DNA from: Acidobacterium sp. S8
GTDB taxonomy: Bacteria > Acidobacteriota > Terriglobia > Terriglobales > Acidobacteriaceae
Reading direction: 5' to 3'
Length of the DNA: 64,000 nt
Assembly: GCF_009765985.1 (NCBI RefSeq)
Contig: NZ_LMUM01000034.1
Location: 159,508-223,507 of the forward strand
Every line of letters begins with the position of its first letter. Within the stretch, counting starts at the first letter, position 1. Under the pieces are notes generated by a model that saw only the letters and a list, made by a program, of their open reading frames with translations, was not told the origin of the DNA and searched no databases. Of this stretch, positions 1 through 64,000 are shown one piece after another. The translations under genes and the position numbers were made by a program.

Positions 1-732
1 GAAGCGTCAGCAATCGGCATCAGGAAAATTCACGAACCGGAACAACTGTGGCGCACGCTCGATGAACTGGGCGACCGGCAAAGTTACTATCTTCTGGAAC
101 GGTTTGTCCCCGGCGATATTTATCATGTCGACGCGATTACCAGTGAGCGGCGAGTGATGTTCGCCGAGGTCAGCCGCTACGGCAAGCCTCCGATGCAGGT
201 AATGCACGAGGGTGGGGTATTTACGACACGGGTCGTGGACCGCGCAGGCGACGACGCGCGGCAACTTATTGCCCTGAACGCGCGGCTGATTCCCGCACTG
301 GGTATGGTACGGGGAGTGACGCATGCCGAGTACATTCGCGGGAGAGACGGCAGATATTATTTTCTCGAGGTGGCAGCGCGTGTCGGCGGGGCCTTTATCG
401 CCGACGTGGTGGAATTCGCTACCGGCGTGAACCTCTGGGAGGAGTGGGCGCGCATTGAAGTGTGCTCAGTGCGTGGAGAGGCGTATAAGCCGCCGGTCCA
501 GTTGCGGGATTATGCGGGGAGCGTGCTGTGCCTGGCCCGTTCCGCCGATCCGGATGTCTCCGCCTTCGATGCGCCGGAGATTGTCTACCGCATGAAGAAA
601 CATCACCACGCAGGCCTCATTGTGAGGTCAGAAGACCCCGAGCGCGTGAAGACGCTGCTGGACGACTATGGAATGCGCTTCGCCGAGATGTACCTCGCGG
701 TGCAGCCTGTTCCCGACAAGCCGACCGCCTGA
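1..732 (+). CDS. ATP-grasp domain protein, C-terminal part (5' truncated by window)
   Basis: The reading frame is open from base 1 and ends at TGA 730-732, so about 243 C-terminal residues are visible and the N-terminus lies outside the window. An internal GTG/ATG near 154 is not the true start, because protein-like sequence (YYLLERFVPGDIYHVDAI) continues upstream of it. The segment FLEVAARVGG resembles the Glu-x-Asn/Ala-x-Arg-x-Gly-Gly ATP/metal-binding end of ATP-grasp ligases. Members join a carboxylate to an amine, thiol or other nucleophile using ATP. The substrate cannot be read from this fragment, and a carboxylate-amine ligase or carbamoyl-phosphate synthase L-like enzyme are both possible. 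Confident in the fold, not in the reaction. Confidence 0.75.
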   Translation, partial: EASAIGIRKIHEPEQLWRTLDELGDRQSYYLLERFVPGDIYHVDAITSERRVMFAEVSRYGKPPMQVMHEGGVFTTRVVDRAGDDARQLIALNARLIPALGMVRGVTHAEYIRGRDGRYYFLEVAARVGGAFIADVVEFATGVNLWEEWARIEVCSVRGEAYKPPVQLRDYAGSVLCLARSADPDVSAFDAPEIVYRMKKHHHAGLIVRSEDPERVKTLLDDYGMRFAEMYLAVQPVPDKPTA

Positions 733-843
733 CCTCGGATCCGGAACAACGCAAGTTTCCTCCCCTATGTAGAAAACTATATAATGCCGCTCTCGCTCGT
801 GTTCAGAGATCGCCGGGCGGATAGTTTTCTGCGTGAGGTGAAC

Positions 844-2427
844 ATGAGGCTTATCGGAAGCAAAGTGTCCAATCGCTTTTGGATTGTTGTTTGTGTTCTC
901 GCATCTGCTGGGCGAGCACAGATGGCTACTTCGCAATATGACAATGCGCGGACCGGGGCTTATCTCAATGAAACCCGGTTAACGCCGCAAAACGTCAATC
1001 CAAAGCAGTTTGGAAGGCTTTTTACTCTGAAAGTAGACGGGGACGTATACGCGCAGCCGCTCTTCCTGGCCGGCGTGCAGATCCCGGGCAAAGGGCGGCA
1101 TGATGTCGTATTCATTGCGACGGAGCATGACAGTGTCTACGCATTCGATGCCTACGGAAATCCCTCCACGCCGCTGTGGCAGGTCAGCTTCCTCAAAGAC
1201 GGCGCCTCTACGATTTCGGCACGCGAAGTGGAATGCCCATTTATTGTGCCGGAAGTGGGGATCACACCCACTCCTGTCATGGATGCGAAATCAGGCACGC
1301 TCTATGTGCTTGCCCGCACCGAGCAGACACATTATCTTACCCGCGATTTTCACCAGAAACTTCACGCTCTGGCAGTAACAACCGGAGTAGAAAAATTTGG
1401 AGGCCCAACGGAAATACACGCTACGGTGCATGGCCAGGGAAACGGCAGTTCGGGCGGCAATGTGGCTTTCGAGCCATTGCGAGAGAATCCTCGGGCGGCC
1501 TTATTGCTTGCAAATGGCACGGTTTATCTCTCCTGGGCGTCTTCCTGTGATGTCGGCCCTTATCACGGCTGGCTCATGGCATACGATGCCCATACCCTGC
1601 AACAGAAGGCCGTATGGAATGCCTCACCGGATGCGGATGACAGCGGCATATGGGCGAGCGATACAGGACCTGCGGCAGATAAAGATGGCAATGTTTATGT
1701 CGCCACCGGCAACGGACTTTTCGACGCAGCCGGAGGGGCCTACGATTATGGAGATACATTCTTAAAACTGAGTGGGCAGACTCTGAAGCCCGTGGATTAC
1801 TTTGCTCCTTATAACGTGAAAGAACTCGATGCGAATGATGGTGATCTCGGCTCTGGCGGGCCGATGCTCCTGCCGGACCAGCCCGGACCGCATCCGCACC
1901 TCGCCGTTGTTGGCGGCAAAGATCCGCTCATTTACGTGCTCGACCGCGATCATCTCGGCCACTATCGCGCGGCAGGCAATACCCAGGCAGTGCAGACGAT
2001 TCCAACGGTCGGTGGAATTTATGGATCGATGGCTTACTGGAACCATCATGTCTATGTGCTGAGCAGCGGCGATGCGCTGCGCGACTATGCGGTAGTGGAT
2101 GGAAAGCTGATGCCGAAAGCAGCCAGCAGTTTCAAATTCGCAGACCATGCAGCCACCCCTGTGGTTTCCGCGAATGGCGACAGGAATGGAATTGTCTGGG
2201 TAGTGAGTTCAAAGGGTTGGAATTCTCCGAGCAGAACGGCGGTTCTGCACGCGTGCGATGCGGCAAACATCGGACATGAACTTTACAACACTGACCAAAA
2301 TTCCGCTCGCGATCGGGCAGGCAGCGCGCTTCGATTTAACATGCCGACGATCGTGAATGGGCACGTCTATGTGGGCGCCAAAGGCGAAGTCGATGTCTAT
2401 GGTTTGCTTCCGGTAAAAAACCGATGA
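844..2427 (+). CDS. exported PQQ-type beta-propeller protein
   Basis: A 527-residue secreted protein when started at ATG 844, which follows a good ribosome site (GTGAGGTG, 3-4 nt upstream) and gives an N-terminal signal peptide ending near GRAQ. The frame extends back to ATG 784, but that start would bury the signal peptide. The body has repeated blade-like segments (DVVFIATEHDSVYAFDA, DGNVYVATGNGLFDA, PLIYVLDRDHLG) typical of PQQ-like eight-bladed propellers. It may bind a quinone cofactor or act as a scaffold; I see no proof of dehydrogenase activity. The stop overlaps the start of the cytochrome-like lipoprotein gene by four bases (ATGA), so the two are probably translated together and act in the periplasm. 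Confidence 0.8.
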   Translation: MRLIGSKVSNRFWIVVCVLASAGRAQMATSQYDNARTGAYLNETRLTPQNVNPKQFGRLFTLKVDGDVYAQPLFLAGVQIPGKGRHDVVFIATEHDSVYAFDAYGNPSTPLWQVSFLKDGASTISAREVECPFIVPEVGITPTPVMDAKSGTLYVLARTEQTHYLTRDFHQKLHALAVTTGVEKFGGPTEIHATVHGQGNGSSGGNVAFEPLRENPRAALLLANGTVYLSWASSCDVGPYHGWLMAYDAHTLQQKAVWNASPDADDSGIWASDTGPAADKDGNVYVATGNGLFDAAGGAYDYGDTFLKLSGQTLKPVDYFAPYNVKELDANDGDLGSGGPMLLPDQPGPHPHLAVVGGKDPLIYVLDRDHLGHYRAAGNTQAVQTIPTVGGIYGSMAYWNHHVYVLSSGDALRDYAVVDGKLMPKAASSFKFADHAATPVVSANGDRNGIVWVVSSKGWNSPSRTAVLHACDAANIGHELYNTDQNSARDRAGSALRFNMPTIVNGHVYVGAKGEVDVYGLLPVKNR

Positions 2428-2738
2428 TGCGTTCGTCACAATACCGAACGATTTGCGCGCTTGCCGTTATCGCATTGTGCGCCGGGTGTCGCAAGCCTTC
2501 AGCGGAAAACGGGGCTGTGCTCTTCAGAAAGAATTGCGGCGGGTGCCGCACGTCGCAACCTGGCCAGGTAAAAGCTGCTCCTGTGCTCGACGGATATTTC
2601 AAGAGAAGTCCGCGGCCCAGTCTCCGTCAGACAAAACGGACGATCCGAGACGGAGGACGTTTTATGCCTCCGTTTCGCAACCGGTTGTCATCGGACCAGG
2701 TAGACGATCTGATCGCTTATTTGAAGAGCTGTCCATAA
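2424..2738 (+). CDS. cytochrome c-like lipoprotein with degenerate haem motif CGGCR
   Basis: 104 residues. The N-terminus has a lipoprotein signal with a lipobox-like AGC near residue 22. The rest has the shape of a small class I cytochrome c: a Cys-x-x-Cys segment at residues 38-41, a GGRFMPPF segment carrying the expected methionine ligand, and a C-terminal helix DDLIAYLKSC. The residue after CGGC is Arg (CGC, bases 2547-2549), where haem attachment needs His (CAC is one base away). Translation is coupled to the upstream propeller gene by a 4-base overlap. The family assignment is good; whether the product binds haem is doubtful, and a single base error in the sequence is an alternative. 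Confidence 0.75.
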   Translation: MMRSSQYRTICALAVIALCAGCRKPSAENGAVLFRKNCGGCRTSQPGQVKAAPVLDGYFKRSPRPSLRQTKRTIRDGGRFMPPFRNRLSSDQVDDLIAYLKSCP

Positions 2739-2768
2739 ACCAGAGAGCAAAGGAGCAGGACAGCTAAA

Positions 2769-3854
2769 ATGGACGAGCAGGAACTTCGCATCGAAAGGAA
2801 AGTATCTGTGAGCGATACTGCTTACCAGTTTCCCCATCGCCGCTATAATCCGTTGCGCCAGCAATGGGTGCTGATTTCTCCGCACCGCACGCAGCGCCCG
2901 TGGCAGGGAGAAGTCAATCCGTCTTCCGGATTTTCGGATGTGCATTACGATCCCACCTGTTACCTGTGCCCGTGCAATGAGCGCGCAGGGGGACATCTTA
3001 ATCCCAACTATGAAAACGTATTCATTTTCGATAATGACTACGCTGCGCTGCTGCCGGACTCACCCGCGCCTCAAACATCTGGCATGCCGGAGCTGCTGCG
3101 CGCTGAGCAGGAACGTGGACGTTGCCGGGTGCTCTGCTTTCATCCCGACCACAGCCTGACCGTCGCTCTCATGGAGGAGCAGGATATTCTCGGCGTGGTA
3201 AACGCATGGGTGGAACAGTACAAGGAACTCTCGGCAAATCCTGAGATCCGTCATGTGCAGATTTTCGAGAATCGCGGCGCCATGATGGGGGCGAGCAATC
3301 CGCATCCTCATTGCCAGATATGGGCGACCGAGCATGTTCCCGATGAGCCCGCCCTCGAAACCGAGTCACAGAAAGCATATAAGGCCGAGCATGGCTCGTG
3401 CCTGCTTTGCGATTACCTCAAGACGGAAACGGACGCGAAGACACGTATCGTTTGCGAGAACGACGAATTTCTGGCGGTGGTACCGTGGTGGGCAGTGTGG
3501 CCGTTTGAGACGCTGGTGCTGGCGAAAAAGCACGTTGGATCAATGGCCGAGTTCTCGGATGCTCAGCGCGCCGCTCTGGCCAATATTCTCAAGCAGACGA
3601 CGACGCGCTACGACAACCTTTTCGAGACGAGCTTCCCTTACACAATGGGATTTCACCAGACGCCGTGCGATGGCGAAGAGCATGGTGAATGGCATTTCCA
3701 CGCGCATTATTATCCGCCGTTGCTGCGTTCGGCTACGGTGCGCAAATTCATGGTGGGTTTCGAAATGTTGGGAATGCCGCAGCGGGATATCACGCCGGAA
3801 AGCGCGGCTGATAGGCTGCGCTCTGTTGCAGCGGTTCATTTTACAAAGAAATAA
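2769..3854 (+). CDS. galT: galactose-1-phosphate uridylyltransferase
   Basis: 361 residues, the usual length for GalT. It transfers UMP from UDP-glucose to galactose-1-phosphate in the Leloir pathway (cytoplasm). The active-site NPHPHCQIWA lies at residues 177-186, with His181 expected to carry the uridylyl group, and the CYLC pair at residues 64-67 fits the structural zinc site. An AAGGAG lies about 13 nt before ATG 2769; a second possible start is GTG 2808, which has GGAAAG closer. It sits 30 bp after the cytochrome-like gene and is probably co-transcribed. An alpha-galactosidase at 11.7 kb and galU at 28.5 kb would supply and complete the pathway. Confidence 0.95.
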   Translation: MDEQELRIERKVSVSDTAYQFPHRRYNPLRQQWVLISPHRTQRPWQGEVNPSSGFSDVHYDPTCYLCPCNERAGGHLNPNYENVFIFDNDYAALLPDSPAPQTSGMPELLRAEQERGRCRVLCFHPDHSLTVALMEEQDILGVVNAWVEQYKELSANPEIRHVQIFENRGAMMGASNPHPHCQIWATEHVPDEPALETESQKAYKAEHGSCLLCDYLKTETDAKTRIVCENDEFLAVVPWWAVWPFETLVLAKKHVGSMAEFSDAQRAALANILKQTTTRYDNLFETSFPYTMGFHQTPCDGEEHGEWHFHAHYYPPLLRSATVRKFMVGFEMLGMPQRDITPESAADRLRSVAAVHFTKK

Positions 3855-3921
3855 AAAAGCGGATCGACCAAAGTCAGATTGTCATGATTCAAGCCGCAAA
3901 CCATTGATCTTATTGATTTCA

Positions 3922-3997
3922 TGGTGAGCTCGCTGGGATTCGAACCCAGGACCCACGCCTTAAAAGGGCGTTGCTCTACCAACTGAGCTACGAGCTC
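3922..3997 (-). tRNA. tRNA-Lys (anticodon TTT)
   Basis: On the minus strand the acceptor GAGCTCG pairs with CGAGCTC. The D-loop reads AGTTGGTAGA, the anticodon loop CTTTTAA sits in a 5-bp stem, and the T-loop is GGTTCGAATCC. CCA is encoded at the 3' end. It is 76 nt including CCA and lies between the convergent end of galT and an unrelated plus-strand gene. Confidence 0.97.
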
Positions 3998-4135
3998 ACG
4001 GAAAATTCCGCTACTTCAAAAATAACATAGAAGTGACAACACCTTGCATGAGACCAGTCATTCTTATCGAGGGTGATTGTGTTGCGAGTTGCTTCAGGCG
4101 CGGCATCTCACCATGAAGGGGCACCTGAAACCTTG

Positions 4136-4981
4136 ATGAAGGAAGACAACCTACGCTTCAGAATGAGGAATCGTCATTTCCTGCCCGGAATTCTGCTTTT
4201 GCTGCTGCCTGTTGTTCCTGCACATGCGCAGACGGCGATTCAGCAGGGGTTCAACCGTTTATACAATCTGGATTTCTCAGGAGCTCATCAAAGCTTTGAT
4301 ACCTGGGAGAAAACGCATCCCACTGACCCGATGGGTCCGGTTTCTCATGCGGCGGATTTCCTCTTTGCCGAATTCGACCGGCTCGGCGTGCTTCAGTCGC
4401 AATTCTTTATCGACGATAACCGGTATGAGTCACGTAAGAAGGAAGCCCCTGATCCCAATATGAAAACAAAGTTCGATCAGGCGCTGAACGCGACAGATGA
4501 CCTCTCAAGTAAGGCCTTGGCTGCCAACCCTGACGATTCCAATGCGCAATTTGCCAAGGTCTTCGCGCTGGGGCTCCGGTCTGACTACGCCGCGCTGATC
4601 GAACGCCGCGATCTGGCCGCCATCAGCTATACCAAGCAGAGCCGGGCAATTGCTGAACAGCTGCTGAAGGAGAAACCTGATGCTTACGACGCTTACCTCG
4701 CCGTCGGAATCGAAAATTATCTAAGCGGAATCAAGCCTGCGCCGGTCCGTTGGATGCTGCAGCTGGGCGGAGTGCAGACCGATAAGGAAGCTGGCCTGCG
4801 CGACCTGGAGCTGACTGCGGCACACGGCGACCTGCTTGCGCCCTTTGCACGGCTTCTGCTGGCGGTGGCGGCATTACGCGACAAAGACACAGCAAAAGCG
4901 TGCAATCTTCTCAGCGGATTGTCAGCGCGCTACCCGCAGAACAGTCTCTATCGAAACGAAAAACAGCAGCGCTGCCACTAG
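4136..4981 (+). CDS. exported TPR-like protein of unknown function
   Basis: 281 residues from ATG 4136; the frame extends to GTG 4073, and ATG 4163 is also possible. No start has a convincing ribosome site. A hydrophobic signal peptide ending PAHAQ is followed by an all-helical, alanine-rich protein with pairs of helices spaced like degenerate tetratricopeptide repeats (AIQQGFNRLYNLDFSGAHQ; AFARLL-type segments near the C-terminus). No catalytic motif was recognised. It is probably a periplasmic protein used in protein-protein contacts, which is inferred from fold only. Its neighbours (tRNA-Lys upstream, topoisomerase IB downstream) give no clue. Confidence 0.65.
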   Translation: MKEDNLRFRMRNRHFLPGILLLLLPVVPAHAQTAIQQGFNRLYNLDFSGAHQSFDTWEKTHPTDPMGPVSHAADFLFAEFDRLGVLQSQFFIDDNRYESRKKEAPDPNMKTKFDQALNATDDLSSKALAANPDDSNAQFAKVFALGLRSDYAALIERRDLAAISYTKQSRAIAEQLLKEKPDAYDAYLAVGIENYLSGIKPAPVRWMLQLGGVQTDKEAGLRDLELTAAHGDLLAPFARLLLAVAALRDKDTAKACNLLSGLSARYPQNSLYRNEKQQRCH

Positions 4982-5119
4982 ACGAACTCTTCGAGCCCGC
5001 TCCGCCGGGATGATTTGATTGCTTGGATAATTCTGAGCTGGGCTTGCTGGCGCGCAAAAATGCGACATCGGGTCAGGCTGCATGATCGGGAGATTGCATC
5101 CAATATCATCGGCGCCGCG

Positions 5120-6177
5120 ATGGATTTACAGACAACAGCCTTCGATCCAGTTCAATCAGCAAAAGACGCCGGACTTCGTTACGTAACGGATGCGCAACCC
5201 GGTATCCTGCGAAAGCGGCGTGGCAAAGGGTTCCGCTACATCGGGCCAGACGGCAAGCCAGTGCGCGATGCCGAGACGCTTGCCCGTATCGAGTCCCTCG
5301 TGATTCCCCCGCATGGACCGATGTGTGGATCTGCGCCAATCCCAAGGGACATCTTCAGGTAACCGGACGTGATGCCAAGGGCAGGAAGCAGAGCAGATAT
5401 CATCCTCGCTGGCGTGCGATACGCGATGAAACCAAATACGAGCGCATGATACTTTTCGGCACGGTTCTGCCTACCGTTCGTCAACAGGTAGAGCAAGACC
5501 TTAGCCTCGCTGGAATACCGCGAAAGAAGGTGCTGGCCGCCATCGTCCGGCTGATGGAGACCACATACATTCGCGTTGGCAACGAGGAATACGCGCGTAC
5601 CAATCATTCCTACGGGCTAACCACCATGCGAAACCGTCATGTCGAAATAGAGGGCGCGAACATCACCTTCAAATTCGAGGGCAAGAGTGGCATTCGCCAC
5701 AGCATCGATATCAATGACCGCAGGCTGGCAAAAATTATTCAGCGCTGCCAGGATCTCCCCGGCTATGAGCTCTTTCAGTTTGTCGATCGAGAAGGAGAAA
5801 ACCACACGATAGACTCGGCCGACGTAAATGATTACCTGCGCGAGATTACGAATCAGGATTTTACGGCGAAGGACTTTCGCACCTGGGCTGGGACCGTGCT
5901 CGCCAGTATGGCCCTTTGCGAGTTCGAAGCATTTGCCTCAGATACAGAAGCGAAAAAGAATATTGTGCAGGCCATTAAGCAGGTCGCCCGCCAACTCGGT
6001 AATACGCCTTCCGTCTGTCGGAAGTGCTATGTTCACCCTGCGATTCTGGAAAGCTATCTCAAGGGAGTTTTGCGCCGCAGCGCAAAGCGAAGCCACAGTA
6101 AGTCTGAAGATGGATCGCATGCGCTGCGCCAGGAAGAGGCTGCATTGATGCGCCTGCTGCGAAATGGCTCATCTTGA
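5120..6177 (+). pseudogene. DNA topoisomerase IB, frameshifted
   Basis: Two overlapping frames together make one bacterial (poxvirus-type) topoisomerase IB of about 350 residues. The first frame (from ATG 5120) reads up to SLVIPP and the second resumes at DVWICANPKGHLQ. Restoring one C in the C5 run at 5306-5310 gives a continuous IPPAWTDVWIC. The second frame keeps the catalytic parts: RVGNEEYARTNHSYGLTTM, KDFRTWAGT, and CRKCYVHP with the expected active tyrosine. The family relaxes supercoils by nicking one strand through a 3'-phosphotyrosine. As written the gene gives a 5' fragment of about 80 residues and no intact enzyme. A homopolymer sequencing error, a true frameshift or slippage are all possible. 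Confidence 0.85.
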
Positions 6178-6271
6178 GACTTCGGTCCGGCAACCGAGAA
6201 AATTGTAGGGTGACGTGGCGCCAGTCGACGGGTTGAGATCTCAATGCCTGTCGTTTGTTATAGTCAATAAG

Positions 6272-6688
6272 ATGGCGTCGAAGGTTCAGGTAAGCGCGAA
6301 ACCACAGGAAAAATCTCCGGGAATTCCATATGTCGCCTTCGTTCTTGGCTGGCTGGTTCCGGGACTAGGACATGTGCTTACGAAGCACTGGATACGGGCC
6401 GCTTTACTCTTTGTCTCGATTACATCTCTGTTCGTGCTCGGCATTATGATGCAGGGCAAACTCTACGCCGCCAATACCGGGGACATGCTGGAAATGCTCG
6501 GCTTCGCCGGCGATCTTGGCTGCGGTCTGCTGTATGTGATTGGACACCTCCTCGGTCTCGGCCACGGCGCCGTCCAGATCGCTACCGCTGACTACGGGAC
6601 CAAGTTCATTGTTGTCGCCGGGCTGCTGAATATTATCGCGGCGGTCGACGCGCATAACCTTCGCATAGGCAGGAAGCCGGCATGCTAG
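6272..6688 (+). CDS. DUF6677-like small membrane protein
   Basis: 138 residues from ATG 6272 (the frame extends upstream to 6215, but the conserved-looking part begins here). It begins AFVLGWLVPGLGHVL, followed by hydrophobic segments around residues 30-60 and 75-95, and ends with the segment AGLLNIIAAVDAH. This matches my recollection of the acidobacterial DUF6677 family of inner-membrane proteins, whose function is unknown. The last seven bases overlap the start of the next, 59-codon membrane protein gene, so the pair is likely translated together. Confidence 0.75.
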   Translation: MASKVQVSAKPQEKSPGIPYVAFVLGWLVPGLGHVLTKHWIRAALLFVSITSLFVLGIMMQGKLYAANTGDMLEMLGFAGDLGCGLLYVIGHLLGLGHGAVQIATADYGTKFIVVAGLLNIIAAVDAHNLRIGRKPAC

Positions 6689-6861
6689 CCCTCTCGCATT
6701 TTTCTTCGGTCCTGGTCTTCGCCACATTTGCCTCGATTGTCTTTGGCATCACCCAGCGCACCACTCCCAAAGCCATGGTCCGGTACGGTCTTTACTGCTG
6801 GAGCATGTTCGTGGGAATTGTGATTGCGGCCAGCTGGGTGATGTGGCTTATTCGCCGATAA
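6682..6861 (+). CDS. 59-residue membrane protein coupled to the DUF6677-like gene
   Basis: A short gene (ATG 6682 to TAA 6859-6861) that overlaps the upstream gene by seven bases. The product has two hydrophobic helices (SVLVFATFASIVFGIT and MFVGIVIAASWVMWLI) separated by a short basic loop (RTTPKAMVR), so it is a predicted two-pass inner-membrane protein. The overlap, the clean two-helix pattern and the lack of any competing frame support it as real. It ends two bases before the convergent stop of the GNAT gene. Function unknown; it probably works with its DUF6677-like partner. Confidence 0.75.
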   Translation: MLALSHFSSVLVFATFASIVFGITQRTTPKAMVRYGLYCWSMFVGIVIAASWVMWLIRR

Positions 6862-6863
6862 GC

Positions 6864-7832
6864 TCAGTGCCAGGAACGGTCCCACACCATCGCATCGAAA
6901 GAGTGCTTCTCGACAAAGCCTATGCGCCGGTAAAGCTCGACCGCGTTGGCGTTTTCTTCGGTGACAGTCAGCGTGAGTCCGCGAAAACCGCGACGACTTA
7001 GATTCTCCGCACATTCTTCGATTAAACGAAGTCCCAGACCAGCTCCTCGCTGATCATGCGCAACGCAAACCTGCGTAACGTGACCCACTTCTTCGCGCAC
7101 TCGTGAGCACAATAGAACACCGACGAGAGAAGCATCCGCGCTGCGAACGACCGAACGTGATGCGGCGGGATCGAAAATGCCGCAGCCGGGAAAGCGGACA
7201 ATGTTGTGCAGAAAACGCAGCGAGCCGGCGACCGAGCGATATTGATCGTTGATGTAGCTGTCCAGGTGGCCGTTGTAGGCATCCGCTATCAAATAGCTTG
7301 CTGGCTGAAAGTCGCATTCGCGCCAGGGATAAATGGTGAAGCCCTGAGGAGTCTCCCGGGCTTGGACCGAGGGCTTAAACTGCGTCAGATCAAGCTCCAT
7401 AAAGAGCCTGCGGAACAGCTTGAAACCGGTCTGGCGAAAGATTTCTGCGTGTACTCCATGTGGATGGAGCAGGAGCTGGCATTCTACGCGGTTGATGCCG
7501 GGCGAATGCTGCAACAGCTCGATCAGATGATCCAGCAATTGGCTTTCCACGTCGGCCGCCGCGCCGGAGAGCGAAAAGACATCGCCAATAATGGCCTTAT
7601 GGTCTTCGTAAACGCAAAAAATATATCCGCAGATGCGGCCATTTTCGACGGCAACGTAGCCGGGCAGTACGCGGGAGTCGAGATATTGCAGCAGCAGGTC
7701 AGCTGAGGAACGGTAATCCCATTGCAGACGCTCGCTCCACATGCGGCTCTCTTCTTCCAGCACATGGCGCAGGCTGCTGGCAGAAAAGTGTCGAAGGTCG
7801 AGGATCTCGAGTTGCAATGCAGAACTCATCAT
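6864..7832 (-). CDS. GNAT-family N-acetyltransferase (tandem GNAT domains)
   Basis: 322 residues, about twice the length of a single GNAT domain. The C-terminal half has the acetyl-CoA pyrophosphate loop QRGAGLG at residues 261-267, followed by the usual NANAVELYRRIGF motif. The N-terminal half looks like a degenerate second GNAT fold (AVENGRICGYIFCVYEDHKA). These enzymes move an acetyl group from acetyl-CoA to an amine; the substrate here is unknown. It lies convergent to the DUF6677-like pair and is the first of a minus-strand block. Start at ATG 7832; a second Met directly follows. Confidence 0.85.
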   Translation of the reverse strand: MMSSALQLEILDLRHFSASSLRHVLEEESRMWSERLQWDYRSSADLLLQYLDSRVLPGYVAVENGRICGYIFCVYEDHKAIIGDVFSLSGAAADVESQLLDHLIELLQHSPGINRVECQLLLHPHGVHAEIFRQTGFKLFRRLFMELDLTQFKPSVQARETPQGFTIYPWRECDFQPASYLIADAYNGHLDSYINDQYRSVAGSLRFLHNIVRFPGCGIFDPAASRSVVRSADASLVGVLLCSRVREEVGHVTQVCVAHDQRGAGLGLRLIEECAENLSRRGFRGLTLTVTEENANAVELYRRIGFVEKHSFDAMVWDRSWH

Positions 7833-7907
7833 TCACCGCTTACACGTGTCCCTGGGCGAACATCAGATTTCGCCTCTTTCCGGACCCAAAATCCAGACTT
7901 ACTTTGA

Positions 7908-9653
7908 CTACTCGCGAGCAGTCACTGCATAGACGACCAGGTTCTGAGCAGGATACACGAAGAGTGGCTCGTATCGCCTTCCGGTAAGTTTTTGACGCAA
8001 CTCACCCACATAAGACTCACGCGCTACCAGAATGTGCTGCTCCGGGGGAATGCCGTCCTCTTCATAATTCACCACTTTCCGGTCACGGTAAAACGAAAGT
8101 CCATATTCCATGTCGCGACGGACCTTGTAAACAGCTACCGTGTCATCGGGCGGAGCGATCTGCTTTAGTATGCGATAAAGCGGCCTCGCCGAATAGGTGA
8201 GATCAATCAGCTGGACGGTGCCTTTGGTCGAGGCAATCTGTCCGAAGCCGAAGAATGGCCCGATCCCGTAGAGAAAGAGGAGCAGGATCACGATCGGAAT
8301 CATGGTGGCGATCCGCAACCTTTGAATGCCGAAGCGGCCTACCGTGATCAGGATGAAGATGGCAGCCGCAAATCCGGTTGTACCGGCCGCAACCAGCGCA
8401 TTCGTGGGCGGCCATGAATCCGAATGTTGAATAAGCCGCGGCAGTAACAGGACCAGAGTGGTAAGGCCGCCCGCCAGCACCCCATGCAGAATCAGCAGCC
8501 ATGGTTTGAGGCCGCGCTCGCGCATGCGGTTCAGGTAGTCGCCAGTCAGAATGGTAATCGGCGGAATCGAAGGCAGAATATAGCCCGGCAGCTTGGATTC
8601 CGAAAACGAAAAGAACACAACAGGAATCAACGCCCAGAGCACTAGAAATTCAGGAAAGGCGTCGCCTGTCCGTTGATGGCCCATGTAGTGGAACTTCGCT
8701 CGCCTGGCCCGCCATTCCGCGATGGAGCCCTGAATGGCGTCGTTCAGAGCAGCTACAGCGATCACCGCCCACGGCATGAGACTCAGCAGCAGGACGGGTA
8801 TGTAATACCAGAAATGCTGATCATGCTCGAACCGGTTCGTAGCAAAGCGCTCCAGGTTATGTTCGAGGAAAAACACGCGTAAGAAGTTCGGATTTCGCTT
8901 TTGTACCGCAATAAACCAGGGCAGAACCATCGCCAGATACAGGATGATTCCCGGCCACCAGACGCTTCGCCGCAAGATCGACCACTCCTTACGCAGCGCT
9001 GCAAAGACAGTAATGATTACGATGGCAAGAAACGGAGCAACCGGCCCTTTGGCCAGCGTCGCCGCACCCACAAAAAAGTACAGGTCGAAGAGCCAGAATT
9101 TACTGTCCGTCTCATACCAGGCATACCAGCCCAGCATGCCAATGCAGAACGGAGCAGCCAGCTGCATGTCGGTAGAGGCGCCACGTGCAAAGCTCAGGAT
9201 CCCGACACAAGAGGCAGTCAGGAGTGCCGCATCCAGCTGCCCCCCGGGGCGAAATCGCCGCATATGCAGGAAAATGAGCGTGACCAGAACGAAGGCAAAA
9301 CTGGCCGAAGGGATGCGCGCCGTCCAGTCGTGCACACCGAATTCCCGGAAGGCAAACATGGCCCGCCAATAGTAAAGAGCAGGCTTTTCCAGCCACGGCT
9401 TGCCATACAGAATTGGCGTGACATAGTCGTGCCGGTTGAGCATCTCACGAGCGATCTGGGCATAGCGCGGCTCGTCAGCGCCTACAAGGCCAATGCCCGC
9501 TCCGCCGAAGATGGGGACGAGACCATAAAAGAGAAAAAAAGCGGTAAAGAGAAAAAGAGTCAGTGCTTCCAGCGTCGTTCCCAGGAACGGGAAACGCGTC
9601 ATAGCAGTCGTGGGATGGATGCGCAGCGCCTTGATGCTCTTGGAGATAGCCAC
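7908..9653 (-). CDS. GT39/ArnT-like integral membrane glycosyltransferase
   Basis: 581 residues with about 11-12 hydrophobic spans. The first periplasmic loop carries ADEPRYAQIAREM (Asp-Glu at residues 60-61), followed by YGKPWLEKPALYYW. This is the hallmark of the PMT/ArnT superfamily (GT-C fold), which transfers a sugar from a polyprenyl-phosphate donor to a lipid or protein in the periplasm. The sugar and acceptor cannot be told from sequence alone, so an ArnT-type lipid A modification is only one possibility. The gene follows nrnA on the minus strand with a 40-bp gap. Confidence 0.88.
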   Translation of the reverse strand: MAISKSIKALRIHPTTAMTRFPFLGTTLEALTLFLFTAFFLFYGLVPIFGGAGIGLVGADEPRYAQIAREMLNRHDYVTPILYGKPWLEKPALYYWRAMFAFREFGVHDWTARIPSASFAFVLVTLIFLHMRRFRPGGQLDAALLTASCVGILSFARGASTDMQLAAPFCIGMLGWYAWYETDSKFWLFDLYFFVGAATLAKGPVAPFLAIVIITVFAALRKEWSILRRSVWWPGIILYLAMVLPWFIAVQKRNPNFLRVFFLEHNLERFATNRFEHDQHFWYYIPVLLLSLMPWAVIAVAALNDAIQGSIAEWRARRAKFHYMGHQRTGDAFPEFLVLWALIPVVFFSFSESKLPGYILPSIPPITILTGDYLNRMRERGLKPWLLILHGVLAGGLTTLVLLLPRLIQHSDSWPPTNALVAAGTTGFAAAIFILITVGRFGIQRLRIATMIPIVILLLFLYGIGPFFGFGQIASTKGTVQLIDLTYSARPLYRILKQIAPPDDTVAVYKVRRDMEYGLSFYRDRKVVNYEEDGIPPEQHILVARESYVGELRQKLTGRRYEPLFVYPAQNLVVYAVTARE

Positions 9654-9693
9654 GTTCTTCGTAAGGTTCCCGCAGTAAGGCTATCAGATTCGG

Positions 9694-10671
9694 TCAGGCG
9701 ACTTCATGAACCGCGGCGCTCAGGGTATTTCGCGCGACATTCACGATCATCTCCGCCGCTTCCGGAAGCGGACCGTCGAGCGTGCACCCGCTGGCGTGCT
9801 GGTGTCCGCCGCCTCCAAATCGCTCGGCAATGCGCGCTACATTCACGTCACCTTTGCTTCGCATGGAGAGCCGGACGCGATGGTTACTCAACTCCCGCAG
9901 AAAGATGGCAACGTCCACACCAGCTATACCAATGCCGTAGTTTGCCAGCCCCTCGCAGTCTTCCTCTGCCGCATGTGTGCGAAGCATGTCCTCATGCGTG
10001 ACCCACATCCAGGCAATACGTCCATCGCGCCGCAGGGTGGAAAGCGCTGCACCTAACAGGAGCATCTTCGACATCGGGTGCGAAAAGTAAACGTCTTTGG
10101 CGATGACCGCCGATCGCGCTCCGTGCCGCACCAACTCTGCCGCCAGGTCAAAGGTGTGCGCGCCAATACCCTCGTAGCAGAAGGATCCCGTATCTGTCAG
10201 AACAGCGGCATAAAGACAGTTAGCCATCTCCGGAGTGACATGAACCCCTGCGAGCATGGCCAGTTCATAAATCATCTCTGCGACGGCGCAGGCTTCCGTG
10301 TCGATCCAATTCACCTGTCCGAAGGTGCGGCCGCTGGCGTGGTGATCGATATTGATGAGTTTGCGTCCCTCCAGACCGCGAAGCCGCGACCTCTCGATGC
10401 CATCGCATTCGAGCAGAATGACAGCATCGTAGTTGCCATCCACGCGAGAGACCTGGCGAATGGCAGACGCACACGGAAGTGAGCGGTAGATCAGCGGCAC
10501 TCGATCGCACGAAACCATCTCCACATGCTTGCCGAGCTGTTCAAGAATCATCGAGCAGGCCAGCATCGAACCCACCGCGTCGCCATCCGGGCGCGCATGT
10601 GCGCTGACCAGAAAACGCTGACCGGCTTCGATGGCTTGTAAGACTGCGTGAATGTTGTGCCGCTCGCCCAT
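9694..10671 (-). CDS. nrnA: bifunctional oligoribonuclease / PAP phosphatase NrnA
   Basis: 325 residues of the DHH-DHHA1 family. The metal site is seen as HARPDGDAVGS (residues 25-35), ECDG near residue 88 and DHH at 109-111. The C-terminal DHHA1 domain has GGGGHQHASG near residue 290. NrnA degrades 2-5 nt RNA oligomers and hydrolyses 3'-phosphoadenosine-5'-phosphate. It lies 41 bp downstream of rbfA on the same strand, a common bacterial pairing in the infB-rbfA-nrnA-truB neighbourhood; infB and truB are not adjacent here. Confidence 0.93.
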   Translation of the reverse strand: MGERHNIHAVLQAIEAGQRFLVSAHARPDGDAVGSMLACSMILEQLGKHVEMVSCDRVPLIYRSLPCASAIRQVSRVDGNYDAVILLECDGIERSRLRGLEGRKLINIDHHASGRTFGQVNWIDTEACAVAEMIYELAMLAGVHVTPEMANCLYAAVLTDTGSFCYEGIGAHTFDLAAELVRHGARSAVIAKDVYFSHPMSKMLLLGAALSTLRRDGRIAWMWVTHEDMLRTHAAEEDCEGLANYGIGIAGVDVAIFLRELSNHRVRLSMRSKGDVNVARIAERFGGGGHQHASGCTLDGPLPEAAEMIVNVARNTLSAAVHEVA

Positions 10672-10712
10672 GGTTCTCAGTTTGCTGCTATCGGAATTTC
10701 TCCCCCGTATGA

Positions 10713-11090
10713 CTACTCCACGGCATTCTTCTGCCGCTTCTTCGTGCGCCCCAGCAGTTCATCGATTCGGGTCTTCATTTTTTCTGAGCGGTCTATGTGA
10801 AACGTAAGCTCCGGCACATGCCGCACGCCCATCCGTTCCAGCAATTCACGCCGGATATAACCCCGTGCCGCCATCAATCCTTCTACTGTCTTTGCCTCTT
10901 CTTCCGGGCCGCCATCGACGGCTACATAAATCAACGCCGACTTTCCCCCCGGGTTCAGCACCACTTGGCTGATATGGGCAAAACTGATACGAGGATCTGA
11001 TAACTCACCCTCGATCATGGCTCCAATCTCCTCGCGCAGCGTCTCCGCCACGCGATCCTGATGATATTTACGCGCCCGTTGTTCTGGCAT
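10713..11090 (-). CDS. rbfA: 30S ribosome-binding factor A
   Basis: 125 residues, the normal size. The KH-like fold is seen in the N-terminal helix with RVAETLREEIG, the segment SDPRISFAHISQV and the conserved basic patch RRELLERMGVRHVPELTFHID. RbfA helps late 16S rRNA processing and 30S maturation. It is followed by nrnA on the same strand. The upstream 0.6 kb holds no recognised gene, so rbfA probably heads this operon. Confidence 0.95.
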   Translation of the reverse strand: MPEQRARKYHQDRVAETLREEIGAMIEGELSDPRISFAHISQVVLNPGGKSALIYVAVDGGPEEEAKTVEGLMAARGYIRRELLERMGVRHVPELTFHIDRSEKMKTRIDELLGRTKKRQKNAVE

Positions 11091-11722
11091 TCTCTACTTC
11101 CTTTGGTTAAACGATTGAGAATATCAGACGAGACGGCCCTGGTCGCGTAAAAGTGAGCAAAAAGGTTGGAAATGGAGCCGGAACGAAGGTCCGGCATGCT
11201 GAAACAAGAAGTGTTATGAGTCTGACTCCCGAAGGATCGAGGCCAAAATGTAAAACGCCTGTGGATATTGATCCACAGGCGCTAACAATTCAGTAGCCCT
11301 CCCCCAAGTGCTACTCAATGTCTGAACTTTACCTTGGGTGAGAGCGGTTGCATATACCAATTTAGTTTCCAAAAATGGAATTGTCGTAACCAATAACAAG
11401 TTACCGTTGTCAGCCGAAGTGCTCCTTTTTCACGGGAATAGCGGGAATTACCGACCGTTCATTGGGCTAAATGCGCGCAATATTGCGAGACTTCAGGATG
11501 TTTTTCGACGAGGTTCACAGCTAGCAGTTAGAAGGATGAGCGCCGGCGGCAAAGTGAAGCATAGGCATAGCTAGGACAATCGCAGCAAACACACGACGCC
11601 GCTTTGATGGGCTTTCGTCGCAGGATTCGTCTTTTCCATGACAAAGGCAACTTTAGATGATTAGAATGTTCGCGTTTACATTCCGCACCTTAATCTGTTC
11701 TCTGAAGGAGAAGTCAAAAGAA
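11091..11722. other. 632-bp intergenic region, no convincing gene
   Basis: It separates divergent rbfA and the GH27 gene. One strong hairpin lies at 11256-11281. A minus-strand frame (11214-11399) has protein-like composition (WGRATELLAPVDQYPQAF) but only a TTG start and a stop a few codons upstream; it could be the decayed tail of a lost gene. The plus-strand promoter of the GH27 operon must lie near the right end, but no clear -35/-10 pair was found. Confidence 0.5.
11256..11281 (-). terminator. perfect 11-bp hairpin, terminator-like on the minus strand
   Basis: CGCCTGTGGAT and ATCCACAGGCG flank a 4-nt loop. Read on the minus strand the stem is followed by TTTTA, as in an intrinsic terminator. 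No gene ending just upstream on that strand was identified, which makes its job unclear. Confidence 0.5.
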
Positions 11723-12913
11723 ATGTCTCGTAGGAATATATCTGCATCCTGGGTTCTCTCGCTGTGCATGCTGGCCGCTCCGGCCGCCGCCATCGCGCAA
11801 TCCTCACAACTTGCCGCGACCCCGCCAATGGGCTGGAATAGCTGGAACCATTTCGCCACGAGGGTGACGGATGCCGATGTTCGCGGCGCAGCGGATGCCC
11901 TGGTCTCCAGCGGCATGCGAGATGCAGGCTATATTTACGTGAATATCGATGACTCTTGGGAAGCTGGGCGCGACGCCCAGGGCAACATCCAGACGAACAA
12001 AAAATTTCCCGACATGAAGGCCCTGTCTGATTATGTGCACTCGAAGGGCCTGAAACTGGGCATCTACTCTTCGCCTGGACCGCAGACCTGCGGCAAATAC
12101 GAAGGTAGCTATCAGCATGAAGAGCAGGATGCCAAAACCTATGCAGCATGGGGCATCGATTACCTGAAGTACGACCAGTGCAGCTACGGCAAAATCATTC
12201 AACAGGAAGCGGGCAACGATCACGAAAAAGCTTTTGCCATGCAGAAGGACTCTTACGACAAGATGTACAAGGCTCTTAAAGCCACCGGTCGCCCGATTGT
12301 TTTCAGCATGTGCCAATACGGTTTGAACAATGTGTGGGAGTGGGGAACCGAGGTGGGCGGCAACCTGTGGCGTACCACCGGCGACATCAACGATCACTAC
12401 ACGCGCATGGAACAGATCGGCTTCTCGCAGGCCGGGCTCTCAAAGTACGCTGGGCCGGGACACTGGAACGATCCTGACATGCTCGAAGTCGGCAACGGCG
12501 GCATGACCGACGACGAATACCATCTGCACATGACGCTGTGGGCGATTCTGGCTTCGCCGCTCCTCGCCGGAAACGACCTGAGCAAGATGAGCCCCGAGAC
12601 GCTGGCGATTCTCACCAATAAAGAAGTCATTGCCGTCGACCAGGACGCACTCGGCAAGCAGGGCGATCGCGTCTGGGCAGAAGGTCCGAGTGAAGTATGG
12701 GCAAAGCCGCTCTCCGGCGGAGCTAAGGCTGTTGCGCTCTTCAATCGGGCGGAATCAGCACGGCCTATCACGCTCAAGCTCAAAGACGTGGGCTTCGGCA
12801 ACAATGCGAAGCTGCGCGATCTGTGGGCGGGCAAGGAAGTCACGGCCACGAATGGCAGCTACACGGTGCTGATTCCGAAACACGGAACGGTGCTGCTCAA
12901 AGTCAGCCAGTAG
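11723..12913 (+). CDS. secreted alpha-galactosidase, GH27
   Basis: 396 residues from ATG 11723, chosen because AAGGAG lies 12 nt upstream and a signal peptide ending AAIAQ follows directly; the frame extends to 11657. GH27 features: TPPMGWNSWNHF at the start of the barrel, YVNIDDSW, the nucleophile region YLKYDQC, the acid/base region LWRTTGDI, and PGHWNDPDML. A small beta domain follows. It removes terminal alpha-linked galactose outside the cytoplasm. It begins an operon with an MFS transporter three bases after its stop, and galT at 2.8 kb can use the released galactose after phosphorylation. GH27 also contains alpha-N-acetylgalactosaminidases, so the exact sugar is not proven. Confidence 0.92.
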   Translation: MSRRNISASWVLSLCMLAAPAAAIAQSSQLAATPPMGWNSWNHFATRVTDADVRGAADALVSSGMRDAGYIYVNIDDSWEAGRDAQGNIQTNKKFPDMKALSDYVHSKGLKLGIYSSPGPQTCGKYEGSYQHEEQDAKTYAAWGIDYLKYDQCSYGKIIQQEAGNDHEKAFAMQKDSYDKMYKALKATGRPIVFSMCQYGLNNVWEWGTEVGGNLWRTTGDINDHYTRMEQIGFSQAGLSKYAGPGHWNDPDMLEVGNGGMTDDEYHLHMTLWAILASPLLAGNDLSKMSPETLAILTNKEVIAVDQDALGKQGDRVWAEGPSEVWAKPLSGGAKAVALFNRAESARPITLKLKDVGFGNNAKLRDLWAGKEVTATNGSYTVLIPKHGTVLLKVSQ

Positions 12914-12916
12914 CAA

Positions 12917-14188
12917 ATGGAAACAACAGAAGAACTTTCGGCGAGGACGCTTTCCCGCGTCTCTCGCCGATTGATGCCTTTTCTCTTTGCGCTTTATGTG
13001 TTCGCGTATCTCGATCGTGTCAACGTCGGATACGCGGCACTCTTTATCCGGCGCGAACTCAGCTTCAGCGATACGGTCTACGGCACCGGCGCGGGACTGT
13101 TTTTTTTGAGCTATGCGCTGTTTGAGGTACCAAGCAACCTGATTCTGCTGCGCGTCGGACCACGCCGTTGGATTGGCCTGCTGATGGCAATTTGGGGCGT
13201 GATTTCAGCCAGCATGCCGCTCGTGCATACGCCTTTTCAGTTTTATCTGCTGAGATTTCTTCTTGGCGCCGCCGAGGCCGGTTTCTTCCCGGGCATTGTT
13301 CTCTATCTCACATACTGGTTTCCAAAGCAGCAACGGGCGCGGGCTGTTGCGCGTTTTATGGCGGCGACAGCGATCGCAGGCGTGATTGGTGCGCCGCTTT
13401 CGAATCTACTGTTTCGGCTCGATGGAGTGGCCGGCATCGCCGGATGGAAGTGGCTCTTCGTTGGCGAAGGTGTGCCTTCCATTCTGCTTGGCACGCTGGT
13501 CTTCTGGGTATTGACCGATACACCGCATGAGGCAAGCTGGCTCAGTGCAGACGAGCGCAATTGGCTCATCGAAACGCTGACATCCGAGCAGGCGAACATT
13601 CCTGACAAGCACTCCATGCACTTGCGTGACGTATGGCGGAACTCGATGCTCTGGCGGCTGGCGTTTATCTATTTCGCCATCTCTGTGGGGCTTTACAGCC
13701 TCAGCTTATGGCTGCCGGTGGTGCTCAAGCAGATATCGCATGCTTCCGATGCCCGCGTCATTCTGCTCACGGCCGTTCCTTATCTTGCAGCTACAATCGC
13801 AATGCTCTGGATCGCGCATAGTTCGGACAAGCGGCAGAAGCGGCGCTGGTATCTGGTTGCGAGTCTGATCGCCGCAATGCTGGGCTTTATCTTGAGCGCA
13901 TGGCTTGCCAATCCCTGGCTGGCGATGGCATCGTTATCTCTTGCCACAGCTGGAATCTGGGGCGGCTTCGGGCCGTTCTGGTCCATGCCCACGAGCATGC
14001 TGCGGGGAACGGCAGCCGCGGGCGGCATCGCTATCATTAATTCCGTCGGAGGTCTGGGCGGCTTCTGTGGCCCGTACTTGATGGGCGCGGTCAGCGATGC
14101 CACTCACAACTTTCACGCCGCTTTGCTGACGGCCGCAGGATTGCTCTTGCTGGCGGCTCTCGTCGCAGCCCGGCTGCGCGCAATCTGA
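12917..14188 (+). CDS. MFS transporter, anion:cation symporter (ACS)-like
   Basis: 423 residues with 12 predicted membrane spans. It begins with the family pattern DRVNVGYAAL and continues with FEVPSNLILLRVGPRRWIG and RFLLGAAEAGFFPGIVLYL, typical of the ACS group (tartrate, hexuronate, galactonate and phthalate carriers). The start lies three bases after the GH27 stop, so it is surely co-transcribed, and the GH38-type gene follows 33 bp later. The substrate is inferred to be a sugar or sugar acid released by the two flanking hydrolases. Confidence 0.9.
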   Translation: METTEELSARTLSRVSRRLMPFLFALYVFAYLDRVNVGYAALFIRRELSFSDTVYGTGAGLFFLSYALFEVPSNLILLRVGPRRWIGLLMAIWGVISASMPLVHTPFQFYLLRFLLGAAEAGFFPGIVLYLTYWFPKQQRARAVARFMAATAIAGVIGAPLSNLLFRLDGVAGIAGWKWLFVGEGVPSILLGTLVFWVLTDTPHEASWLSADERNWLIETLTSEQANIPDKHSMHLRDVWRNSMLWRLAFIYFAISVGLYSLSLWLPVVLKQISHASDARVILLTAVPYLAATIAMLWIAHSSDKRQKRRWYLVASLIAAMLGFILSAWLANPWLAMASLSLATAGIWGGFGPFWSMPTSMLRGTAAAGGIAIINSVGGLGGFCGPYLMGAVSDATHNFHAALLTAAGLLLLAALVAARLRAI

Positions 14189-14221
14189 ATCAATTTGTAA
14201 CGATAAGAGGCACGAATCACG

Positions 14222-17200
14222 ATGATGCTGCAATGGAATCGATACCAAAAGGCAAGGCTATCAGCCGGATCTTTTACCCTCATCCTTATTCTGTCCGTTC
14301 TCTCAGCCCCGCCAGGCACCGCGCAAACTCAAAAACCGGTATGGCGCATTGGAATATTCGATCGCTCCTCCGCTGAATTTGCTGACGGCGCACCCAGCCA
14401 GCCGTCCACATTCGTTATCGGCCGCGACCAGACGGAAAAAAGCTGGTACGGCTTTGCTCCGTCAGCCTTTCCTGCCGGCCATGTGGAGCCCTCTTCGGCG
14501 CCACGTACCATCCAGTTTTCCATGCCGGAAAAGCCAGCGTCCGGATATCGTCTGCGTGTCTCGCTTCTTATCGAACACTCCAGCGTGCCCGCCTTGCGCG
14601 TGGCGATTAATGGCCGAACCGGCACCTTCTATCTGCACCCTGAGCTGGACTACAGCATGGGCGACACGATGGCCGCATTCTTCTCCGCGTACGGCCACGC
14701 GACCGTCGAATTTGATTTTCCCGGAAATTATCTTCATTCGGGCACAAATTCCATCTCCCTGCAGGCTGTAGCCACCGCCGAGAAAGGAGTTCCCGACGCG
14801 GGATTCAATTATGACGCGATTGAGCTCGACCCATCGACAGCAGCATCGTCTGCGCCAAGCGCGCATATAGAACCGACGATCTTCTACCGACAACACGAGA
14901 ACTCACTGACTGAGCAGGTAGATGTCTTTGTCCGCTACGGCCAGCGCCCGCAGTCGGGAAAAGTTGATCTGGAAATCGCAGGACGGCACTTCCAGGCGCC
15001 TTTGCGCGCCGATCAGGATTTTGGCGAGGAGCGCATTCAGTTGCCAGTGCCCGAGTTTCCTGCGAACACCCGAGCCAGCCTCACAGTAAACCTGAGCGGA
15101 CGCACCGCGCACTTCCAGGAAACTCTCAATCCGCAAAAGAAGTGGACGCTCTTTCTGGTCCCACACGTTCATCTTGATGTGGGCTATACCGATTACCAGG
15201 CAAAGGTCGCTACCATCCAAAGCCGCATTCTCGATGAGGCCATGGATCTGACCGCGAAGCATCCTGCCTTCCGCTTTAGCACCGACGGCTCATGGAACCT
15301 GGAACAATATCTCAAAACGCGCACGCCGCAGGAACAGCAACGAGTCATTCAAGCGATCCAGCACGAGCAACTCTATATCCCGGCGCAATATGCCAACGTG
15401 CTCACCGGCTTTCCCACGGCGGAGACGCTCATCCGCTCGCTCTATCCCAGCGCGAATTTCAGCCGCGAGCACGGCACGCCGCTCAACTACGCCAACATCA
15501 CTGACGTGCCTTCTTATTCGTGGTCCTATGCGTCAGTGCTGGCTGCGGCAGGCATTCAATATTTTCTTGCTGGAAGCAACAACGATCGCGCGCCGGTGCT
15601 GCTGCAAGGGCACTTGAATGAGAATTCGCCCATGTACTGGGAAGGCCCTGACGGAAAGAAAGTGCTCTTCTGGTATTCGCGGCATTACATGCAGATGCAG
15701 TTCATGTTTGGCCTGCCACCGCTGCCGCAGACTGGCGAAGAAGTTGTGCCGCTGTTTCTGCAGATGTATCGGCGTCCGAATTATCAGGCGCACGCTGCGA
15801 TTCTCTTTGGCACGCAGGTCGAGAACACCGACCTCTTTCCGCAACAGGCAGAACTGGCCGATCAATGGAATGCGCTCTATGCCTATCCGCGCATTCAATA
15901 CTCCGGCTTCCATGATGCTCTCGCTGAAATCGCAAAGCAGTTCGGCGATCAGATTCCAACCGTTCGCGGAGATGGCGGACCCTACTGGGAAGATGGAATC
16001 GGCTCCGATGCCTTCTACGCCGCAATCGAGCGCGAGAACGAAAGCCGTGGTCCATCGGCAGAGAAGCTGGCCACCATCAGCTCGCTCGTGAATCCGCGCA
16101 TCGCCGTCGATCACGATGCTCTCGGCAAGATGTGGAACAACATGGTGCTCATGGATGAGCACACCTGGCTCTCATGGAACAGCGTCTCCGATCCGGATAG
16201 TCGCGAAGCTACCGAACAGCTACGCGTAAAAGACTCACGCGCCACCACCGCTGCCGAATTGCGCGATCATCTGTTGCGCGGCAGCATGGCCAGCATCGCC
16301 GACTCCATCGCTGCAGGCGTTGGCAGTGTCATTGTCTTCAATCCGCTTAACTGGAAGCGGGATGACGTTGTCGGCTTCGATCTTGACAAAGGTTATGAGA
16401 TTGTCGATCGCACGACAGACCAACCAGTATCCAGCACAGTGGTGCATGAAGGCCCGAACTTCCGCCGCGTCGAATTTGTCGCCAAAGACGTGCCAGCCGT
16501 CGGATACAAGGTCTATTCGCTTCGTCAATCTTCTGCTCCCGCGACCGAAGCAAAATCGGGCAGCAATACAACTCTCGAAAGCCCGTACTATCGCATAGAA
16601 CTCGATCCCTCTACCGGCGCCCTGCGAAGCGTCTACGACAAGCAGCTGCAAAAAGAATTAGTAGATCAGAGCAGTCCATACCGCTTCGGGCAATATCTCT
16701 ACGTGAGCGGCGGCGATAAGGAGCCGAACAGCGTCCTCCAATACCGCGTGGTCTCGCCAAAACCCGAGCTGCAGGTTCACACCGCCGGGCAAGGCCATCT
16801 CGTATCGGTAGAACATACAGCTTACGGATGGAGCGCGCACATCGAAAGCTCCGCTGAAAACACCCCAAAAATCATCAGCGAAATCCGCCTCTTCGAGAAC
16901 GAAAAGAAAATTGAGTTCCTCGAAGACGTAAACAAGAAAGAAGCGCTGACAAAAGAAGCGGTCTACTTCGCTTTCCCCTTCGCCATGAGCCATCCGCAAT
17001 TTCAGTACGAAATTCAAAACGGCGTCGTCGATCCGTCAAAGGACATGTATCCCGGCGCCGGACACGAGTGGTTCTCGATCCAGCATTGGGTCTCGGTACA
17101 ACAAGACGGCGCATCCGGAACCGTGATGCCGCTCGATACGCCGCTGATCACGCTGGGCGACATCAACCGCGGAGCATGGCCAACCGAGTTCGGCTCGCGC

Positions 17201-17719
17201 CCCGGCAGCATCTTCGCCTATGCCATGAACAATTACTGGCACACGAATTATCGCGCCGCGCAGGGCGGAGACTTCCGCTTCCGCTTCGTGATCACCAGCG
17301 CCCCATCGACCGATGCGACCGCGCTGAGCCGTGTGGGATGGCAGGAGATGACGCCGCTCGAAGTGGACGAAATCCGCTCGCAGGATAAAGCACTCGACCT
17401 GCCCCGCCCGCTTGACGGCAAGCAGGCGGGCTTCCTCACCATCGACGATCCCAACCTGGTGCTCGATACCTGGAAGCCTGCCGAGGATGGCGACGGCACC
17501 ATCCTGCGCCTGATCGACCTGGGCGGGGCAACGCGCACGGTCTCCGTCAAAACGCCGCTGCTCGCCATCCATAAAGTCTGGGAAACGGACGCGGTCGAGC
17601 GCAACCAGAAAGAACTGACCGCGCGGGATCAAAATGGATTCAAAGTCGAGGTGCATCCGCATGAGATTGTCACCATTCGGCTTAGCGGCGATCCTCTGCT
17701 CCGGGCGCCGACCGAATAA
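14222..17719 (+). CDS. large exported GH38-type alpha-mannosidase with rhamnogalacturonan-lyase-like N-terminal domain
   Basis: 1,165 residues. A signal peptide ends near PPGTAQ. Residues about 38-205 (VWRIGIFDRSSAEF at the start) resemble the C-terminal carbohydrate-binding domain of family 4 rhamnogalacturonan lyases. The GH38 catalytic domain starts near 310 with PHVHLDVGYTDYQ (His317 and Asp319 as expected zinc ligands), then FSTDGSW and ITDVPSYSW, a candidate nucleophile region; the classical WQIDPFG motif is absent. A GH38-C region (SPYYRIELDPSTGALRSVYD) fills the last third. It is the third gene of the GH27-MFS operon. Alpha-mannosidase activity is the family norm, but the missing motif and added domain leave the true substrate open. 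Confidence 0.8.
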   Translation: MMLQWNRYQKARLSAGSFTLILILSVLSAPPGTAQTQKPVWRIGIFDRSSAEFADGAPSQPSTFVIGRDQTEKSWYGFAPSAFPAGHVEPSSAPRTIQFSMPEKPASGYRLRVSLLIEHSSVPALRVAINGRTGTFYLHPELDYSMGDTMAAFFSAYGHATVEFDFPGNYLHSGTNSISLQAVATAEKGVPDAGFNYDAIELDPSTAASSAPSAHIEPTIFYRQHENSLTEQVDVFVRYGQRPQSGKVDLEIAGRHFQAPLRADQDFGEERIQLPVPEFPANTRASLTVNLSGRTAHFQETLNPQKKWTLFLVPHVHLDVGYTDYQAKVATIQSRILDEAMDLTAKHPAFRFSTDGSWNLEQYLKTRTPQEQQRVIQAIQHEQLYIPAQYANVLTGFPTAETLIRSLYPSANFSREHGTPLNYANITDVPSYSWSYASVLAAAGIQYFLAGSNNDRAPVLLQGHLNENSPMYWEGPDGKKVLFWYSRHYMQMQFMFGLPPLPQTGEEVVPLFLQMYRRPNYQAHAAILFGTQVENTDLFPQQAELADQWNALYAYPRIQYSGFHDALAEIAKQFGDQIPTVRGDGGPYWEDGIGSDAFYAAIERENESRGPSAEKLATISSLVNPRIAVDHDALGKMWNNMVLMDEHTWLSWNSVSDPDSREATEQLRVKDSRATTAAELRDHLLRGSMASIADSIAAGVGSVIVFNPLNWKRDDVVGFDLDKGYEIVDRTTDQPVSSTVVHEGPNFRRVEFVAKDVPAVGYKVYSLRQSSAPATEAKSGSNTTLESPYYRIELDPSTGALRSVYDKQLQKELVDQSSPYRFGQYLYVSGGDKEPNSVLQYRVVSPKPELQVHTAGQGHLVSVEHTAYGWSAHIESSAENTPKIISEIRLFENEKKIEFLEDVNKKEALTKEAVYFAFPFAMSHPQFQYEIQNGVVDPSKDMYPGAGHEWFSIQHWVSVQQDGASGTVMPLDTPLITLGDINRGAWPTEFGSRPGSIFAYAMNNYWHTNYRAAQGGDFRFRFVITSAPSTDATALSRVGWQEMTPLEVDEIRSQDKALDLPRPLDGKQAGFLTIDDPNLVLDTWKPAEDGDGTILRLIDLGGATRTVSVKTPLLAIHKVWETDAVERNQKELTARDQNGFKVEVHPHEIVTIRLSGDPLLRAPTE

Positions 17720-17955
17720 TTCCCAATGCGGGTTTGGCGCGCTGATTTCGTTCCCAATCGGCGCGCCTTTCGACTTGTATTGCCGAGAAACAGTAAAATA
17801 AGAGTGACGATGAAATGTCTGGTCATCTCTCGCGTATTTACACCACGACAAGCTGTCTCCGCTGAAGGCCCTGTGAGGCCTGAGTGGCGCTGCCTGCCTC
17901 GCATTACGCGAAAGCGCGGACCTCGACCGGCAGCATCCACCGGAATCAATTATTT

Positions 17956-20460
17956 ATGAGTGCTACCAAGCTGGAACCGACACATAGTGATCTGCAGGAG
18001 CAACTGCAGAGCAGGGAACAAGTTTTCGACGCCTTTCGCCGCTGGGGCTACCTTCAGGCGCAGCTTGATCCCTTAGGCCAATACCTCCCCGCCGAGCCAA
18101 TCCCCGAACTTGATCTTGAAGGCGACGACGCCGACGAAGCCCGCAGCTATTATTGCGGCACCATTGCGGCGGAGTTCATGCACATTGCCAGCCGCGAGCG
18201 CCGCCAATGGATCGCCGATCGGCTGGAGACGCCGGCTCAAGACGTCGATCAAACAAGAATTCTCGACCTGCTCATCAAAGCCGACGTCTTCGAGCAGGTC
18301 ATCCAGTCGCGCTATCTCGGCACCAAGCGATTCTCGCTCGAAGGCGTCACCGCGCTCATCCCCTTTCTTGACGAGCTGTTGAATCGCTCAAGCGAGCTGG
18401 GCGCAGAAAAAGCCGTCATCGGTATGAGCCATCGCGGACGCCTCAGCGTCATGGTGAACACCTTCGGCAAATCGCCTGCCGATATTTTTTCCAAGTTTGA
18501 AGATGTGGACCCGCGCAGCATCCTCGGCGGCGGCGACGTGAAGTACCACGTAGGCGCCACCGGCGATTACGCCACCCGCAACAACAAATCTGTCGCCCTG
18601 CATCTGGTCTCGAACCCCAGCCATCTCGAAGCCGTCGATCCCGTAGCCATGGGTCGCACCCGCGCCAAGCAGGCACGCTATGGCAAAGATGGCCAGGACC
18701 GCGTGCTCCCGATCGTCATTCACGGCGACGCAGCCTTTGCCGGACAGGGCATCTGGGCCGAAACACTGAACCTCGGCTCGATTGATGGCTTCACCGTCGG
18801 CGGCGGCATTCACATCATCGCCAACAACCTCATCGGCTTCACCGCCGAGCCAGACGAATCGAACTCGTCGCGCTTTGCCTCCGATTTGGCGAAGCGCATG
18901 CCCATTCCCATCTTCCACGTCAACGCGGAAGACCCTGACGCAGTCGTACGCATCGCAGCGTTGGCCATCGAATACCGCTACACCTTCAAGAGCGATGTTG
19001 TCATCGACCTCATCGGCTATCGCCGTCACGGACACAGCGAAGTCGACGATCCGACGATTACGCAGCCCTTGCGTTACGCTAGGATCAAGGATCATCCTCC
19101 GCTCTACGAGATTTACGCGAAGAAGCTGGGCGCCGACATCGCCGGACGCGTCAAGGAACTGCAGACCGGCTTCGCCGAGGCGCAGCGTGCCGCTAAGTCA
19201 ATGAAGAAGATGCCGACGCTCGCACAGCTGCCCGATTACTGGTCGGCCTATGCAGGCGGCAAATACAAGCCGGAATATGAAGTCGAAACCGGCCTCACCC
19301 CTGAGGAAGTCGGCAAGATTGCTCTCGGTCTCACGAAATATCCGGCAAACTTCCATGTCCATCCCAAGATCAAGAAGCTGCTCGAACAGCGCGCCGAAAT
19401 GGGCGAAGGCAAAAAGCCCTTCGACTACGGCATGGCCGAAGCGGTCGCTATCGGCTCACTGCTCACGCAGGGCACGCCGGTGCGCCTCACCGGACAGGAC
19501 AGCCAGCGCGGAACCTTCAACCATCGCCACAGCGTTCTCATCGATATCGAGAACGAAGAGACGCACATTCCGCTCAACCATCTCGCCGATGGACGGGCCG
19601 AGTTCGAAGTCTACAACTCCATCCTTTCCGAGGCCGGAGTGCTTGGCTACGAGTACGGCTACAGCCGCGACTACCCGGAAAAGCTGATCATGTGGGAAGC
19701 GCAGTTCGGCGACTTCGCCAACGGCGCGCAGATCATCATCGATCAGTTCATCTCTTCCGGCGAAGACAAGTGGGGATTGCTCGGCGGCGTCGTCGTCCTC
19801 CTGCCGCACGGCTATGAAGGCCAGGGCCCCGAGCATTCAAGCGCCCGCGTCGAGCGCTATCTGCAGCTCGCAGCGCACGACAATATGCAGATCTGCCAGC
19901 CTTCCACGGCCGCGCAGTACTTCCATCTGCTGCGGCGTCAGGCCATGCGCAAGTGGCGCAAGCCGCTCATCGTCTTCACACCCAAGAGCATGCTGCGCCA
20001 TCCCGATGCGGTCTCGTCCATCGAAGATTTCGCGCAGCCTCACTTCCTCAACGTGCTGCCGGAGACGGAAATCCCAAGCGCAAAGCGCCTGCTCGTCTGC
20101 ACCGGAAAGATCGGCCACGAGCTGCGTGTCGAGCGCGAAAAGCGCAAGGACACGTCGACGGGCATCATCTTCCTCGAGCAGCTCTATCCGTGGCCCGAGG
20201 CCGAGCTCGAAGCCGCCATCCAGGCGCACCCCGAGGCGCACGAAGTGATCTGGGTGCAGGAAGAACCGGAGAACATGGGCGCTCTCTCTTTTGTCATGCC
20301 GCGGCTCAAGCGGCTCGCCCGCGACCGCCAGGTGCTGAGCATCAAGCGGTCAGCAGCAGCAAGCCCGGCCACCGGTTCAGCCAAAGCGCATGAAATGGAG
20401 CAAAAGACGCTCATCGAGCTGGCACTCAGCTCCGGGCTACAGGAGAAAGCCAGCAAGTAA
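17956..20460 (+). CDS. sucA: 2-oxoglutarate dehydrogenase E1 component
   Basis: 834 residues from ATG 17956; the frame extends upstream to 17884, but similarity starts with the N-terminal segment EQVFDAFRRWGYLQAQLDP. The thiamine-diphosphate E1 signature is clear: VIGMSHRGRLSVM, KYHVGATGDY, HLVSNPSHLEAVDPV, HGDAAFAGQG, and the C-terminal TGQDSQRGTF and HGYEGQGPEHSSAR. It decarboxylates 2-oxoglutarate in the TCA cycle. It is somewhat shorter than the roughly 930-residue E. coli SucA. No E2 (sucB) or E3 gene follows; a strong terminator does. The partner genes must lie elsewhere. Confidence 0.95.
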   Translation: MSATKLEPTHSDLQEQLQSREQVFDAFRRWGYLQAQLDPLGQYLPAEPIPELDLEGDDADEARSYYCGTIAAEFMHIASRERRQWIADRLETPAQDVDQTRILDLLIKADVFEQVIQSRYLGTKRFSLEGVTALIPFLDELLNRSSELGAEKAVIGMSHRGRLSVMVNTFGKSPADIFSKFEDVDPRSILGGGDVKYHVGATGDYATRNNKSVALHLVSNPSHLEAVDPVAMGRTRAKQARYGKDGQDRVLPIVIHGDAAFAGQGIWAETLNLGSIDGFTVGGGIHIIANNLIGFTAEPDESNSSRFASDLAKRMPIPIFHVNAEDPDAVVRIAALAIEYRYTFKSDVVIDLIGYRRHGHSEVDDPTITQPLRYARIKDHPPLYEIYAKKLGADIAGRVKELQTGFAEAQRAAKSMKKMPTLAQLPDYWSAYAGGKYKPEYEVETGLTPEEVGKIALGLTKYPANFHVHPKIKKLLEQRAEMGEGKKPFDYGMAEAVAIGSLLTQGTPVRLTGQDSQRGTFNHRHSVLIDIENEETHIPLNHLADGRAEFEVYNSILSEAGVLGYEYGYSRDYPEKLIMWEAQFGDFANGAQIIIDQFISSGEDKWGLLGGVVVLLPHGYEGQGPEHSSARVERYLQLAAHDNMQICQPSTAAQYFHLLRRQAMRKWRKPLIVFTPKSMLRHPDAVSSIEDFAQPHFLNVLPETEIPSAKRLLVCTGKIGHELRVEREKRKDTSTGIIFLEQLYPWPEAELEAAIQAHPEAHEVIWVQEEPENMGALSFVMPRLKRLARDRQVLSIKRSAAASPATGSAKAHEMEQKTLIELALSSGLQEKASK

Positions 20461-20516
20461 GGCTGGCCCAGAAACAACAATGCCTCCGGCGGCGGACTGG
20501 CCGTCCGGGGCAAACG

Positions 20517-20546
20517 AAAAAGCCCCAGTAAAAACTGGGGCTTTTT
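20517..20546 (+). terminator. intrinsic terminator after sucA
   Basis: Perfect 13-bp stem (AAAAAGCCCCAGT with its complement) and an AAAA loop, with a T5 tract on the plus strand. The A-run on the other side makes it able to work in both directions. It lies 56 bp after the sucA stop. Confidence 0.9.
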
Positions 20547-20786
20547 CATTTTCAATGGGCGCTCACTTCTGGACCGCGGCCGATGTTTATAGATGCCGTC
20601 ATCCAAGCGAGAGTCGCAGCATAAGCATCTCGCAAGGTGTGGGCCTTTAGGCCCGGGCTTTAACTTGTCAAGCCCCCTTGGCCGTTTCTGCCGATCTAAT
20701 CCAGACAATCTAAAACGCTTACACACCAAACAAATTTGGCAGTCTATTTCCCCTCAAACTGCTAAAATAGAAGTAGAGAGAAAACA

Positions 20787-20810
20787 AACGCCGCTAGCGC
20801 GGGCGTTTTT
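20787..20810 (+). terminator. terminator-like hairpin
   Basis: AACGCC pairs with GGCGTT across a GC-rich loop and is followed by TTTTT. No gene ends directly before it, so it may end a short untranslated transcript or belong to the repeat element that follows. Confidence 0.55.
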
Positions 20811-20826
20811 CATTTTCAGGAGAAAA

Positions 20827-20855
20827 CGGGGACCCTCCCGTAAGTCATTGAAAAC
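20827..20855 (+). repeat. palindromic intergenic repeat, copy A
   Basis: An imperfect G/C palindrome (CGGGGACCCTCCC) is followed directly by GTAAGTCATTGAAAAC. The tail matches that of copy B in 13 of 16 positions. Confidence 0.6.
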
Positions 20856-20893
20856 TAGAACCTACCTAACCCGAGCAGAATCAGCAGCATAGC

Positions 20894-20924
20894 GGGGGAT
20901 CATCCCCCGTAAACTATTGAAAAC
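20894..20924 (+). repeat. palindromic intergenic repeat, copy B
   Basis: GGGGGAT-C-ATCCCCC is a perfect inverted repeat followed directly by GTAAACTATTGAAAAC. It lies 45 bp before the cysteine/histidine protein gene at 20970. The layout is the same as in copy A. Confidence 0.65.
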
Positions 20925-20969
20925 AAACACAACCAGCCCACCCACCCGGGGGGGAGGGGGAGGATACCC

Positions 20970-21401
20970 ATGCCTGCCAGACAGAGCGTCAGCGACTACG
21001 AATGCCAGCACGTTCGTCCCAGCGGAAGAAAATGCGAAGCCATTGCCATCCGCGGACACCGCTTCTGCTACTTCCACCTTCAGACTCGACGCAGCAGCCA
21101 ATCCACCATCACGCCGGCCGAAGCCGTCGCCAACGGGGCCACCGCACCCGCTCCATCCGCCGCGACCCTCACCTTGCCGATGCTCGAAGACCGCAGCGCC
21201 ATCCAGCTTGTGATTACCGACATTCTCCGCGCCCTCGCAGCTAACCAGATCGACACCAAGCGCGCCAGTCTTCTCCTCTACGGCCTCCAGATCGCCTCCG
21301 CCAACTGCAGCAAATACGACGACATCGGCAATCTGCATCCCGTCCGCACCCTCGAACTCACTCCCGAAGGCGAAGAAGTCGGACCCCTCGTCGAAGCCTG
21401 A
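20970..21401 (+). CDS. small protein with putative C-x9-C-x10-C-x2-H zinc site
   Basis: 143 residues; ATG 20970 follows GGAGG with a 7-nt spacer inside a long G-run. Residues 12-36 carry Cys12, Cys22, Cys33 and His36 with an aromatic FCYFH ending, a spacing that fits one zinc ion. An Ala/Pro/Thr-rich linker (about 44-70) leads to a helical C-terminal domain (LVITDILRALAANQIDTKRA) that could form an oligomer. No known enzyme motif. I recall proteins of this look in acidobacterial genomes near G-rich palindromes, but could not search. Two repeat copies lie just upstream. A nucleic-acid-binding role is possible but is inference only. Confidence 0.75.
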   Translation: MPARQSVSDYECQHVRPSGRKCEAIAIRGHRFCYFHLQTRRSSQSTITPAEAVANGATAPAPSAATLTLPMLEDRSAIQLVITDILRALAANQIDTKRASLLLYGLQIASANCSKYDDIGNLHPVRTLELTPEGEEVGPLVEA

Positions 21402-21446
21402 TCAAAGGAAAGCCTTCCTGTAAACCGTGAGAAAGTCGCAGAGGAA

Positions 21447-22922
21447 CTAGCTGTCCAGCTTCTTTGTCACCAGCTCGTTCAGAAGCGCCGGATTTGCCTG
21501 TCCCTTTGACAGCTTCATCACCTGGCCAACGAAGAAGGCCGCGACCGTCTTCTTGCCGCCGCGATATTGCTCGACCTGCTTTGGATTGGCGGCGATGATC
21601 TCGTCGATCATCTTCTCGATCGCGGCCGGATCGGTGATCTGCTGCGGCTTTTCGCGCTCGTAAACAATGGCGAAATCCTCGCCGTTCTCAAATGCCGCGT
21701 CGAAGAGCTGCTTGAGCTGCTTGCTCGAAAGCTTGCCTTCTTCGGCGAGATCGGCGGCGAATGCAATACCTTTCATCGTGATCGGCGACTCTTCGAGTTC
21801 CAGGCCTTTTAGCTTGAGCCGGCTGGTGAGCTCGCTCTGCACAAGATTGGCCACGCGCTTCGGGCTCTTCGCCGCCTTGGCCGCAGCTTCAAACTGGTCA
21901 GCGAAAGCCTGTGTCGCGGTGAGCGTCTGTGCGTCCTGCTCGGAGATTTCGTACTCGGCGACCATGCGGGCGCGGCGCGCCTCCGGCAGCTCCGGCATCT
22001 GCTTTGCGATCTCCGCTCTGCGCTCAGCAGTGACGATGAGCGGTGGAAGATCCGGCTCGGGGAAGTAGCGGTAATCGTGCGCCTGCTCCTTCGAGCGCAT
22101 GGAATACGTGCGGCCTTCATGCGCGTTCCACAGGCGCGTTTCCTGTATAACGCGACCGCCGCTCTCAATCACTTCGATCTGGCGTTCGATTTCATATTCG
22201 AGCGCAGAACGGATAAAGCGGAAGCTGTTGACGTTCTTGACTTCGGCCTTGGTGCCGAACTTTTCCTGTCCACGCGGACGCACGCTCACGTTCGCGTCGC
22301 AGCGCAGCGAGCCTTCTTCCATGTTGCAATCGCTGACAGCGGTGTAAAGCAGGATTTCTTTGAGACGCGTGAGATATTCGTAAGCTTCCTCCGGCGTGCG
22401 GATATCGGGCTCGCTGACAATCTCGATCAGAGGTGTGCCGCAGCGGTTCAGATCGACGTAAGTGCGCGTCGCCGAGTCGGCGAACCCATCGTGGATGCTC
22501 TTGCCTGCATCCTCTTCCATGTGCAGACGGGTGATCCCGATGCGTTTGGTGCCCTCGGGCGTAGGCACTTCAATCCAGCCATTCTTGGCTAGAGGCTTAT
22601 CGAACTGCGAAATCTGGTAGCCCTTGGGCAGATCGGGATAGAAATAGTTTTTGCGGGCGAAGATGGAGCGCTCGCGGACCTCGCAGTTAATCGCCAGCGC
22701 CGCGAGTGTGGCAAACTCAACGGCTCGCTCGTTGAGAACGGGCAAAGCCCCTGGAAGACCCAGGCACACCGGGCAGACATGCGTATTGGGAGGCGCGCCG
22801 AACTGATTCGAGCAGCCGCAAAAGGCCTTGGTGTTGGTCAGCAACTGCACATGGACTTCAAGTCCGATGACCGGTTCGTACTTCGCCAGAACCTCTGGCG
22901 ACAAGCTCGCGGTAGTAGCCAT
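21447..22922 (-). CDS. gatB: aspartyl/glutamyl-tRNA amidotransferase subunit B
   Basis: 491 residues, the normal size. Recognised from EPVIGLEVHVQLLTNTKAFCGCSN (two separate stretches, with the zinc-type cysteines), VCPVCLGLPGALPVLN, FARKNYFYPDLPKGYQISQ and the C-terminal GatB/YqeY domain. With GatA and GatC it converts Glu-tRNA(Gln) or Asp-tRNA(Asn) to the amide form, so the organism is expected to use the indirect pathway for at least one of these. gatA and gatC are not in the window. It is divergent from mfd with a 193-bp gap that should hold both promoters. Confidence 0.97.
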   Translation of the reverse strand: MATTASLSPEVLAKYEPVIGLEVHVQLLTNTKAFCGCSNQFGAPPNTHVCPVCLGLPGALPVLNERAVEFATLAALAINCEVRERSIFARKNYFYPDLPKGYQISQFDKPLAKNGWIEVPTPEGTKRIGITRLHMEEDAGKSIHDGFADSATRTYVDLNRCGTPLIEIVSEPDIRTPEEAYEYLTRLKEILLYTAVSDCNMEEGSLRCDANVSVRPRGQEKFGTKAEVKNVNSFRFIRSALEYEIERQIEVIESGGRVIQETRLWNAHEGRTYSMRSKEQAHDYRYFPEPDLPPLIVTAERRAEIAKQMPELPEARRARMVAEYEISEQDAQTLTATQAFADQFEAAAKAAKSPKRVANLVQSELTSRLKLKGLELEESPITMKGIAFAADLAEEGKLSSKQLKQLFDAAFENGEDFAIVYEREKPQQITDPAAIEKMIDEIIAANPKQVEQYRGGKKTVAAFFVGQVMKLSKGQANPALLNELVTKKLDS

Positions 22923-23115
22923 AGATAGCTTAATTTTAGCAGCGGACTTATTCAGGATGCCTTTGCATATTGGCTTTTAGTTCTTTGGAATTCAGATGAG
23001 GAATGAGCTCTCTTTCAATGGACGGAGTTGATCGCATCTCCCGTGAATGGGCATTCCATGCGAATAGCCGCCCTGAGAGCGTAGCGGGAGATAGATTGCG
23101 CTAAACTGAAACAGC

Positions 23116-26100
23116 ATGATCCTCCCATTCGTCCGCGAACTTTTAGCGGACTTGGAGCACTCCTCATCTTTTGAACAGGCACGAAGGCATCTCGCCCTTG
23201 CCCGTGGGCGTCGTCGTGTCTCCGGCCTCACCTCGACGGCTCGCGCTCTTTATCTTCCGCTCTTTGCCCGAGCTGCGAATGTTCCAGTCGTCATTGTGGT
23301 TGCGGACAACAAAGCCGCGGATACGCTGCAGATTTCGTTGCGCGCAGCCTGCGAGCTGACGGGTGCGATCGCCCCTGAACGCGTGTTGAAGTTACCAGCT
23401 CACGACGTACTTCCTTTTGAAAATCTTTCTCCCCATCCGGAAATTCAGGAACAGCGCGCGGCGACCCTGTGGAAGATGGCGACTGGTACGGCTTCGATCG
23501 TGATTGCCCCGGTGGAAGCCGCGGCGATGAAGTTCTTTGGCGCGGAATATTACGCCGACCTGGCGCGCACCTTACGGCGCGGGGAAGAGATTGACATTGA
23601 CGAACTGACGACGCATCTGGCCAGCGCGGGTTATACAGCGCTGGATATTGTCGAGATGCCCGGCCAATTCACCCGGCGTGGCGGCATTCTCGATGTCTAT
23701 TCGCCGGAGGCCGACCGCCCGGTGCGTGTTGAGTTCTTCGGCGATGAGATCGACTCCATCCGCAAGTTCGATCCGGAATCGCAGCGGTCTTCCACTCCAT
23801 TGGATGAAGCGGTGCTGCTGCCACTGACCGAAACGCCGATTACCGAGCGCCTTTTGGCTGCGGTACATGCGCGACTAAGCGGCGCACGGTTGGATGCGGC
23901 GGATGACCCGGAGATGCTGGCCGAGTCGATCACTGCCGGCGGCGTGAGCGTCTTTCCCGGGTGGGAATTCTTCTCCACCGTTGCCGGAGCCGACAAAACG
24001 CTTCTCGATCTTTTTTCGCGATGCGCGCTCTTTGTAGAAGAGCCGGCGATGATCAAAAATCAGCTCGATCGATGGTGGAATAAGGTCGAACAGCGGCATG
24101 ACCGCAGCGGCATTGGCTCATTGATTGAACCGCAGGACATTTATATGCGACCAGAGCTGCTGCTGGCGCAGATGGCTTCCCACGCCGGTCTCGATATCGA
24201 TCAGCTCGGCGCGGTGGATGTGCTCGACGAGGACGAAACGCTCGGCGAAATTGAGATCTCATCTCGGCCCACGCTCCGTTTTCACGGCTCGATTCCTGCA
24301 TTCATTGAGCAGGTGCGTACGTTGATGCAGCAGGAGACGCGCATGCTGCTCGCCGTTCCCAATCAGGGCGAGGTAGAGCGGCTGGCGAACCTGCTGCGCG
24401 AATATGAAATTCCTTACCGTCTCGGCAGCCGCATTCAGCATGCCGGCAGCGAGACTATCTACGACGAGTCGAGCTATCTGGCTGGTGATTTGCGCACGCC
24501 GATTCTGGTTCGTACGCAACTCGCAAATGGCGTAAGTCTGCCGGAGGCGAACCTCGTTCTTTTTGGCGCGAACGATTTCTCTGACGAAGCGGATATTACG
24601 GCACGGCCTGCTCCGAAAAAGTCGAAAACTGCTGCGTTCGTTTCCGACTTCCGCGATCTGGCGGTTGGCGACTACGTCGTTCACGTAGAGCACGGAATTG
24701 CACGCTACATGGGCCTCAAAGAGATTACCCAGGATGGCGTCAATATCGAATTCATGATTCTCGAGTTTGCGGAGCAGGCGCGCTTGTATGTGCCGCTCAC
24801 GCGGCTCGATCTGATCCAGAAATATCGTTCGAGCGAAACCGGAATTGCACCGATTCTGAACAGACTCGGCTCGCAGCAATGGGCAAAGACTAAGGCGCGC
24901 GTGAAGAAGGCCATGCAGGATATGGCCGACGAACTGCTCAAACTTTACGCGCAGCGCAAGGCCGCCCAGGGAAATGCTTTTTCGCCGGACAACGAATTTC
25001 AGCGCGAGTTCGAAGACGCCTTCGATTACAACGAAACTGACGACCAGCTGAACGCGATCAACGACATCAAACGCGACATGGAATCGCACATGCCGATGGA
25101 TCGCCTTCTGTGCGGCGATGTGGGCTACGGCAAAACAGAAGTTGCCATGCGCGCCGCTTTTAAAGCGGTGCAGGATGGCAAGCAGGTAGCCGTTCTTACG
25201 CCGACCACAGTACTCAGTTTTCAACACCTCGAAACATTCAAAAGACGCTTCAAACTCTTTCCCATTGCGGTCGAGATGATCTCGCGCTTCCGCACTCCGA
25301 AAGAGCAGAAGCTCATTCTCGAACAGGTGGAACTGGGCAAGGTCGATATTCTCATCGGCACACATCGGCTGCTTTCGAAGGACATCAAGTTTCACGATCT
25401 CGGTTTGCTGGTTGTGGATGAAGAGCAACGTTTCGGCGTTCGCCACAAAGAGCGATTGAAGCAGATGCGGCAATCGATCGATGTGCTGGCCATGTCGGCA
25501 ACGCCGATTCCGCGCACGCTGCATATGTCGCTCGTTGGCCTGCGCGATATGAGCGTGATCGAGACGCCGCCTAAAGATCGCATGGCGATTCAGACAGTCG
25601 TCGCGAAATTTGACGAGAAGTTGATCCGGTCTGCGGTCGAAGTGGAGCTGGAACGCGGCGGCCAGGTTTATTTTGTCCACAACCGCGTAGAGACCATCTA
25701 CGAAATCGCCGCCAAGATTCAGGAACTGGTGCCCGCGGCGCGCATCACCGTTGGCCACGGACAAATGGGCGAGAGCGAGCTTGAGAGAGTCATGCTGGCT
25801 TTCATGCACCATGAATACGACGTCTTAGTAGCGACGACGATCATCGAGAACGGCCTCGATATTCCGCTGGCAAATACCATCATTATCAATCGCTCTGACA
25901 GGCATGGGCTTTCGGAGTTGTACCAGCTGCGAGGGCGTGTAGGACGCTCGAATCGTCGAGCTTATTCCTATCTGTTGATTCCGCCTGAGCAGGAACTGAC
26001 AGAGATAGCGCGGCGAAGGCTGGCAGCTTTGAAAGAATTCTCCGACCTCGGCGCGGGCTTTAAAATTGCGGCGCTCGATCTTGAGCTGCGCGGTGCGGGC

Positions 26101-26673
26101 AACATGCTGGGCGGCGAACAGAGCGGCCACATCGAAGCCGTAGGTTTTGAGATGTATACCGGAATGCTTGAAGAAGCAGTCGCCAAGTTGAAGGGCGAAG
26201 AACGTGTCGAGGTGCCGGTAACGCAGCTGAATCTTGGCATCAGCCTGCGCATTGACGAGAGTTACATCACAGAAGAAAATCAGCGCCTGCGTATCTACAA
26301 GCGGATCGCCGGAGCGCAGACCGAAGGCGCAGTCGCCGATGTGCAGACGGAGCTCGAAGACCGCTACGGCCCTGTGCCGGACGGCGTAAAGTTGCTGCTT
26401 GAAGCTGCATTACTGCGCGCTGAATGTGAGCGCGTAGGCGTGGCGCAAGTGGACCGAAAGCGCGACCAGCTGCACATTCGTTTTACTGAGCAGGCAAGCG
26501 TTGATCCGGGACGCTTGATGAAGCTTGTCGCCAAAAACGCCAAGCGCGGGGCGCAGTTTACTCCTCAGGGCGTATTGCGTTACCCGCTCTCGCAGACTAA
26601 GCCGGATGAAGTGTTGATGGAGATTCGCCTGTTGCTCGATGAGCTGATGGTGGAGCAGGCAGCAGCAAAATAA
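23116..26673 (+). CDS. mfd: transcription-repair coupling factor
   Basis: 1,185 residues with the full Mfd order: UvrB-like N-terminal module ([28 protein letters not shown]), RNA polymerase interaction domain ([18 protein letters not shown]), then the RecG-like translocase with Walker [30 protein letters not shown] and [14 protein letters not shown], and the C-terminal TRCF domain. It removes RNA polymerase stalled at lesions and recruits UvrA. It lies 36 bp before the DUF885 gene on the same strand. A 517-residue antisense frame inside it is a shadow. Confidence 0.97.
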
Positions 26674-26708
26674 GATCAAAGATAGTTACAAATAGAAACG
26701 AGGATGTT

Positions 26709-28460
26709 TTGAGAACGAAATGGATTCCTCTCTTGCTTGCATTTGGAGGCGTGATGATAGCAACTGCGCAGGGGCTGAACGCGAACGCCCAATTTCGCGC
26801 CTTGGCCGACCAGTATTTCGAGAAGGCGACCTTCGCCTACAATCCTACATTCGGCACCAGCGCGGGGCTCCACCAGTACGATTCGAAACTGGAAGACTAC
26901 AGCCACGCCACCGTCGATGCACAGATCATGACACTGCATGATTTCGAGCAGAAGTTCGAGAACCTGCCTGCATTCCAGATGGACCAATCGACACAGGCTG
27001 ACCGCCAGATGTTGCTCGACGATATTCGCAGCAAGCTGCTAACGCTTCAGGTCATTAAGCCGTGGGAAAAGAATCCGGATAACTATTCAAGCGGAATTAC
27101 CAACAGTGCCTTTGTGCTGATGGAGCGCAAGTTCGCTCCCGCTGACGACCGGCTGCGCTCGCTGATTGCCCGCGAGAAACAGATGCCGGCAGTCTTTACG
27201 GCGGCGCAGCAAAATCTCAAGAATCCTCCCCACATCTATACCGAGATTGCACTGGAGCAATTGCCCGGCATTATCAGTTTCTTTGAGAACGATGTGCCCG
27301 AGGCATTCAAGGACGCCAAAGACCCAGCAACTAAGGCAGAGTTCAAGAAGACAAACGCCGCGGTGATCGCGGCGCTTCAGAGTTATGAGTCGTGGCTGAA
27401 ACAGGATCTGCTGGCACGCTCGAATGGCGATTTTCGCCTTGGTGCTGAGACCTTCTCAAAAAAGCTGGAATACGACGAGATGGTAGATACGCCGCTGCCA
27501 AAACTGCTGGAGACCGCTTATGCAGACATGCATAAGAACCAGGCGGAATTCGCTCGCGTTGCCAAAGAGGTGGATGCTTCAAAGACGCCTCAGGAAGTCC
27601 TGGCCGAGCTGGCAACCATCCATCCTGCTCCCGACCAACTGCTGCAGAGTTTCCGCAATACCTTCGATGAGCTGATTTCGTTCATCAATACAAAGCACAT
27701 CATCACCATTCCTTCCGATGTACGTCCGGTGCTCGAAGAGACGCCGCCATTTATGCGTGCGACGACGCAGGCTTCGATGGATTCGCCCGGACCATTTGAG
27801 ACGCACTCGAAGACGGCATACTTCAATGTCACGCTGCCAGAGAAAGACTGGACGCCTGAGCACATTGCCGAACACATGGCGGCATTCAACGTCGGTACGG
27901 TCATCAGCACCTCGGTTCACGAAGCATATCCAGGACACTATGTGCAGTTTTTGTGGGCGAATAACACGCCGTTGAGCAAAGTCCGCAAGATGATCTATAC
28001 CAATACGAATGTCGAAGGCTGGGCACATTACTGCGAGCAGATGATGCTCGATGAAGGCTTTGGTCAGCCGGGAACGGGAGCGAAAGACGAACGCGAGGCC
28101 CATCTCATCAGGCTGGGACAGCTACAGGACGCGTTGCTGCGCGATGCACGCTTCATTGTCGGCATCAAAATGCACACTGGAGAGATGACCTTCGATCAGG
28201 CTGTGGGTTTCTTCGTGAAGGAAGGCTACCAATCACGTTCGGTTGGCACGGTCGAGACAAAACGCGGCACCTCCGATCCAACATATCTTTATTACACGCT
28301 GGGTAAACTCCAGATCATGAAGCTGCGTGCAGATATGGAAAAGAAAGAAGGCTCCAGCTTTTCGCTGCAAAGATTTCACGATGAATTTATGCGTCAGGGT
28401 GGAGCGCCAATAAAGATTGTGCGACAGGCTATGCTGGGAGATAATTCTCCAACGCTCTAG
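26709..28460 (+). CDS. exported DUF885-family protein (putative metallopeptidase)
   Basis: 583 residues starting at TTG 26709, just after AACGAGGA; no in-frame ATG gives a better signal peptide (MRTKWIPLLLAFGGV). The DUF885 marker HEAYPGHYVQF lies in the C-terminal half, followed by EGWAHYCEQMMLDEGFG. Together these supply the His/Glu set thought to bind zinc, similar to M3/M32-like peptidases. Probably a periplasmic enzyme acting on peptides; the substrate is unknown. The family is very common in Acidobacteriota. Confidence 0.85.
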   Translation: MRTKWIPLLLAFGGVMIATAQGLNANAQFRALADQYFEKATFAYNPTFGTSAGLHQYDSKLEDYSHATVDAQIMTLHDFEQKFENLPAFQMDQSTQADRQMLLDDIRSKLLTLQVIKPWEKNPDNYSSGITNSAFVLMERKFAPADDRLRSLIAREKQMPAVFTAAQQNLKNPPHIYTEIALEQLPGIISFFENDVPEAFKDAKDPATKAEFKKTNAAVIAALQSYESWLKQDLLARSNGDFRLGAETFSKKLEYDEMVDTPLPKLLETAYADMHKNQAEFARVAKEVDASKTPQEVLAELATIHPAPDQLLQSFRNTFDELISFINTKHIITIPSDVRPVLEETPPFMRATTQASMDSPGPFETHSKTAYFNVTLPEKDWTPEHIAEHMAAFNVGTVISTSVHEAYPGHYVQFLWANNTPLSKVRKMIYTNTNVEGWAHYCEQMMLDEGFGQPGTGAKDEREAHLIRLGQLQDALLRDARFIVGIKMHTGEMTFDQAVGFFVKEGYQSRSVGTVETKRGTSDPTYLYYTLGKLQIMKLRADMEKKEGSSFSLQRFHDEFMRQGGAPIKIVRQAMLGDNSPTL

Positions 28461-28545
28461 GCAAAAAACCGCATCATATATCGGTGGCTCTCTGCCACAC
28501 CAAACCTGTAGTCGATAACTCGAATAGAAAGAGAATAGGACACGC

Positions 28546-29421
28546 ATGAACAAGAAAGTGCGTAAAGCAGTTTTTCCCGCAGCAGGTCTTGGTACCCGCT
28601 TCCTGCCAGCCACAAAGTCCATTCCCAAGGAAATGCTGGCGCTGGTCGATAAGCCCATCATTCAATATGGCGTGGAAGAGGCGCTTGCCGCCGGCATCGA
28701 GCAGATTATTATTGTCACCGGTCGCGGCAAGACGGCGATCGAAGATCACTTCGACGTGAGCTTCGAGCTGGAAGCGAATCTTGAGCGACGCGGCAAAAAA
28801 GATTTGCTTGCTGTCGCACGTAATGTATCAAACATGGTCGAACTTTCCTACGTGCGTCAGAAGGAAGCACGTGGCCTGGGACACGCCGTGCTGATGGCGC
28901 GCCATCTCGTTGGCGATGAGCCATTCGCTGTCATTTTGCCGGATGATGTCATCGACGCCCCCGTGCCATGCCTCAAGCAGATGATGGATGTCTTCGATCA
29001 GATGCAGGGTTCGGTTCTTGCGACGCAGATCGTGGAAGGCCCCGCTATCTCAGCCTATGGAGTGCTCGACGGAACTGCAGTTGATAAGAATCCACGTCTG
29101 ATGAACGTGAAGGGTATGGTGGAAAAGCCCAAGCCAGCCGACGCCCCGTCGAAAAGTGCCATCATTGGCCGCTATATCCTTACACCGAAGATTTTCGAGC
29201 TGCTGGAAAAGACACCGCTCGGCGCTGGCGGAGAATTGCAGCTTACCGATGGCATCAAGATGCTGCTTGAAAGCGAAAAAGTATACGGCTATACCTTTGA
29301 AGGAATTCGTCACGATGCCGGTGACAAATTGGGCATGCTGAAGGCTACTGTCGATTTCGCGCTAAAGCGGGATGATCTGGGTCCGCAATTCAGAGAATAT
29401 CTGAAGTCTTTGAGCCTGTAG
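28546..29421 (+). CDS. galU: UTP-glucose-1-phosphate uridylyltransferase
   Basis: 291 residues. The nucleotide-binding loop FPAAGLGTRFLPATKSIPK is at residues 11-29, then DKPIIQYGVEEA, ILPDDVIDA (metal-binding Asp pair) and MVEKPKPADAPS. It makes UDP-glucose for envelope polysaccharides and for the GalT reaction. The gene ends at a strong bidirectional terminator shared with the convergent redoxin gene. Confidence 0.96.
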   Translation: MNKKVRKAVFPAAGLGTRFLPATKSIPKEMLALVDKPIIQYGVEEALAAGIEQIIIVTGRGKTAIEDHFDVSFELEANLERRGKKDLLAVARNVSNMVELSYVRQKEARGLGHAVLMARHLVGDEPFAVILPDDVIDAPVPCLKQMMDVFDQMQGSVLATQIVEGPAISAYGVLDGTAVDKNPRLMNVKGMVEKPKPADAPSKSAIIGRYILTPKIFELLEKTPLGAGGELQLTDGIKMLLESEKVYGYTFEGIRHDAGDKLGMLKATVDFALKRDDLGPQFREYLKSLSL

Positions 29422-29439
29422 TCTTACTATTAAGCAATG

Positions 29440-29467
29440 AAAGCCCGGCTTATGAGCCGGGCTTTTT
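29440..29467. terminator. bidirectional terminator between galU and the redoxin gene
   Basis: An 11-bp stem AAAGCCCGGCT / AGCCGGGCTTT with a TATG loop and T5 on the plus strand. It overlaps the stop codon of the minus-strand redoxin gene by two bases. Confidence 0.9.
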
Positions 29468-30020
29468 ATTTCCACTTGACATTGCAGCCGAGGCTTGGCT
29501 TTTGTGTCAGATCCACTGGCTCTCCGACCAGTTGCGCATCCACAGCGCTTCTTAAATCGCTGCCCGTGACTGGAATGCCGTTACCGGGACGGCTGTCATC
29601 AAACTGGCCGCGGTATGTCAACTTCAAATCTTTGTCGAACAGAAAAAAGTCGGGTGTGCAGGTAGCATCATAGGCGCGAGCTACGCCCTGAGATTCGTCA
29701 TATAGATAGGGAAATGTGAAGGCCTCCTGACGCGCCTGCTCGGCTAGACTTTCGGGCGCATCGTCTGGATAATTTGCGGCGTCATTGCTGCTGATGGCGA
29801 TGACTCCGAGGCCTTTTCCTACGTAGTCGCGGCCTAGTTTTGCCAACTCTTTTTCCAGGTGCTTGACGAAGGGGCAGTGACGGCAGATGAACATGACGAG
29901 CAAGCCTTTGGGACCGCGCACCGACTGCAGATCCAATGTCTTTCCGGTGACGACCTCTTGTAGTGAAAACTCCGGCGCTGCAGTGCCGAGCGGAAGCATG
30001 GCAGATTCAGTTCTAGCCAT
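29466..30020 (-). CDS. thioredoxin-like redoxin (AhpC/TSA type)
   Basis: 184 residues. APEFSLQEV opens the fold and FICRHCPFVKH holds a Cys46-x-x-Cys49 pair; YDATCTPDFFLFD carries a third cysteine before the cis-proline region. This is the pattern of the thioredoxin family subgroup with CRHC/CNHC active sites, probably a cytoplasmic thiol oxidoreductase or peroxidase; no signal peptide is seen. It lies 16 bp downstream of ruvB on the same strand and may share its transcript. Confidence 0.88.
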   Translation of the reverse strand: MARTESAMLPLGTAAPEFSLQEVVTGKTLDLQSVRGPKGLLVMFICRHCPFVKHLEKELAKLGRDYVGKGLGVIAISSNDAANYPDDAPESLAEQARQEAFTFPYLYDESQGVARAYDATCTPDFFLFDKDLKLTYRGQFDDSRPGNGIPVTGSDLRSAVDAQLVGEPVDLTQKPSLGCNVKWK

Positions 30021-30035
30021 TACGTTCTCCTTTTC

Positions 30036-31067
30036 TTAAAAGAGGGAATTCTGTTTGCGCGGCTGCGGGAGTCCGAAGTGCTCGTAAGCCAGACGCGTGG
30101 CTACACGCCCGCGGGGAGTGCGATCGAGGAAGCCGATCTGAATCAGGAATGGCTCATAGACTTCTTCGAGGGCATCTTCTTCTTCAGCCAGCGTCGCGGC
30201 CAAGGTGTTTAGCCCAACCGGCCCGCCGTCGTACTTTTCGATAATCGTCATCAGCAGGCGACGATCAAGTTCATCGAAGCCATGCGCGTCGACTTCAAGC
30301 AGCTTTAGCGCCTGTTCTGCCGTAGCGCGGTCGATTTTTCCCGAGCCGCGCACCTGTGCGAAATCGCGTACCCGACGCAGCAGGCGATTCGCGATGCGCG
30401 GAGTTCCGCGCGAGCGCATGGCGATCTCGGCTGCGCCATCTTCATCGATGGGAACATTCATCACCTCAGCAGACCGCTCGACAATGAATCGCAGATCGTC
30501 GTCGGTGTAAAACTCTAGTCGCAGCAGGATGCCGAAGCGCGAACGCAGGGGCGACGAGAGTAACCCTGGCCGAGTGGTAGCAGCGACGAAGGTGAATGGC
30601 TTGATGTCCATGACGTGCGTACGCGCCGCGGGGCCCTGCCCAATAATGATGTCAAGCTTGTAATCTTCGAGCGCAGTGTAGAGCTTTTCTTCAAGCACCG
30701 GCTGCAGGCGATGGATCTCGTCAAGAAACAGCACCTGCCGCTCACGCAGGTTGGTGAGGATCGCTGTCAGGTCTCCTTGAATTTGCAGCGCAGGGCCGGA
30801 AGTCTGCTGGAAGCCAACATCTAATTCATTCGCGATGATGGACGCCAGCGTCGTTTTTCCAAGTCCGGGAGGGCCGAAGAGCAATACATGATCGAGCGCT
30901 TCGCCGCGGTTCCTGGCAGCCTCAAGCGCAATCGCCAGCTGCTCCTTGGCTTTGTGTTGGCCAACGAACTCCTGCAATCGGCGCGGACGCAGCTTCAGCT
31001 CGAAACTGTTTTCATCTTCGGCGCGCGCGGCGCTTACCAGGCGTTCGGGATCGTCTTTCGCTGTCAT
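30036..31067 (-). CDS. ruvB: Holliday junction branch-migration ATPase
   Basis: 343 residues. [11 protein letters not shown] at the N-terminus, Walker [13 protein letters not shown], Walker [10 protein letters not shown], sensor region [18 protein letters not shown] and the winged-helix C-terminus ending [15 protein letters not shown] are all typical. It drives RuvAB branch migration of recombination junctions. ruvA and ruvC are not in the window. Divergent from the GH47 gene with a 91-bp gap. Confidence 0.97.
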
Positions 31068-31158
31068 TCACTCGGAGTGTAGCAGTTTAGAAAAGTGGAT
31101 GTCAGATATGCATTTGGAATCGTTTCCATCACTGTCGTTTTGCATTAGATTGGTAGGT

Positions 31159-32540
31159 ATGCGTTTCAAGTCTGTCCTGCTTTCGATTGGCGTTCTCGCC
31201 CTCTCTTCCGTTGCATTCGCACAGCCAGCCCCATCACCGATGTCCGATGATCAGAAGACAGAGATGACTCATCGTGTGCGCCAGGAGTTTCTCCATGCAT
31301 GGGATGGCTATCGCCAGTATGCGTGGGGCCATGACGACTTGATGCCCTTGAGCAAGAAGCCGCACGACTGGTTGCACATTCGCTGCTGATGACTCCGGTC
31401 GATGGCCTGGACACGATGATCCTGATGGGCCTGCAGCCACAAGCCGACGAAGCGCGCAAGCTGATCGACGAGAAGCTCGACTTCGATCAGGACATGTATG
31501 TGAAGGACTTCGAGATCACCATCCGCATGATGGGTGGCCTGATGTCGAGTTATGAGCTGACCGGAGACAAGCGTCTGCTCGAACTGGCCGATGATCTGGG
31601 CCGCCGCATGCTCCCCATGTTCAATTCCCCGACGGGCATGCCTTATGAATATGTGAACTTGCATACCGGCGCAGTACGCGGAGCAGAGAGCAATCCCGCG
31701 GAGGTGGGCAGTCTGCTGCTGGAGTATGGAACGCTGGCAAAACTGACCGGCAAGCAAATGTACTACGACAAGGCCAAGCGCGCGTTGGTTGAGATGTATA
31801 AGCGCCAGTCGAAGATCGGTCTGGTTGGCATTGGCATTAACGTGGAGACCGGGAAGTGGACCGACCAGACAGCGGGCATCATGGGTGGCATCGACTCCTA
31901 TTATGAGTATCTGTTGAAGTGCGCCATCCTCTTTCACGACAAAGATTGCGAGCACATGTGGACGCAAAGTGCACGCGCAATCAATAAATATCTCGCCGAT
32001 CAACGTCCGAACGGCCTCTGGTATGGGCAGGCCAACATGGAGACTGGCAAGCGCGTCTCTACTTATTACGGTGCTCTCGATGCTTTTTATCCCGCAGTGC
32101 TGGCTCTCTCCGGCGATCGCAAGCGCGCAGCGCAGCTTGAGGATTCAAGCTACCTGATGTGGAATTTCGCCGGCGTCGAGCCCGATAGCTTCGACTACGC
32201 GAAGATGCAGATTGCCAGTGCAGCGTATCCCCTGCGCCCGGAGATCATCGAATCTGCCTACTACCTCTACCACTACACACACGATCCGAAATATCTCACC
32301 ATGGGACAGACCTTTTTCGATTCGCTGGTGAAGTACTGCCGCACTGATGTAGGGTTTGCCGCGCTCAGCGACGTTCGCACGAAGCAGAAAACCGACAGTA
32401 TGGAGAGCTTCTTCTTTGCCGAGACGATGAAGTATCTCTATCTGATCTTTGCGCCACCATCGACGCTCAATTTCGATTCGATTGTCTTTAATACCGAGGC
32501 GCATCCGCTGAAGCGGAATTTCATTACTGCCTCCAAATAG
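31159..32540 (+). pseudogene. exported GH47 (class I) alpha-mannosidase, frameshifted
   Basis: The first frame (ATG 31159, signal peptide ending SVAFAQ) runs through DGYRQYAWGHDDLMPLSKKPHDW and stops at TGA 31387-31389. The rest of the enzyme (MTPVDGLDTMILMGL to the end) lies one frame over, starting at ATG 31389. One added base after T31373 would join them as DW-x-AHSLLMTPVDGLD, as in GH47 enzymes. The second part keeps the family blocks KDFEITIRMMGGL and AEVGSLLLEYGTL. GH47 cuts alpha-1,2-linked mannose. As written, only the signal peptide with about 55 residues, or a downstream part started at the stop-overlapping ATG, could be made. Deletion or sequence error are both possible. Confidence 0.85.
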
Positions 32541-33785
32541 CTATTGCGCCAGCAGGGGTAATCCTACAATGCACAAGGCGGCCTCAGCGACGACAACTGC
32601 ACTCGTGATCCAGAGAAAGGGCTTGCGATAGCGGGTTTCGAGCACATCTGCAAAGACTCCGCCGATGAAAGCGAGCAGAAACGGGAGTGCCCATAGCCAG
32701 GGCTCGCTCTGCACGCCCGGAGTAACAAGGATAAGCAGCAGGGAAGTCACCAGCAGTGGTGTAGTGTTCCCGAAGTAACGGGACCGCCGGAAGACGAGAT
32801 AGAACCCGAGCGCTCCGACAGCGGCAATGGTGATGCCTGCGTTTGTCAGTGACGAAAAGAATGCGCCTGCCTGACTCAGCGAGAACCACAGCTTACCGGC
32901 TTCGCTGCGGAAGACATAGCTGAAGGCGTCCGGACGAAAAGCGTATGACGCAAAGAGCAGGAATAATCCACCCAGAATCCATAGGATGAGCAGCGTAGGC
33001 AGGTAGGAGCGTCTGCCTTCCGCAACATAAGCCATGAATGCAATAGCCAGCACTAGGCCGAGGATGAATGCCGAAATATGTGCAGCTGCCGTGAATCCAA
33101 ACGCGAGCGTCAGCAGGATAATGCGTGGCCGCCACTTGCTTTGCGGTCCTTGCATCGCATGTGCGACTCCGATGGCCGTATAGACAGTCGCGAATAAACC
33201 GAAGGCCACAAGAATCTCGTTATTCGGATAAGTGCAGGCATGCACGATGGGAGGCGCGAAGCAGTAAAGCGCCAGCGCAATGTAACCGCCGGTATTTCCG
33301 TAGAGGCGCCGCGTAACCCACCAGAGACAGGCTCCGAGAGCGAGGCCGGCCAGAATAAATGGTAGCCGGATAAAAAGCTTGACGTTGCCGACTTCGTGAC
33401 GCATCTCCCAGGTAGAAGTGGACGATTCCTGGCCTGCGAAGATGCGCTGAATCGTCAGCGGCAGGCCGGCAGCGCGATACGCCAGTGTGCCGTCGTGGAT
33501 ATTTCCGCAGCTGGTGAAGTACCCGGCAAGCGGCGATGGCTTCTCCCACATCTCGCGTCCGCAGCGTGCAAATTGGTAGTCCGTTTCGCTGAGCGTCTGG
33601 TGTTTTGTAACCCACAGGCACTGCGCCAGCAGCAGAAAGAGCATGGCTGCGGCGATCTGTTGTGGACGGTTAAAGCGGAATTTGCGGATGCTGTGGGCTG
33701 TCGAAGGCGGCATCGTTTCGTGGGATTCTGAACCCAGTGTACCGGACATTCTCAAGAGACAGAATTTCGACGTCTGCAAACCCAT
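32541..33785 (-). CDS. polytopic membrane protein, GT39/PMT-like
   Basis: 414 residues with about 10 hydrophobic spans; ATG 33713 (residue 25) may be the true start, since the first 24 residues are not hydrophobic. The first loop after span 1 has a glycosyltransferase-C-like layout (SETDYQFARCGREMW), but the usual Asp-Glu motif is not clear. Probably an inner-membrane glycosyltransferase or a relative without activity; that is inference from topology. Its stop is directly next to the GH47 stop on the other strand, with no room for a terminator. Confidence 0.7.
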   Translation of the reverse strand: MGLQTSKFCLLRMSGTLGSESHETMPPSTAHSIRKFRFNRPQQIAAAMLFLLLAQCLWVTKHQTLSETDYQFARCGREMWEKPSPLAGYFTSCGNIHDGTLAYRAAGLPLTIQRIFAGQESSTSTWEMRHEVGNVKLFIRLPFILAGLALGACLWWVTRRLYGNTGGYIALALYCFAPPIVHACTYPNNEILVAFGLFATVYTAIGVAHAMQGPQSKWRPRIILLTLAFGFTAAAHISAFILGLVLAIAFMAYVAEGRRSYLPTLLILWILGGLFLLFASYAFRPDAFSYVFRSEAGKLWFSLSQAGAFFSSLTNAGITIAAVGALGFYLVFRRSRYFGNTTPLLVTSLLLILVTPGVQSEPWLWALPFLLAFIGGVFADVLETRYRKPFLWITSAVVVAEAALCIVGLPLLAQ

Positions 33786-33920
33786 GAAAGCAATAGACTA
33801 AGCAGCGTTGCTGAGGGCTAACTATTTTAGTATCATAAAGATAGGTTCATATCACCCACTTCTTTGGCTGTGGCCCAACTGCCGCATCGTGTGGTCGGTG
33901 TGAAACCTCGAAACGAATCT

Positions 33921-36578
33921 ATGGCAGACGATCAGAACCCACTACTTCCCCTCGGCAATGGCGGCAATGACGGTCCCACAGGACCTGGCGCAGCCAACCT
34001 CGTTCCGATCAACATTGAAGACGAGATGCGGAATTCGTATCTCGCGTATTCCATGTCGGTCATTATCGGTCGCGCTTTGCCCGACGTTCGCGACGGACTG
34101 AAGCCGGTGCATCGCCGCATTCTCTATGGCATGCACGACATGGGCCTGCAGCACAATAAAAAGTACACCAAGTGCGCCAAGGTTGTCGGTCATGTGATGG
34201 GCAACTACCATCCGCACGGTGACTCGGCCATTTACGACACCATGGTGCGTCTCGCGCAGCCCTTCAGCATGCGCTACGTGCTGGTCGATGGTCAGGGCAA
34301 CTTCGGCTCTGTCGACGGCGATATGCCCGCGGCCATGCGTTACACCGAATCCCGCATGACGAAGCTCGCAGGTGAGATGCTCGCCGACATTGATCAGGAG
34401 ACGGTGGACTTCGTTCCGAATTATGACGAATCGACCTTCGAGCCGTCGGTGCTTCCTGCACGCGCTCCGAATCTCATCATTAATGGCGCGAACGGCATCG
34501 CCGTCGGCATGGCGACAAATATCCCACCGCATAATTTGACGGAAGTGGTGAACGCCGCTATTGAAATGGTGAACAACCCGCACGCCGGTCTCGAAGAAGT
34601 GCTCAAGCATGTGCAGGGGCCGGACTTTCCGACGGGCGGCTTCATCTATGGTCGCAGCGGCATTGCCAACGCCTACAAAACGGGTCGCGGTCGCTTCCTT
34701 ATGCGCGCCAAGTGCGCCATCGAGAATCTGAACCAGGGGCGCCAGGCGATCATCGTCAGCGAGATTCCTTACCAGGTCAACAAGAACACGCTCATCAAGC
34801 GCATCGCTGAACTGGTTAACGAGAAAATCATTGACGAGATCTCCGACGTACGCGACGAGAGCGACCGCGACGGCATGCGCATCGTCATCGAGCTTAAGCG
34901 TGGAGCCGAGCCGCAGATCATTCTCAACCAGCTGTACAAGCACTCGCAGATGCAAGAGAGTTTCTCGATGATCTTCCTTGCCGTGGTCAACAACCAGCCA
35001 CGCGAGCTTCCGCTGCATGAGGCGATCCGCCACTTTCTCGACCACCGCGTCGATGTGGTCCGGCGCCGCACGGCCTTCCTGCTGCGCAAGGCGCGTGAAC
35101 GCGAGCACATTCTGCTCGGCTACCAGATCGCACTCGATCACCTCGACAATGTCATCAAGATCATTCGCGGATCCTCTTCGCGTGGCGATGCACGTGAGAA
35201 CCTGTTCCAGTTCTTCTCCGGCAAAACCATCACTGTGCGTGACCAGGCGCTTGTAGGCGTCAAGCTTGATCCAGCGCGATACGCTATCGATCCGGCAACG
35301 CTCATCTCGCCGACGCTGACTCTCAGCTACCGCCAGATCGACGCCATCCTCGAATTGCAGCTCTATCGCCTCACTCAGCTCTCGATCGACGAGCTGCTCA
35401 AGGAACTGGCTGATGTACGTGGCCGCATCGATGAATACGAATCGATTCTAGGTTCAGAAAAGAAGCTGCGTGCCGTCATCGTCAAGGAACTCGAGGCCGT
35501 CCGTAAGGACTACGGCGACGAGCGCCGCACGCAGATCATCGACGAGACTGCCGAGCTGCAGCTCGAAGACCTGATCGCAGACGAGCAGGTTGCGGTAACT
35601 GTTTCGCATCAAGGCTACCTGAAGCGGACACCGATTTCGACCTATCGCCAGCAGCGGCGCGGCGGGCAGGGACGCACCGGCATGAAGACGCGCGAAGAGG
35701 ATTTTGTTTCGCAGCTGATTGTCGATTCAACGCACGCCTTCCTCCTCTGCTTCACCAACACGGGACGGGTGTACTGGCTCAAGGTGTACGAGATTCCCGA
35801 CGTCGGCGCAGCAGGCAAGGGAAAGTCGATGCAGAGCTTGCTGAACCTGCAGCCAGGTGAGACGGTTCGTAATATTCTGCCGGTACGCAACCTTGAAGAA
35901 GACGGCAAATTCATCTTCTTCGCGACGCGTAACGGAACGGTCAAGAAGACGCCGCTCAAAGACTTCTCGAATGTCATGGCACGCGGCATCATCGCTATCG
36001 GCGTCGATGAGGATGACGAGCTGATTGGCGTTCGTCTTACCGACGGCCACCAGATTGTCTTTCTCGCCACACACGAGGGCATGGCGATCCGCTTCGATGA
36101 GAACGATGTGCGCTCGATGGGCCGTCCGGCCCGCGGCGTGCGCGGCATCGACCTCGGCAAGAAGGATTATCTCGTCGGACTTGCGGTCACTCCGCATGAG
36201 CGCAGGAAAGACGAAGGCGGCGTCAACTGCGACTGCCTCATTCTCAGCATCACGGAGAACGGCTTTGGCAAGCGCACTGATGTGGACGAGTATCGGCTCC
36301 AAACGCGCGGCGGCAAGGGAGTCATTAATGTAAAGACGACGGTTCGCAACGGCAAAGTCTCGTCGATCCAGTTGGTGGATGAAACATCGGAACTGATGGT
36401 GATCAGCCAGTACGGCAAGATCATCCGCATCGACACCAAGACGATCCGCGCGGCCGGACGTTCAACGCAGGGCGTGAAGCTGCTCAACCTCGAAGACGAG
36501 GACAAGGTAGCGGCCGCCGTCGTCATTCCACCTGAAGAAGCCAAGCAGGAAGCGGAGAATGGGACGTTACTCCAATAG
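33921..36578 (+). CDS. gyrA: DNA gyrase subunit A
   Basis: 885 residues from ATG 33921 (the frame extends to 33864). [19 protein letters not shown] begins the conserved part. The quinolone-determining region reads [19 protein letters not shown], with Ser and Asp at the usual sensitive positions, and the active tyrosine is in AAMRYTE. The C-terminal DNA-wrapping propeller carries the GyrA box QRRGGQG, which argues for GyrA over ParC. It breaks and rejoins DNA for negative supercoiling with GyrB, which is not in the window. Confidence 0.97.
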
Positions 36579-36598
36579 CATCCTGAAAAATAAAAAGA

Positions 36599-36638
36599 GC
36601 GAAGAGGGCATCGAAAGAAATTTCGATGCCCTCTTCGC
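36599..36638 (-). terminator. very stable hairpin with GAAA loop, terminator of the minus-strand gene
   Basis: A perfect 18-bp stem from 36599-36616 with 36621-36638 and a GAAA loop on the plus strand. On the minus strand it is followed by CTCTTTTTATTTTT, a good U-tract, so it should end the exported-protein gene at 36652. On the plus strand it lies 21 bp after gyrA but has no U-tract. Confidence 0.85.
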
Positions 36639-36651
36639 ATCAGGGAGCAAC

Positions 36652-37068
36652 TTATTCGGATTGAGCGTTGATCGTCGCTTCTTCGATCGGGAGATGATTG
36701 CTTGCCAGTTGCCTCTCTCGTTTGCCGGTGGAGAGCGAAGCCACCATGCCATCGTTTCCACCTTCAATCCGACGCAATACGTAGTCGGTCGGATAATGAA
36801 GAAAGGTTAATTTCGCCTGACTTGGGCGCGCTTCGCCCGCAGAAATATGAAAAAGGACGCTTCTCTTGCGATCGGCTGAGCTCACCCTCCATATCCGGTT
36901 GAGTTGCACCTCATAAATCAGGTAGCTGCCTGCCGGCAATCGGGCGTTCTCGACGGTGAAGGCGAACGGTATATCGACCTTCATCAATGGCCTGTCGTCT
37001 ATCTGCGCATGCAGAAAGCAGGCCGGCGATAACAGAATGCAAACAACAAATAGGAAAAGTGCTTTCAT
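36652..37068 (-). CDS. small exported protein of unknown function
   Basis: 138 residues from ATG 37068, chosen because a full AGGAGG lies 6 nt upstream; the frame extends far upstream (to 37353) without a ribosome site. A signal peptide ending FLHAQ is followed by a compact beta-rich domain with VDIPFAFTVENARLPAGSYLIY, a pattern I associate with a family of exported acidobacterial proteins of unknown role. It ends at a strong terminator. It is divergent from the DUF6599-like gene with a 162-bp gap. Confidence 0.8.
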   Translation of the reverse strand: MKALFLFVVCILLSPACFLHAQIDDRPLMKVDIPFAFTVENARLPAGSYLIYEVQLNRIWRVSSADRKRSVLFHISAGEARPSQAKLTFLHYPTDYVLRRIEGGNDGMVASLSTGKRERQLASNHLPIEEATINAQSE

Positions 37069-37230
37069 GGGATCCCTCCTTGGCTTGCCTTGAAAGCATC
37101 GTGAAGCTGTTACGCTCGTTGCGCGATCTGGATTGGGCGAACTGTTCTCTTCTACTGGCCAGCGGCGTGAATGGACGGGAGATTTCCTGCAGCGAAACTC
37201 CGGCGGTGGTAGTCTCAACAACAAGCCGTT

Positions 37231-38349
37231 ATGTTGCGCCGCCTGCTTTCCATCGCTGTTCTCGCTATCGCTTCCACCTGTCTCCACGCTTCGAAGACGT
37301 CTGCTGCGCCAGCGCAACCACCGCTGCTTCCTTCTGATTTCGCCGGTTGGCATCAGGCAGCAGCTCCAAAGAGCAGCACTGCGCCGGAAGCGGCCGATCA
37401 GACCGACGCACCAGCCTTACGCGAATATGGCTTCACCGAATTTGATTCCGCCAACTACACCCAGGCTGACAACAAGCTGAACATACGGGCGATCCGCTTC
37501 GCCGATGCCACCGGCGCGTACGGCGCGTTTACTTTCTACCGACGGCCCGGCATGCTGAAGGAGGACATCGGCAGCAACGGAGCTTTCGATGGCGTGCGCG
37601 TCCTCTTCTGGACAGGCGCAACGCTGATCGACGCCACCTTCGACCATCTGACGGCGATGTCTGCGGCACAGCTGCGCGAGCTCGCCGCCGATCTGCCAAA
37701 GATCAGCGGTCCCAGCTCGGTAGCGCCTCCGCTTCCGAAATATTTCCCTCCGGCCTCTCTCGACCAGGGAACCCTGCGTTACAGCGTCGGTCCGGTTGCT
37801 TATGCACGAAGTGGCGGCGTGCTTCCCGCGACGGTGATTGGCTTTGACCGTGATGCGGAAGTGGTGACGGCAAACTATTCCACCCAGGACGGCGACGGAA
37901 CGCTGACATTGCTCATGTATCCGACACCGCAGATGGCCATCCATCAGGAGCAGGCGATTCAGGCGCTGCTAAAGGCCGGCAATTCGCCGCAGGCAGCATG
38001 GCCTCAGCCGTTAGCCGAGAGCAGCCCTGTGAGCCTGCTGGTGCGCCGCAGCGGCCCCATCGTCGCGATCACCAGCGGTAGCTTCTCTGTAAATGAAGCG
38101 CATAAGCTTCTGAATGCGATTAACTACAACGCCGACATCACCTGGAACCATCCCGAAGGTTACGTGAGCGAAGCCTCGAAGACCGCGCGGCTGCTTCTCG
38201 GCATTGCCTACCTCACTGGAATTCTTGGCGGCGCAGCCATTATCCTTGGGCTGTTTTTTGGTGGAGGACGCGCAATGTTTCGCAGACTTCGCGGCAAACC
38301 CGCGTCAACTCTGAACGAGGAAGACTTCATCAGCCTGAAGTTGCGGTGA
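37231..38349 (+). CDS. DUF6599-like exported membrane protein
   Basis: 372 residues. Signal peptide near the N-terminus (MLRRLLSIAVLAIAS), then a globular part with LREYGFTEFDSANYT, FADATGAYGAFTFYRRPG and LTAMSAAQLRELA, and one C-terminal membrane span (LTGILGGAAIILGLFFGGG) with a short basic cytoplasmic tail. The pattern matches my recollection of DUF6599, found in Acidobacteriota, without known function. Probably anchored in the inner membrane with its main domain in the periplasm. Confidence 0.78.
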   Translation: MLRRLLSIAVLAIASTCLHASKTSAAPAQPPLLPSDFAGWHQAAAPKSSTAPEAADQTDAPALREYGFTEFDSANYTQADNKLNIRAIRFADATGAYGAFTFYRRPGMLKEDIGSNGAFDGVRVLFWTGATLIDATFDHLTAMSAAQLRELAADLPKISGPSSVAPPLPKYFPPASLDQGTLRYSVGPVAYARSGGVLPATVIGFDRDAEVVTANYSTQDGDGTLTLLMYPTPQMAIHQEQAIQALLKAGNSPQAAWPQPLAESSPVSLLVRRSGPIVAITSGSFSVNEAHKLLNAINYNADITWNHPEGYVSEASKTARLLLGIAYLTGILGGAAIILGLFFGGGRAMFRRLRGKPASTLNEEDFISLKLR

Positions 38350-38526
38350 CCGTTGATTGCACCGATTCATGTGCAATATGAATTAAATCGAAGAAAATAA
38401 ACGCCCTTGCAACGGGCAAACCGACCATAGGCGAAAATTAGGCAAAGATAAACCGGCTTGATATTAGGAAAGTCAATGTCCGTAATAGGTTGATTCTCGA
38501 AGATTTATATTGCTCCGGATTTTGCC

Positions 38527-38555
38527 TTGACACCCCTACGGAGTGCCCATAGTAT
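38527..38555 (+). promoter_or_regulatory. sigma70-type promoter TTGACA-N17-TAGTAT
   Basis: The -35 TTGACA (38527-38532) is perfect, the spacer is 17 bp, and the -10 TAGTAT (38550-38555) differs from consensus at one position. Transcription would start near 38562. There is no good coding frame just downstream. Confidence 0.7.
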
Positions 38556-38560
38556 TTCGC

Positions 38561-38650
38561 CAGAAAGTTCTGATGGTTTTGCCTCCGTTGGAACTATTCT
38601 CCCTAAAGAGAGAAGCCGCCCTGTTGCCGGGCGGCTTCTCTCGTCTAATT
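38561..38650 (+). ncRNA. candidate small RNA, about 80-90 nt
   Basis: It starts just after the promoter at 38527-38555 and ends at a hairpin with a 14-bp perfect stem (38608-38621 with 38629-38642, loop TGTTGCC). The leader between has a CCTCC stretch (near 38582) that could pair with ribosome sites. The U-tract after the hairpin is weak (CGTCTAATTT). No known RNA family was recognised. The alternative is an untranslated leader of an unseen gene or a stray terminator. Confidence 0.4.
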
Positions 38651-38894
38651 TCCCTTGTTGTCAACCAGAAATTGCTGATCTGTTCCGCAAAAAAAAGCAA
38701 ACGAGATGGGTGTGGTGGTCATCCGAACCCTATGCCCAAATACGGATTGCCCGGCGGTCATGCACAATATCAGTAGGAAAAATACAGCTAAGATCATCTC
38801 GTTCTTATCAGTTGATGCCGTAGTGAAAGGGGTGGCGCTATAACCGCACCACAGTGTACGACGTAGCCGCTTTGCGATAAAATCCAAAGAGCAG

Positions 38895-38970
38895 GCCGAC
38901 GTAGCTCAGTTGGTAGAGCAGCCGATTCGTAATCGGCAGGTCACCGGTTCAAGTCCGGTCGTCGGCTCCA
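38895..38970 (+). tRNA. tRNA-Thr (anticodon CGT)
   Basis: The acceptor GCCGACG pairs with CGTCGGC. D-loop AGTTGGTAGA, anticodon loop TTCGTAA on a GCCGA/TCGGC stem, T-loop GGTTCAAGTCC, and encoded CCA. 76 nt including CCA. Confidence 0.97.
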
Positions 38971-39381
38971 GTGTCACTCCGAAACATAACCGAGGCAGCA
39001 GGCCACGAGGCAAGCCTCAACATGTGGTTCTGACACTTAGGCTGGGCGAATGTTTTTTTGGCATACGTCATCCGTTTGGCGAAAAGCAGCATGCTTTCCT
39101 GCGCTTTTATTCATCATTAAAAATCTTGTAATCAAATACTTATGAAGCTTTAGACATCATGGGCTTGAGAAGTATTTGGCCGTCGGCAAAGGGCTGGGCT
39201 TGCGCAAGGCTTAGCACAAGCTGTTCGCGCGGTCCCCCTTGGCAGGCTCAGGGCAGGCCCTTTGACTGCGCTCATGACCACGGCATTTAAGCCGGGGAAG
39301 TTGTCTCGCTGAGCGGTTCTTTTTGGGCTGTTTTGGGGCGATCTTGTCTGGTTGGTTCGACATACAGTAGTCCGGAAAATT
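38971..39381. other. 411-bp intergenic region after tRNA-Thr
   Basis: No gene was recognised. The right part holds a degenerate dispersed-repeat-like sequence (39228-39286). No attachment-site duplication of the tRNA 3' end was found within the window. Confidence 0.5.
39228..39286. repeat. possible dispersed intergenic repeat
   Basis: CTTGGCAGGCTCAGGGCAGG and TTTGACTGCGCTCATGACC resemble the 'AGGCTCAGGGCAGGC...GACTGCGCTCAGG' intergenic repeats seen in many bacterial genomes. Only one copy is in the window, so this rests on memory of the pattern. Confidence 0.35.
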
Positions 39382-40242
39382 ATGATGGCTGCCATGTCTG
39401 CCAGCCGCCGGGATTTTCTGCGTTATAGCGCTTTTGCTGCCGCCTCCACCGTTGCTGTTCCTTCTCTGTTTGCCAAAGGCAAAAAGACCGCGCCGTTTCA
39501 ACTGGGCATGTGCAGCTATACCTTTCGCGAGTTTGACCGGGCGCATGTCATCCAGTTCATGAAAGAGCTGAAGCTCACCAATCTGAATGCCAAGGACGCG
39601 AAGGACCATCTGCCGATGTCTTCGGCCGAAGCCGAGGATCAGGCTGTTGCAGATTACAAGGCGGCCGGCATCAAGCTGACCGCCGTCGGGGCTGTCTATT
39701 TTCCCAAAGATGATGACGACGATGTGCGCACCCGCTTTGAATATGCGAAGCGTGCGGGAGTGAAGGTCATCGTTGCGGGTGATCCGACGCCGGAAGCGCT
39801 GCCACGCATCGAGAAGTTTGTGAAGGAGTATGACATCCGGATCGCCATCCATAACCATGGGCCGGAGGACAAGATCTGGCACTCGCCGCTGGATGTGCTC
39901 AATGCGGTCAAGGGCATGGACCCGCGCATGGGCTGCTGTATCGATGTGGGCCACACGGTACGAACGGGGACGGATGTGGTAGCGGCGATCAAGGAAGTGG
40001 GACCGCGCCTCTTCGATGTGCATATGAAGGATTTGACCGATTTCAAGGCGAAAGAAAGCCAGGTGGCGGTGGGCGATGGCAAGATGCCTGTGCGTGAAAT
40101 CTTCGAAGCGCTGGTTGCGATCAATTACAAGGGCGACGTTGACTTAGAGTACGAGGTACATGGGGATGATCCTATGCCCGGGGCTACTAAGAGCATTGAC
40201 TATATACGCAAGGTGCTGGGGGAGATGGGATATCAGGGGTGA
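39382..40242 (+). CDS. Tat-exported sugar phosphate isomerase/epimerase-like protein (xylose isomerase-like TIM barrel)
   Basis: 286 residues from ATG 39382. The N-terminus carries a twin-arginine signal (SASRRDFLRYSAFAAA), so the folded protein is probably sent to the periplasm. The mature part is an AP-endonuclease-2/xylose isomerase-like barrel: LGMCSYTFREFD, IAIHNHGPED (metal-binding His/Glu-type strand), GCCIDVGHTVRTG and LFDVHMKDLTDF. Members isomerise or epimerise sugars using a divalent metal; the exact substrate is unknown. It stands alone, with no sugar operon next to it. Confidence 0.85.
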   Translation: MMAAMSASRRDFLRYSAFAAASTVAVPSLFAKGKKTAPFQLGMCSYTFREFDRAHVIQFMKELKLTNLNAKDAKDHLPMSSAEAEDQAVADYKAAGIKLTAVGAVYFPKDDDDDVRTRFEYAKRAGVKVIVAGDPTPEALPRIEKFVKEYDIRIAIHNHGPEDKIWHSPLDVLNAVKGMDPRMGCCIDVGHTVRTGTDVVAAIKEVGPRLFDVHMKDLTDFKAKESQVAVGDGKMPVREIFEALVAINYKGDVDLEYEVHGDDPMPGATKSIDYIRKVLGEMGYQG

Positions 40243-40283
40243 CGTTTTTTGGCTATTAATCTGGATATGCGCGAGATATATCG

Positions 40284-40625
40284 CTATAGGTGGTCATGGA
40301 CTTTGTTGAGTGGCGGCAGACAGCCGTCAGTCAACTCGTACTGATTGATCCATCCTCTCTCATATGCATTCAGTTGAATGACCTCCTTCAAAGTCAAAAT
40401 CGAAACTAAAGAAGCTTTGCCCAAAGAAGTCATTTCTCGATTGCGACCTGCATCTAGGTGTTGCAGCAGACGGCTACTGATGCATGTGGCTTGACCGATA
40501 TAGAGGATATCTCCTCCCGCATTAGTAAGAACATAGCACCCAGGACCGTTTCCGACAGATCGGACCGGCAAATACTCGAAGGGTGTCAGAGGTCCAGGAG
40601 ACGGAATCAAGGAAGTGACTTTCAA
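40284..40625 (-). CDS. stand-alone GIY-YIG nuclease domain protein
   Basis: 113 residues. The GIY-YIG active site can be followed fully: GCY (29-31), LYIG (41-44), Arg52 in SSRLLQHL, Glu89 in AYERGWI and Asn107 in LNKVH. These enzymes cut one DNA strand with one metal ion; stand-alone domains occur in restriction, mobile element and repair settings. The likely start is TTG 40625, which overlaps the TGA at 40622-40624 that closes the DGQHR frame (TTGA), so the two are translated as a pair. The segment is less GC-rich than its surroundings. A host target or role is not visible. Confidence 0.85.
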   Translation of the reverse strand: MKVTSLIPSPGPLTPFEYLPVRSVGNGPGCYVLTNAGGDILYIGQATCISSRLLQHLDAGRNREMTSLGKASLVSILTLKEVIQLNAYERGWINQYELTDGCLPPLNKVHDHL

Positions 40626-41752
40626 AATACGGGGTCTCCCGAAACTTGGGGAACGTTAATAGCTGCAGACAATGCATTGGCATATTTGCGTATAGACGCT
40701 CTATTTATGCCGGAGGCCGTATTGCCGCGGTACCAAAACTGAGGCTGGGCCATGCCGAGAAATTCAGTCGGGAGGTTTTCGAAACCATGGGCGAGAAGAT
40801 TGACTATAGTTTCTTCCTTGAAATCCTGCCGATTCGTGAGATGCAGAAATACAGCGGGTCATGCTCCGTGAAAGAGTTCCAATCCATTCGTTCGAAACAC
40901 AACGGAAATCTCATTGTCCTTATCGACTAGTAATCTTTTAATAGCTCGCCAATAATTGAGGAGTACCTTTTGCTGCTTTTCTACTGTCCAGGCGGGGCCT
41001 CCTACCGGATTAGAGGGAACAAGTACATGTTTCTTGATCGATGTTACAAAGCTTTTCTGGTTCATAGATGAAGAACCAGACTCATCCTCACTATTGGCCA
41101 TAAGCACCCGCCCCTTCCAAGGTGAATCCGGAGATATATTTAAGAAATTCACAATAGCTAGAGCACGTTGATCCTCGCCGCGGTCGACTTGACGCTGAAT
41201 CCAACGTGGAAGCACCGGCATTTTCTTGAAGTTAATCAAGTCCGTGAGACGAGCAACGATTTGCTGCTCGATTGCAACATCAACTTTCTGGGTCGTATTC
41301 ACAATAAGAAAATGACACATCTGGCTGATTTCATCGAGATCGACAGCAATATTGACTGGAACCTCGAACGAATCTATCGACGCATCCTTTTCCGAGGCAA
41401 GGATAAGTCCCCGAATACGATGCTGGCCGTCAACCACATTGAAGGCACCTACTCTTTCCGTGTCAATGGTAATCGTGTTAGTTTCTTCGTCGAAAGGAAG
41501 TAGTTTGTCCGTGGCGAGAAAGATCGATGTGGGCAGGAAGGCTTCTTTCTCTCGATGTCCCTCAAGGAGATATTCTGACAATCGTTTCGCCCGTGCTTCG
41601 TTGAGTACGCGCTGGTAACCAACGCCTAAGCCTGAATCAGGCGTTTCGATTTTGAAGAAATTAGGTATCTTCAAGTCTTTTATCCGCAAGCTAGAAGCGA
41701 ATAAGCAAAGATTTCCCTGCAGTATCTTGCTTGCTGGGCGCTTAATAAGCAT
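40622..41752 (-). pseudogene. DGQHR-domain (DndB-like) protein interrupted by an in-frame TGA
   Basis: The frame opens at ATG 41752 and codes 297 residues with DGQHR at 108-112 (NVVDGQHRIRGL) and an NEARAKRLSEYL helix, both typical of DndB/DGQHR proteins, which are linked to DNA phosphorothioation control and to mobile islands. TGA at 40859-40861 ends it after LELFHG-A. The same frame then stays open for 78 codons of clearly protein-like sequence (PAVFLHLTNRQDF; FWYRGN; NRASIRKYANAL) and stops at TGA 40622-40624, which overlaps the GIY-YIG start. A full product would be about 376 residues. I read this as one gene with a nonsense change or a base error; a 297-residue form is the alternative. 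Confidence 0.78.
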
Positions 41753-42168
41753 TGACTAGTTTCTCCCTAAAATATGTCCATCTTAACCTATCATCACTTT
41801 TGCCAAACTTTCGGATAAAGTTGCAATCAAGAGACACACATTTCTGTCATTCATCGGTCGATGCGCTCCCACCCGGCTTTGCTGGTGACATGGGGTTGGT
41901 TGCTTGCAATCGTCAATGGTTCTTGATGACAGACTTCCGCAAACGTGCATGGAAGGATTTATTGTCGGAAGATGGCTGTTGGAGCTTTCACCAGCCTGAA
42001 AGACCGGTGCTTCTGCCGAAAGGCTTGAACATTCTGCGGACTTGGCATGGTCCGGATCAAAGCGTGATCCGCCAAGGCAGCGGATGCTGCATCTCCGATT
42101 CTTCGTCACTTTATTCCTCAGAATCACGGCCGCTTACGCGGGAAATATCGAAGCCTTGAGTGCTCGCC
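41753..42168. other. 416-bp region with no supported gene
   Basis: Two overlapping opposite frames (plus 41752-42159, minus 41783-42127) span it. Neither has a ribosome site, a known motif or natural-looking composition. A GACCGGTGCTTCTGCC stretch near 42001 is similar to the 19-bp repeat unit at 60684. It may be remnant DNA of the accessory segment. Confidence 0.45.
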
Positions 42169-43113
42169 TTACGCCATGTTTTGCAGCGTGGCGTTGATGT
42201 CGTTCAATGAAAAGACCTGCACGGGCCAGCGGGTGCCTTTGTCCGCGAGGGTGGCCTTGATCTTTTCGCGCTCGTCGTCGCTTGTGACCAGCAGCAGGAT
42301 CTGCATCTCGTTGAAAAATCCTTCGAAGAGGGCGACGGCTTCAGGCTGGATGATTCCCATTTTGACGCGCTGGGGCAGCGAGGCGACGCGCTCCTTGACA
42401 ATGTCTTCGAGCGTGCGGATACGCCAGAGAATGGTTTCGGTACGGAGGGCGGTGAAGTTGCCGAAGTAGAGATAACGCATGCCGTCGAAGGTCATGAGCA
42501 TGGTGAAGCCGAGGGGCTGGCCCATCTGAAAGAGGCTGCGATCGCCTTCGCTGGTGATGGGCACGACGAGCAGGCGCTGCGAGAGCAGGAAGGATTCGAC
42601 GATCTGATCGGGGGTGAGGACGGGCGCGACTTCCTGACCGGTGGCGGCGATGGCGACATCGATAGCTTCGGCAGCCTGACGGGCGAAGGTTTCATTGGAG
42701 TACTTGATGGTGTCGAGTCCGGCCACGTTGAAGGGCAGACGCTGCGAGTCCCGCTGAAAGGGGATGACGTATTTGTTGAAGCCGAGGACGAGGCCGTATT
42801 CCATGTTGACGTTGGCGCTGGGGCTCTCGACGCCGTCTTTGACGCGATTGTTGGCGAGGATGATGCAGAACTGCGACTGGATGATCTTGGAACAGATCTT
42901 GGCGCAGAAGGCGCTCTGGCCGGGCGCGATTTCACCGGCGGCCTCGATGCCTTCAATGCCACGCTTTTCCAAAAGCGTTCGCAGGATGGTCATCTCGAGA
43001 GCGCTCTCGCTGAATCCATAGCCGATGAAACAGGTGCGCGAAGAGGAAAAAACAAAATCGCAGCGTGGAAGGCCTATGACGCAGAATTCATTCCGGCGTA
43101 TCCGTTTGTCCAT
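42169..43113 (-). CDS. TIR / nucleoside deoxyribosyltransferase-like protein
   Basis: 314 residues. Residues about 26-120 have a flavodoxin-like order: TCFIGYGFSESALEM, then CAKICSKIIQSQFCIILAN and NVNMEYGLVLGFNKYVIPF, where Glu105 stands where TIR-like and deoxyribosyltransferase-like enzymes place a catalytic Glu. TIR domains of bacterial defence proteins (Thoeris and relatives) break down or cyclise NAD; whether this one does is inference. The C-terminal half (about 145-314) is unrecognised and ends in an alpha/beta segment (EMQILLLVTSDDEREKI). It lies on the same strand as, but 416 bp upstream of, the DGQHR/GIY-YIG pair. Confidence 0.6.
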   Translation of the reverse strand: MDKRIRRNEFCVIGLPRCDFVFSSSRTCFIGYGFSESALEMTILRTLLEKRGIEGIEAAGEIAPGQSAFCAKICSKIIQSQFCIILANNRVKDGVESPSANVNMEYGLVLGFNKYVIPFQRDSQRLPFNVAGLDTIKYSNETFARQAAEAIDVAIAATGQEVAPVLTPDQIVESFLLSQRLLVVPITSEGDRSLFQMGQPLGFTMLMTFDGMRYLYFGNFTALRTETILWRIRTLEDIVKERVASLPQRVKMGIIQPEAVALFEGFFNEMQILLLVTSDDEREKIKATLADKGTRWPVQVFSLNDINATLQNMA

Positions 43114-43307
43114 TTCTCAACTCCTGATGCCAGTGCTTTAGCTGCTTCGGTTGCGTGCTGGATGACCATTAGGGGAGAAGAATACAGGGCCGTGACATCG
43201 CGGTGTCGCGAATAAAGGGCATTATAAGACTGCTTTCAGCGACGCGCTACGAGAATGATGAAGGCGCCTTCCGTGCATAATGGGGATGCATCCGGAAAGG
43301 AATCGGC

Positions 43308-43937
43308 ATGTATATTCCGAAGTTCAACGAGGAGACGCGAGTTCCCGTTATCCATCAGCTGATGCGGTCGCATCCGCTGGCTTCGCTGGTGACGTTTGGC
43401 GCGTCGGGGTTGTTTGCTTCGCATCTGCCAATGGTCCTTGATGAGCGAGCTGCGCCCTTTGGGATGCTGCGGTGTCATGTATCGCGGGCAAACGCGCAGT
43501 GGAAGGATTTCGATCCAGACGTGCAGGCGCTGGCTATCTTTTCCGGCGCGGAGCATTACATTTCTCCGGCGTGGTATGCGGAAAAGCAGGCGACGGGCAA
43601 GGTGGTTCCGACATGGAACTATGTGGTGGTGCATGCCTATGGCTATCTAAAAGTGATGGACGATGTTGTGTGGCTGCGGGCGCATGTGGAGAGCCTGACG
43701 AAGATTCATGAGGCGGGCATGCAGAATCCATGGGCGGTGAGCGATGCTCCAGAGGAGTATGTGGCGCCGATGCTTAAAGGGATTGTCGGATTGGAGATGA
43801 AGATTGAGCGGCTGGAGGGTAAATGGAAGTTGAGCCAGAATCGCTCGGAAGAGGATCGCCGCGGAGTGGTGGAAGGGCTGGAGGATGGCGGCGAGATGAA
43901 GCGGTTGATGCTGGATGCTCTGGAGGACCGAGGCTGA
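43308..43937 (+). CDS. PaiB-like FMN-binding protein
   Basis: 209 residues; ATG 43308 follows AAAGGAA. MYIPKFNEE at the N-terminus, then HPLASLVTFG, ASHLPMVLDE, HVSRANAQWKDF, ISPAWYAEK and VPTWNYVVVHAYG are the PaiB/FMN-binding split-barrel pattern. Family members bind FMN or haem, and B. subtilis PaiB is linked to control of degradative enzymes; some may be oxidoreductases. No partner PaiA-type acetyltransferase is next to it. The gene is followed by a hairpin with T6. Confidence 0.9.
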   Translation: MYIPKFNEETRVPVIHQLMRSHPLASLVTFGASGLFASHLPMVLDERAAPFGMLRCHVSRANAQWKDFDPDVQALAIFSGAEHYISPAWYAEKQATGKVVPTWNYVVVHAYGYLKVMDDVVWLRAHVESLTKIHEAGMQNPWAVSDAPEEYVAPMLKGIVGLEMKIERLEGKWKLSQNRSEEDRRGVVEGLEDGGEMKRLMLDALEDRG

Positions 43938-43947
43938 TTGCTAAAGA

Positions 43948-43986
43948 CCCAGGTTAGCTTCGCGAACCTGGGGCACCCGCTTTTTT
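43948..43986 (+). terminator. hairpin with TGGGGCACCCG tail, terminator of the paiB-like gene
   Basis: CCCAGGTT (43948-43955) pairs with AACCTGGG (43965-43972), followed by CACCCGC and T6. The 11-mer TGGGGCACCCG (43969-43979) recurs after the next gene at 44923, so this is both a terminator and a member of a repeated element. Confidence 0.65.
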
Positions 43987-44079
43987 CGTTTTGTAGATTT
44001 GCAGATTGGGTCCACTGATTCAACTGCTGCCTGCTTCGCGTATCGGGTTCTCGTCATGCTAGACTCAGCGGTTCACCTT

Positions 44080-44862
44080 ATGAGTTACGAAAATATTCTT
44101 GTGGAAGTGCGTGAGCCGATTGCTGTTGTGACTTTTAATCGGCCCAAGGTGTTGAATGCGTTAAACGGGGCTACGCTGCGCGAGCTGGATGCGGCGATCA
44201 TAGAGCTGGCTGCGCATGCGGGCGTCCGGGCGATTCTGCTGACGGGAGCTGGCGAGAAGGCCTTTGCTGCGGGGGCCGATATTCAGGAGCTCGCCGCTGT
44301 ATCGGCGGTAGATGGACATGCGCTGGCGATGCGCGGACAGCAAGTCTTCGATCGAATTGAGAATTGCGGCAAGCCGGTGATTGCGTGCGTGAACGGCTTT
44401 GCGCTGGGCGGCGGATGCGAGCTGGCGCTGGCGTGCACTTTGCGCATTGCCAGCGAGACAGCGAGGTTTGGCCAGCCGGAGGTGAAGCTGGGGATCATTC
44501 CGGGATATGGGGGATCACAGCGGCTGCCGCGGCTGGTGGGCAAGGGCGCGGCGCTCAAGCTGCTGCTTACGGGCGAGATGATTTCGGCTGCGGAGGCTTT
44601 GCGCATCGGGCTGGTAGAGGAAGTAGTTTCGCCGGGTGAGCTGTTGGCGCGCGCGGAGCAGATTGCGAAAGCGATTGCCGCGCAGGCTTCGCTGGCGATT
44701 GAAAAATGCCTGGAAGCGGTACATGCGGGGTACGACTTGCCGCTGCGGCAGGCGCTGGATCTCGAGGCTGCGCTCTTTGGGATTTGCTGTGCGACCGAAG
44801 ACAAGACGGAGGGCACGAAGGCTTTTCTGGAAAAGCGCACAGCGGTTTGGACTGGGAAGTAG
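44080..44862 (+). CDS. enoyl-CoA hydratase/isomerase (crotonase) family
   Basis: 260 residues from ATG 44080, the usual crotonase length; ATG 44056 is also in frame. The oxyanion-hole segment AFAAGADIQEL, the turn FALGGGCELALAC and PEVKLGIIPGYGG, with both expected catalytic glutamates, are intact. It adds water to 2,3-enoyl-CoA in beta-oxidation or a related pathway. An acyl-CoA dehydrogenase lies 17 kb away on the other strand, so the two are not an operon. Confidence 0.92.
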   Translation: MSYENILVEVREPIAVVTFNRPKVLNALNGATLRELDAAIIELAAHAGVRAILLTGAGEKAFAAGADIQELAAVSAVDGHALAMRGQQVFDRIENCGKPVIACVNGFALGGGCELALACTLRIASETARFGQPEVKLGIIPGYGGSQRLPRLVGKGAALKLLLTGEMISAAEALRIGLVEEVVSPGELLARAEQIAKAIAAQASLAIEKCLEAVHAGYDLPLRQALDLEAALFGICCATEDKTEGTKAFLEKRTAVWTGK

Positions 44863-44898
44863 GACTGGTTTGTAGTCGGTGCGCTGTCCCAATCCCAC

Positions 44899-44933
44899 CC
44901 TTTCGCAAAAAGCGCGAAAGGATGGGGCACCCG
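44899..44933 (+). repeat. hairpin plus TGGGGCACCCG element, second copy
   Basis: CCTTTCGC (44899-44906) pairs with GCGAAAGG (44914-44921), followed by the same 11-mer at 44923-44933. It lies 37 bp after the enoyl-CoA hydratase gene. There is no U-tract, so it is a weaker terminator than the copy at 43948. Confidence 0.6.
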
Positions 44934-45001
44934 ATGTCGGAGATTCTCAAATCGCGGAATCCGCCTTATCAGTATCCCGCCCATGTGCTTCGCACTTGTG
45001 T

Positions 45002-46126
45002 CTATTCGGATTTCGGTGGCCCGGACATCTTTCTCACCACTGCTTCATCTGTCTTCTGGTGGAGTTCGTTTGTCCTGGCGAACTCGGCTTGTGCCTGCTG
45101 CTTCTTGCCCATGGCGGAGTAGAGACGCGCGAGGCGCCAGTGCGCGTCGGGTTGCGAGGGATCCATCTCAATGGCGCGTTTCAGATTGGCTGCGGCTGCT
45201 TCGTTCTGATTCTGCGCGGCATCGACGATACCCATATCGAGGAAGGCGAGGCGGGTTGCGCCCTGCTGCGCGACGGCCTGCTTGAGGTAGTTCGCGGCGG
45301 TAGCTTCGTCATTGCGTTTGAGCGCGATGTCGCCTAAATAAGTAAGCGCTTGCGGGTGATTGGGGTTCTCTTCGAGTTCGAGTTTGAATTCAGCCTCGGC
45401 TTCGTCATACTTGTGCTGCTTCCAGAGCATGTATCCCAGGCCGAAGTGAACTTCAGGTGTGTGCGGATCAGCTTTGGCCGCGGCGCGGAATTGAGCGATG
45501 GCGTTGTCGGTCTGGCCGAGGCCGTCGAAGGCTTCGCCGGCGAGGATGTCGGCCTGGGCGGAATCGGGCGCTTGCTGGAGGATGAGTTGGTATTGCTCGA
45601 GCGTGCACTGATATCGCGCGGCCCACAGGCAGCTTTGCGCGAGCGTGGTGCGCAGCTGAAGATTTTCGGGCGCCGCTGCTACTGCCGTTTCAAGATAAGG
45701 GATCGCTTCACCGTATTGCCCTGCCCCGTAATAGCTCATGGCGAGAAGAAGCTTTGGCCGCGTGTCTTCTGGCGCTTCGGCGGCGGCGGCTTTTAACGGC
45801 GAGATGGCGTCTTTAAATTTTTCCTGCTTGAAGAGAGCGAGGCCGAGATCGAGTTGCAGGCCGGGAGCCTTGATGCCAAGTTCGAGCGCTCTGCGATAGG
45901 CGGGGACGGCCTCGGCATAATTGCCTTCGAGCGCGAGGGTGAGGCCGAGCTGCGCCCATGCGGCTGCGTCCTTAGGATTGGCTGCGGTTGCGGCTTCCCA
46001 TTTTTCTTCGGCTGCCGCGTAGTTATTTGGTGTGTCCTGCGCGAGGAGAAATGCGGGAATCAAAAAACAGGTAAGAAGGAATGAGAGACGCCGCACGCTG
46101 CACCCGAAAAAGTTAACTGGAAGCAT
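45002..46126 (-). CDS. exported TPR protein
   Basis: 374 residues from ATG 46126, which puts a signal peptide (SFLLTCFLIPAFLLAQ) near the N-terminus; an upstream ATG at 46171 would overlap the terminator of the neighbouring receptor gene. At least eight tetratricopeptide repeats follow (AWAQLGLTLALEGNYAEAV; HFGLGYMLWKQHKYDEAEA; ALTYLGDIALKRNDEATA). A periplasmic scaffold protein; partner unknown. It follows the Oar-like receptor on the same strand, but a terminator separates them. Confidence 0.85.
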   Translation of the reverse strand: MLPVNFFGCSVRRLSFLLTCFLIPAFLLAQDTPNNYAAAEEKWEAATAANPKDAAAWAQLGLTLALEGNYAEAVPAYRRALELGIKAPGLQLDLGLALFKQEKFKDAISPLKAAAAEAPEDTRPKLLLAMSYYGAGQYGEAIPYLETAVAAAPENLQLRTTLAQSCLWAARYQCTLEQYQLILQQAPDSAQADILAGEAFDGLGQTDNAIAQFRAAAKADPHTPEVHFGLGYMLWKQHKYDEAEAEFKLELEENPNHPQALTYLGDIALKRNDEATAANYLKQAVAQQGATRLAFLDMGIVDAAQNQNEAAAANLKRAIEMDPSQPDAHWRLARLYSAMGKKQQAQAEFARTNELHQKTDEAVVRKMSGPPKSE

Positions 46127-46152
46127 GGTATCGCACGCGGGGTAAAGAAAGA

Positions 46153-46176
46153 GCGCAGTGGATATAACCACTGCGC
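46153..46176 (-). terminator. terminator of the Oar-like receptor gene
   Basis: GCGCAGTGG / CCACTGCGC, a 9-bp stem with an ATATAA loop. On the minus strand it is followed by TCTTTCTTT. It lies 20 bp after the receptor stop. Confidence 0.75.
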
Positions 46177-46196
46177 CCGGTTTGCCAGCGAAACGA

Positions 46197-49100
46197 TTAG
46201 AAGAGGAACTTCGCGCCGAACTGCAGAACGCGAGGATCGTAGGTTGAGGTTAGCTGTCCAAAGTTCGAGCTGGTGAAGCCCTGGCTCACGTTCTGGAATT
46301 CAGTGTGGTTGAAGGTGTTGTAGGATTCGGCACGTAGCTGGAATCGCGGACCTTCCGCCGAGGTGATGCGGAATTCCTTGAAGAGGCTAAGGTTCCAGTT
46401 AAAGAGCCCGGGGGATACGATCGTATCCTTGCCGGCGTTGCCGAAGCCTGAATTGACGCCGCCTGCCCAGGGAGCGGTCGGCGCTGCGAAGGATGCCGGG
46501 TTGAACCAGGCAAGCTGCTTTTTGGGGTAGCTTACATTGCCAACCAGATTCGGACGGTTGGCGGCATTACCTCCCAATCCCAGGACATCAGTTCCATAGT
46601 TGACATTAGTTGGCGTGCCACTTTGCGCTGTGGTGATGCCGGATATCTGCCAGCCTCCCAGCAGTGACCGTGCCAGGCCGTTGCTCGAGTGCAGGAAGAA
46701 GGGGAGGTCATAGATATAGTTGGCGTTGAAGATGTGGCGGCGGTCGATGAGGCCCGAACCGCGGTCATAGTCCTGGTTGAAGGGATTCGAAAGCTGGCCG
46801 CTTGAACCGGCAAGAGGGAACGAGGTGAGATCGCCGCTCTGGATGTCGATCTCATGCGACCAGGTGTAAGCAAGCTGGAGGGACAAGCCGTGCTTGTTCT
46901 CCATGCGCAGCGCTGCCTGCAGCGAGTGGTAATTACTATTGGTCGCATTCTCAGTCTTGCCGATATTAGCCCAGCCAGGATATTGCCGATAGAGGTTGGC
47001 ATTCGCCCCGTTAGCAACAGCCTCACGCTGATCGTAAGGATTGGCCAGATTGTTGGTATCGGTTAAAGGCAACGTATTGATTGCCCGGATATCGTTCTGG
47101 TTCCATCCTGTCATGCCGACATATTGCACCGCCATGACAATCGATGGAGCCAGTTCATCTTGAACGCCGAGACTGAATTGTTGTGTGGCAGGATTGCGAT
47201 AATTCAGATCGAGCGCGCTGAAGTTGAGCGGCGTGACCGGGACGGCAGCGGTCGCTCCGGTCTGGTTATTGGTGTTTGGGTTTGAGAAGTAGATGCCATT
47301 CACGGAAGGCTGAGCAGACCATGGCGCGTTGATATCGGTGCCATAGATGTCGTTGCCCTGGACGCGCTCGAAGAATAATCCATAGCCGCCGCGAATCACG
47401 GTCTTGCCGTTCCCGAGAACGTCATAGGCAAAACCGACACGAGGCTGAACTGTTCCGTACGAGTTGTGGACCAGACCACGTGGAAATCCGTTCACGCCCG
47501 CCAGTTGAACGCCATTCAAATAGTAGGCTTGTGCGGCGCCTGCTGGCTGGCTGAAGCCCGGGCCGTTCGGATCGAGAGTTCCGTCGGATGCGGGGATCTG
47601 CGCGTCGGCAGGATTGAAATCCGCCTGAACGAAGTTGGAGGTGCGATTGTTTTTTTCATAGACATGGGGCAGACCGTCATAGCGAATGCCCAGGTTCAGC
47701 GTGAGCTGCGGCATCACATGCCAGTTGTCCATCGCGTAGAACGAATACGTGTTGTTGACCCAGTGAGCTATCAACTGCTGCTGGAGCTGCTGATAGCTGT
47801 TGGCAAATCCCAGCAGGAAATTCACATAGGAATCGCCCGAGTAGGATGAGGAGTTGAAAGTATAGTCGCCCTGCGTATCGGCCTGCACCTGCTGGTTCTT
47901 GTCCATGCGCATATACCCAGCGCCGAACTTGAGAGAGTGTGCGCCCCTGGTCCACGACAGATCATCTCGGACCTGATAGTCGAGGAATGAATTGTGCCAG
48001 GGCCAGTAGTTCGTTGTGTAGGTTGTGCCAGGACCAACGCCGGAGAACTGCACTTGCGGCAGCCGGTTCATTGCGTTGTTACCACTAAAAATTCCCACGG
48101 CACTCCACCCGGAAGGTTGTTGATAAATTCCAGCCGGGGTGATGTCGATGGTGTTTCCGTTCACGTTAAAAGCTGTTTCATTCAGCAGCGTGGGAGAGAT
48201 TACCTGGCTTAGTTTTACAACCGCGCCCCATGACGGATTTTGGAATACATTGCCGACTGTTGGGTAACTGTCGCCGCTCCACATGACCGGGAAGATGGTC
48301 TGCGACATCTGATCGTGAATCCAGTGACCCATCAAGTGCATTCTGTCGGTGAGATCGTGGTCGATGCGAACTACATCCTCGCGAACATCCGTCGGCTGCT
48401 TCGGTGAAGCGATGTATTGATCGCCATTGAAGTTCGCTTGAGGAATAGCACCCGTGCCCATGAACAGTACGGAATTCGGATCAAAAACCTGATAAGGAAT
48501 GGTGGAAACGCAGGTTGTCGAGGAGCTGCAGGTGTAGGGGAACGGCTGTCCCGCTACAAGTCCAGCTGTGCTGTACTGCGTGAGCTTTGCTGGATCGGTA
48601 GTGTTCGGTACGACCGGCAATACCGCAGCGCCATTATTTACATAGTCGGTGTACTGCAGGTTCTGCCCGCTCACGGGGAAGTTCGAGACGGGAATCGTGT
48701 TCGTGGCGTTCGGATTCGCCCCGGAAATAAACTTGCGCCACTCTTCACTCCAGAAGAAGTAAGTTTTCTTGCGCTCGCTGTTATAAACATGGGGGATAAA
48801 GAGCGGACCTCCGATCTCTCCGCCGAAAATATTCAAACGAAGTTCGGGGATCGGCTGATTCGCCTGCTTGGAGAAGTAGTTGTTCGCGTCAAAAATGTCG
48901 TTACGATTGAACTCCCACAGGCCACCGTGGAAGTTGTGGGTTCCTGACTTGAGAACCATGGTTACAGTTCCGCCGGAAGCAATACCGTAATCGGGGCTGT
49001 AGTTGCTGCTCAGAGTCTGGAACTCAGCCAGGACATCGGGCGAAGGCAGGATGCCGAGTTTGCCGCCGCTGCCGCGGTCATAGACTTCGCCGCCATCGAT

Positions 49101-49682
49101 CAGCCAGTTGTTATGGTCGGGACGCATACCGTTGAAGCTCAGGCTGAAGTTGCTGCCCTGTGCTGTGACGCCATTGAATGAAGGCATCATGTTGGATACG
49201 CCAGTTCCCAGCGTGGTCAGCGCGATGACGTTGCGTCCATTCGTCGCCAACTGCAAAATCTGCTTGCCGCTGATGAGCGTGCTGACCTCATTTGTTTCCG
49301 ATTGGACCTGGAGCGCATTGGCCTGTACGGTGATGGTCTGGCTCGCCGCGCCTACTTCAAGCGGAACATCGGAACGCAGAGTCTGCGCTACGTTCAGAAT
49401 CAGTCCGGATTTCGCATAGTTTTTAAAGCCGGTGGCTGTTGCCTGCAGGTTGTAGGTGCCGATCTGCAATCCCGGAATATCGTAAAGGCCGGCTCCGTTC
49501 GTTTGCGTACTACGAGTGGTGCCGGTAGAGAGATGAGTGACGGTGATGGTTGCATTCGGCACGGCTGCGCCGGATGAATCGGTTACGCTGCCGGTGATTT
49601 CCGCATTCTCTTGTGCCCCAGCGATGGATACAGCACACAAAACGAACGCGAAGACGGCTAGAAGCCTTCTTAGATACGTCAT
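46197..49682 (-). CDS. Oar-like TonB-dependent outer-membrane receptor
   Basis: 1,161 residues. A signal peptide ending AGAQ, then a carboxypeptidase-regulatory-like beta-sandwich (about 25-105: EITGSVTDSSGAAVPNATI), a plug region (about 110-230) and a large beta-barrel ending in the aromatic LQFGAKFLF typical of outer-membrane insertion. This type is hugely expanded in Acidobacteriota and is thought to import glycans or other large molecules with TonB energy. No SusD-type partner lies next to it. Two similar operator-like sites stand in the 495 bp upstream, suggesting control by a LacI-type regulator. Confidence 0.93.
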   Translation of the reverse strand: MTYLRRLLAVFAFVLCAVSIAGAQENAEITGSVTDSSGAAVPNATITVTHLSTGTTRSTQTNGAGLYDIPGLQIGTYNLQATATGFKNYAKSGLILNVAQTLRSDVPLEVGAASQTITVQANALQVQSETNEVSTLISGKQILQLATNGRNVIALTTLGTGVSNMMPSFNGVTAQGSNFSLSFNGMRPDHNNWLIDGGEVYDRGSGGKLGILPSPDVLAEFQTLSSNYSPDYGIASGGTVTMVLKSGTHNFHGGLWEFNRNDIFDANNYFSKQANQPIPELRLNIFGGEIGGPLFIPHVYNSERKKTYFFWSEEWRKFISGANPNATNTIPVSNFPVSGQNLQYTDYVNNGAAVLPVVPNTTDPAKLTQYSTAGLVAGQPFPYTCSSSTTCVSTIPYQVFDPNSVLFMGTGAIPQANFNGDQYIASPKQPTDVREDVVRIDHDLTDRMHLMGHWIHDQMSQTIFPVMWSGDSYPTVGNVFQNPSWGAVVKLSQVISPTLLNETAFNVNGNTIDITPAGIYQQPSGWSAVGIFSGNNAMNRLPQVQFSGVGPGTTYTTNYWPWHNSFLDYQVRDDLSWTRGAHSLKFGAGYMRMDKNQQVQADTQGDYTFNSSSYSGDSYVNFLLGFANSYQQLQQQLIAHWVNNTYSFYAMDNWHVMPQLTLNLGIRYDGLPHVYEKNNRTSNFVQADFNPADAQIPASDGTLDPNGPGFSQPAGAAQAYYLNGVQLAGVNGFPRGLVHNSYGTVQPRVGFAYDVLGNGKTVIRGGYGLFFERVQGNDIYGTDINAPWSAQPSVNGIYFSNPNTNNQTGATAAVPVTPLNFSALDLNYRNPATQQFSLGVQDELAPSIVMAVQYVGMTGWNQNDIRAINTLPLTDTNNLANPYDQREAVANGANANLYRQYPGWANIGKTENATNSNYHSLQAALRMENKHGLSLQLAYTWSHEIDIQSGDLTSFPLAGSSGQLSNPFNQDYDRGSGLIDRRHIFNANYIYDLPFFLHSSNGLARSLLGGWQISGITTAQSGTPTNVNYGTDVLGLGGNAANRPNLVGNVSYPKKQLAWFNPASFAAPTAPWAGGVNSGFGNAGKDTIVSPGLFNWNLSLFKEFRITSAEGPRFQLRAESYNTFNHTEFQNVSQGFTSSNFGQLTSTYDPRVLQFGAKFLF

Positions 49683-49805
49683 CAGGTTGCCCCCTTAAGA
49701 ACCGCTAGTGAAACACGTTGAATTCGTACTTTTTAAATAAAAGCCACTGTTTCATCTGCGCTTCTTCAGGCAACGGAACGACACTTATGAGTCATGGAAA
49801 TAGCG

Positions 49806-49823
49806 CAGTAAACAGTTTTACTG
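49806..49823. promoter_or_regulatory. inverted repeat CAGTAAA-N4-TTTACTG
   Basis: A perfect 7-bp dyad spaced by four bases, upstream of the Oar-like gene. It could be a regulator site or part of a short hairpin. Confidence 0.4.
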
Positions 49824-49901
49824 AATTCCGCCTGACATTTAGCTCCCAAGACAAATCGATTGTCAAGAGAGGAATAAAGGGTGGGTATAGATAGGCACTA
49901 T

Positions 49902-49918
49902 GTGAAAAACGCTTTACC
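49902..49918 (+). promoter_or_regulatory. LacI-type operator-like site 1
   Basis: GTGAAAAACGCTTTACC has the central CG and A/T-rich flanks of LacI/GalR operators and shares AAAACGCTT with site 2. Confidence 0.4.
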
Positions 49919-50093
49919 GGATGGGTAACTCCAACACATATCGATTGAAAGCGCGTACATAGAACAGTCTGGAAACGAATACATTTGTGCACAAAATTTC
50001 GTTGAGCCGTGCACGCGGTGAGGTCGATACGAGGGAAGATCAAATTCCATTCCCTCGGCCAGGGTTCTACAATGCCGAATCAGGATTCGGAGC

Positions 50094-50108
50094 GTAAGCG
50101 TTTTCTAC
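50094..50108 (-). promoter_or_regulatory. LacI-type operator-like site 2
   Basis: On the minus strand it reads GTAGAAAACGCTTAC, nearly the same as site 1. The two sites lie about 190 bp apart in opposite orientation. Confidence 0.4.
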
Positions 50109-50177
50109 TGCAGTAAAGAGAGGCAGTTACATGCCGCAATCGACTTGATATGCTGCCATATAGAGTTCCGAATAGAA

Positions 50178-50750
50178 ATGAAGCTTAAACAAGCCCTCTC
50201 CACCTTCCTGTTTGGCCCGGTTCTGATCGCCGTGGTCGTTACCGGTTGCCATTCTTCAACGTCGTCACCATCTGCCACTCCTGACGCCGCAGCGCAGGCG
50301 CGGGAGCAGGCATTGGCGGCGGCAAAAAAAACTGATACTGCCCGGCAAGAGCTGGAGGAGATTCCGCCGCCGGCAAAGAGCCACTATATGGCCATTCATA
50401 CCCGGGAAAGCTGGAATAACCCATTTCTTACGGTTGGCAATACAGATGTGACTTTGCGCGTGATTTCGCCTGACCAGACGCACAGCGCGGCGCTGCCGAG
50501 CACGATGTTGAAACCGGCGAAGGCTCGCCGCCAGGAGCTGGAAATTCGGCTGGCCGATCTGCCTGATGCCCTGAGCGCGTTGCCGCGGGAAGACTGGCCG
50601 TATGGCCGCGTGATCGCGGTAGAAGAAGATCCGGCCGAGACGCGAGCTAACCGGCTGCAGGTTCGCCGGAATGTGGAATCGACGATGCAGACGCTGAATA
50701 ATCTCGGAATCGTGATCTACGAATGGCCGGTGACCGGCCTGTCACGATAG
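50178..50750 (+). CDS. putative lipoprotein of unknown function
   Basis: 190 residues from ATG 50178. A lipoprotein signal with a VVTGC box is followed by a low-complexity Ser/Ala/Pro part, a helical segment (AREQALAAAKKTDTARQELEEI) and an alpha/beta domain (HYMAIHTRESWNNPFLTVG; LPREDWPYGRVIAVEEDP). No known function. The gene end overlaps the convergent MerR-like/TPR gene by nine bases. Confidence 0.75.
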   Translation: MKLKQALSTFLFGPVLIAVVVTGCHSSTSSPSATPDAAAQAREQALAAAKKTDTARQELEEIPPPAKSHYMAIHTRESWNNPFLTVGNTDVTLRVISPDQTHSAALPSTMLKPAKARRQELEIRLADLPDALSALPREDWPYGRVIAVEEDPAETRANRLQVRRNVESTMQTLNNLGIVIYEWPVTGLSR

Positions 50751-51695
50751 ACGAGAGAGAGGAATCAGCTTGAGCGAAGGCGCACTGGAGCGGAGACCCC
50801 GCACCGACGCCTTGGAGGAGCGGTGCACGATGGCGAGCTTTTCGCGATCGAGGATTTTCCGCTGCTGCCCGCGAGCATGGTTGGCCCAGGGGCCTATAGG
50901 ATCAAGCCGAAGATATGCGGTCCAGTGCCGCACCGCTTTCCTGCGCTGGCCGGTGCGCTCATAGGCGAGAGCCAGATTGTAATGGGCGTCGGCGTACGAC
51001 GGCACCAGCCGGATGGCCGAGCGATAGGCCTCGATGGATGCAGGCAGGAGCTGCAGCTCGTCCAGTACATTGCCGAGGTCGAAAAAGGCAAGCGCATATT
51101 CCGGATCAGCCAGGGTGGCCTGCCGGTAATGGTGTTCGGCCTCGAGAAATTTTTTCTGGTTGTAGTGAATCGTACCCAGATTGATGCACGCAGGAGCGTG
51201 CGCGGGGTCCAGGTCGAGAATCTCCTGATAAAGCTCGCTGGCTTCTGCGATTTTTCCGCTTTCTTCGCAACGAACCGCTTCGAGAAAGAGGTTGTTAGCC
51301 CTGGCTTCGCACTGGAACGGGCTAAGAACCGCGTGCCCGAGCGCCGCCGGGGTGCGATTACCGCTGGCATCAAAGTCGAAGACCAGCTGGCGGGTGATCG
51401 GCTCCATAGAAGCGCCGGAGTGGCGGAAGATCAGCCGCGAACCACGCCGTGCCGTTCCGGCTTCGAGTAGCGGATTCGCCATACCGGATGCAGATCGCAT
51501 GGCCGTTACGGAGGCACGAATGCTGGCCACAGAAAGGCGCGTGGCGCGGAGGTCGCGCAATTTGCGCAACTGTACCAAATCCTGAAATGAGTAGGAGTCA
51601 GAGGGGGCGATCAGGCCACCGCGCTCCCATCCGCGCAACTGCTTCGGATGAATGCGCAGGATACGCAGAACGTCCTGACGGTTATATGGATTCAC
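50742..51695 (-). CDS. MerR-like HTH protein with TPR domain
   Basis: 317 residues. The N-terminus (RQDVLRILRIHPKQLRGWERGGLI...YSFQDLVQLRKLRDLR, shown in parts) is a MerR-type winged-helix DNA-binding domain. Residues about 130-280 form four to five TPRs (ACINLGTIHYNQKKFLEAEHHY; LAFFDLGNVLDELQLLPAS). The joining of the two suggests a regulator that senses a protein partner instead of a small ligand. No cysteine-rich metal or drug-binding end is present. Target genes are unknown; the divergent methyltransferase is the nearest candidate. Confidence 0.8.
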   Translation of the reverse strand: MNPYNRQDVLRILRIHPKQLRGWERGGLIAPSDSYSFQDLVQLRKLRDLRATRLSVASIRASVTAMRSASGMANPLLEAGTARRGSRLIFRHSGASMEPITRQLVFDFDASGNRTPAALGHAVLSPFQCEARANNLFLEAVRCEESGKIAEASELYQEILDLDPAHAPACINLGTIHYNQKKFLEAEHHYRQATLADPEYALAFFDLGNVLDELQLLPASIEAYRSAIRLVPSYADAHYNLALAYERTGQRRKAVRHWTAYLRLDPIGPWANHARGQQRKILDREKLAIVHRSSKASVRGLRSSAPSLKLIPLSRLS

Positions 51696-51900
51696 AGGGC
51701 GAACCGTTGCTCCTTGCGGTCTCTACCGCTGCCTCTTGAGGCGATTATGCGCATAGAGTTGCAAAGGCACAAGGGGTTGTGTATGAAAATCCGTGGATAA
51801 ACCGTACTTAATTCGATTCCGGGAACGAATTTGTGCAGGTTGTTCCGGCTAAAATCGCACCGGAACAAGACAGACAGTCCGCAACTGAGATGATGAAAGC

Positions 51901-52509
51901 ATGGCGTTCAACATTCAAGAGCAGTTCGGCCAGATTGATATCTATGTTTTCGATCAGATCCTACGAGGCAATATCGCGCCCGGAATGCGAGTCCTTGATG
52001 CCGGATGTGGGTATGGACGCAACCTTGTACATTTACTACGCGAAGGCTGCGAAGTGTTTGCTCTCGATCTCGATCAAGAGGGAATAAAGCATGTGCGACA
52101 ACTCTCCGCTTCCTTCGAGACTGGACTTCCGGCAGACAACTTTCAGGTCGGATCCATTGAGCGGATGCCCTTCCCTGATGCCTTTGCCGATGTTGTGATC
52201 TGTAATTCGGTGCTTCATTTCGCCCGGGATGAAGAGCACTTCAGCTCGATGCTGGCAGAGTTATGGCGGGTTTTAAGGCCGGGAGGTATGCTTTTCTGCC
52301 GCCTGGGATCGAGGATCGGCATGGAGTTCGAACGAGTACCAGGCGGAAGGTTTATCGTGGGCGATGGCTCAGAGTGGTTCCTGGCAGATGAGGAGATGCT
52401 TATGGAATACACGGATAAGATGAACGGCATCCTTGTGGATCCATTGAAGACAACTATTGTGCAAGATTACCGTTGCATGACGACCTGGGTTCTGAGGAAA
52501 CGGCGCTAA
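51901..52509 (+). CDS. class I SAM-dependent methyltransferase
   Basis: 202 residues. Motif I VLDAGCGYGRN, the acidic end of strand 2 ALDLDQE, motif IV-like DVVICNSVLHF and ELWRVLRPGGMLF mark the methyltransferase type 11 fold. Substrate unknown. Start ATG 51901 is preceded by GATGATGAAAGC, a poor ribosome site; a frame starting at 51833 overlaps it but has no recognisable content. Confidence 0.88.
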   Translation: MAFNIQEQFGQIDIYVFDQILRGNIAPGMRVLDAGCGYGRNLVHLLREGCEVFALDLDQEGIKHVRQLSASFETGLPADNFQVGSIERMPFPDAFADVVICNSVLHFARDEEHFSSMLAELWRVLRPGGMLFCRLGSRIGMEFERVPGGRFIVGDGSEWFLADEEMLMEYTDKMNGILVDPLKTTIVQDYRCMTTWVLRKRR

Positions 52510-52608
52510 TCGGCCTTCGTCTGGTCATTACACGCTGGCAGGACACATCTTCTTATGCCGGCACCGAGAGATACTGATTTCCACTTTTATAGGGAATACT
52601 TTTGGAAA

Positions 52609-52917
52609 TCAGGAGAGCGGAATCGTCACTGGACCTGGACGTCGCCGCTGGTTCGTTTCGCGATTCCGTTGCTGAATGAAGTGAGTACGCACTTTATTCA
52701 GCTGGTAATGGACGACTTCTAATTCCGAACACGCGATTTTGTAGGCCATCTCCTTACCGAGGCGCTTCAGAACCCGTTTACGCTTCTCGATGCCCTGAAT
52801 GAGCAAGTTGAATGCCTGTTCCGGCGTCAAGTCGGAATTTCCGATGCCAGTAGGTGGCTCGCTTTTTCTTATCTCGATATTGATTACCTTGCCCAAGATG
52901 GTTGTCCTAAGGGGCAA
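52609..52917 (-). CDS. small basic protein of unknown function
   Basis: Up to 102 residues from TTG 52917; a start at TTG 52896, eight bases after AGGA, is equally likely. The centre is helical (TPEQAFNLLIQGIEKRKRVL; MAYKIACSELEVVHYQLN) and the C-terminus is Arg-rich. No domain was recognised. Moderate confidence because both possible starts are TTG; an AAACGTTT palindrome lies 74 bp upstream. Confidence 0.5.
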   Translation of the reverse strand: MPLRTTILGKVINIEIRKSEPPTGIGNSDLTPEQAFNLLIQGIEKRKRVLKRLGKEMAYKIACSELEVVHYQLNKVRTHFIQQRNRETNQRRRPGPVTIPLS

Positions 52918-53072
52918 TGTAGACCGGACGGATCAACCCAACAAGTTACCCCGGTAATGTGCAGGCGCAAAAATCGCAAAACCTGAGGTTAAACGTTTCG
53001 CATCTTATGCAGACATTACGCCATCCGCTTTGAGCGGCGATCCGCGGGGAGAGTCTGCCGCCCAAAACGCGA

Positions 53073-53102
53073 CGCCAGCGGGTTGTGGCGTGACCGCTGG
53101 CG
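53073..53102 (-). terminator. hairpin after the VCBS-repeat gene
   Basis: CGCCAGCGG / CCGCTGGCG, a 9-bp stem with a 12-nt loop. On the minus strand it is followed by TCGCGTTTT. It lies 55 bp after the VCBS gene. Confidence 0.5.
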
Positions 53103-53156
53103 CAGCGGAAGACCTATCCGATGGCTCCGCTTTCTCAGATCAACGAGATTCTTAGG

Positions 53157-54962
53157 CTACTTCACTGTCGCCGTGACGCTCCCTTCCCATAAAACTCCCT
53201 CAAAGTTCACGGCATAGACGACAAATTGATGCGTGCCTGCAGGCAAGACGATGGAAGCTCCAAGGAACGGTCCACTGAACTCGGTAAACTTTTTCACGCC
53301 ATCCACCCACACCTCCATGCGTTGCAGCCCGCCATCAATATTGGCGGATGCCTCCACCAGCACCGGTGAGCCCACCGAGGTTCCGGATGCCGGAGTACAG
53401 ATATTCACCCCCAGAGACGACGGCGCGGCGCAGGGAGCGGGGCCAACGGTGAAGTTGAAATCAAGCTTCTGCAGGGTGTTGTCGATATCCGCAGCAAACA
53501 GGGTTGCGTTGTGCGTTCCGGGGTTGTAGTCGGTGATGAAGTTGAACCATGCATTGTTGCCCCAGGTGTTGTGCTGCTCCTGGACCTTGACGCCATCGAC
53601 CCACAGTTCCATCTTGCGAATCTGGCCGAATGAATTGGCGGCAGCGTTAAAGCTGAGCTGCGATGTAGTAGAACCCGTAGGAGCACATAGACTGATGCCT
53701 CGACCTTGTTTGGGATAGTCGCAGTCACTCCATACGCCATGCGACGTGGAGTTGATGAAGGCGTTGATTGAGGGGGCTGCGACGGAGTTTTGCACGAAGC
53801 CGATGTCCGGCTTGGTGTCTTCATTGAAATTGCCCGCTATGAGATTGGTGGCAGAGCTTGCGGAACCGATTGAGACGAGTTGCTGCGTGAATTGCCCGGG
53901 GTCAGCTCCGGCAAGGAAGAACAGCAAACTTCTTGCCTGACCGGAAGCGTTCATGGCGACAAGGTCCATGAGCCCATCGTCATTGAAATCGGCCATCGCC
54001 AGTTCCCCGGTCAGTGAATGGGGTGAGTTACCCACGCCGTTGTTGGGAAGACCGGAAAAATAGGATGTGAAAGTTCTGGAACCCTGTCCATAGAAGAGAG
54101 CCAGCTGATTCGTGGCATGATCGATTCCAAAGAGATCCGTGAGCCCGTCGCTGTTCAGATCTCCGGAGCTCAACGTAAACAGCCCGGTACTCGTATAGGG
54201 AGTTGTATCTTCGAAGTCAGCGATGCCGCCATTGTTATAGAGAACATGCAGGGCGGTTCCGCAGTTGCCGCCGTTACTGCATAGGGTGGCGACTGTGAAC
54301 GCTACATCGGTTTTATCGTTCGAGTCAAAGTCTCCAAGCGCAATGTTGTCAACAGTGGTGCCAGCAAAAGGATTGTAGATAGGAATCGGGCTCTCCGACG
54401 CAACAAAGCCACCCGCTCCGTCACCCGTGATGACGAAGAGAGTCTGCGTTGTCGCATTGCTGGCTGCTGCGACGAGATCGAGCTTGCCGTCCTGATTGAA
54501 GTCGGCTGCCGCAATCGGTACGGCATCCAGCATCTCTGCAGAGGGAAAGTTGATGGTGGAATACTTCGGAGCCTGGAATGTGCCATCGCCTTTGCCCAAA
54601 AATACAGCGAGCTGGTTGGTTCCAGTGAGAGCCAGGATCAAGTCGACTTTGCCGTCACCATTGAAATCTCCATAAGCAATCGGAGAAAGAGAGCCGCCGC
54701 CGAGGACAGTATAAGTGACAGGGGAGCGAAAAGTTCCATCGCCATTCGCAATGCTGATCGTGAATCCATTGGGCGCCTGGGAACGGTCCTGAATCATATC
54801 GGGAATACCGTCATTGTTAACATCGACCGCGTACACATTGTGACCCGTCGTTGCGGTGGGAGATGTGTTGTTGGAAAAGCTGACGGGAACCTGGGCCACG
54901 CAGGTGGCCGCTCCAGCCGTTGCAAATAGGACGGCTGTAAGTATCATGCGAGGAAGTGACAC
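53157..54962 (-). CDS. exported VCBS/FG-GAP repeat protein with Ig-like C-terminus
   Basis: 601 residues from GTG 54962, chosen because AGGAG lies 7-8 nt upstream and a signal peptide (ILTAVLFATAGAATCVAQ) follows; the frame extends to 55034. Seven loops of the calcium-binding type D-x-[DN]-x-D-G are seen (DVNNDGIPD, DFNGDGKVD, DFNQDGKLD, DFDSNDKTD, DLNSDGLTD, DFNDDGLMD, NFNEDTKPD), indicating an integrin-like propeller. The last 170 residues form two similar beta-sandwich domains (MELWVDGVKV and MEVWVDGVKKF). Probably an adhesin or carbohydrate-binding surface protein; no catalytic motif. Confidence 0.87.
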   Translation of the reverse strand: MSLPRMILTAVLFATAGAATCVAQVPVSFSNNTSPTATTGHNVYAVDVNNDGIPDMIQDRSQAPNGFTISIANGDGTFRSPVTYTVLGGGSLSPIAYGDFNGDGKVDLILALTGTNQLAVFLGKGDGTFQAPKYSTINFPSAEMLDAVPIAAADFNQDGKLDLVAAASNATTQTLFVITGDGAGGFVASESPIPIYNPFAGTTVDNIALGDFDSNDKTDVAFTVATLCSNGGNCGTALHVLYNNGGIADFEDTTPYTSTGLFTLSSGDLNSDGLTDLFGIDHATNQLALFYGQGSRTFTSYFSGLPNNGVGNSPHSLTGELAMADFNDDGLMDLVAMNASGQARSLLFFLAGADPGQFTQQLVSIGSASSATNLIAGNFNEDTKPDIGFVQNSVAAPSINAFINSTSHGVWSDCDYPKQGRGISLCAPTGSTTSQLSFNAAANSFGQIRKMELWVDGVKVQEQHNTWGNNAWFNFITDYNPGTHNATLFAADIDNTLQKLDFNFTVGPAPCAAPSSLGVNICTPASGTSVGSPVLVEASANIDGGLQRMEVWVDGVKKFTEFSGPFLGASIVLPAGTHQFVVYAVNFEGVLWEGSVTATVK

Positions 54963-55636
54963 TGGAAACTCCTGAAGTATCGCAATCAGAAAACGCACGC
55001 CGGGGGGAACGATGCAAACGATTGGAAGGTCCATCCCCCTTTTCGAGTTGTCACGGAATTCTCAGGTCAGAGGATTAGGTTAAAAGAACCACGGTGAGTG
55101 AGATGCAAAGTTCCGAGAGGCCAGGGTTCATGGAATGTGCTGCGCGCTTCCGTGCAGAGCACGGGATTTGAGGCGAGGATATCGGGGAAGGTTGCAATAA
55201 GACGAATTGCTTGTGGAAGGGGCTCCAACTCGCCGCGAGCGTGGGCTATGTGGCTTTTCGACTTTGTGCCTTCAGGTAAGTCAGGCCAGTCATCTACTTT
55301 TAATATTGCTGTTGCAAAACGGTGCGACTATTGAGTGCATGCTGTTGATCATCTCAAAAAGCTGCTCGTTTTGCAGTGGTGAATTAGTTCGCTCCCCCAT
55401 GCAGAGCTTTCTTGAGAAGCACGTCTTGTGGCTATTCGGCGTCTTTCCATGGCGCTGCAGCGTTTGTGATCGATCGCGCCGCCGATTCGGACGCTATGGG
55501 CTACTCTGATTCAAAAACGCTGGATGTTCGAAAATCGAAAACGATGAACGAGGCAGTGGAGCGCTCCGCTGCCTGATCCATTCATAATCTAATCTTGTAG
55601 CCACGTTGGCTAAATGACTGCCTGTAGCGAGTTTGA
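54963..55636. other. 674-bp region with no supported gene
   Basis: Only short plus-strand frames occur, without ribosome sites or known motifs. A 24-bp near-perfect palindrome (AGGCAGTGGAGC/GCTCCGCTGCCT) lies at 55551-55574. The rest shows nothing recognisable. Confidence 0.5.
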
Positions 55637-55972
55637 CTACTCCCCCGCTGCTTCCACGCTCTCGATCAGCGTTATCAACTGGTCTACCTTGGTAAGTTTG
55701 AAGAGTTCCATTACCCGATAATTCGTGCCCGCCACCAGAAGCTTTCGTCCGCCTTTCTGACACGCCACATAGTAATTGATGATGGCGCCCATCCCGGCTG
55801 AGTCCATATAGGGCACGTCCGAAAGATCGAGGATGGTGGTCGCCGCATCTTTACGGAGTTCAGCCTGAAAATCAAACAGATTGCTAAGCGTAAGAGGGCC
55901 TTCCAGCTTCAGGATGCGGCTGTCGGCGGCCTGTCCCGGGACGGTGGTGAGCTTCATCGAATCCTGCTGCAT
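55637..55972 (-). CDS. STAS-domain anti-sigma factor antagonist-like protein
   Basis: 111 residues (or 106 from the second Met). A single STAS domain: ILKLEGPLTLSN, ILDLSDVPYMDSAGMGAI with the serine normally phosphorylated by an anti-sigma kinase, and FKLTKVDQLITLIES. Such proteins switch sigma factors through a kinase partner. No kinase or sigma factor gene is next to it. Confidence 0.9.
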   Translation of the reverse strand: MQQDSMKLTTVPGQAADSRILKLEGPLTLSNLFDFQAELRKDAATTILDLSDVPYMDSAGMGAIINYYVACQKGGRKLLVAGTNYRVMELFKLTKVDQLITLIESVEAAGE

Positions 55973-56099
55973 ATCGGGTAAGTGTAAAGAACAGAAGACG
56001 GGCCTTGATTACAGCCGTGTAAATCCCACGCGCAGGAACCGAGTTACGGCTAAGTGCCATAACGACTCTAAAGGCTTGACGATATAAAAGGAGTGAAGG

Positions 56100-56537
56100 T
56101 CACCCGTTCAGCCGCGCCTTGGCAATCGCATCCAGCACCCCATTGAGAAAATTGATCGATTCCGGAGCCGAATAGCGACGCGCAATCTCCAGCGCTTCGT
56201 TGATGACGATGGGCGCGGGTGTACCGGAGAAGCCCAGCATCTCCGCAATCGCCATCCGCAGCACATTGCGATCGACGCTCGCCATGCGATCCAGCCGCCA
56301 GTGCTTGGAGTGTTTTTCGATCAGGGTGGTAATTTCGTCTTCTCGCGTGACGGCGACACGAAAAAGATCTTCGGCGAAGCCGCGCACATCCGTATCGTCT
56401 TCGTCGCGCGCCTTCCAGAAGGTGGCCCGCACCTGGTCGGGCGTATTTTTGCCCATGTCGAGCTGAAAAAGCATCTGCATCGCGAGTTCGCGCGACTTGC
56501 GCCGCTTGCCTGAAGCAGCGGAACGGGGAGTCGTCAT
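56100..56537 (-). CDS. nusB: transcription antitermination factor NusB
   Basis: 145 residues. KRRKSRELAMQMLFQLDMG at the N-terminus, DRNVLRMAIAEMLG and VINEALEIARRYSAPESINFLNGVLDAI are the NusB pattern. It acts with NusE in antitermination of rRNA transcription. The start overlaps the stop of the lumazine synthase fusion gene by four bases, so the two are translated together; ribH-nusB is a common bacterial pair. Confidence 0.96.
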   Translation of the reverse strand: MTTPRSAASGKRRKSRELAMQMLFQLDMGKNTPDQVRATFWKARDEDDTDVRGFAEDLFRVAVTREDEITTLIEKHSKHWRLDRMASVDRNVLRMAIAEMLGFSGTPAPIVINEALEIARRYSAPESINFLNGVLDAIAKARLNG

Positions 56538-57388
56538 GCCTTAGCTCCAATCTTGCGATGCAGCGAAACCATCTCTATGGCAGCCGATGCCGCTTCAAAT
56601 CCCTTGTTTCCGGCCTTCAATCCGGCTCGATCAAGAGCCTGCTCCAGCGTCTCGCAGGTCAGCACGCCAAAAGCATGCGGAACTCCGGTCTCCTGCTGCG
56701 ACTGCCCGATACCGCGCGAAACCTCGTTATAAATGGCCTCATAATGCGCCGTTTCGCCGCGTAAAAGCACTCCAAGCGTGACAATTGCGTCGAATTTTCC
56801 GGACTCCGCCAGCTTCCGCGCCGCCGAAGGAATCTCCCACGCCCCGGGGACCCGAATAATCTCTACGTCTTCTTTCTTCGCGCCGCTGCGGTAAAAAGCA
56901 TCGAGCGAGCCCTGCAGCAGCCGATCCGTGATCACGGCATTCCATCGCGCCACCACGATGGCGAAGCGCATCCCGGTGGCGACGAGGTCACCTTCGATCG
57001 CCACAGGCTTGCCCTTGAGCGGGTCGATCCACTCCCAGAAAGAGAACGCAACACCGGGAACGGGCTCAACCGTAAACATCCGCGACTTCCAATCCGTATT
57101 GGCGGTATCGGTGATTCGCCCTTCCGCCGCGTTCTGAGCTATCCACCGGTCGGCGACTTCGCGTACCGAATCGAGGCTGGTGACCTCGATAAAGACGTCA
57201 GCGTTCGAGGGTGGTACTCCGTCAATAAACTCAAGATTGCCAAGCGGCGCGAGAAAGGCGCGGCCGCGGCTCTGTTCTTCGTTCCAGTCCTTACCTTGCT
57301 CAAAACCGAGCACCGAAAAGAAGCTCGCCAACTTGTCGAAAGCGGCTGCCGCGCCGGTCTGGCGGACTGCTGTGATGCCTTTGATCAT
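56534..57388 (-). CDS. ribH: fusion of a VOC-like domain and 6,7-dimethyl-8-ribityllumazine synthase
   Basis: 284 residues, about 130 more than a normal RibH. Residues about 131-284 are a complete lumazine synthase: RFAIVVARWN, VPGAWEIPSAARKL, TLGVLLRGETAHYEAI with the catalytic His, and GVLTCETLEQALDRAG. It condenses the ribitylamino-uracil with dihydroxybutanone phosphate in riboflavin synthesis. Residues 1-125 (KLASFFSVLGFEQGKDW; FLAPLGNLEFIDG; DVFIEVTSLDSV) look like a glyoxalase/VOC-type domain. There is no stop or start between the parts, and no other likely start precedes the RibH part. The role of the extra domain is unknown. Confidence 0.88.
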   Translation of the reverse strand: MIKGITAVRQTGAAAAFDKLASFFSVLGFEQGKDWNEEQSRGRAFLAPLGNLEFIDGVPPSNADVFIEVTSLDSVREVADRWIAQNAAEGRITDTANTDWKSRMFTVEPVPGVAFSFWEWIDPLKGKPVAIEGDLVATGMRFAIVVARWNAVITDRLLQGSLDAFYRSGAKKEDVEIIRVPGAWEIPSAARKLAESGKFDAIVTLGVLLRGETAHYEAIYNEVSRGIGQSQQETGVPHAFGVLTCETLEQALDRAGLKAGNKGFEAASAAIEMVSLHRKIGAKA

Positions 57389-57488
57389 AGTTTGACTTTA
57401 TCAGCGTGGAGGGTTGCGCGGAAATCAGCACCGGCACAGAGACTGCCGTAAGGCCGCAACTTTCGTTAGTATGGCAGATGGAGAACTG

Positions 57489-58112
57489 ATGTTGGCAATC
57501 TACCGGAATTTCCTGAAGTCTTGTTTGTTTGTTGCGGCGCTCCTTGTAGCGTCCTTTGCTCAGCCAGTAAATGCGCAGACGTATCTCAAGAACAGCGAGA
57601 TAGGGGCAAATGTCTTTGGACAGTTCACCAACTCATCGAGCGGGAATGGCATCGACGTGAAACCCGGCGACTCGGTGGGTGGGCAGGGGACATTTCGTCA
57701 TGTGTACCACCCGTGGCTGGGCTATGAAGTGGGCTACGGCTATACCCGTTTCACTGACAGGTACTCGAGCTATCCGTTCGGTGTGCAGCACAATACCCAC
57801 GAGTTTGAAGGATCGTATCTGGCAACCCTGCCCGGTGTCGTTCTCGGCGTGCGGCCCTTTGGCATGGTCGGCGCAAGCGCCTTGCTCTACTCGCCTTCGC
57901 TCAATGGAGGCCAGAATGCCAGCGCTCAGGCACGGCTGGCCATTACATTTGGTGCGGGAGCCGATTTTCCGCTGCTGACTTCTCACTTCGGCCTGCGCGT
58001 GCAGTATCGCGCGCTCTACCATCCGACGCCGGATTACGGCGATACGATCTTCAAGACGGATACCTGGCGTATTTCGAGCGAGCCTGCCGTCGGGCTTTAC
58101 CTGCACTTCTAG
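57489..58112 (+). CDS. outer-membrane beta-barrel protein (OmpA-like barrel)
   Basis: 207 residues from ATG 57489, five bases after GGAG. A signal peptide (SCLFVAALLVASFAQPVNAQ) is followed by alternating beta-strands with aromatic girdles (YEVGYGYTRFTDRY; LRVQYRALYH) and a C-terminal strand ending VGLYLHF, the sign of barrel assembly. Size fits an eight-strand barrel. Function unknown. Its stop codon shares bases with the convergent MFS stop (CTAG). Confidence 0.85.
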   Translation: MLAIYRNFLKSCLFVAALLVASFAQPVNAQTYLKNSEIGANVFGQFTNSSSGNGIDVKPGDSVGGQGTFRHVYHPWLGYEVGYGYTRFTDRYSSYPFGVQHNTHEFEGSYLATLPGVVLGVRPFGMVGASALLYSPSLNGGQNASAQARLAITFGAGADFPLLTSHFGLRVQYRALYHPTPDYGDTIFKTDTWRISSEPAVGLYLHF

Positions 58113-59323
58113 GCTGTTAGAGCTGCGGCACGCACGCCTGTCGCGTGCCGCAACGCTGCGAGTCCCAGTAGTCCCAATCCCAGCGCGCACACGCCGCCCC
58201 ATCCCCAGCGCGCCCATGCCATCGTCGAAAACAGCGATCCGAGTGACCCACCGAGAAAATAGGCGGTCATGTAGACGGTATTGATGCGGCCGCGTGCCCC
58301 AGGCTCAAGGCCGAAGATGCGTGTCTGATTGGCGATCTGATTCGCCTGTGCGCCCAGATCGAGAATGATGACGCCGAAAACCAGTCCTAACAGGTGATAG
58401 CCCAGCAGCCACAGAATGCAGAAGCCCAGCGAGAGCAGCGTCAGACCCAGCGTTACCACAGCGCGCGAGCCGCGCTTGTCGGCGACTCTTCCGGCAACTG
58501 GCGCGATCAGCGCGCCGGTGGCACCGAGAATGCCGAAGCTGCCAGCGGTGCCAGCCCCGAGATGATAGTGTTTGGAGCCAAGCAGGAAGACCAGCGTCGT
58601 CCAGAATGCGCTGAAGGCGCCAAAGACCAGCCCTCCGATGACTGCCGATTCGCGCAACACAGGGTGCGTACGGATCAGTGTCCACAGCGAACGCAACGCC
58701 TGCACGTAAGGCAGTGGCTTGTGCGGGGGCAGTTTCGGCAGCTTGCGCAACAATAACGGCACAAATGCTGCGTTGCTGACGGCAGCGAAGATGAAAACTG
58801 CACGCCAGCCGAAAAGTGTGGCGATCCAGCCGGAAACCGACCGCGCCAGCAGCACCCCAAGCAGCAAGCCAGTCATGACAGTGCCTACGGCGCGACCACG
58901 CTCCTCATCGTCCGCCAATTCCGGCGCGATAGGTACCACAACGTGTGTCACTGCTGCAGTCAGGCCAAGCGCGACGCTGGATACGAGCAACGTCCACAGA
59001 TTGGGCGCCAAAGCATTGAGCACGGCAAAGAGAGCGACTCCGGCAAAGAGCCGCACCATGAGACCCCGGCGCTCGACCACATCGCCCAGCGGCACGAAAG
59101 TGAGAATCCCGATGGAGTAGCCGACCTGGGTCGCCACCGCAACGGCTCCCATCTGGCTGTGATCGGCATGCAAACTGCGCGCCATATCCAGCAAAAGCGG
59201 CTGATTGTAGTAGATATTTGAGACGCCTACACCGCACGCCAGACCCAGGAATGGCAGCAGGCTATGGTGACGGGGATGAAGGTCAACCGGAACTTCGGGC
59301 GGAATGGTCTCGGTCTGTGCCAA
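58109..59323 (-). CDS. MFS transporter (drug-resistance-like)
   Basis: 404 residues with 12 predicted spans. GVSNIYYNQPLLLDMA near the N-terminus, VGYSIGILTFVPLGDVVERRGLM (motif A region, in two parts) and FWTTLVFLLGSKHYHLG match a group of MFS efflux proteins close to AraJ/YgaY-like carriers. It probably exports small molecules; substrate unknown. It stands alone on the minus strand. Confidence 0.88.
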   Translation of the reverse strand: MAQTETIPPEVPVDLHPRHHSLLPFLGLACGVGVSNIYYNQPLLLDMARSLHADHSQMGAVAVATQVGYSIGILTFVPLGDVVERRGLMVRLFAGVALFAVLNALAPNLWTLLVSSVALGLTAAVTHVVVPIAPELADDEERGRAVGTVMTGLLLGVLLARSVSGWIATLFGWRAVFIFAAVSNAAFVPLLLRKLPKLPPHKPLPYVQALRSLWTLIRTHPVLRESAVIGGLVFGAFSAFWTTLVFLLGSKHYHLGAGTAGSFGILGATGALIAPVAGRVADKRGSRAVVTLGLTLLSLGFCILWLLGYHLLGLVFGVIILDLGAQANQIANQTRIFGLEPGARGRINTVYMTAYFLGGSLGSLFSTMAWARWGWGGVCALGLGLLGLAALRHATGVRAAALTA

Positions 59324-59346
59324 ATTTCATTTTAGATGACCACATT

Positions 59347-59358
59347 GGGGGTACCCCC
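59347..59358. repeat. GGGGGTACCCCC palindrome
   Basis: A perfect 12-bp palindrome in the 165-bp gap before the MFS gene, followed 22 bp later by AAAATCAATGAGTTAG. The latter partly matches the reverse complement of the tail of the repeat copies near 20.8 kb (10 of 16). Possibly a distant member of that family. Confidence 0.35.
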
Positions 59359-59488
59359 GATTTTGTACGGAGATCCTTTAAAATCAATGAGTTAGCCTGT
59401 TTCACGCGGTAAGGGGCTCCTCTTTACTTCCTATATGTTCAGTTTATCGAAAAACGCCATAGGGCTTGACAGCTTTTTCGCCTCGATA

Positions 59489-60547
59489 TCATTTTGCCGC
59501 TGCGGCAAGAATTGCCTCGAGCGCGGAGGTTTGGATGGCAGCGTTGCTCGATTTGAAAGGGCCGGACCACACTTCGCCGAATTGATGATTGGGTCCTTGA
59601 GCGTTTTTGAGAATGCTGGCGGCGTTCACGGTAAAAAATTTGCGGTAGCGCGGGTCAGGGGAGATTGCTTCCAGATCCATGAGATTGCGCATGAAGATGC
59701 CCTTAAATTGTTCGCCATCGGCTCCGCAATTCGGCTCGCAGGTATCGTGCAGAACGCCGTTCGCATCGGCAAGGTGTTCGATTGCGGCTGTGGCGATGGA
59801 CTGCGCCGCTGCGGGAAGCGCCGGATCGGGCGCGACCTTGTTTAACTCAGAGAGGCCGCCGAGGATGACGCCCTGATTGTAGGTCCAGGTGGTTCTCTGG
59901 TTGTTTTTGCAAGAGTCGTCGAGACCGTCATTGATCAGGTGCTGCGCATTGATCATGCCGGAGTTTGAGAACCACGCCCATTCCTTGTGTGCCCAATCAA
60001 GATATTCTGCTCGTTGCTTGGGGTCGCTGAAGCGTGCCGCGAGATGCGCGGCTACGGAGAGAAATAGCTCATTGGCGATGGCATTTTTGTACTTGCGATC
60101 CTTACTCCACCAGATGCCGCCCCCGCACGTCCCGTCCCAACTGTGAGACATATCGGTGAAGATAGCCCGGGCCATGGTGAGGTACTGCCGCTCGTGCGTG
60201 AGGTCGTAGACGTCGATCCAAGCAAGCGCCCACCAGCCCTCGTCGTCGCAATAGTCATTCAGGAAGCCCGCCGACGTTTCCTGCGCCTGCTGGAAGGTAT
60301 TGGCGAAGACAGGTTGATATTCCTTGCTGCCGCTGAGTCGCGCGTAATTGGCGAGAACGGTGATGGAATTGGCCGCATTCCACCACCCGGTGGTTTGGTA
60401 GAGACCGGTGTCGTGTGAATACCAGGTTTGCAATGTATGGATGCCGTTAGTCGCTTGCTGGAGATAGTTGTCCTTCTGTTGCTGGCCATCGGCGGAGAAG
60501 CTGAAGAACGAGAGCAGGAATAGAGCGACGAAGAATTTTGGGAGCAT
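59489..60547 (-). CDS. secreted GH76-family alpha-1,6-mannanase-like protein
   Basis: 352 residues from ATG 60547, which starts a signal peptide (FFVALFLLSFFSFSADGQ); the frame extends to 60634. GH76 pattern: QTTGWWNAANSI, then YCDDEGWWALAWIDVYD with the catalytic Asp pair, GGGIWWSKDRKYKNAIANEL and YNQGVILGGL. Family members cut alpha-1,6-mannan backbones such as those of fungal cell walls. It stands alone, but fits with the GH38 and GH47 genes elsewhere in the window. Confidence 0.9.
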   Translation of the reverse strand: MLPKFFVALFLLSFFSFSADGQQQKDNYLQQATNGIHTLQTWYSHDTGLYQTTGWWNAANSITVLANYARLSGSKEYQPVFANTFQQAQETSAGFLNDYCDDEGWWALAWIDVYDLTHERQYLTMARAIFTDMSHSWDGTCGGGIWWSKDRKYKNAIANELFLSVAAHLAARFSDPKQRAEYLDWAHKEWAWFSNSGMINAQHLINDGLDDSCKNNQRTTWTYNQGVILGGLSELNKVAPDPALPAAAQSIATAAIEHLADANGVLHDTCEPNCGADGEQFKGIFMRNLMDLEAISPDPRYRKFFTVNAASILKNAQGPNHQFGEVWSGPFKSSNAAIQTSALEAILAAAAK

Positions 60548-60639
60548 CTGTGCCTCGAAGACGATGGTATCGTTTCCACCGGCAGGCGTACAAGGCGCTT
60601 CTCCATGCCTCTCTCGTAGCGGTATGGAGTTCAAATTCC

Positions 60640-60759
60640 GGGGCTAAAGCCCCTTTTCTGTTTCCGGCTCATTCACCGGGCTGAAGCCCGGTGCTTCTAC
60701 CCAAGCCCAGTGCTTCTACCTAAGTCGAATACTTCTATCCAAGTCCGGTGCTGCTATCT
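60640..60759. repeat. hairpins plus four 19-bp tandem repeats
   Basis: GGGGCT-AA-AGCCCC (60640-60653) and CACCGGGCT-GA-AGCCCGGTG (60674-60693) are followed by four 19-bp units starting at 60684, 60703, 60722 and 60741. The first is AAGCCCGGTGCTTCTACCC; the later ones drift. The first unit overlaps the second hairpin. It lies between the divergent GH76 and regulator genes. Confidence 0.75.
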
Positions 60760-60798
60760 TCCCATGTTTTCCTCCAATCGAAAGGCCGTATTATCATT

Positions 60799-60828
60799 GT
60801 TATCATGGTACATTTGTACCATGATAAC
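60799..60828. promoter_or_regulatory. 30-bp perfect palindrome covering the regulator's start codon
   Basis: GTTATCATGGTACA and its exact complement TGTACCATGATAAC are separated by TT. The ATG of the ribbon-helix-helix gene (60821-60823) lies inside the right arm. A likely operator for autorepression, since binding there would block both transcription and, as an RNA hairpin, initiation. Confidence 0.7.
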
Positions 60829-61090
60829 GAAAAGCGATGAGCCCGATCTGGTTGTAGAGCGAGTGCAGACGGGCGTGCGCATGGAGAAGCGGTTGTTGAA
60901 AGTTTTAAAGGCGCTCGCGGAATATCACGATATGTCGCTCGGTGACTTGCTGGAAGGCATTGTGCTGCATGCATTCGACGGCAAATGCGCCTTCGGCAAG
61001 GAGAGCCTGCAGCGCATTACGGATTTGAAGCGCATTTTTGGGCTGAATCTGGATGCGTCAGCGAGCCACAGGATGCGGGATCGAAAGTGA
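60821..61090 (+). CDS. small ribbon-helix-helix-like regulator
   Basis: 89 residues from ATG 60821; the frame extends upstream to 60710, but only this start gives a natural N-terminus. Residues about 15-45 (GVRMEKRLLKVLKALAEYHD and MSLGDLLEGIVLHAF) have the strand-helix-helix pattern of Arc/CopG-type DNA-binding proteins. The start codon lies within a perfect 30-bp palindrome, which suggests autorepression. The next gene follows after 6 bp and probably shares control. A toxin-antitoxin antitoxin is an alternative, but the partner does not look like a toxin. Confidence 0.7.
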   Translation: MITKSDEPDLVVERVQTGVRMEKRLLKVLKALAEYHDMSLGDLLEGIVLHAFDGKCAFGKESLQRITDLKRIFGLNLDASASHRMRDRK

Positions 61091-61096
61091 GGAGTC

Positions 61097-61651
61097 ATGA
61101 AAAGGCGATGGATCATAACTGCATGCATAATCGGCATCTGCATTGCGGGTATTTGGGGGCACTTGATTTGGCATCGTCAGAAAGGATCGGGAATGTCACT
61201 GCACGTTCGAAATAGCTTTGAGTTCGTGATGGATGCTCCGGTCGCGACTGTCTTTCCATTATTTGGAGCGGATCGGGAAAGAATGTGGGACTCGAGCTGG
61301 AATCCGGTGTTTATGCATCCCTCGCCTGCAGAGGATATTGCGGGAGCGGTCTTCCGGGTGAAGCATGGCCATCACGATGCCACCTGGATCAACACGGCAT
61401 TTGACGAGGAGCGCGGACACATTCAGTATGTGTATCTGCTTCCGGATGTGATGGTGACGCTGATCGATATTCAATTAACTCCACTCGGTCAGGATCGTAC
61501 GTGGGCGGAAGTTGTTTATGAGCGAACGGCTTTGAGCGTCGACGGGGATGCTGTTGTGGCGCACCGCGGGGACGCGGACGGCAAGATGGGGCCGGAGTGG
61601 GCGGCGTTGATTGATGGCTACCTGAAAAAGACAGCCGAAGTGGGGCCATAA
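61097..61651 (+). CDS. membrane-anchored SRPBCC (START-like) protein
   Basis: 184 residues; ATG 61097 is preceded by GAGGAG. One N-terminal membrane span (IITACIIGICIAGIWG) is followed by a helix-grip fold: FEFVMDAPVATVFPLFGAD, MWDSSWNPVFMHP, IQYVYLLPDVMVTLIDIQL and the long C-terminal helix ALIDGYLKK. SRPBCC proteins bind hydrophobic ligands; some are enzymes. It is the second gene of a two-gene unit with the ribbon-helix-helix regulator. Ligand unknown. Confidence 0.78.
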   Translation: MKRRWIITACIIGICIAGIWGHLIWHRQKGSGMSLHVRNSFEFVMDAPVATVFPLFGADRERMWDSSWNPVFMHPSPAEDIAGAVFRVKHGHHDATWINTAFDEERGHIQYVYLLPDVMVTLIDIQLTPLGQDRTWAEVVYERTALSVDGDAVVAHRGDADGKMGPEWAALIDGYLKKTAEVGP

Positions 61652-61664
61652 TTCTTCAGCGTTT

Positions 61665-62822
61665 TTATCTTTCACCCAACACCAGCTTGCCGATAGTAGC
61701 CAGCTGCATGTTTGAAGTGCCTTCGTAGATTTTGCCGATCTTGGCATCGCGGTAGAACTTTTCGACAGGGTAGTCTTTGACGAAACCGTACCCGCCGTAG
61801 ATTTCAACCGCGTGGCTCGCGACTCTTTCTGCGACCTGTGAAGCAAAATATTTTGCCATGGCGGCTTCCCGGATATAGCTCAATTTAGCGTCTTTCAGGC
61901 GGGCGGCGTTGTAGACGAGCAGGCGAGTGGCTTCGATTTCTGTTGCCATCTCCGCCAGCGAGAACTGCACGGCTTGAAATTCCGCGATAGCTTTGCCGAA
62001 TTGCCTGCGTTCTTTAGCGTATTTCGCGGCACAATTCCACGCGCCCTGTGCGAGGCCCAGCATCTGGGCACCGATGCCGATACGGCCTTCGTTAAGCGTT
62101 TCGATAGCGATTTTGTAGCCCTTGCCAGGCTCGCCGAGGACACTGGCGATGGGCACGCGGCAGTCTTCGAGAATCAACTCGCAGGTGGAGGAGGCACGAA
62201 TGCCGAGCTTGTCTTCCTTCTTGCCCACAGTAAAGCCCGTTGAGTCTTTCTCGACAACGAAGGCGGTGATGCCTTTGTAACTCGCTGCAGGATCGAGTGT
62301 GGCGAAGACGATGAAGATCCCGGCTTCCTTTGCGTTCGTGATCCAGAGCTTCTGGCCGTTGAGCAGGTAGTGGTCGCCGCGCAACTCAGCGCGTGTCTGC
62401 AGGGCAAAAGCGTCAGACCCGGAAGCAGCCTCAGACAAGGCGTAGGCGCCTACCGTTCCAGTTGCAAGACGCGAGAGGTAGTGCTGCTTCTGTTCAGGGG
62501 ATCCCCAGCGCAGGAATGCGTTCACGCAGAGCGTGTTCTGCACGTCGACGAGCACACCGACGGAGGCATCGATGGCGGAGATTTCTTCGACGGCGAGAAT
62601 AGCCTCGAAGAACGTGCCGCCACTGCCGCCATATTCGACGGGAATTTCAATGCCCATAAGGCCGAGATTGAAGAGCTGCGGCAGCAGTTCGGCGGCGAAG
62701 TGTTGCTCTTCATCCATCTGGCGGACAAGCGGACCGATGCTTTGCTGTGAAAATTCGCGCACGGTGGAGCGGAAGAGCAGCTCGTCTTCGTTCAATTGGG
62801 TAAGGGGTACTGCGTCAGACAT
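61665..62822 (-). CDS. acyl-CoA dehydrogenase (short/branched-chain type)
   Basis: 385 residues with all family blocks: EYGGSGGTFFEAILAVEEIS, AYALSEAASGSDAFALQT (flavin/acyl site), KLWITNAKEAGIFIVFA, RRQFGKAIAEFQAVQFSLA and KIYEGTSNMQLATIGK with the catalytic Glu. It oxidises acyl-CoA to 2,3-enoyl-CoA with FAD, passing electrons to ETF. Chain-length preference is not certain. Divergent from the symporter gene. Confidence 0.94.
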   Translation of the reverse strand: MSDAVPLTQLNEDELLFRSTVREFSQQSIGPLVRQMDEEQHFAAELLPQLFNLGLMGIEIPVEYGGSGGTFFEAILAVEEISAIDASVGVLVDVQNTLCVNAFLRWGSPEQKQHYLSRLATGTVGAYALSEAASGSDAFALQTRAELRGDHYLLNGQKLWITNAKEAGIFIVFATLDPAASYKGITAFVVEKDSTGFTVGKKEDKLGIRASSTCELILEDCRVPIASVLGEPGKGYKIAIETLNEGRIGIGAQMLGLAQGAWNCAAKYAKERRQFGKAIAEFQAVQFSLAEMATEIEATRLLVYNAARLKDAKLSYIREAAMAKYFASQVAERVASHAVEIYGGYGFVKDYPVEKFYRDAKIGKIYEGTSNMQLATIGKLVLGER

Positions 62823-62900
62823 GGAAACCTCGAGGGCGTGGAAAACATTTGAGTGTAGCAGAGCGCAACTATATCGATCGGCGGAAATCGAATAAGATCA

Positions 62901-64000
62901 ATGGAACGCGAGATGACATCCTCACTGCATATAGTTGCCACTGGGATTTTCTGTGCCTGCTTTCTGCTGGTTACGCTGGCGGGCTTCTGGGCTGCGCGAT
63001 GGAAGCGCGGCGACCTCGACAGCCTGGAAGAATGGGGGCTGGCCGGGCGCCGTTTCGGAACGCTGATCACGTGGTTCCTGATCGGCGGCGACTTCTATAC
63101 CGCTTACACGGTCATTGCTGTTCCGGCGGCGCTTTATGGCACAGGGGCTCCGGGATTCTTCGCCATTCCTTACTGCATCCTGCTGTATCCGTATATGATG
63201 CTGGTGCTGCCGAGACTGTGGCAGGTTTGCAACCGTCACGGTTACATAACGCTGGCCGATTTTGTGCGCGGTCGCTTCGGCAGCCGACCGCTTTCGATTG
63301 CCATTGCGCTCACGGGGATTCTGGCGACGATGCCGTATATCGCACTGCAGCTGGTGGGTATGCGCGAGGTGATTGCCGCGCTGGGCATACATGGCGAATG
63401 GCCACTGGTGGCGGCGTTTATCATTCTGGCTGCTTACACGTATTCAAGCGGGTTGAGGGCGCCGGCGGTGATTGCGATTGTGAAGGACATCATGCTGTAC
63501 ATCATGGTGCTGGCAGCGATCATCATTATCCCCATCAAGCTAGGTGGATATGCGCATATTTTTGCCGCTGCGGGCACGGTGCTGGCGCAGAAGAAGCCTG
63601 CGGCTTCGATCATTCTGCATCCCTCACAATATTTGAGTTATACGACGCTGGCATTTGGGTCGGCGATTGCGATTGTGCTCTACCCGCATACAGCTACGGG
63701 GGTATTGAGTTCTTCGAGTGGAAAGGTTATCAAGCGCAACGCTGCGCTGCTGCCTGCCTATAACCTGCTGCTGGCGCTCATCGCCTTGCTCGGTTTTGTT
63801 GCGATTGCGGCGGGAATTCATACAGCGAATTCGTCGAGCGCGGTGCCGCTGCTCTTCATGCAGGAATTTCCGGAATGGTTCTCGGGATTCTGCCTGGCAG
63901 CGATCGGCATTGGCGCGCTGGTGCCCGCTGCGATCATGTCGATTGCTTCAGCGAATTTATTTACGCGCAATCTGTATGGCGAGCTGTGGCATCGCTCGAT
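62901..64000 (+). CDS. sodium:solute symporter (MctP-like), 3' truncated by window
   Basis: About 366 residues are visible from ATG 62901 (or ATG 62913, same frame) with no stop before the window end. RWKRGDLDSLEEWGLAGRRF, FLIGGDFYTAYTVIAVPAAL, HGYITLADFVRGRFGSR and YIALQLVGMREVI match the SSS family, close to monocarboxylate (MctP) carriers, which take up lactate, pyruvate or similar acids with sodium or protons. At least nine spans are visible. MctP genes often follow a small DUF3311 gene; none is seen in the 78-bp gap. A long frame at 62849-63763 in another phase is a shadow of this gene. Confidence 0.88.
   Translation, partial: MEREMTSSLHIVATGIFCACFLLVTLAGFWAARWKRGDLDSLEEWGLAGRRFGTLITWFLIGGDFYTAYTVIAVPAALYGTGAPGFFAIPYCILLYPYMMLVLPRLWQVCNRHGYITLADFVRGRFGSRPLSIAIALTGILATMPYIALQLVGMREVIAALGIHGEWPLVAAFIILAAYTYSSGLRAPAVIAIVKDIMLYIMVLAAIIIIPIKLGGYAHIFAAAGTVLAQKKPAASIILHPSQYLSYTTLAFGSAIAIVLYPHTATGVLSSSSGKVIKRNAALLPAYNLLLALIALLGFVAIAAGIHTANSSSAVPLLFMQEFPEWFSGFCLAAIGIGALVPAAIMSIASANLFTRNLYGELWHRS

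Follow-up and report, generated by a model that had tools for sequence, protein, structure and literature searches.

Within a 64,000-nucleotide stretch of DNA from Acidobacterium sp. S8 (hereafter, the window), a gene for a DGQHR-domain protein and a gene for a small GIY-YIG nuclease overlap end to start, and the two form a real unit: a GIY-YIG gene encoding 112-113 residues lies directly downstream of the DGQHR gene in all 11 relatives that span the pair (L016-L024, L029, and L092, with the DGQHR frame of L016 being interrupted). We consider it fairly probable that these two genes make up a self-contained system that spreads horizontally and is directed against invading DNA, with a minimal GIY-YIG nuclease under the control of a ParB-like protein. 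The first-pass annotation of this DNA did not know the pairing as a described system, and we likewise found no published description of it in the open-access literature searched.

The DGQHR-domain gene of the window occupies positions 40859-41752 on the reverse strand, with an ATG start at 41752 and 297 codons plus a stop that encode a ParB/Srx-like N-terminal domain and most of a helical part. In profile searches, the 297-residue protein matched TIGR03187 (DGQHR) over residues 7-290 with 93.2 bits (cut-off 58.85) and PF14072 with 50.8 bits (cut-off 29.1). Both scores exceed the curated cut-offs, and together with the DGQHR pentapeptide at residues 108-112 (41417-41431, reverse strand), which is the same in all 10 relatives compared, they place the protein in the DGQHR family. 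The first-pass annotation had called the gene DGQHR/DndB-like, and only the first part of that label stood, with the DndB equivalog TIGR03233 scoring 15.4 bits against a cut-off of 328. The DpdB equivalog NF041060 covered residues 4-275 but reached just 46.6 of the 300 bits required, DUF262 (PF03235) was also below its cut-off (17.5 versus 33.2 bits), and PADLOC models matched the protein weakly as DpdB/DndB and gave it no stronger identity. By its profile matches, then, the window protein carries a DGQHR domain but does not qualify as DndB. It also lacks one serine just after the FxxxN motif that is present in 10 of 10 relatives compared.

A structural model of the DGQHR protein built from seven sequences was of middling quality (pLDDT 74, pTM 0.48). 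When it was compared with known structures using VIA-align, where Z-scores below 8 can be unspecific, the top 13 rows were all ParB-type, led by PadC (Z 8.8, 2.7 Å over 99 residues) and continuing with ParB, Noc, and KorB at Z 8.6-6.7, some with high rmsd; free serine kinase and sulfiredoxin (5.2) came next at a Z of about 5, and SspE (Z 4.9, 3.8 Å over 122 residues), BrxU (Z 4.2, 3.9 Å over 110 residues), and one chain of 9jfl, a DndBCDE-DndI entry (Z 3.6), were also matched. Foldseek returned no PDB match at E 0.001 or better with this model, and the DGQHR alignment, run as a profile against the sequences in the PDB, gave no matches up to E 1. The modeled N-terminal domain is thus likely to be of the ParB/sulfiredoxin-type fold class.

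The second gene, on the same strand at 40284-40625, starts with TTG (40625-40623) and encodes a nuclease of 113 residues. This protein matched PF01541 (GIY-YIG) with 25.8 bits over residues 29-97 (cut-off 22.6), and it carries the motifs GCY and YIG as well as Arg52, His56, Glu89, and Asn107, so that it is assigned to the GIY-YIG superfamily both by its score, which exceeds the threshold, and by its two Tyr, its Arg, its Glu, and its Asn, which are conserved. The first-pass annotation had described a whole predicted active site, and all five residues that it named are present: Tyr31, Arg52, Glu89, and Asn107 are identical in 11 of 11 nucleases (the window and 10 others) and Tyr42 in 10 of 11. 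In GIY-YIG enzymes, these are the catalytic positions. Beyond the residues first named, His56 is also conserved, being identical in all 11. The nuclease profile matched GIY-YIG domains in the PDB, namely those of UvrC, glutaredoxin S16, and endonuclease II (E 2.8e-7 to 0.002), and the AlphaFold model of the nuclease, made from six sequences, was of low quality (mean pLDDT 47). No further Pfam domain was found in the 113 residues, the group I intron/homing endonuclease model TIGR01453 scored below its cut-off (12.3 versus 56.05 bits), and neither the nuclease nor the DGQHR protein matched the DUF1524 HNH domain up to E 1. PADLOC models either matched the nuclease weakly over a short stretch or did not match it.

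The two genes are joined in the window by a 4-nucleotide stop/start overlap, TTGA (40622-40625, reverse strand), between the DGQHR frame and the nuclease frame. An overlap of the same NTGA type is found in nine of the 11 relatives, and the other two, L018 and L019, have a 10-nucleotide gap. The adjacency that was to be checked by synteny holds in every relative spanning the pair, and it holds reciprocally when the search is begun from the nuclease: the window nuclease found five plasmid records, the same five that carry close DGQHR relatives, and the nuclease profile found three viral records, which are three of the four found with the DGQHR profile. The fourth of these, L030, lies outside the set of 11, its contig stopping inside the DGQHR gene after about 150 residues. 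Distances within the two proteins also correlate (Mantel r 0.925 for 12 pairs including the window, and 0.786 for nine dereplicated pairs), with no permutation out of 10,000 reaching the observed value in either set, although the sample is small, L021, L022, and L024 as well as L018 and L019 are near copies, and L016 was represented by its downstream DGQHR piece. By these sequence distances, the two proteins diverge together. As for the translational link to the nuclease that the first-pass annotation had proposed, the overlapping frames are there, and from them we infer that translation of the two genes would be coupled.

The GIY-YIG partner distinguishes these pairs among DGQHR loci. With the GIY-YIG profile at E 0.001, no match was found in 15 distant DGQHR loci (L003-L015, L025, and L026), a result that for the 13 loci L003-L015 applies to flanks of about 1 kb, and none in L090 or L091; three loci of the window's family likewise gave nothing with this profile. 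Several distant DGQHR genes are instead followed by a protein of about 260-340 residues, as seen in PfAC19, Providencia, Leptospira, and Burkholderia and, as ORFs, in three genomes from the family to which the window belongs, and none of the four such partners tested had a Pfam match. These arrangements resemble our pair in that DGQHR is followed by an immediate partner gene and differ from it in that the partner is without GIY-YIG. Repeat rows were set aside in these counts: L027, L028, L039, and L036-L038 are L018, L019, and L029 again, L001, L002, and L031 correspond to the window, the pairs of L017 and L092 recur as L088 and L089, and L032-L035 repeat earlier loci. L040-L046 were judged by annotation alone, with L046 having none.

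The window copy of the DGQHR gene is split by an in-frame TGA at codon 298 (40859-40861, reverse strand), exactly where the first-pass annotation had placed it. The same frame then stays open, as that annotation had also described, for the remaining 78 DGQHR codons (40625-40858, reverse strand) and closes at a TGA (40622-40624) that overlaps the TTG of the nuclease gene. Taken on its own, this open segment of 234 bases is mildly unusual and unconvincing, because 2.9% of mononucleotide shuffles also stay open. It is homology that marks the 78 codons as the true C-terminus: each of the 11 relatives covering the site has a sense codon at the position of the TGA, for Ser in 10 of them and for Cys in the other, none terminates there, and all align past it, the window's 78 codons aligning with their C-termini. 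A single DGQHR gene of about 376 residues with one nonsense codon is thus supported, and neither of the two outcomes that would have spoken against it, homologs that all stop at the TGA position or downstream codons unlike DGQHR C-termini, was found. By this alignment, the 78 codons past the TGA are the real C-terminus of the DGQHR protein.

How long the gene might have been interrupted was judged from amino-acid identity and codon-position counts in place of dN/dS, with synonymous sites being mostly saturated. Past the stop, the window and L016 differ at 23, 17, and 51 sites at codon positions 1, 2, and 3, respectively, over the 78 codons, a pattern that points to a coding frame beyond the stop. 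Identity before and after the stop was 67% and 56% between the window and L016, 59% and 49% between the window and L018, and 61% and 46% between L016 and L018, while in comparison with L020 it was 53% and 27% for the window and 55% and 32% for L018. Divergence past the window's TGA was therefore mixed, being like that among the relatives with respect to L016, L018, and L017 and slightly higher with respect to L020. Because the frame beyond the stop still looks coding-like without a consistent excess of divergence, the interruption looks either young on this scale or like a sequencing error.

An independent function for the 78-codon piece is unlikely, given that alone it matched nothing in Pfam, NCBIfam, or PADLOC up to E 1 and that it aligns as a C-terminus, and a different genetic code was rejected because the neighboring isomerase gene stops normally at a TGA (40240-40242). 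In the structural model, the part past the TGA is helical (pLDDT 48-92 in 10-residue blocks, with 31 in the last block), and these helices would be lost from the window protein. The window copy is probably disabled, because the TGA removes the C-terminal helices. Translation of the nuclease in the window is probably also reduced, because its start overlaps the DGQHR stop and the upstream TGA would break the coupling, and a GGGAG located 10 nucleotides ahead of the nuclease TTG might permit some independent starts.

The relatives come from diverse replicons. One, at 63% identity to the window DGQHR protein, is in an Acidobacteria gp6 MAG (L016); others are in a Bacteroidales MAG (L017, 49%), in IMG/VR virus contigs (L018 and L019, 57%; L029, 48%), on plasmids of Cupriavidus and rhizobia (L020-L024, 45-48%), and in another genome of the same phylum as that of L017 (L092). 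The pair is rare in the window's phylum, where one of 396 genomes carries it (the window itself) with four further distant matches at E 1e-10, and similarly in the phylum of genome G471, with two of 395 genomes and two further distant matches at E 1e-12. Three genomes of the window's genus (G001-G003) had no match to the DGQHR protein, and additional viral scans with single relatives gave either nothing or an already known record. The L016 copy may be decayed or mis-assembled too, because its DGQHR frame is interrupted just past the DGQHR motif and a Cys replaces the Tyr of the YIG motif in its nuclease.

Several copies lie in mobile or defence neighborhoods. In L092, the next gene is SduA of Shedu (E 5e-123), and a type II restriction-modification pair is located some 3.6 kb away from the DGQHR/GIY-YIG pair. 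Two transposase-like copies of IS110 type, identical over at least the first 90 residues, flank the block formed by the pair and SduA. L017 has a BglII-type restriction-modification pair 1.3 kb downstream and the candidate defence gene PDC-S42 just upstream, and in L016 the candidate PDC-S52 is the next gene. The L029 pair lies antisense within a phage tail gene cluster, between the tape-measure gene and a gene matching phrog_2913. Both L018 and L019 have a second DGQHR protein of 774 residues nearby, which in L018 has a sub-threshold HEPN-like end (15.7 versus 27.5 bits), and UvrD-helicase and PD-(D/E)XK genes surround the pair on the Sinorhizobium terangae plasmid. For L020 and L023, no defence gene was recognized among the annotated neighbors, few of which were library-searched. 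The pair occurs on chromosomes, plasmids, and phages, and it looks like a small anti-invader system.

In the window itself, the pair sits in an AT-rich patch (40250-41999) comprising six 500-base windows at 46-48% GC; of the other 33 windows between 36000 and 46000, 27 are at 53-64%, and the lowest (38250-38749) is at 47%. A TIR-like gene adjoins the pair, with PF10137 scoring just below its cut-off (21.4 versus 24.7 bits). No convincing flanking direct repeats were seen in 38700-43300, and the nearest tRNA in the window is a tRNA-Thr (38895-38970) about 1.3 kb from the patch, with no sign linking it to an insertion. In G003, the same flanking genes enclose a group II intron-type reverse transcriptase, an arrangement that suggests a variable site and falls short of proof for a defence hotspot. 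We rejected a reading of this reverse transcriptase as a DRT defence enzyme in view of the GIIM maturase domain that Pfam assigns to it.

The closest likeness among described systems is to type IV enzymes and phosphorothioation-linked proteins built on the same kind of domain. GmrSD and BrxU resemble our pair in joining a nuclease to a domain of ParB/Srx fold that bears a DGQxR motif; for GmrS, this fold has been predicted together with a DGQQR motif that resembles DGQHR (PMC4619093), and separate-gene forms of these enzymes have been reported in defence islands and on mobile elements (PMC4619093, PMC10952713). The DGQHR model (pLDDT 74) does show a ParB/Srx-type N-terminal domain with a DGQxR motif. 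The pair differs from GmrSD and BrxU, however, in having DGQHR rather than DUF262, GIY-YIG rather than an HNH DUF1524 nuclease, and separate overlapping genes. DUF262 proteins are themselves found with several kinds of partner, including an OLD-type nuclease (PMC10952713). In SspE, a DGQQR ParB-like domain couples recognition, GTP hydrolysis, and nuclease activation, with the motif being needed for hydrolysis and hydrolysis licensing the nuclease (PMC13251355), and both SspE and 9jfl were among our structural matches. The pair differs from SspE and from DndBCDE-DndI in its nuclease and in the lack of dndC: TIGR03183 found none at E 0.001 in any of 11 genomes or records, these being the window's genome, two other genomes, three virus records that may be fragments, and five plasmid records without their host chromosomes. 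DndB and DpdB belong to the same DGQHR domain family (TIGR03187, PF14072), but the window protein is far below both equivalog cut-offs, no dndC was found in the genomes or records searched, and its partner is a nuclease. GIY-YIG (URI) nucleases do occur in Dnd modification neighborhoods, which is another setting (PMC10853773). Finally, CMoRE/PD-T4-3, a single-chain type IV restriction enzyme that combines GIY-YIG with a sensing domain, places a GIY-YIG nuclease under the control of a sensing part and is directed against phage DNA (PMC12923530). The sensor domain of CMoRE is its own C-terminus, whereas here the nuclease has 112-113 residues and the putative sensor would be the separate DGQHR protein; the single-chain architecture of CMoRE/PD-T4-3 was not found in the 113-residue chain, where GIY-YIG covers residues 29-97.

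If the pair acts against invading DNA, as we propose, it would be analogous to GmrSD and SspE with different parts. The DGQHR protein, related to DndB, DpdB, and the DUF262 of GmrSD and SspE, would sense foreign DNA, perhaps by a modified base or by some feature of its structure, and would bind or hydrolyze a nucleotide as a switch; forming a complex with the minimal GIY-YIG nuclease, it would thereby recruit or license that enzyme to cut. At 112-113 residues, the nuclease is too small to include its own DNA-recognition domain, and the 4-nucleotide overlap would prevent it from being made without its controller. In this reading, the pair would act against phages.

The chief rival, which we consider unlikely, is that the DGQHR protein serves chiefly to repress or inhibit the nuclease, making the pair a regulator or antitoxin with a toxic nuclease, akin to a toxin-antitoxin or addiction unit, rather than a sensor with an effector. 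Addiction units are common on large plasmids, where five of the 11 relatives are found, and the DGQHR gene comes first with its frame overlapping that of the nuclease; usual antitoxins, however, are far smaller than the DGQHR protein. This reading ranks as the chief rival because DndB has been described as a transcriptional repressor that binds its own promoter and regulates its own operon (PMC4507180). Against it, the known proteins that combine a ParB fold with a nuclease, GmrSD, BrxU, and SspE, act in restriction (PMC10952713), and, were DGQHR an inhibitor that the cell cannot do without, an intact nuclease frame beside a damaged DGQHR gene would pose a danger unless translation of the nuclease were lost too.

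The damage could itself be an artefact, with the TGA being a sequencing or assembly error in an intact gene, which we regard as improbable. A single codon is affected, the coding pattern is kept beyond it, and the assembly is a draft of 38 contigs. The listed completeness of the genome (99.99%) and its listed contamination (0.34%) speak against an error but do not test single bases, and the missing conserved serine is another unusual change within this gene.

More doubtful is a selfish mobility module in which the GIY-YIG protein is a homing-type endonuclease that spreads the cassette and the DGQHR protein is its DNA-binding helper. The antisense position of L029 in a phage tail cluster, the placement of L092 between two transposase-like copies, and the patchy spread within the two phyla surveyed would suit such a module. 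The nuclease, however, is confined to 112-113 residues with no further Pfam domain and falls far below the TIGR01453 cut-off, the restriction-modification and Shedu neighbors suit defence better, and, to our knowledge, homing enzymes are not typically in strict pairing with a large ParB-like protein.

That the window TGA is read through, as selenocysteine or as a leaky UGA-C, to give low levels of full-length DGQHR protein that gate nuclease expression is very improbable: the window genome has tRNA-Sec (71.1 bits, cut-off 47; above cut-off in five of 14 control genomes) and SelB (357.5 bits, cut-off 242.25; two of 14), one relative has Cys in the column, the stop is followed by C, which in E. 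coli is a leaky context, and divergence beyond the stop is in no consistent excess, but 10 of 11 relatives have Ser rather than Cys, the RNA past the TGA shows no folding advantage over shuffled sequence (z -0.35 to 0.76 in four folds) and matches no Rfam family at E 1, and the gene carries a second unusual change in its missing serine.

Beyond the anti-invader function that we favor, we tentatively suggest, as something rather short of probable, that these pairs represent an undescribed class in which a free-standing DGQHR sensor, apart from known DNA-modification pathways and driven by nucleotide, licenses a 112-113-residue GIY-YIG nuclease against phages and plasmids, and which phages carry as cargo, for example among their tail genes, against competitors. 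If this were true, DGQHR proteins as a whole would act as sensor modules whose partners can be exchanged. DndB is the best-known DGQHR protein, and its role is still debated, with transcription factor, NTPase, and nuclease all under discussion (PMC10853773; see also PMC12839542). A conserved DGQHR protein paired with a minimal nuclease devoid of a recognition domain offers a clean two-component case for the role of the DGQHR domain. Should the pair prove to restrict phages, the principle of ParB fold plus nuclease seen in GmrSD and SspE would extend to a sensor and a nuclease fold that are both new to it, and the finding would point to a family of DGQHR systems with other partners.

The gene directly beside the pair in the window, also on the minus strand (42169-43113), encodes a 314-residue protein with a TIR-like domain, although its match to PF10137 (21.4 bits) falls under the cut-off of 24.7. 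This protein, a possible defence effector, is rare in the family, being found at E 1e-20 in 2 of 60 genomes, the window's own among them. The spacer that separates the flavoprotein gene from the enoyl-CoA hydratase gene holds a short repeat of ~36-48 bp (window 43943-43990); dozens of similar copies occur genome-wide, and sibling genomes contain some as well.

In the sibling genome G003, the pair's place between the same flanking genes is taken by a group II intron-type reverse transcriptase (locus L069, 4320-5522). At L092, a genome locus where the pair stands next to SduA (Shedu), two transposase-like ORFs (4017-4991 and 10799-11773) of equal length and with identical first 90 residues flank the pair, SduA, and other genes. 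We take these ORFs to be IS110-type, and the bracket that they form around the pair and SduA resembles a composite transposon.

Two of the virus contigs carrying the pair also encode a 774-residue DGQHR protein close to it, on the minus strand (L018, 8397-10721; L019, 6997-9321). The L018 protein gave a weak nuclease-like match (PADLOC CARF_PDDEXK, residues 91-190) and a sub-threshold HEPN-like match. The DGQHR protein of the Sinorhizobium terangae plasmid has ~138 additional N-terminal residues (L022, 7569-7982) that match DUF5655 at 24.2 bits versus a cut-off of 24, and the remaining rhizobial copies are similar to it in length.

DGQHR genes also recur in a second arrangement, in which a gene for a ~260-340-residue protein directly follows (L025, 7974-9953; L026, 5737-7788; L040, 3998-5868; L041, 3884-5813; further loci L004, L010, and L011). 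It is carried by inovirus PfAC19 and by Burkholderia, Providencia, and Leptospira plasmids, and three genomes from the window's family contain it in the form of ORFs. None of the four partner proteins examined had a Pfam match; the two genes are possibly another two-gene system. In a third arrangement (loci L042, L043, and L044), the DGQHR gene has immediately upstream of it a gene for an unknown protein of 157-207 residues, and genes for DNA methyltransferase or BglII-type restriction lie close by.

The window's genome encodes tRNA-Sec (contig C29, 581321-581410) and, ~3 kb away, SelB (576816-578693); the organism probably makes selenoproteins.
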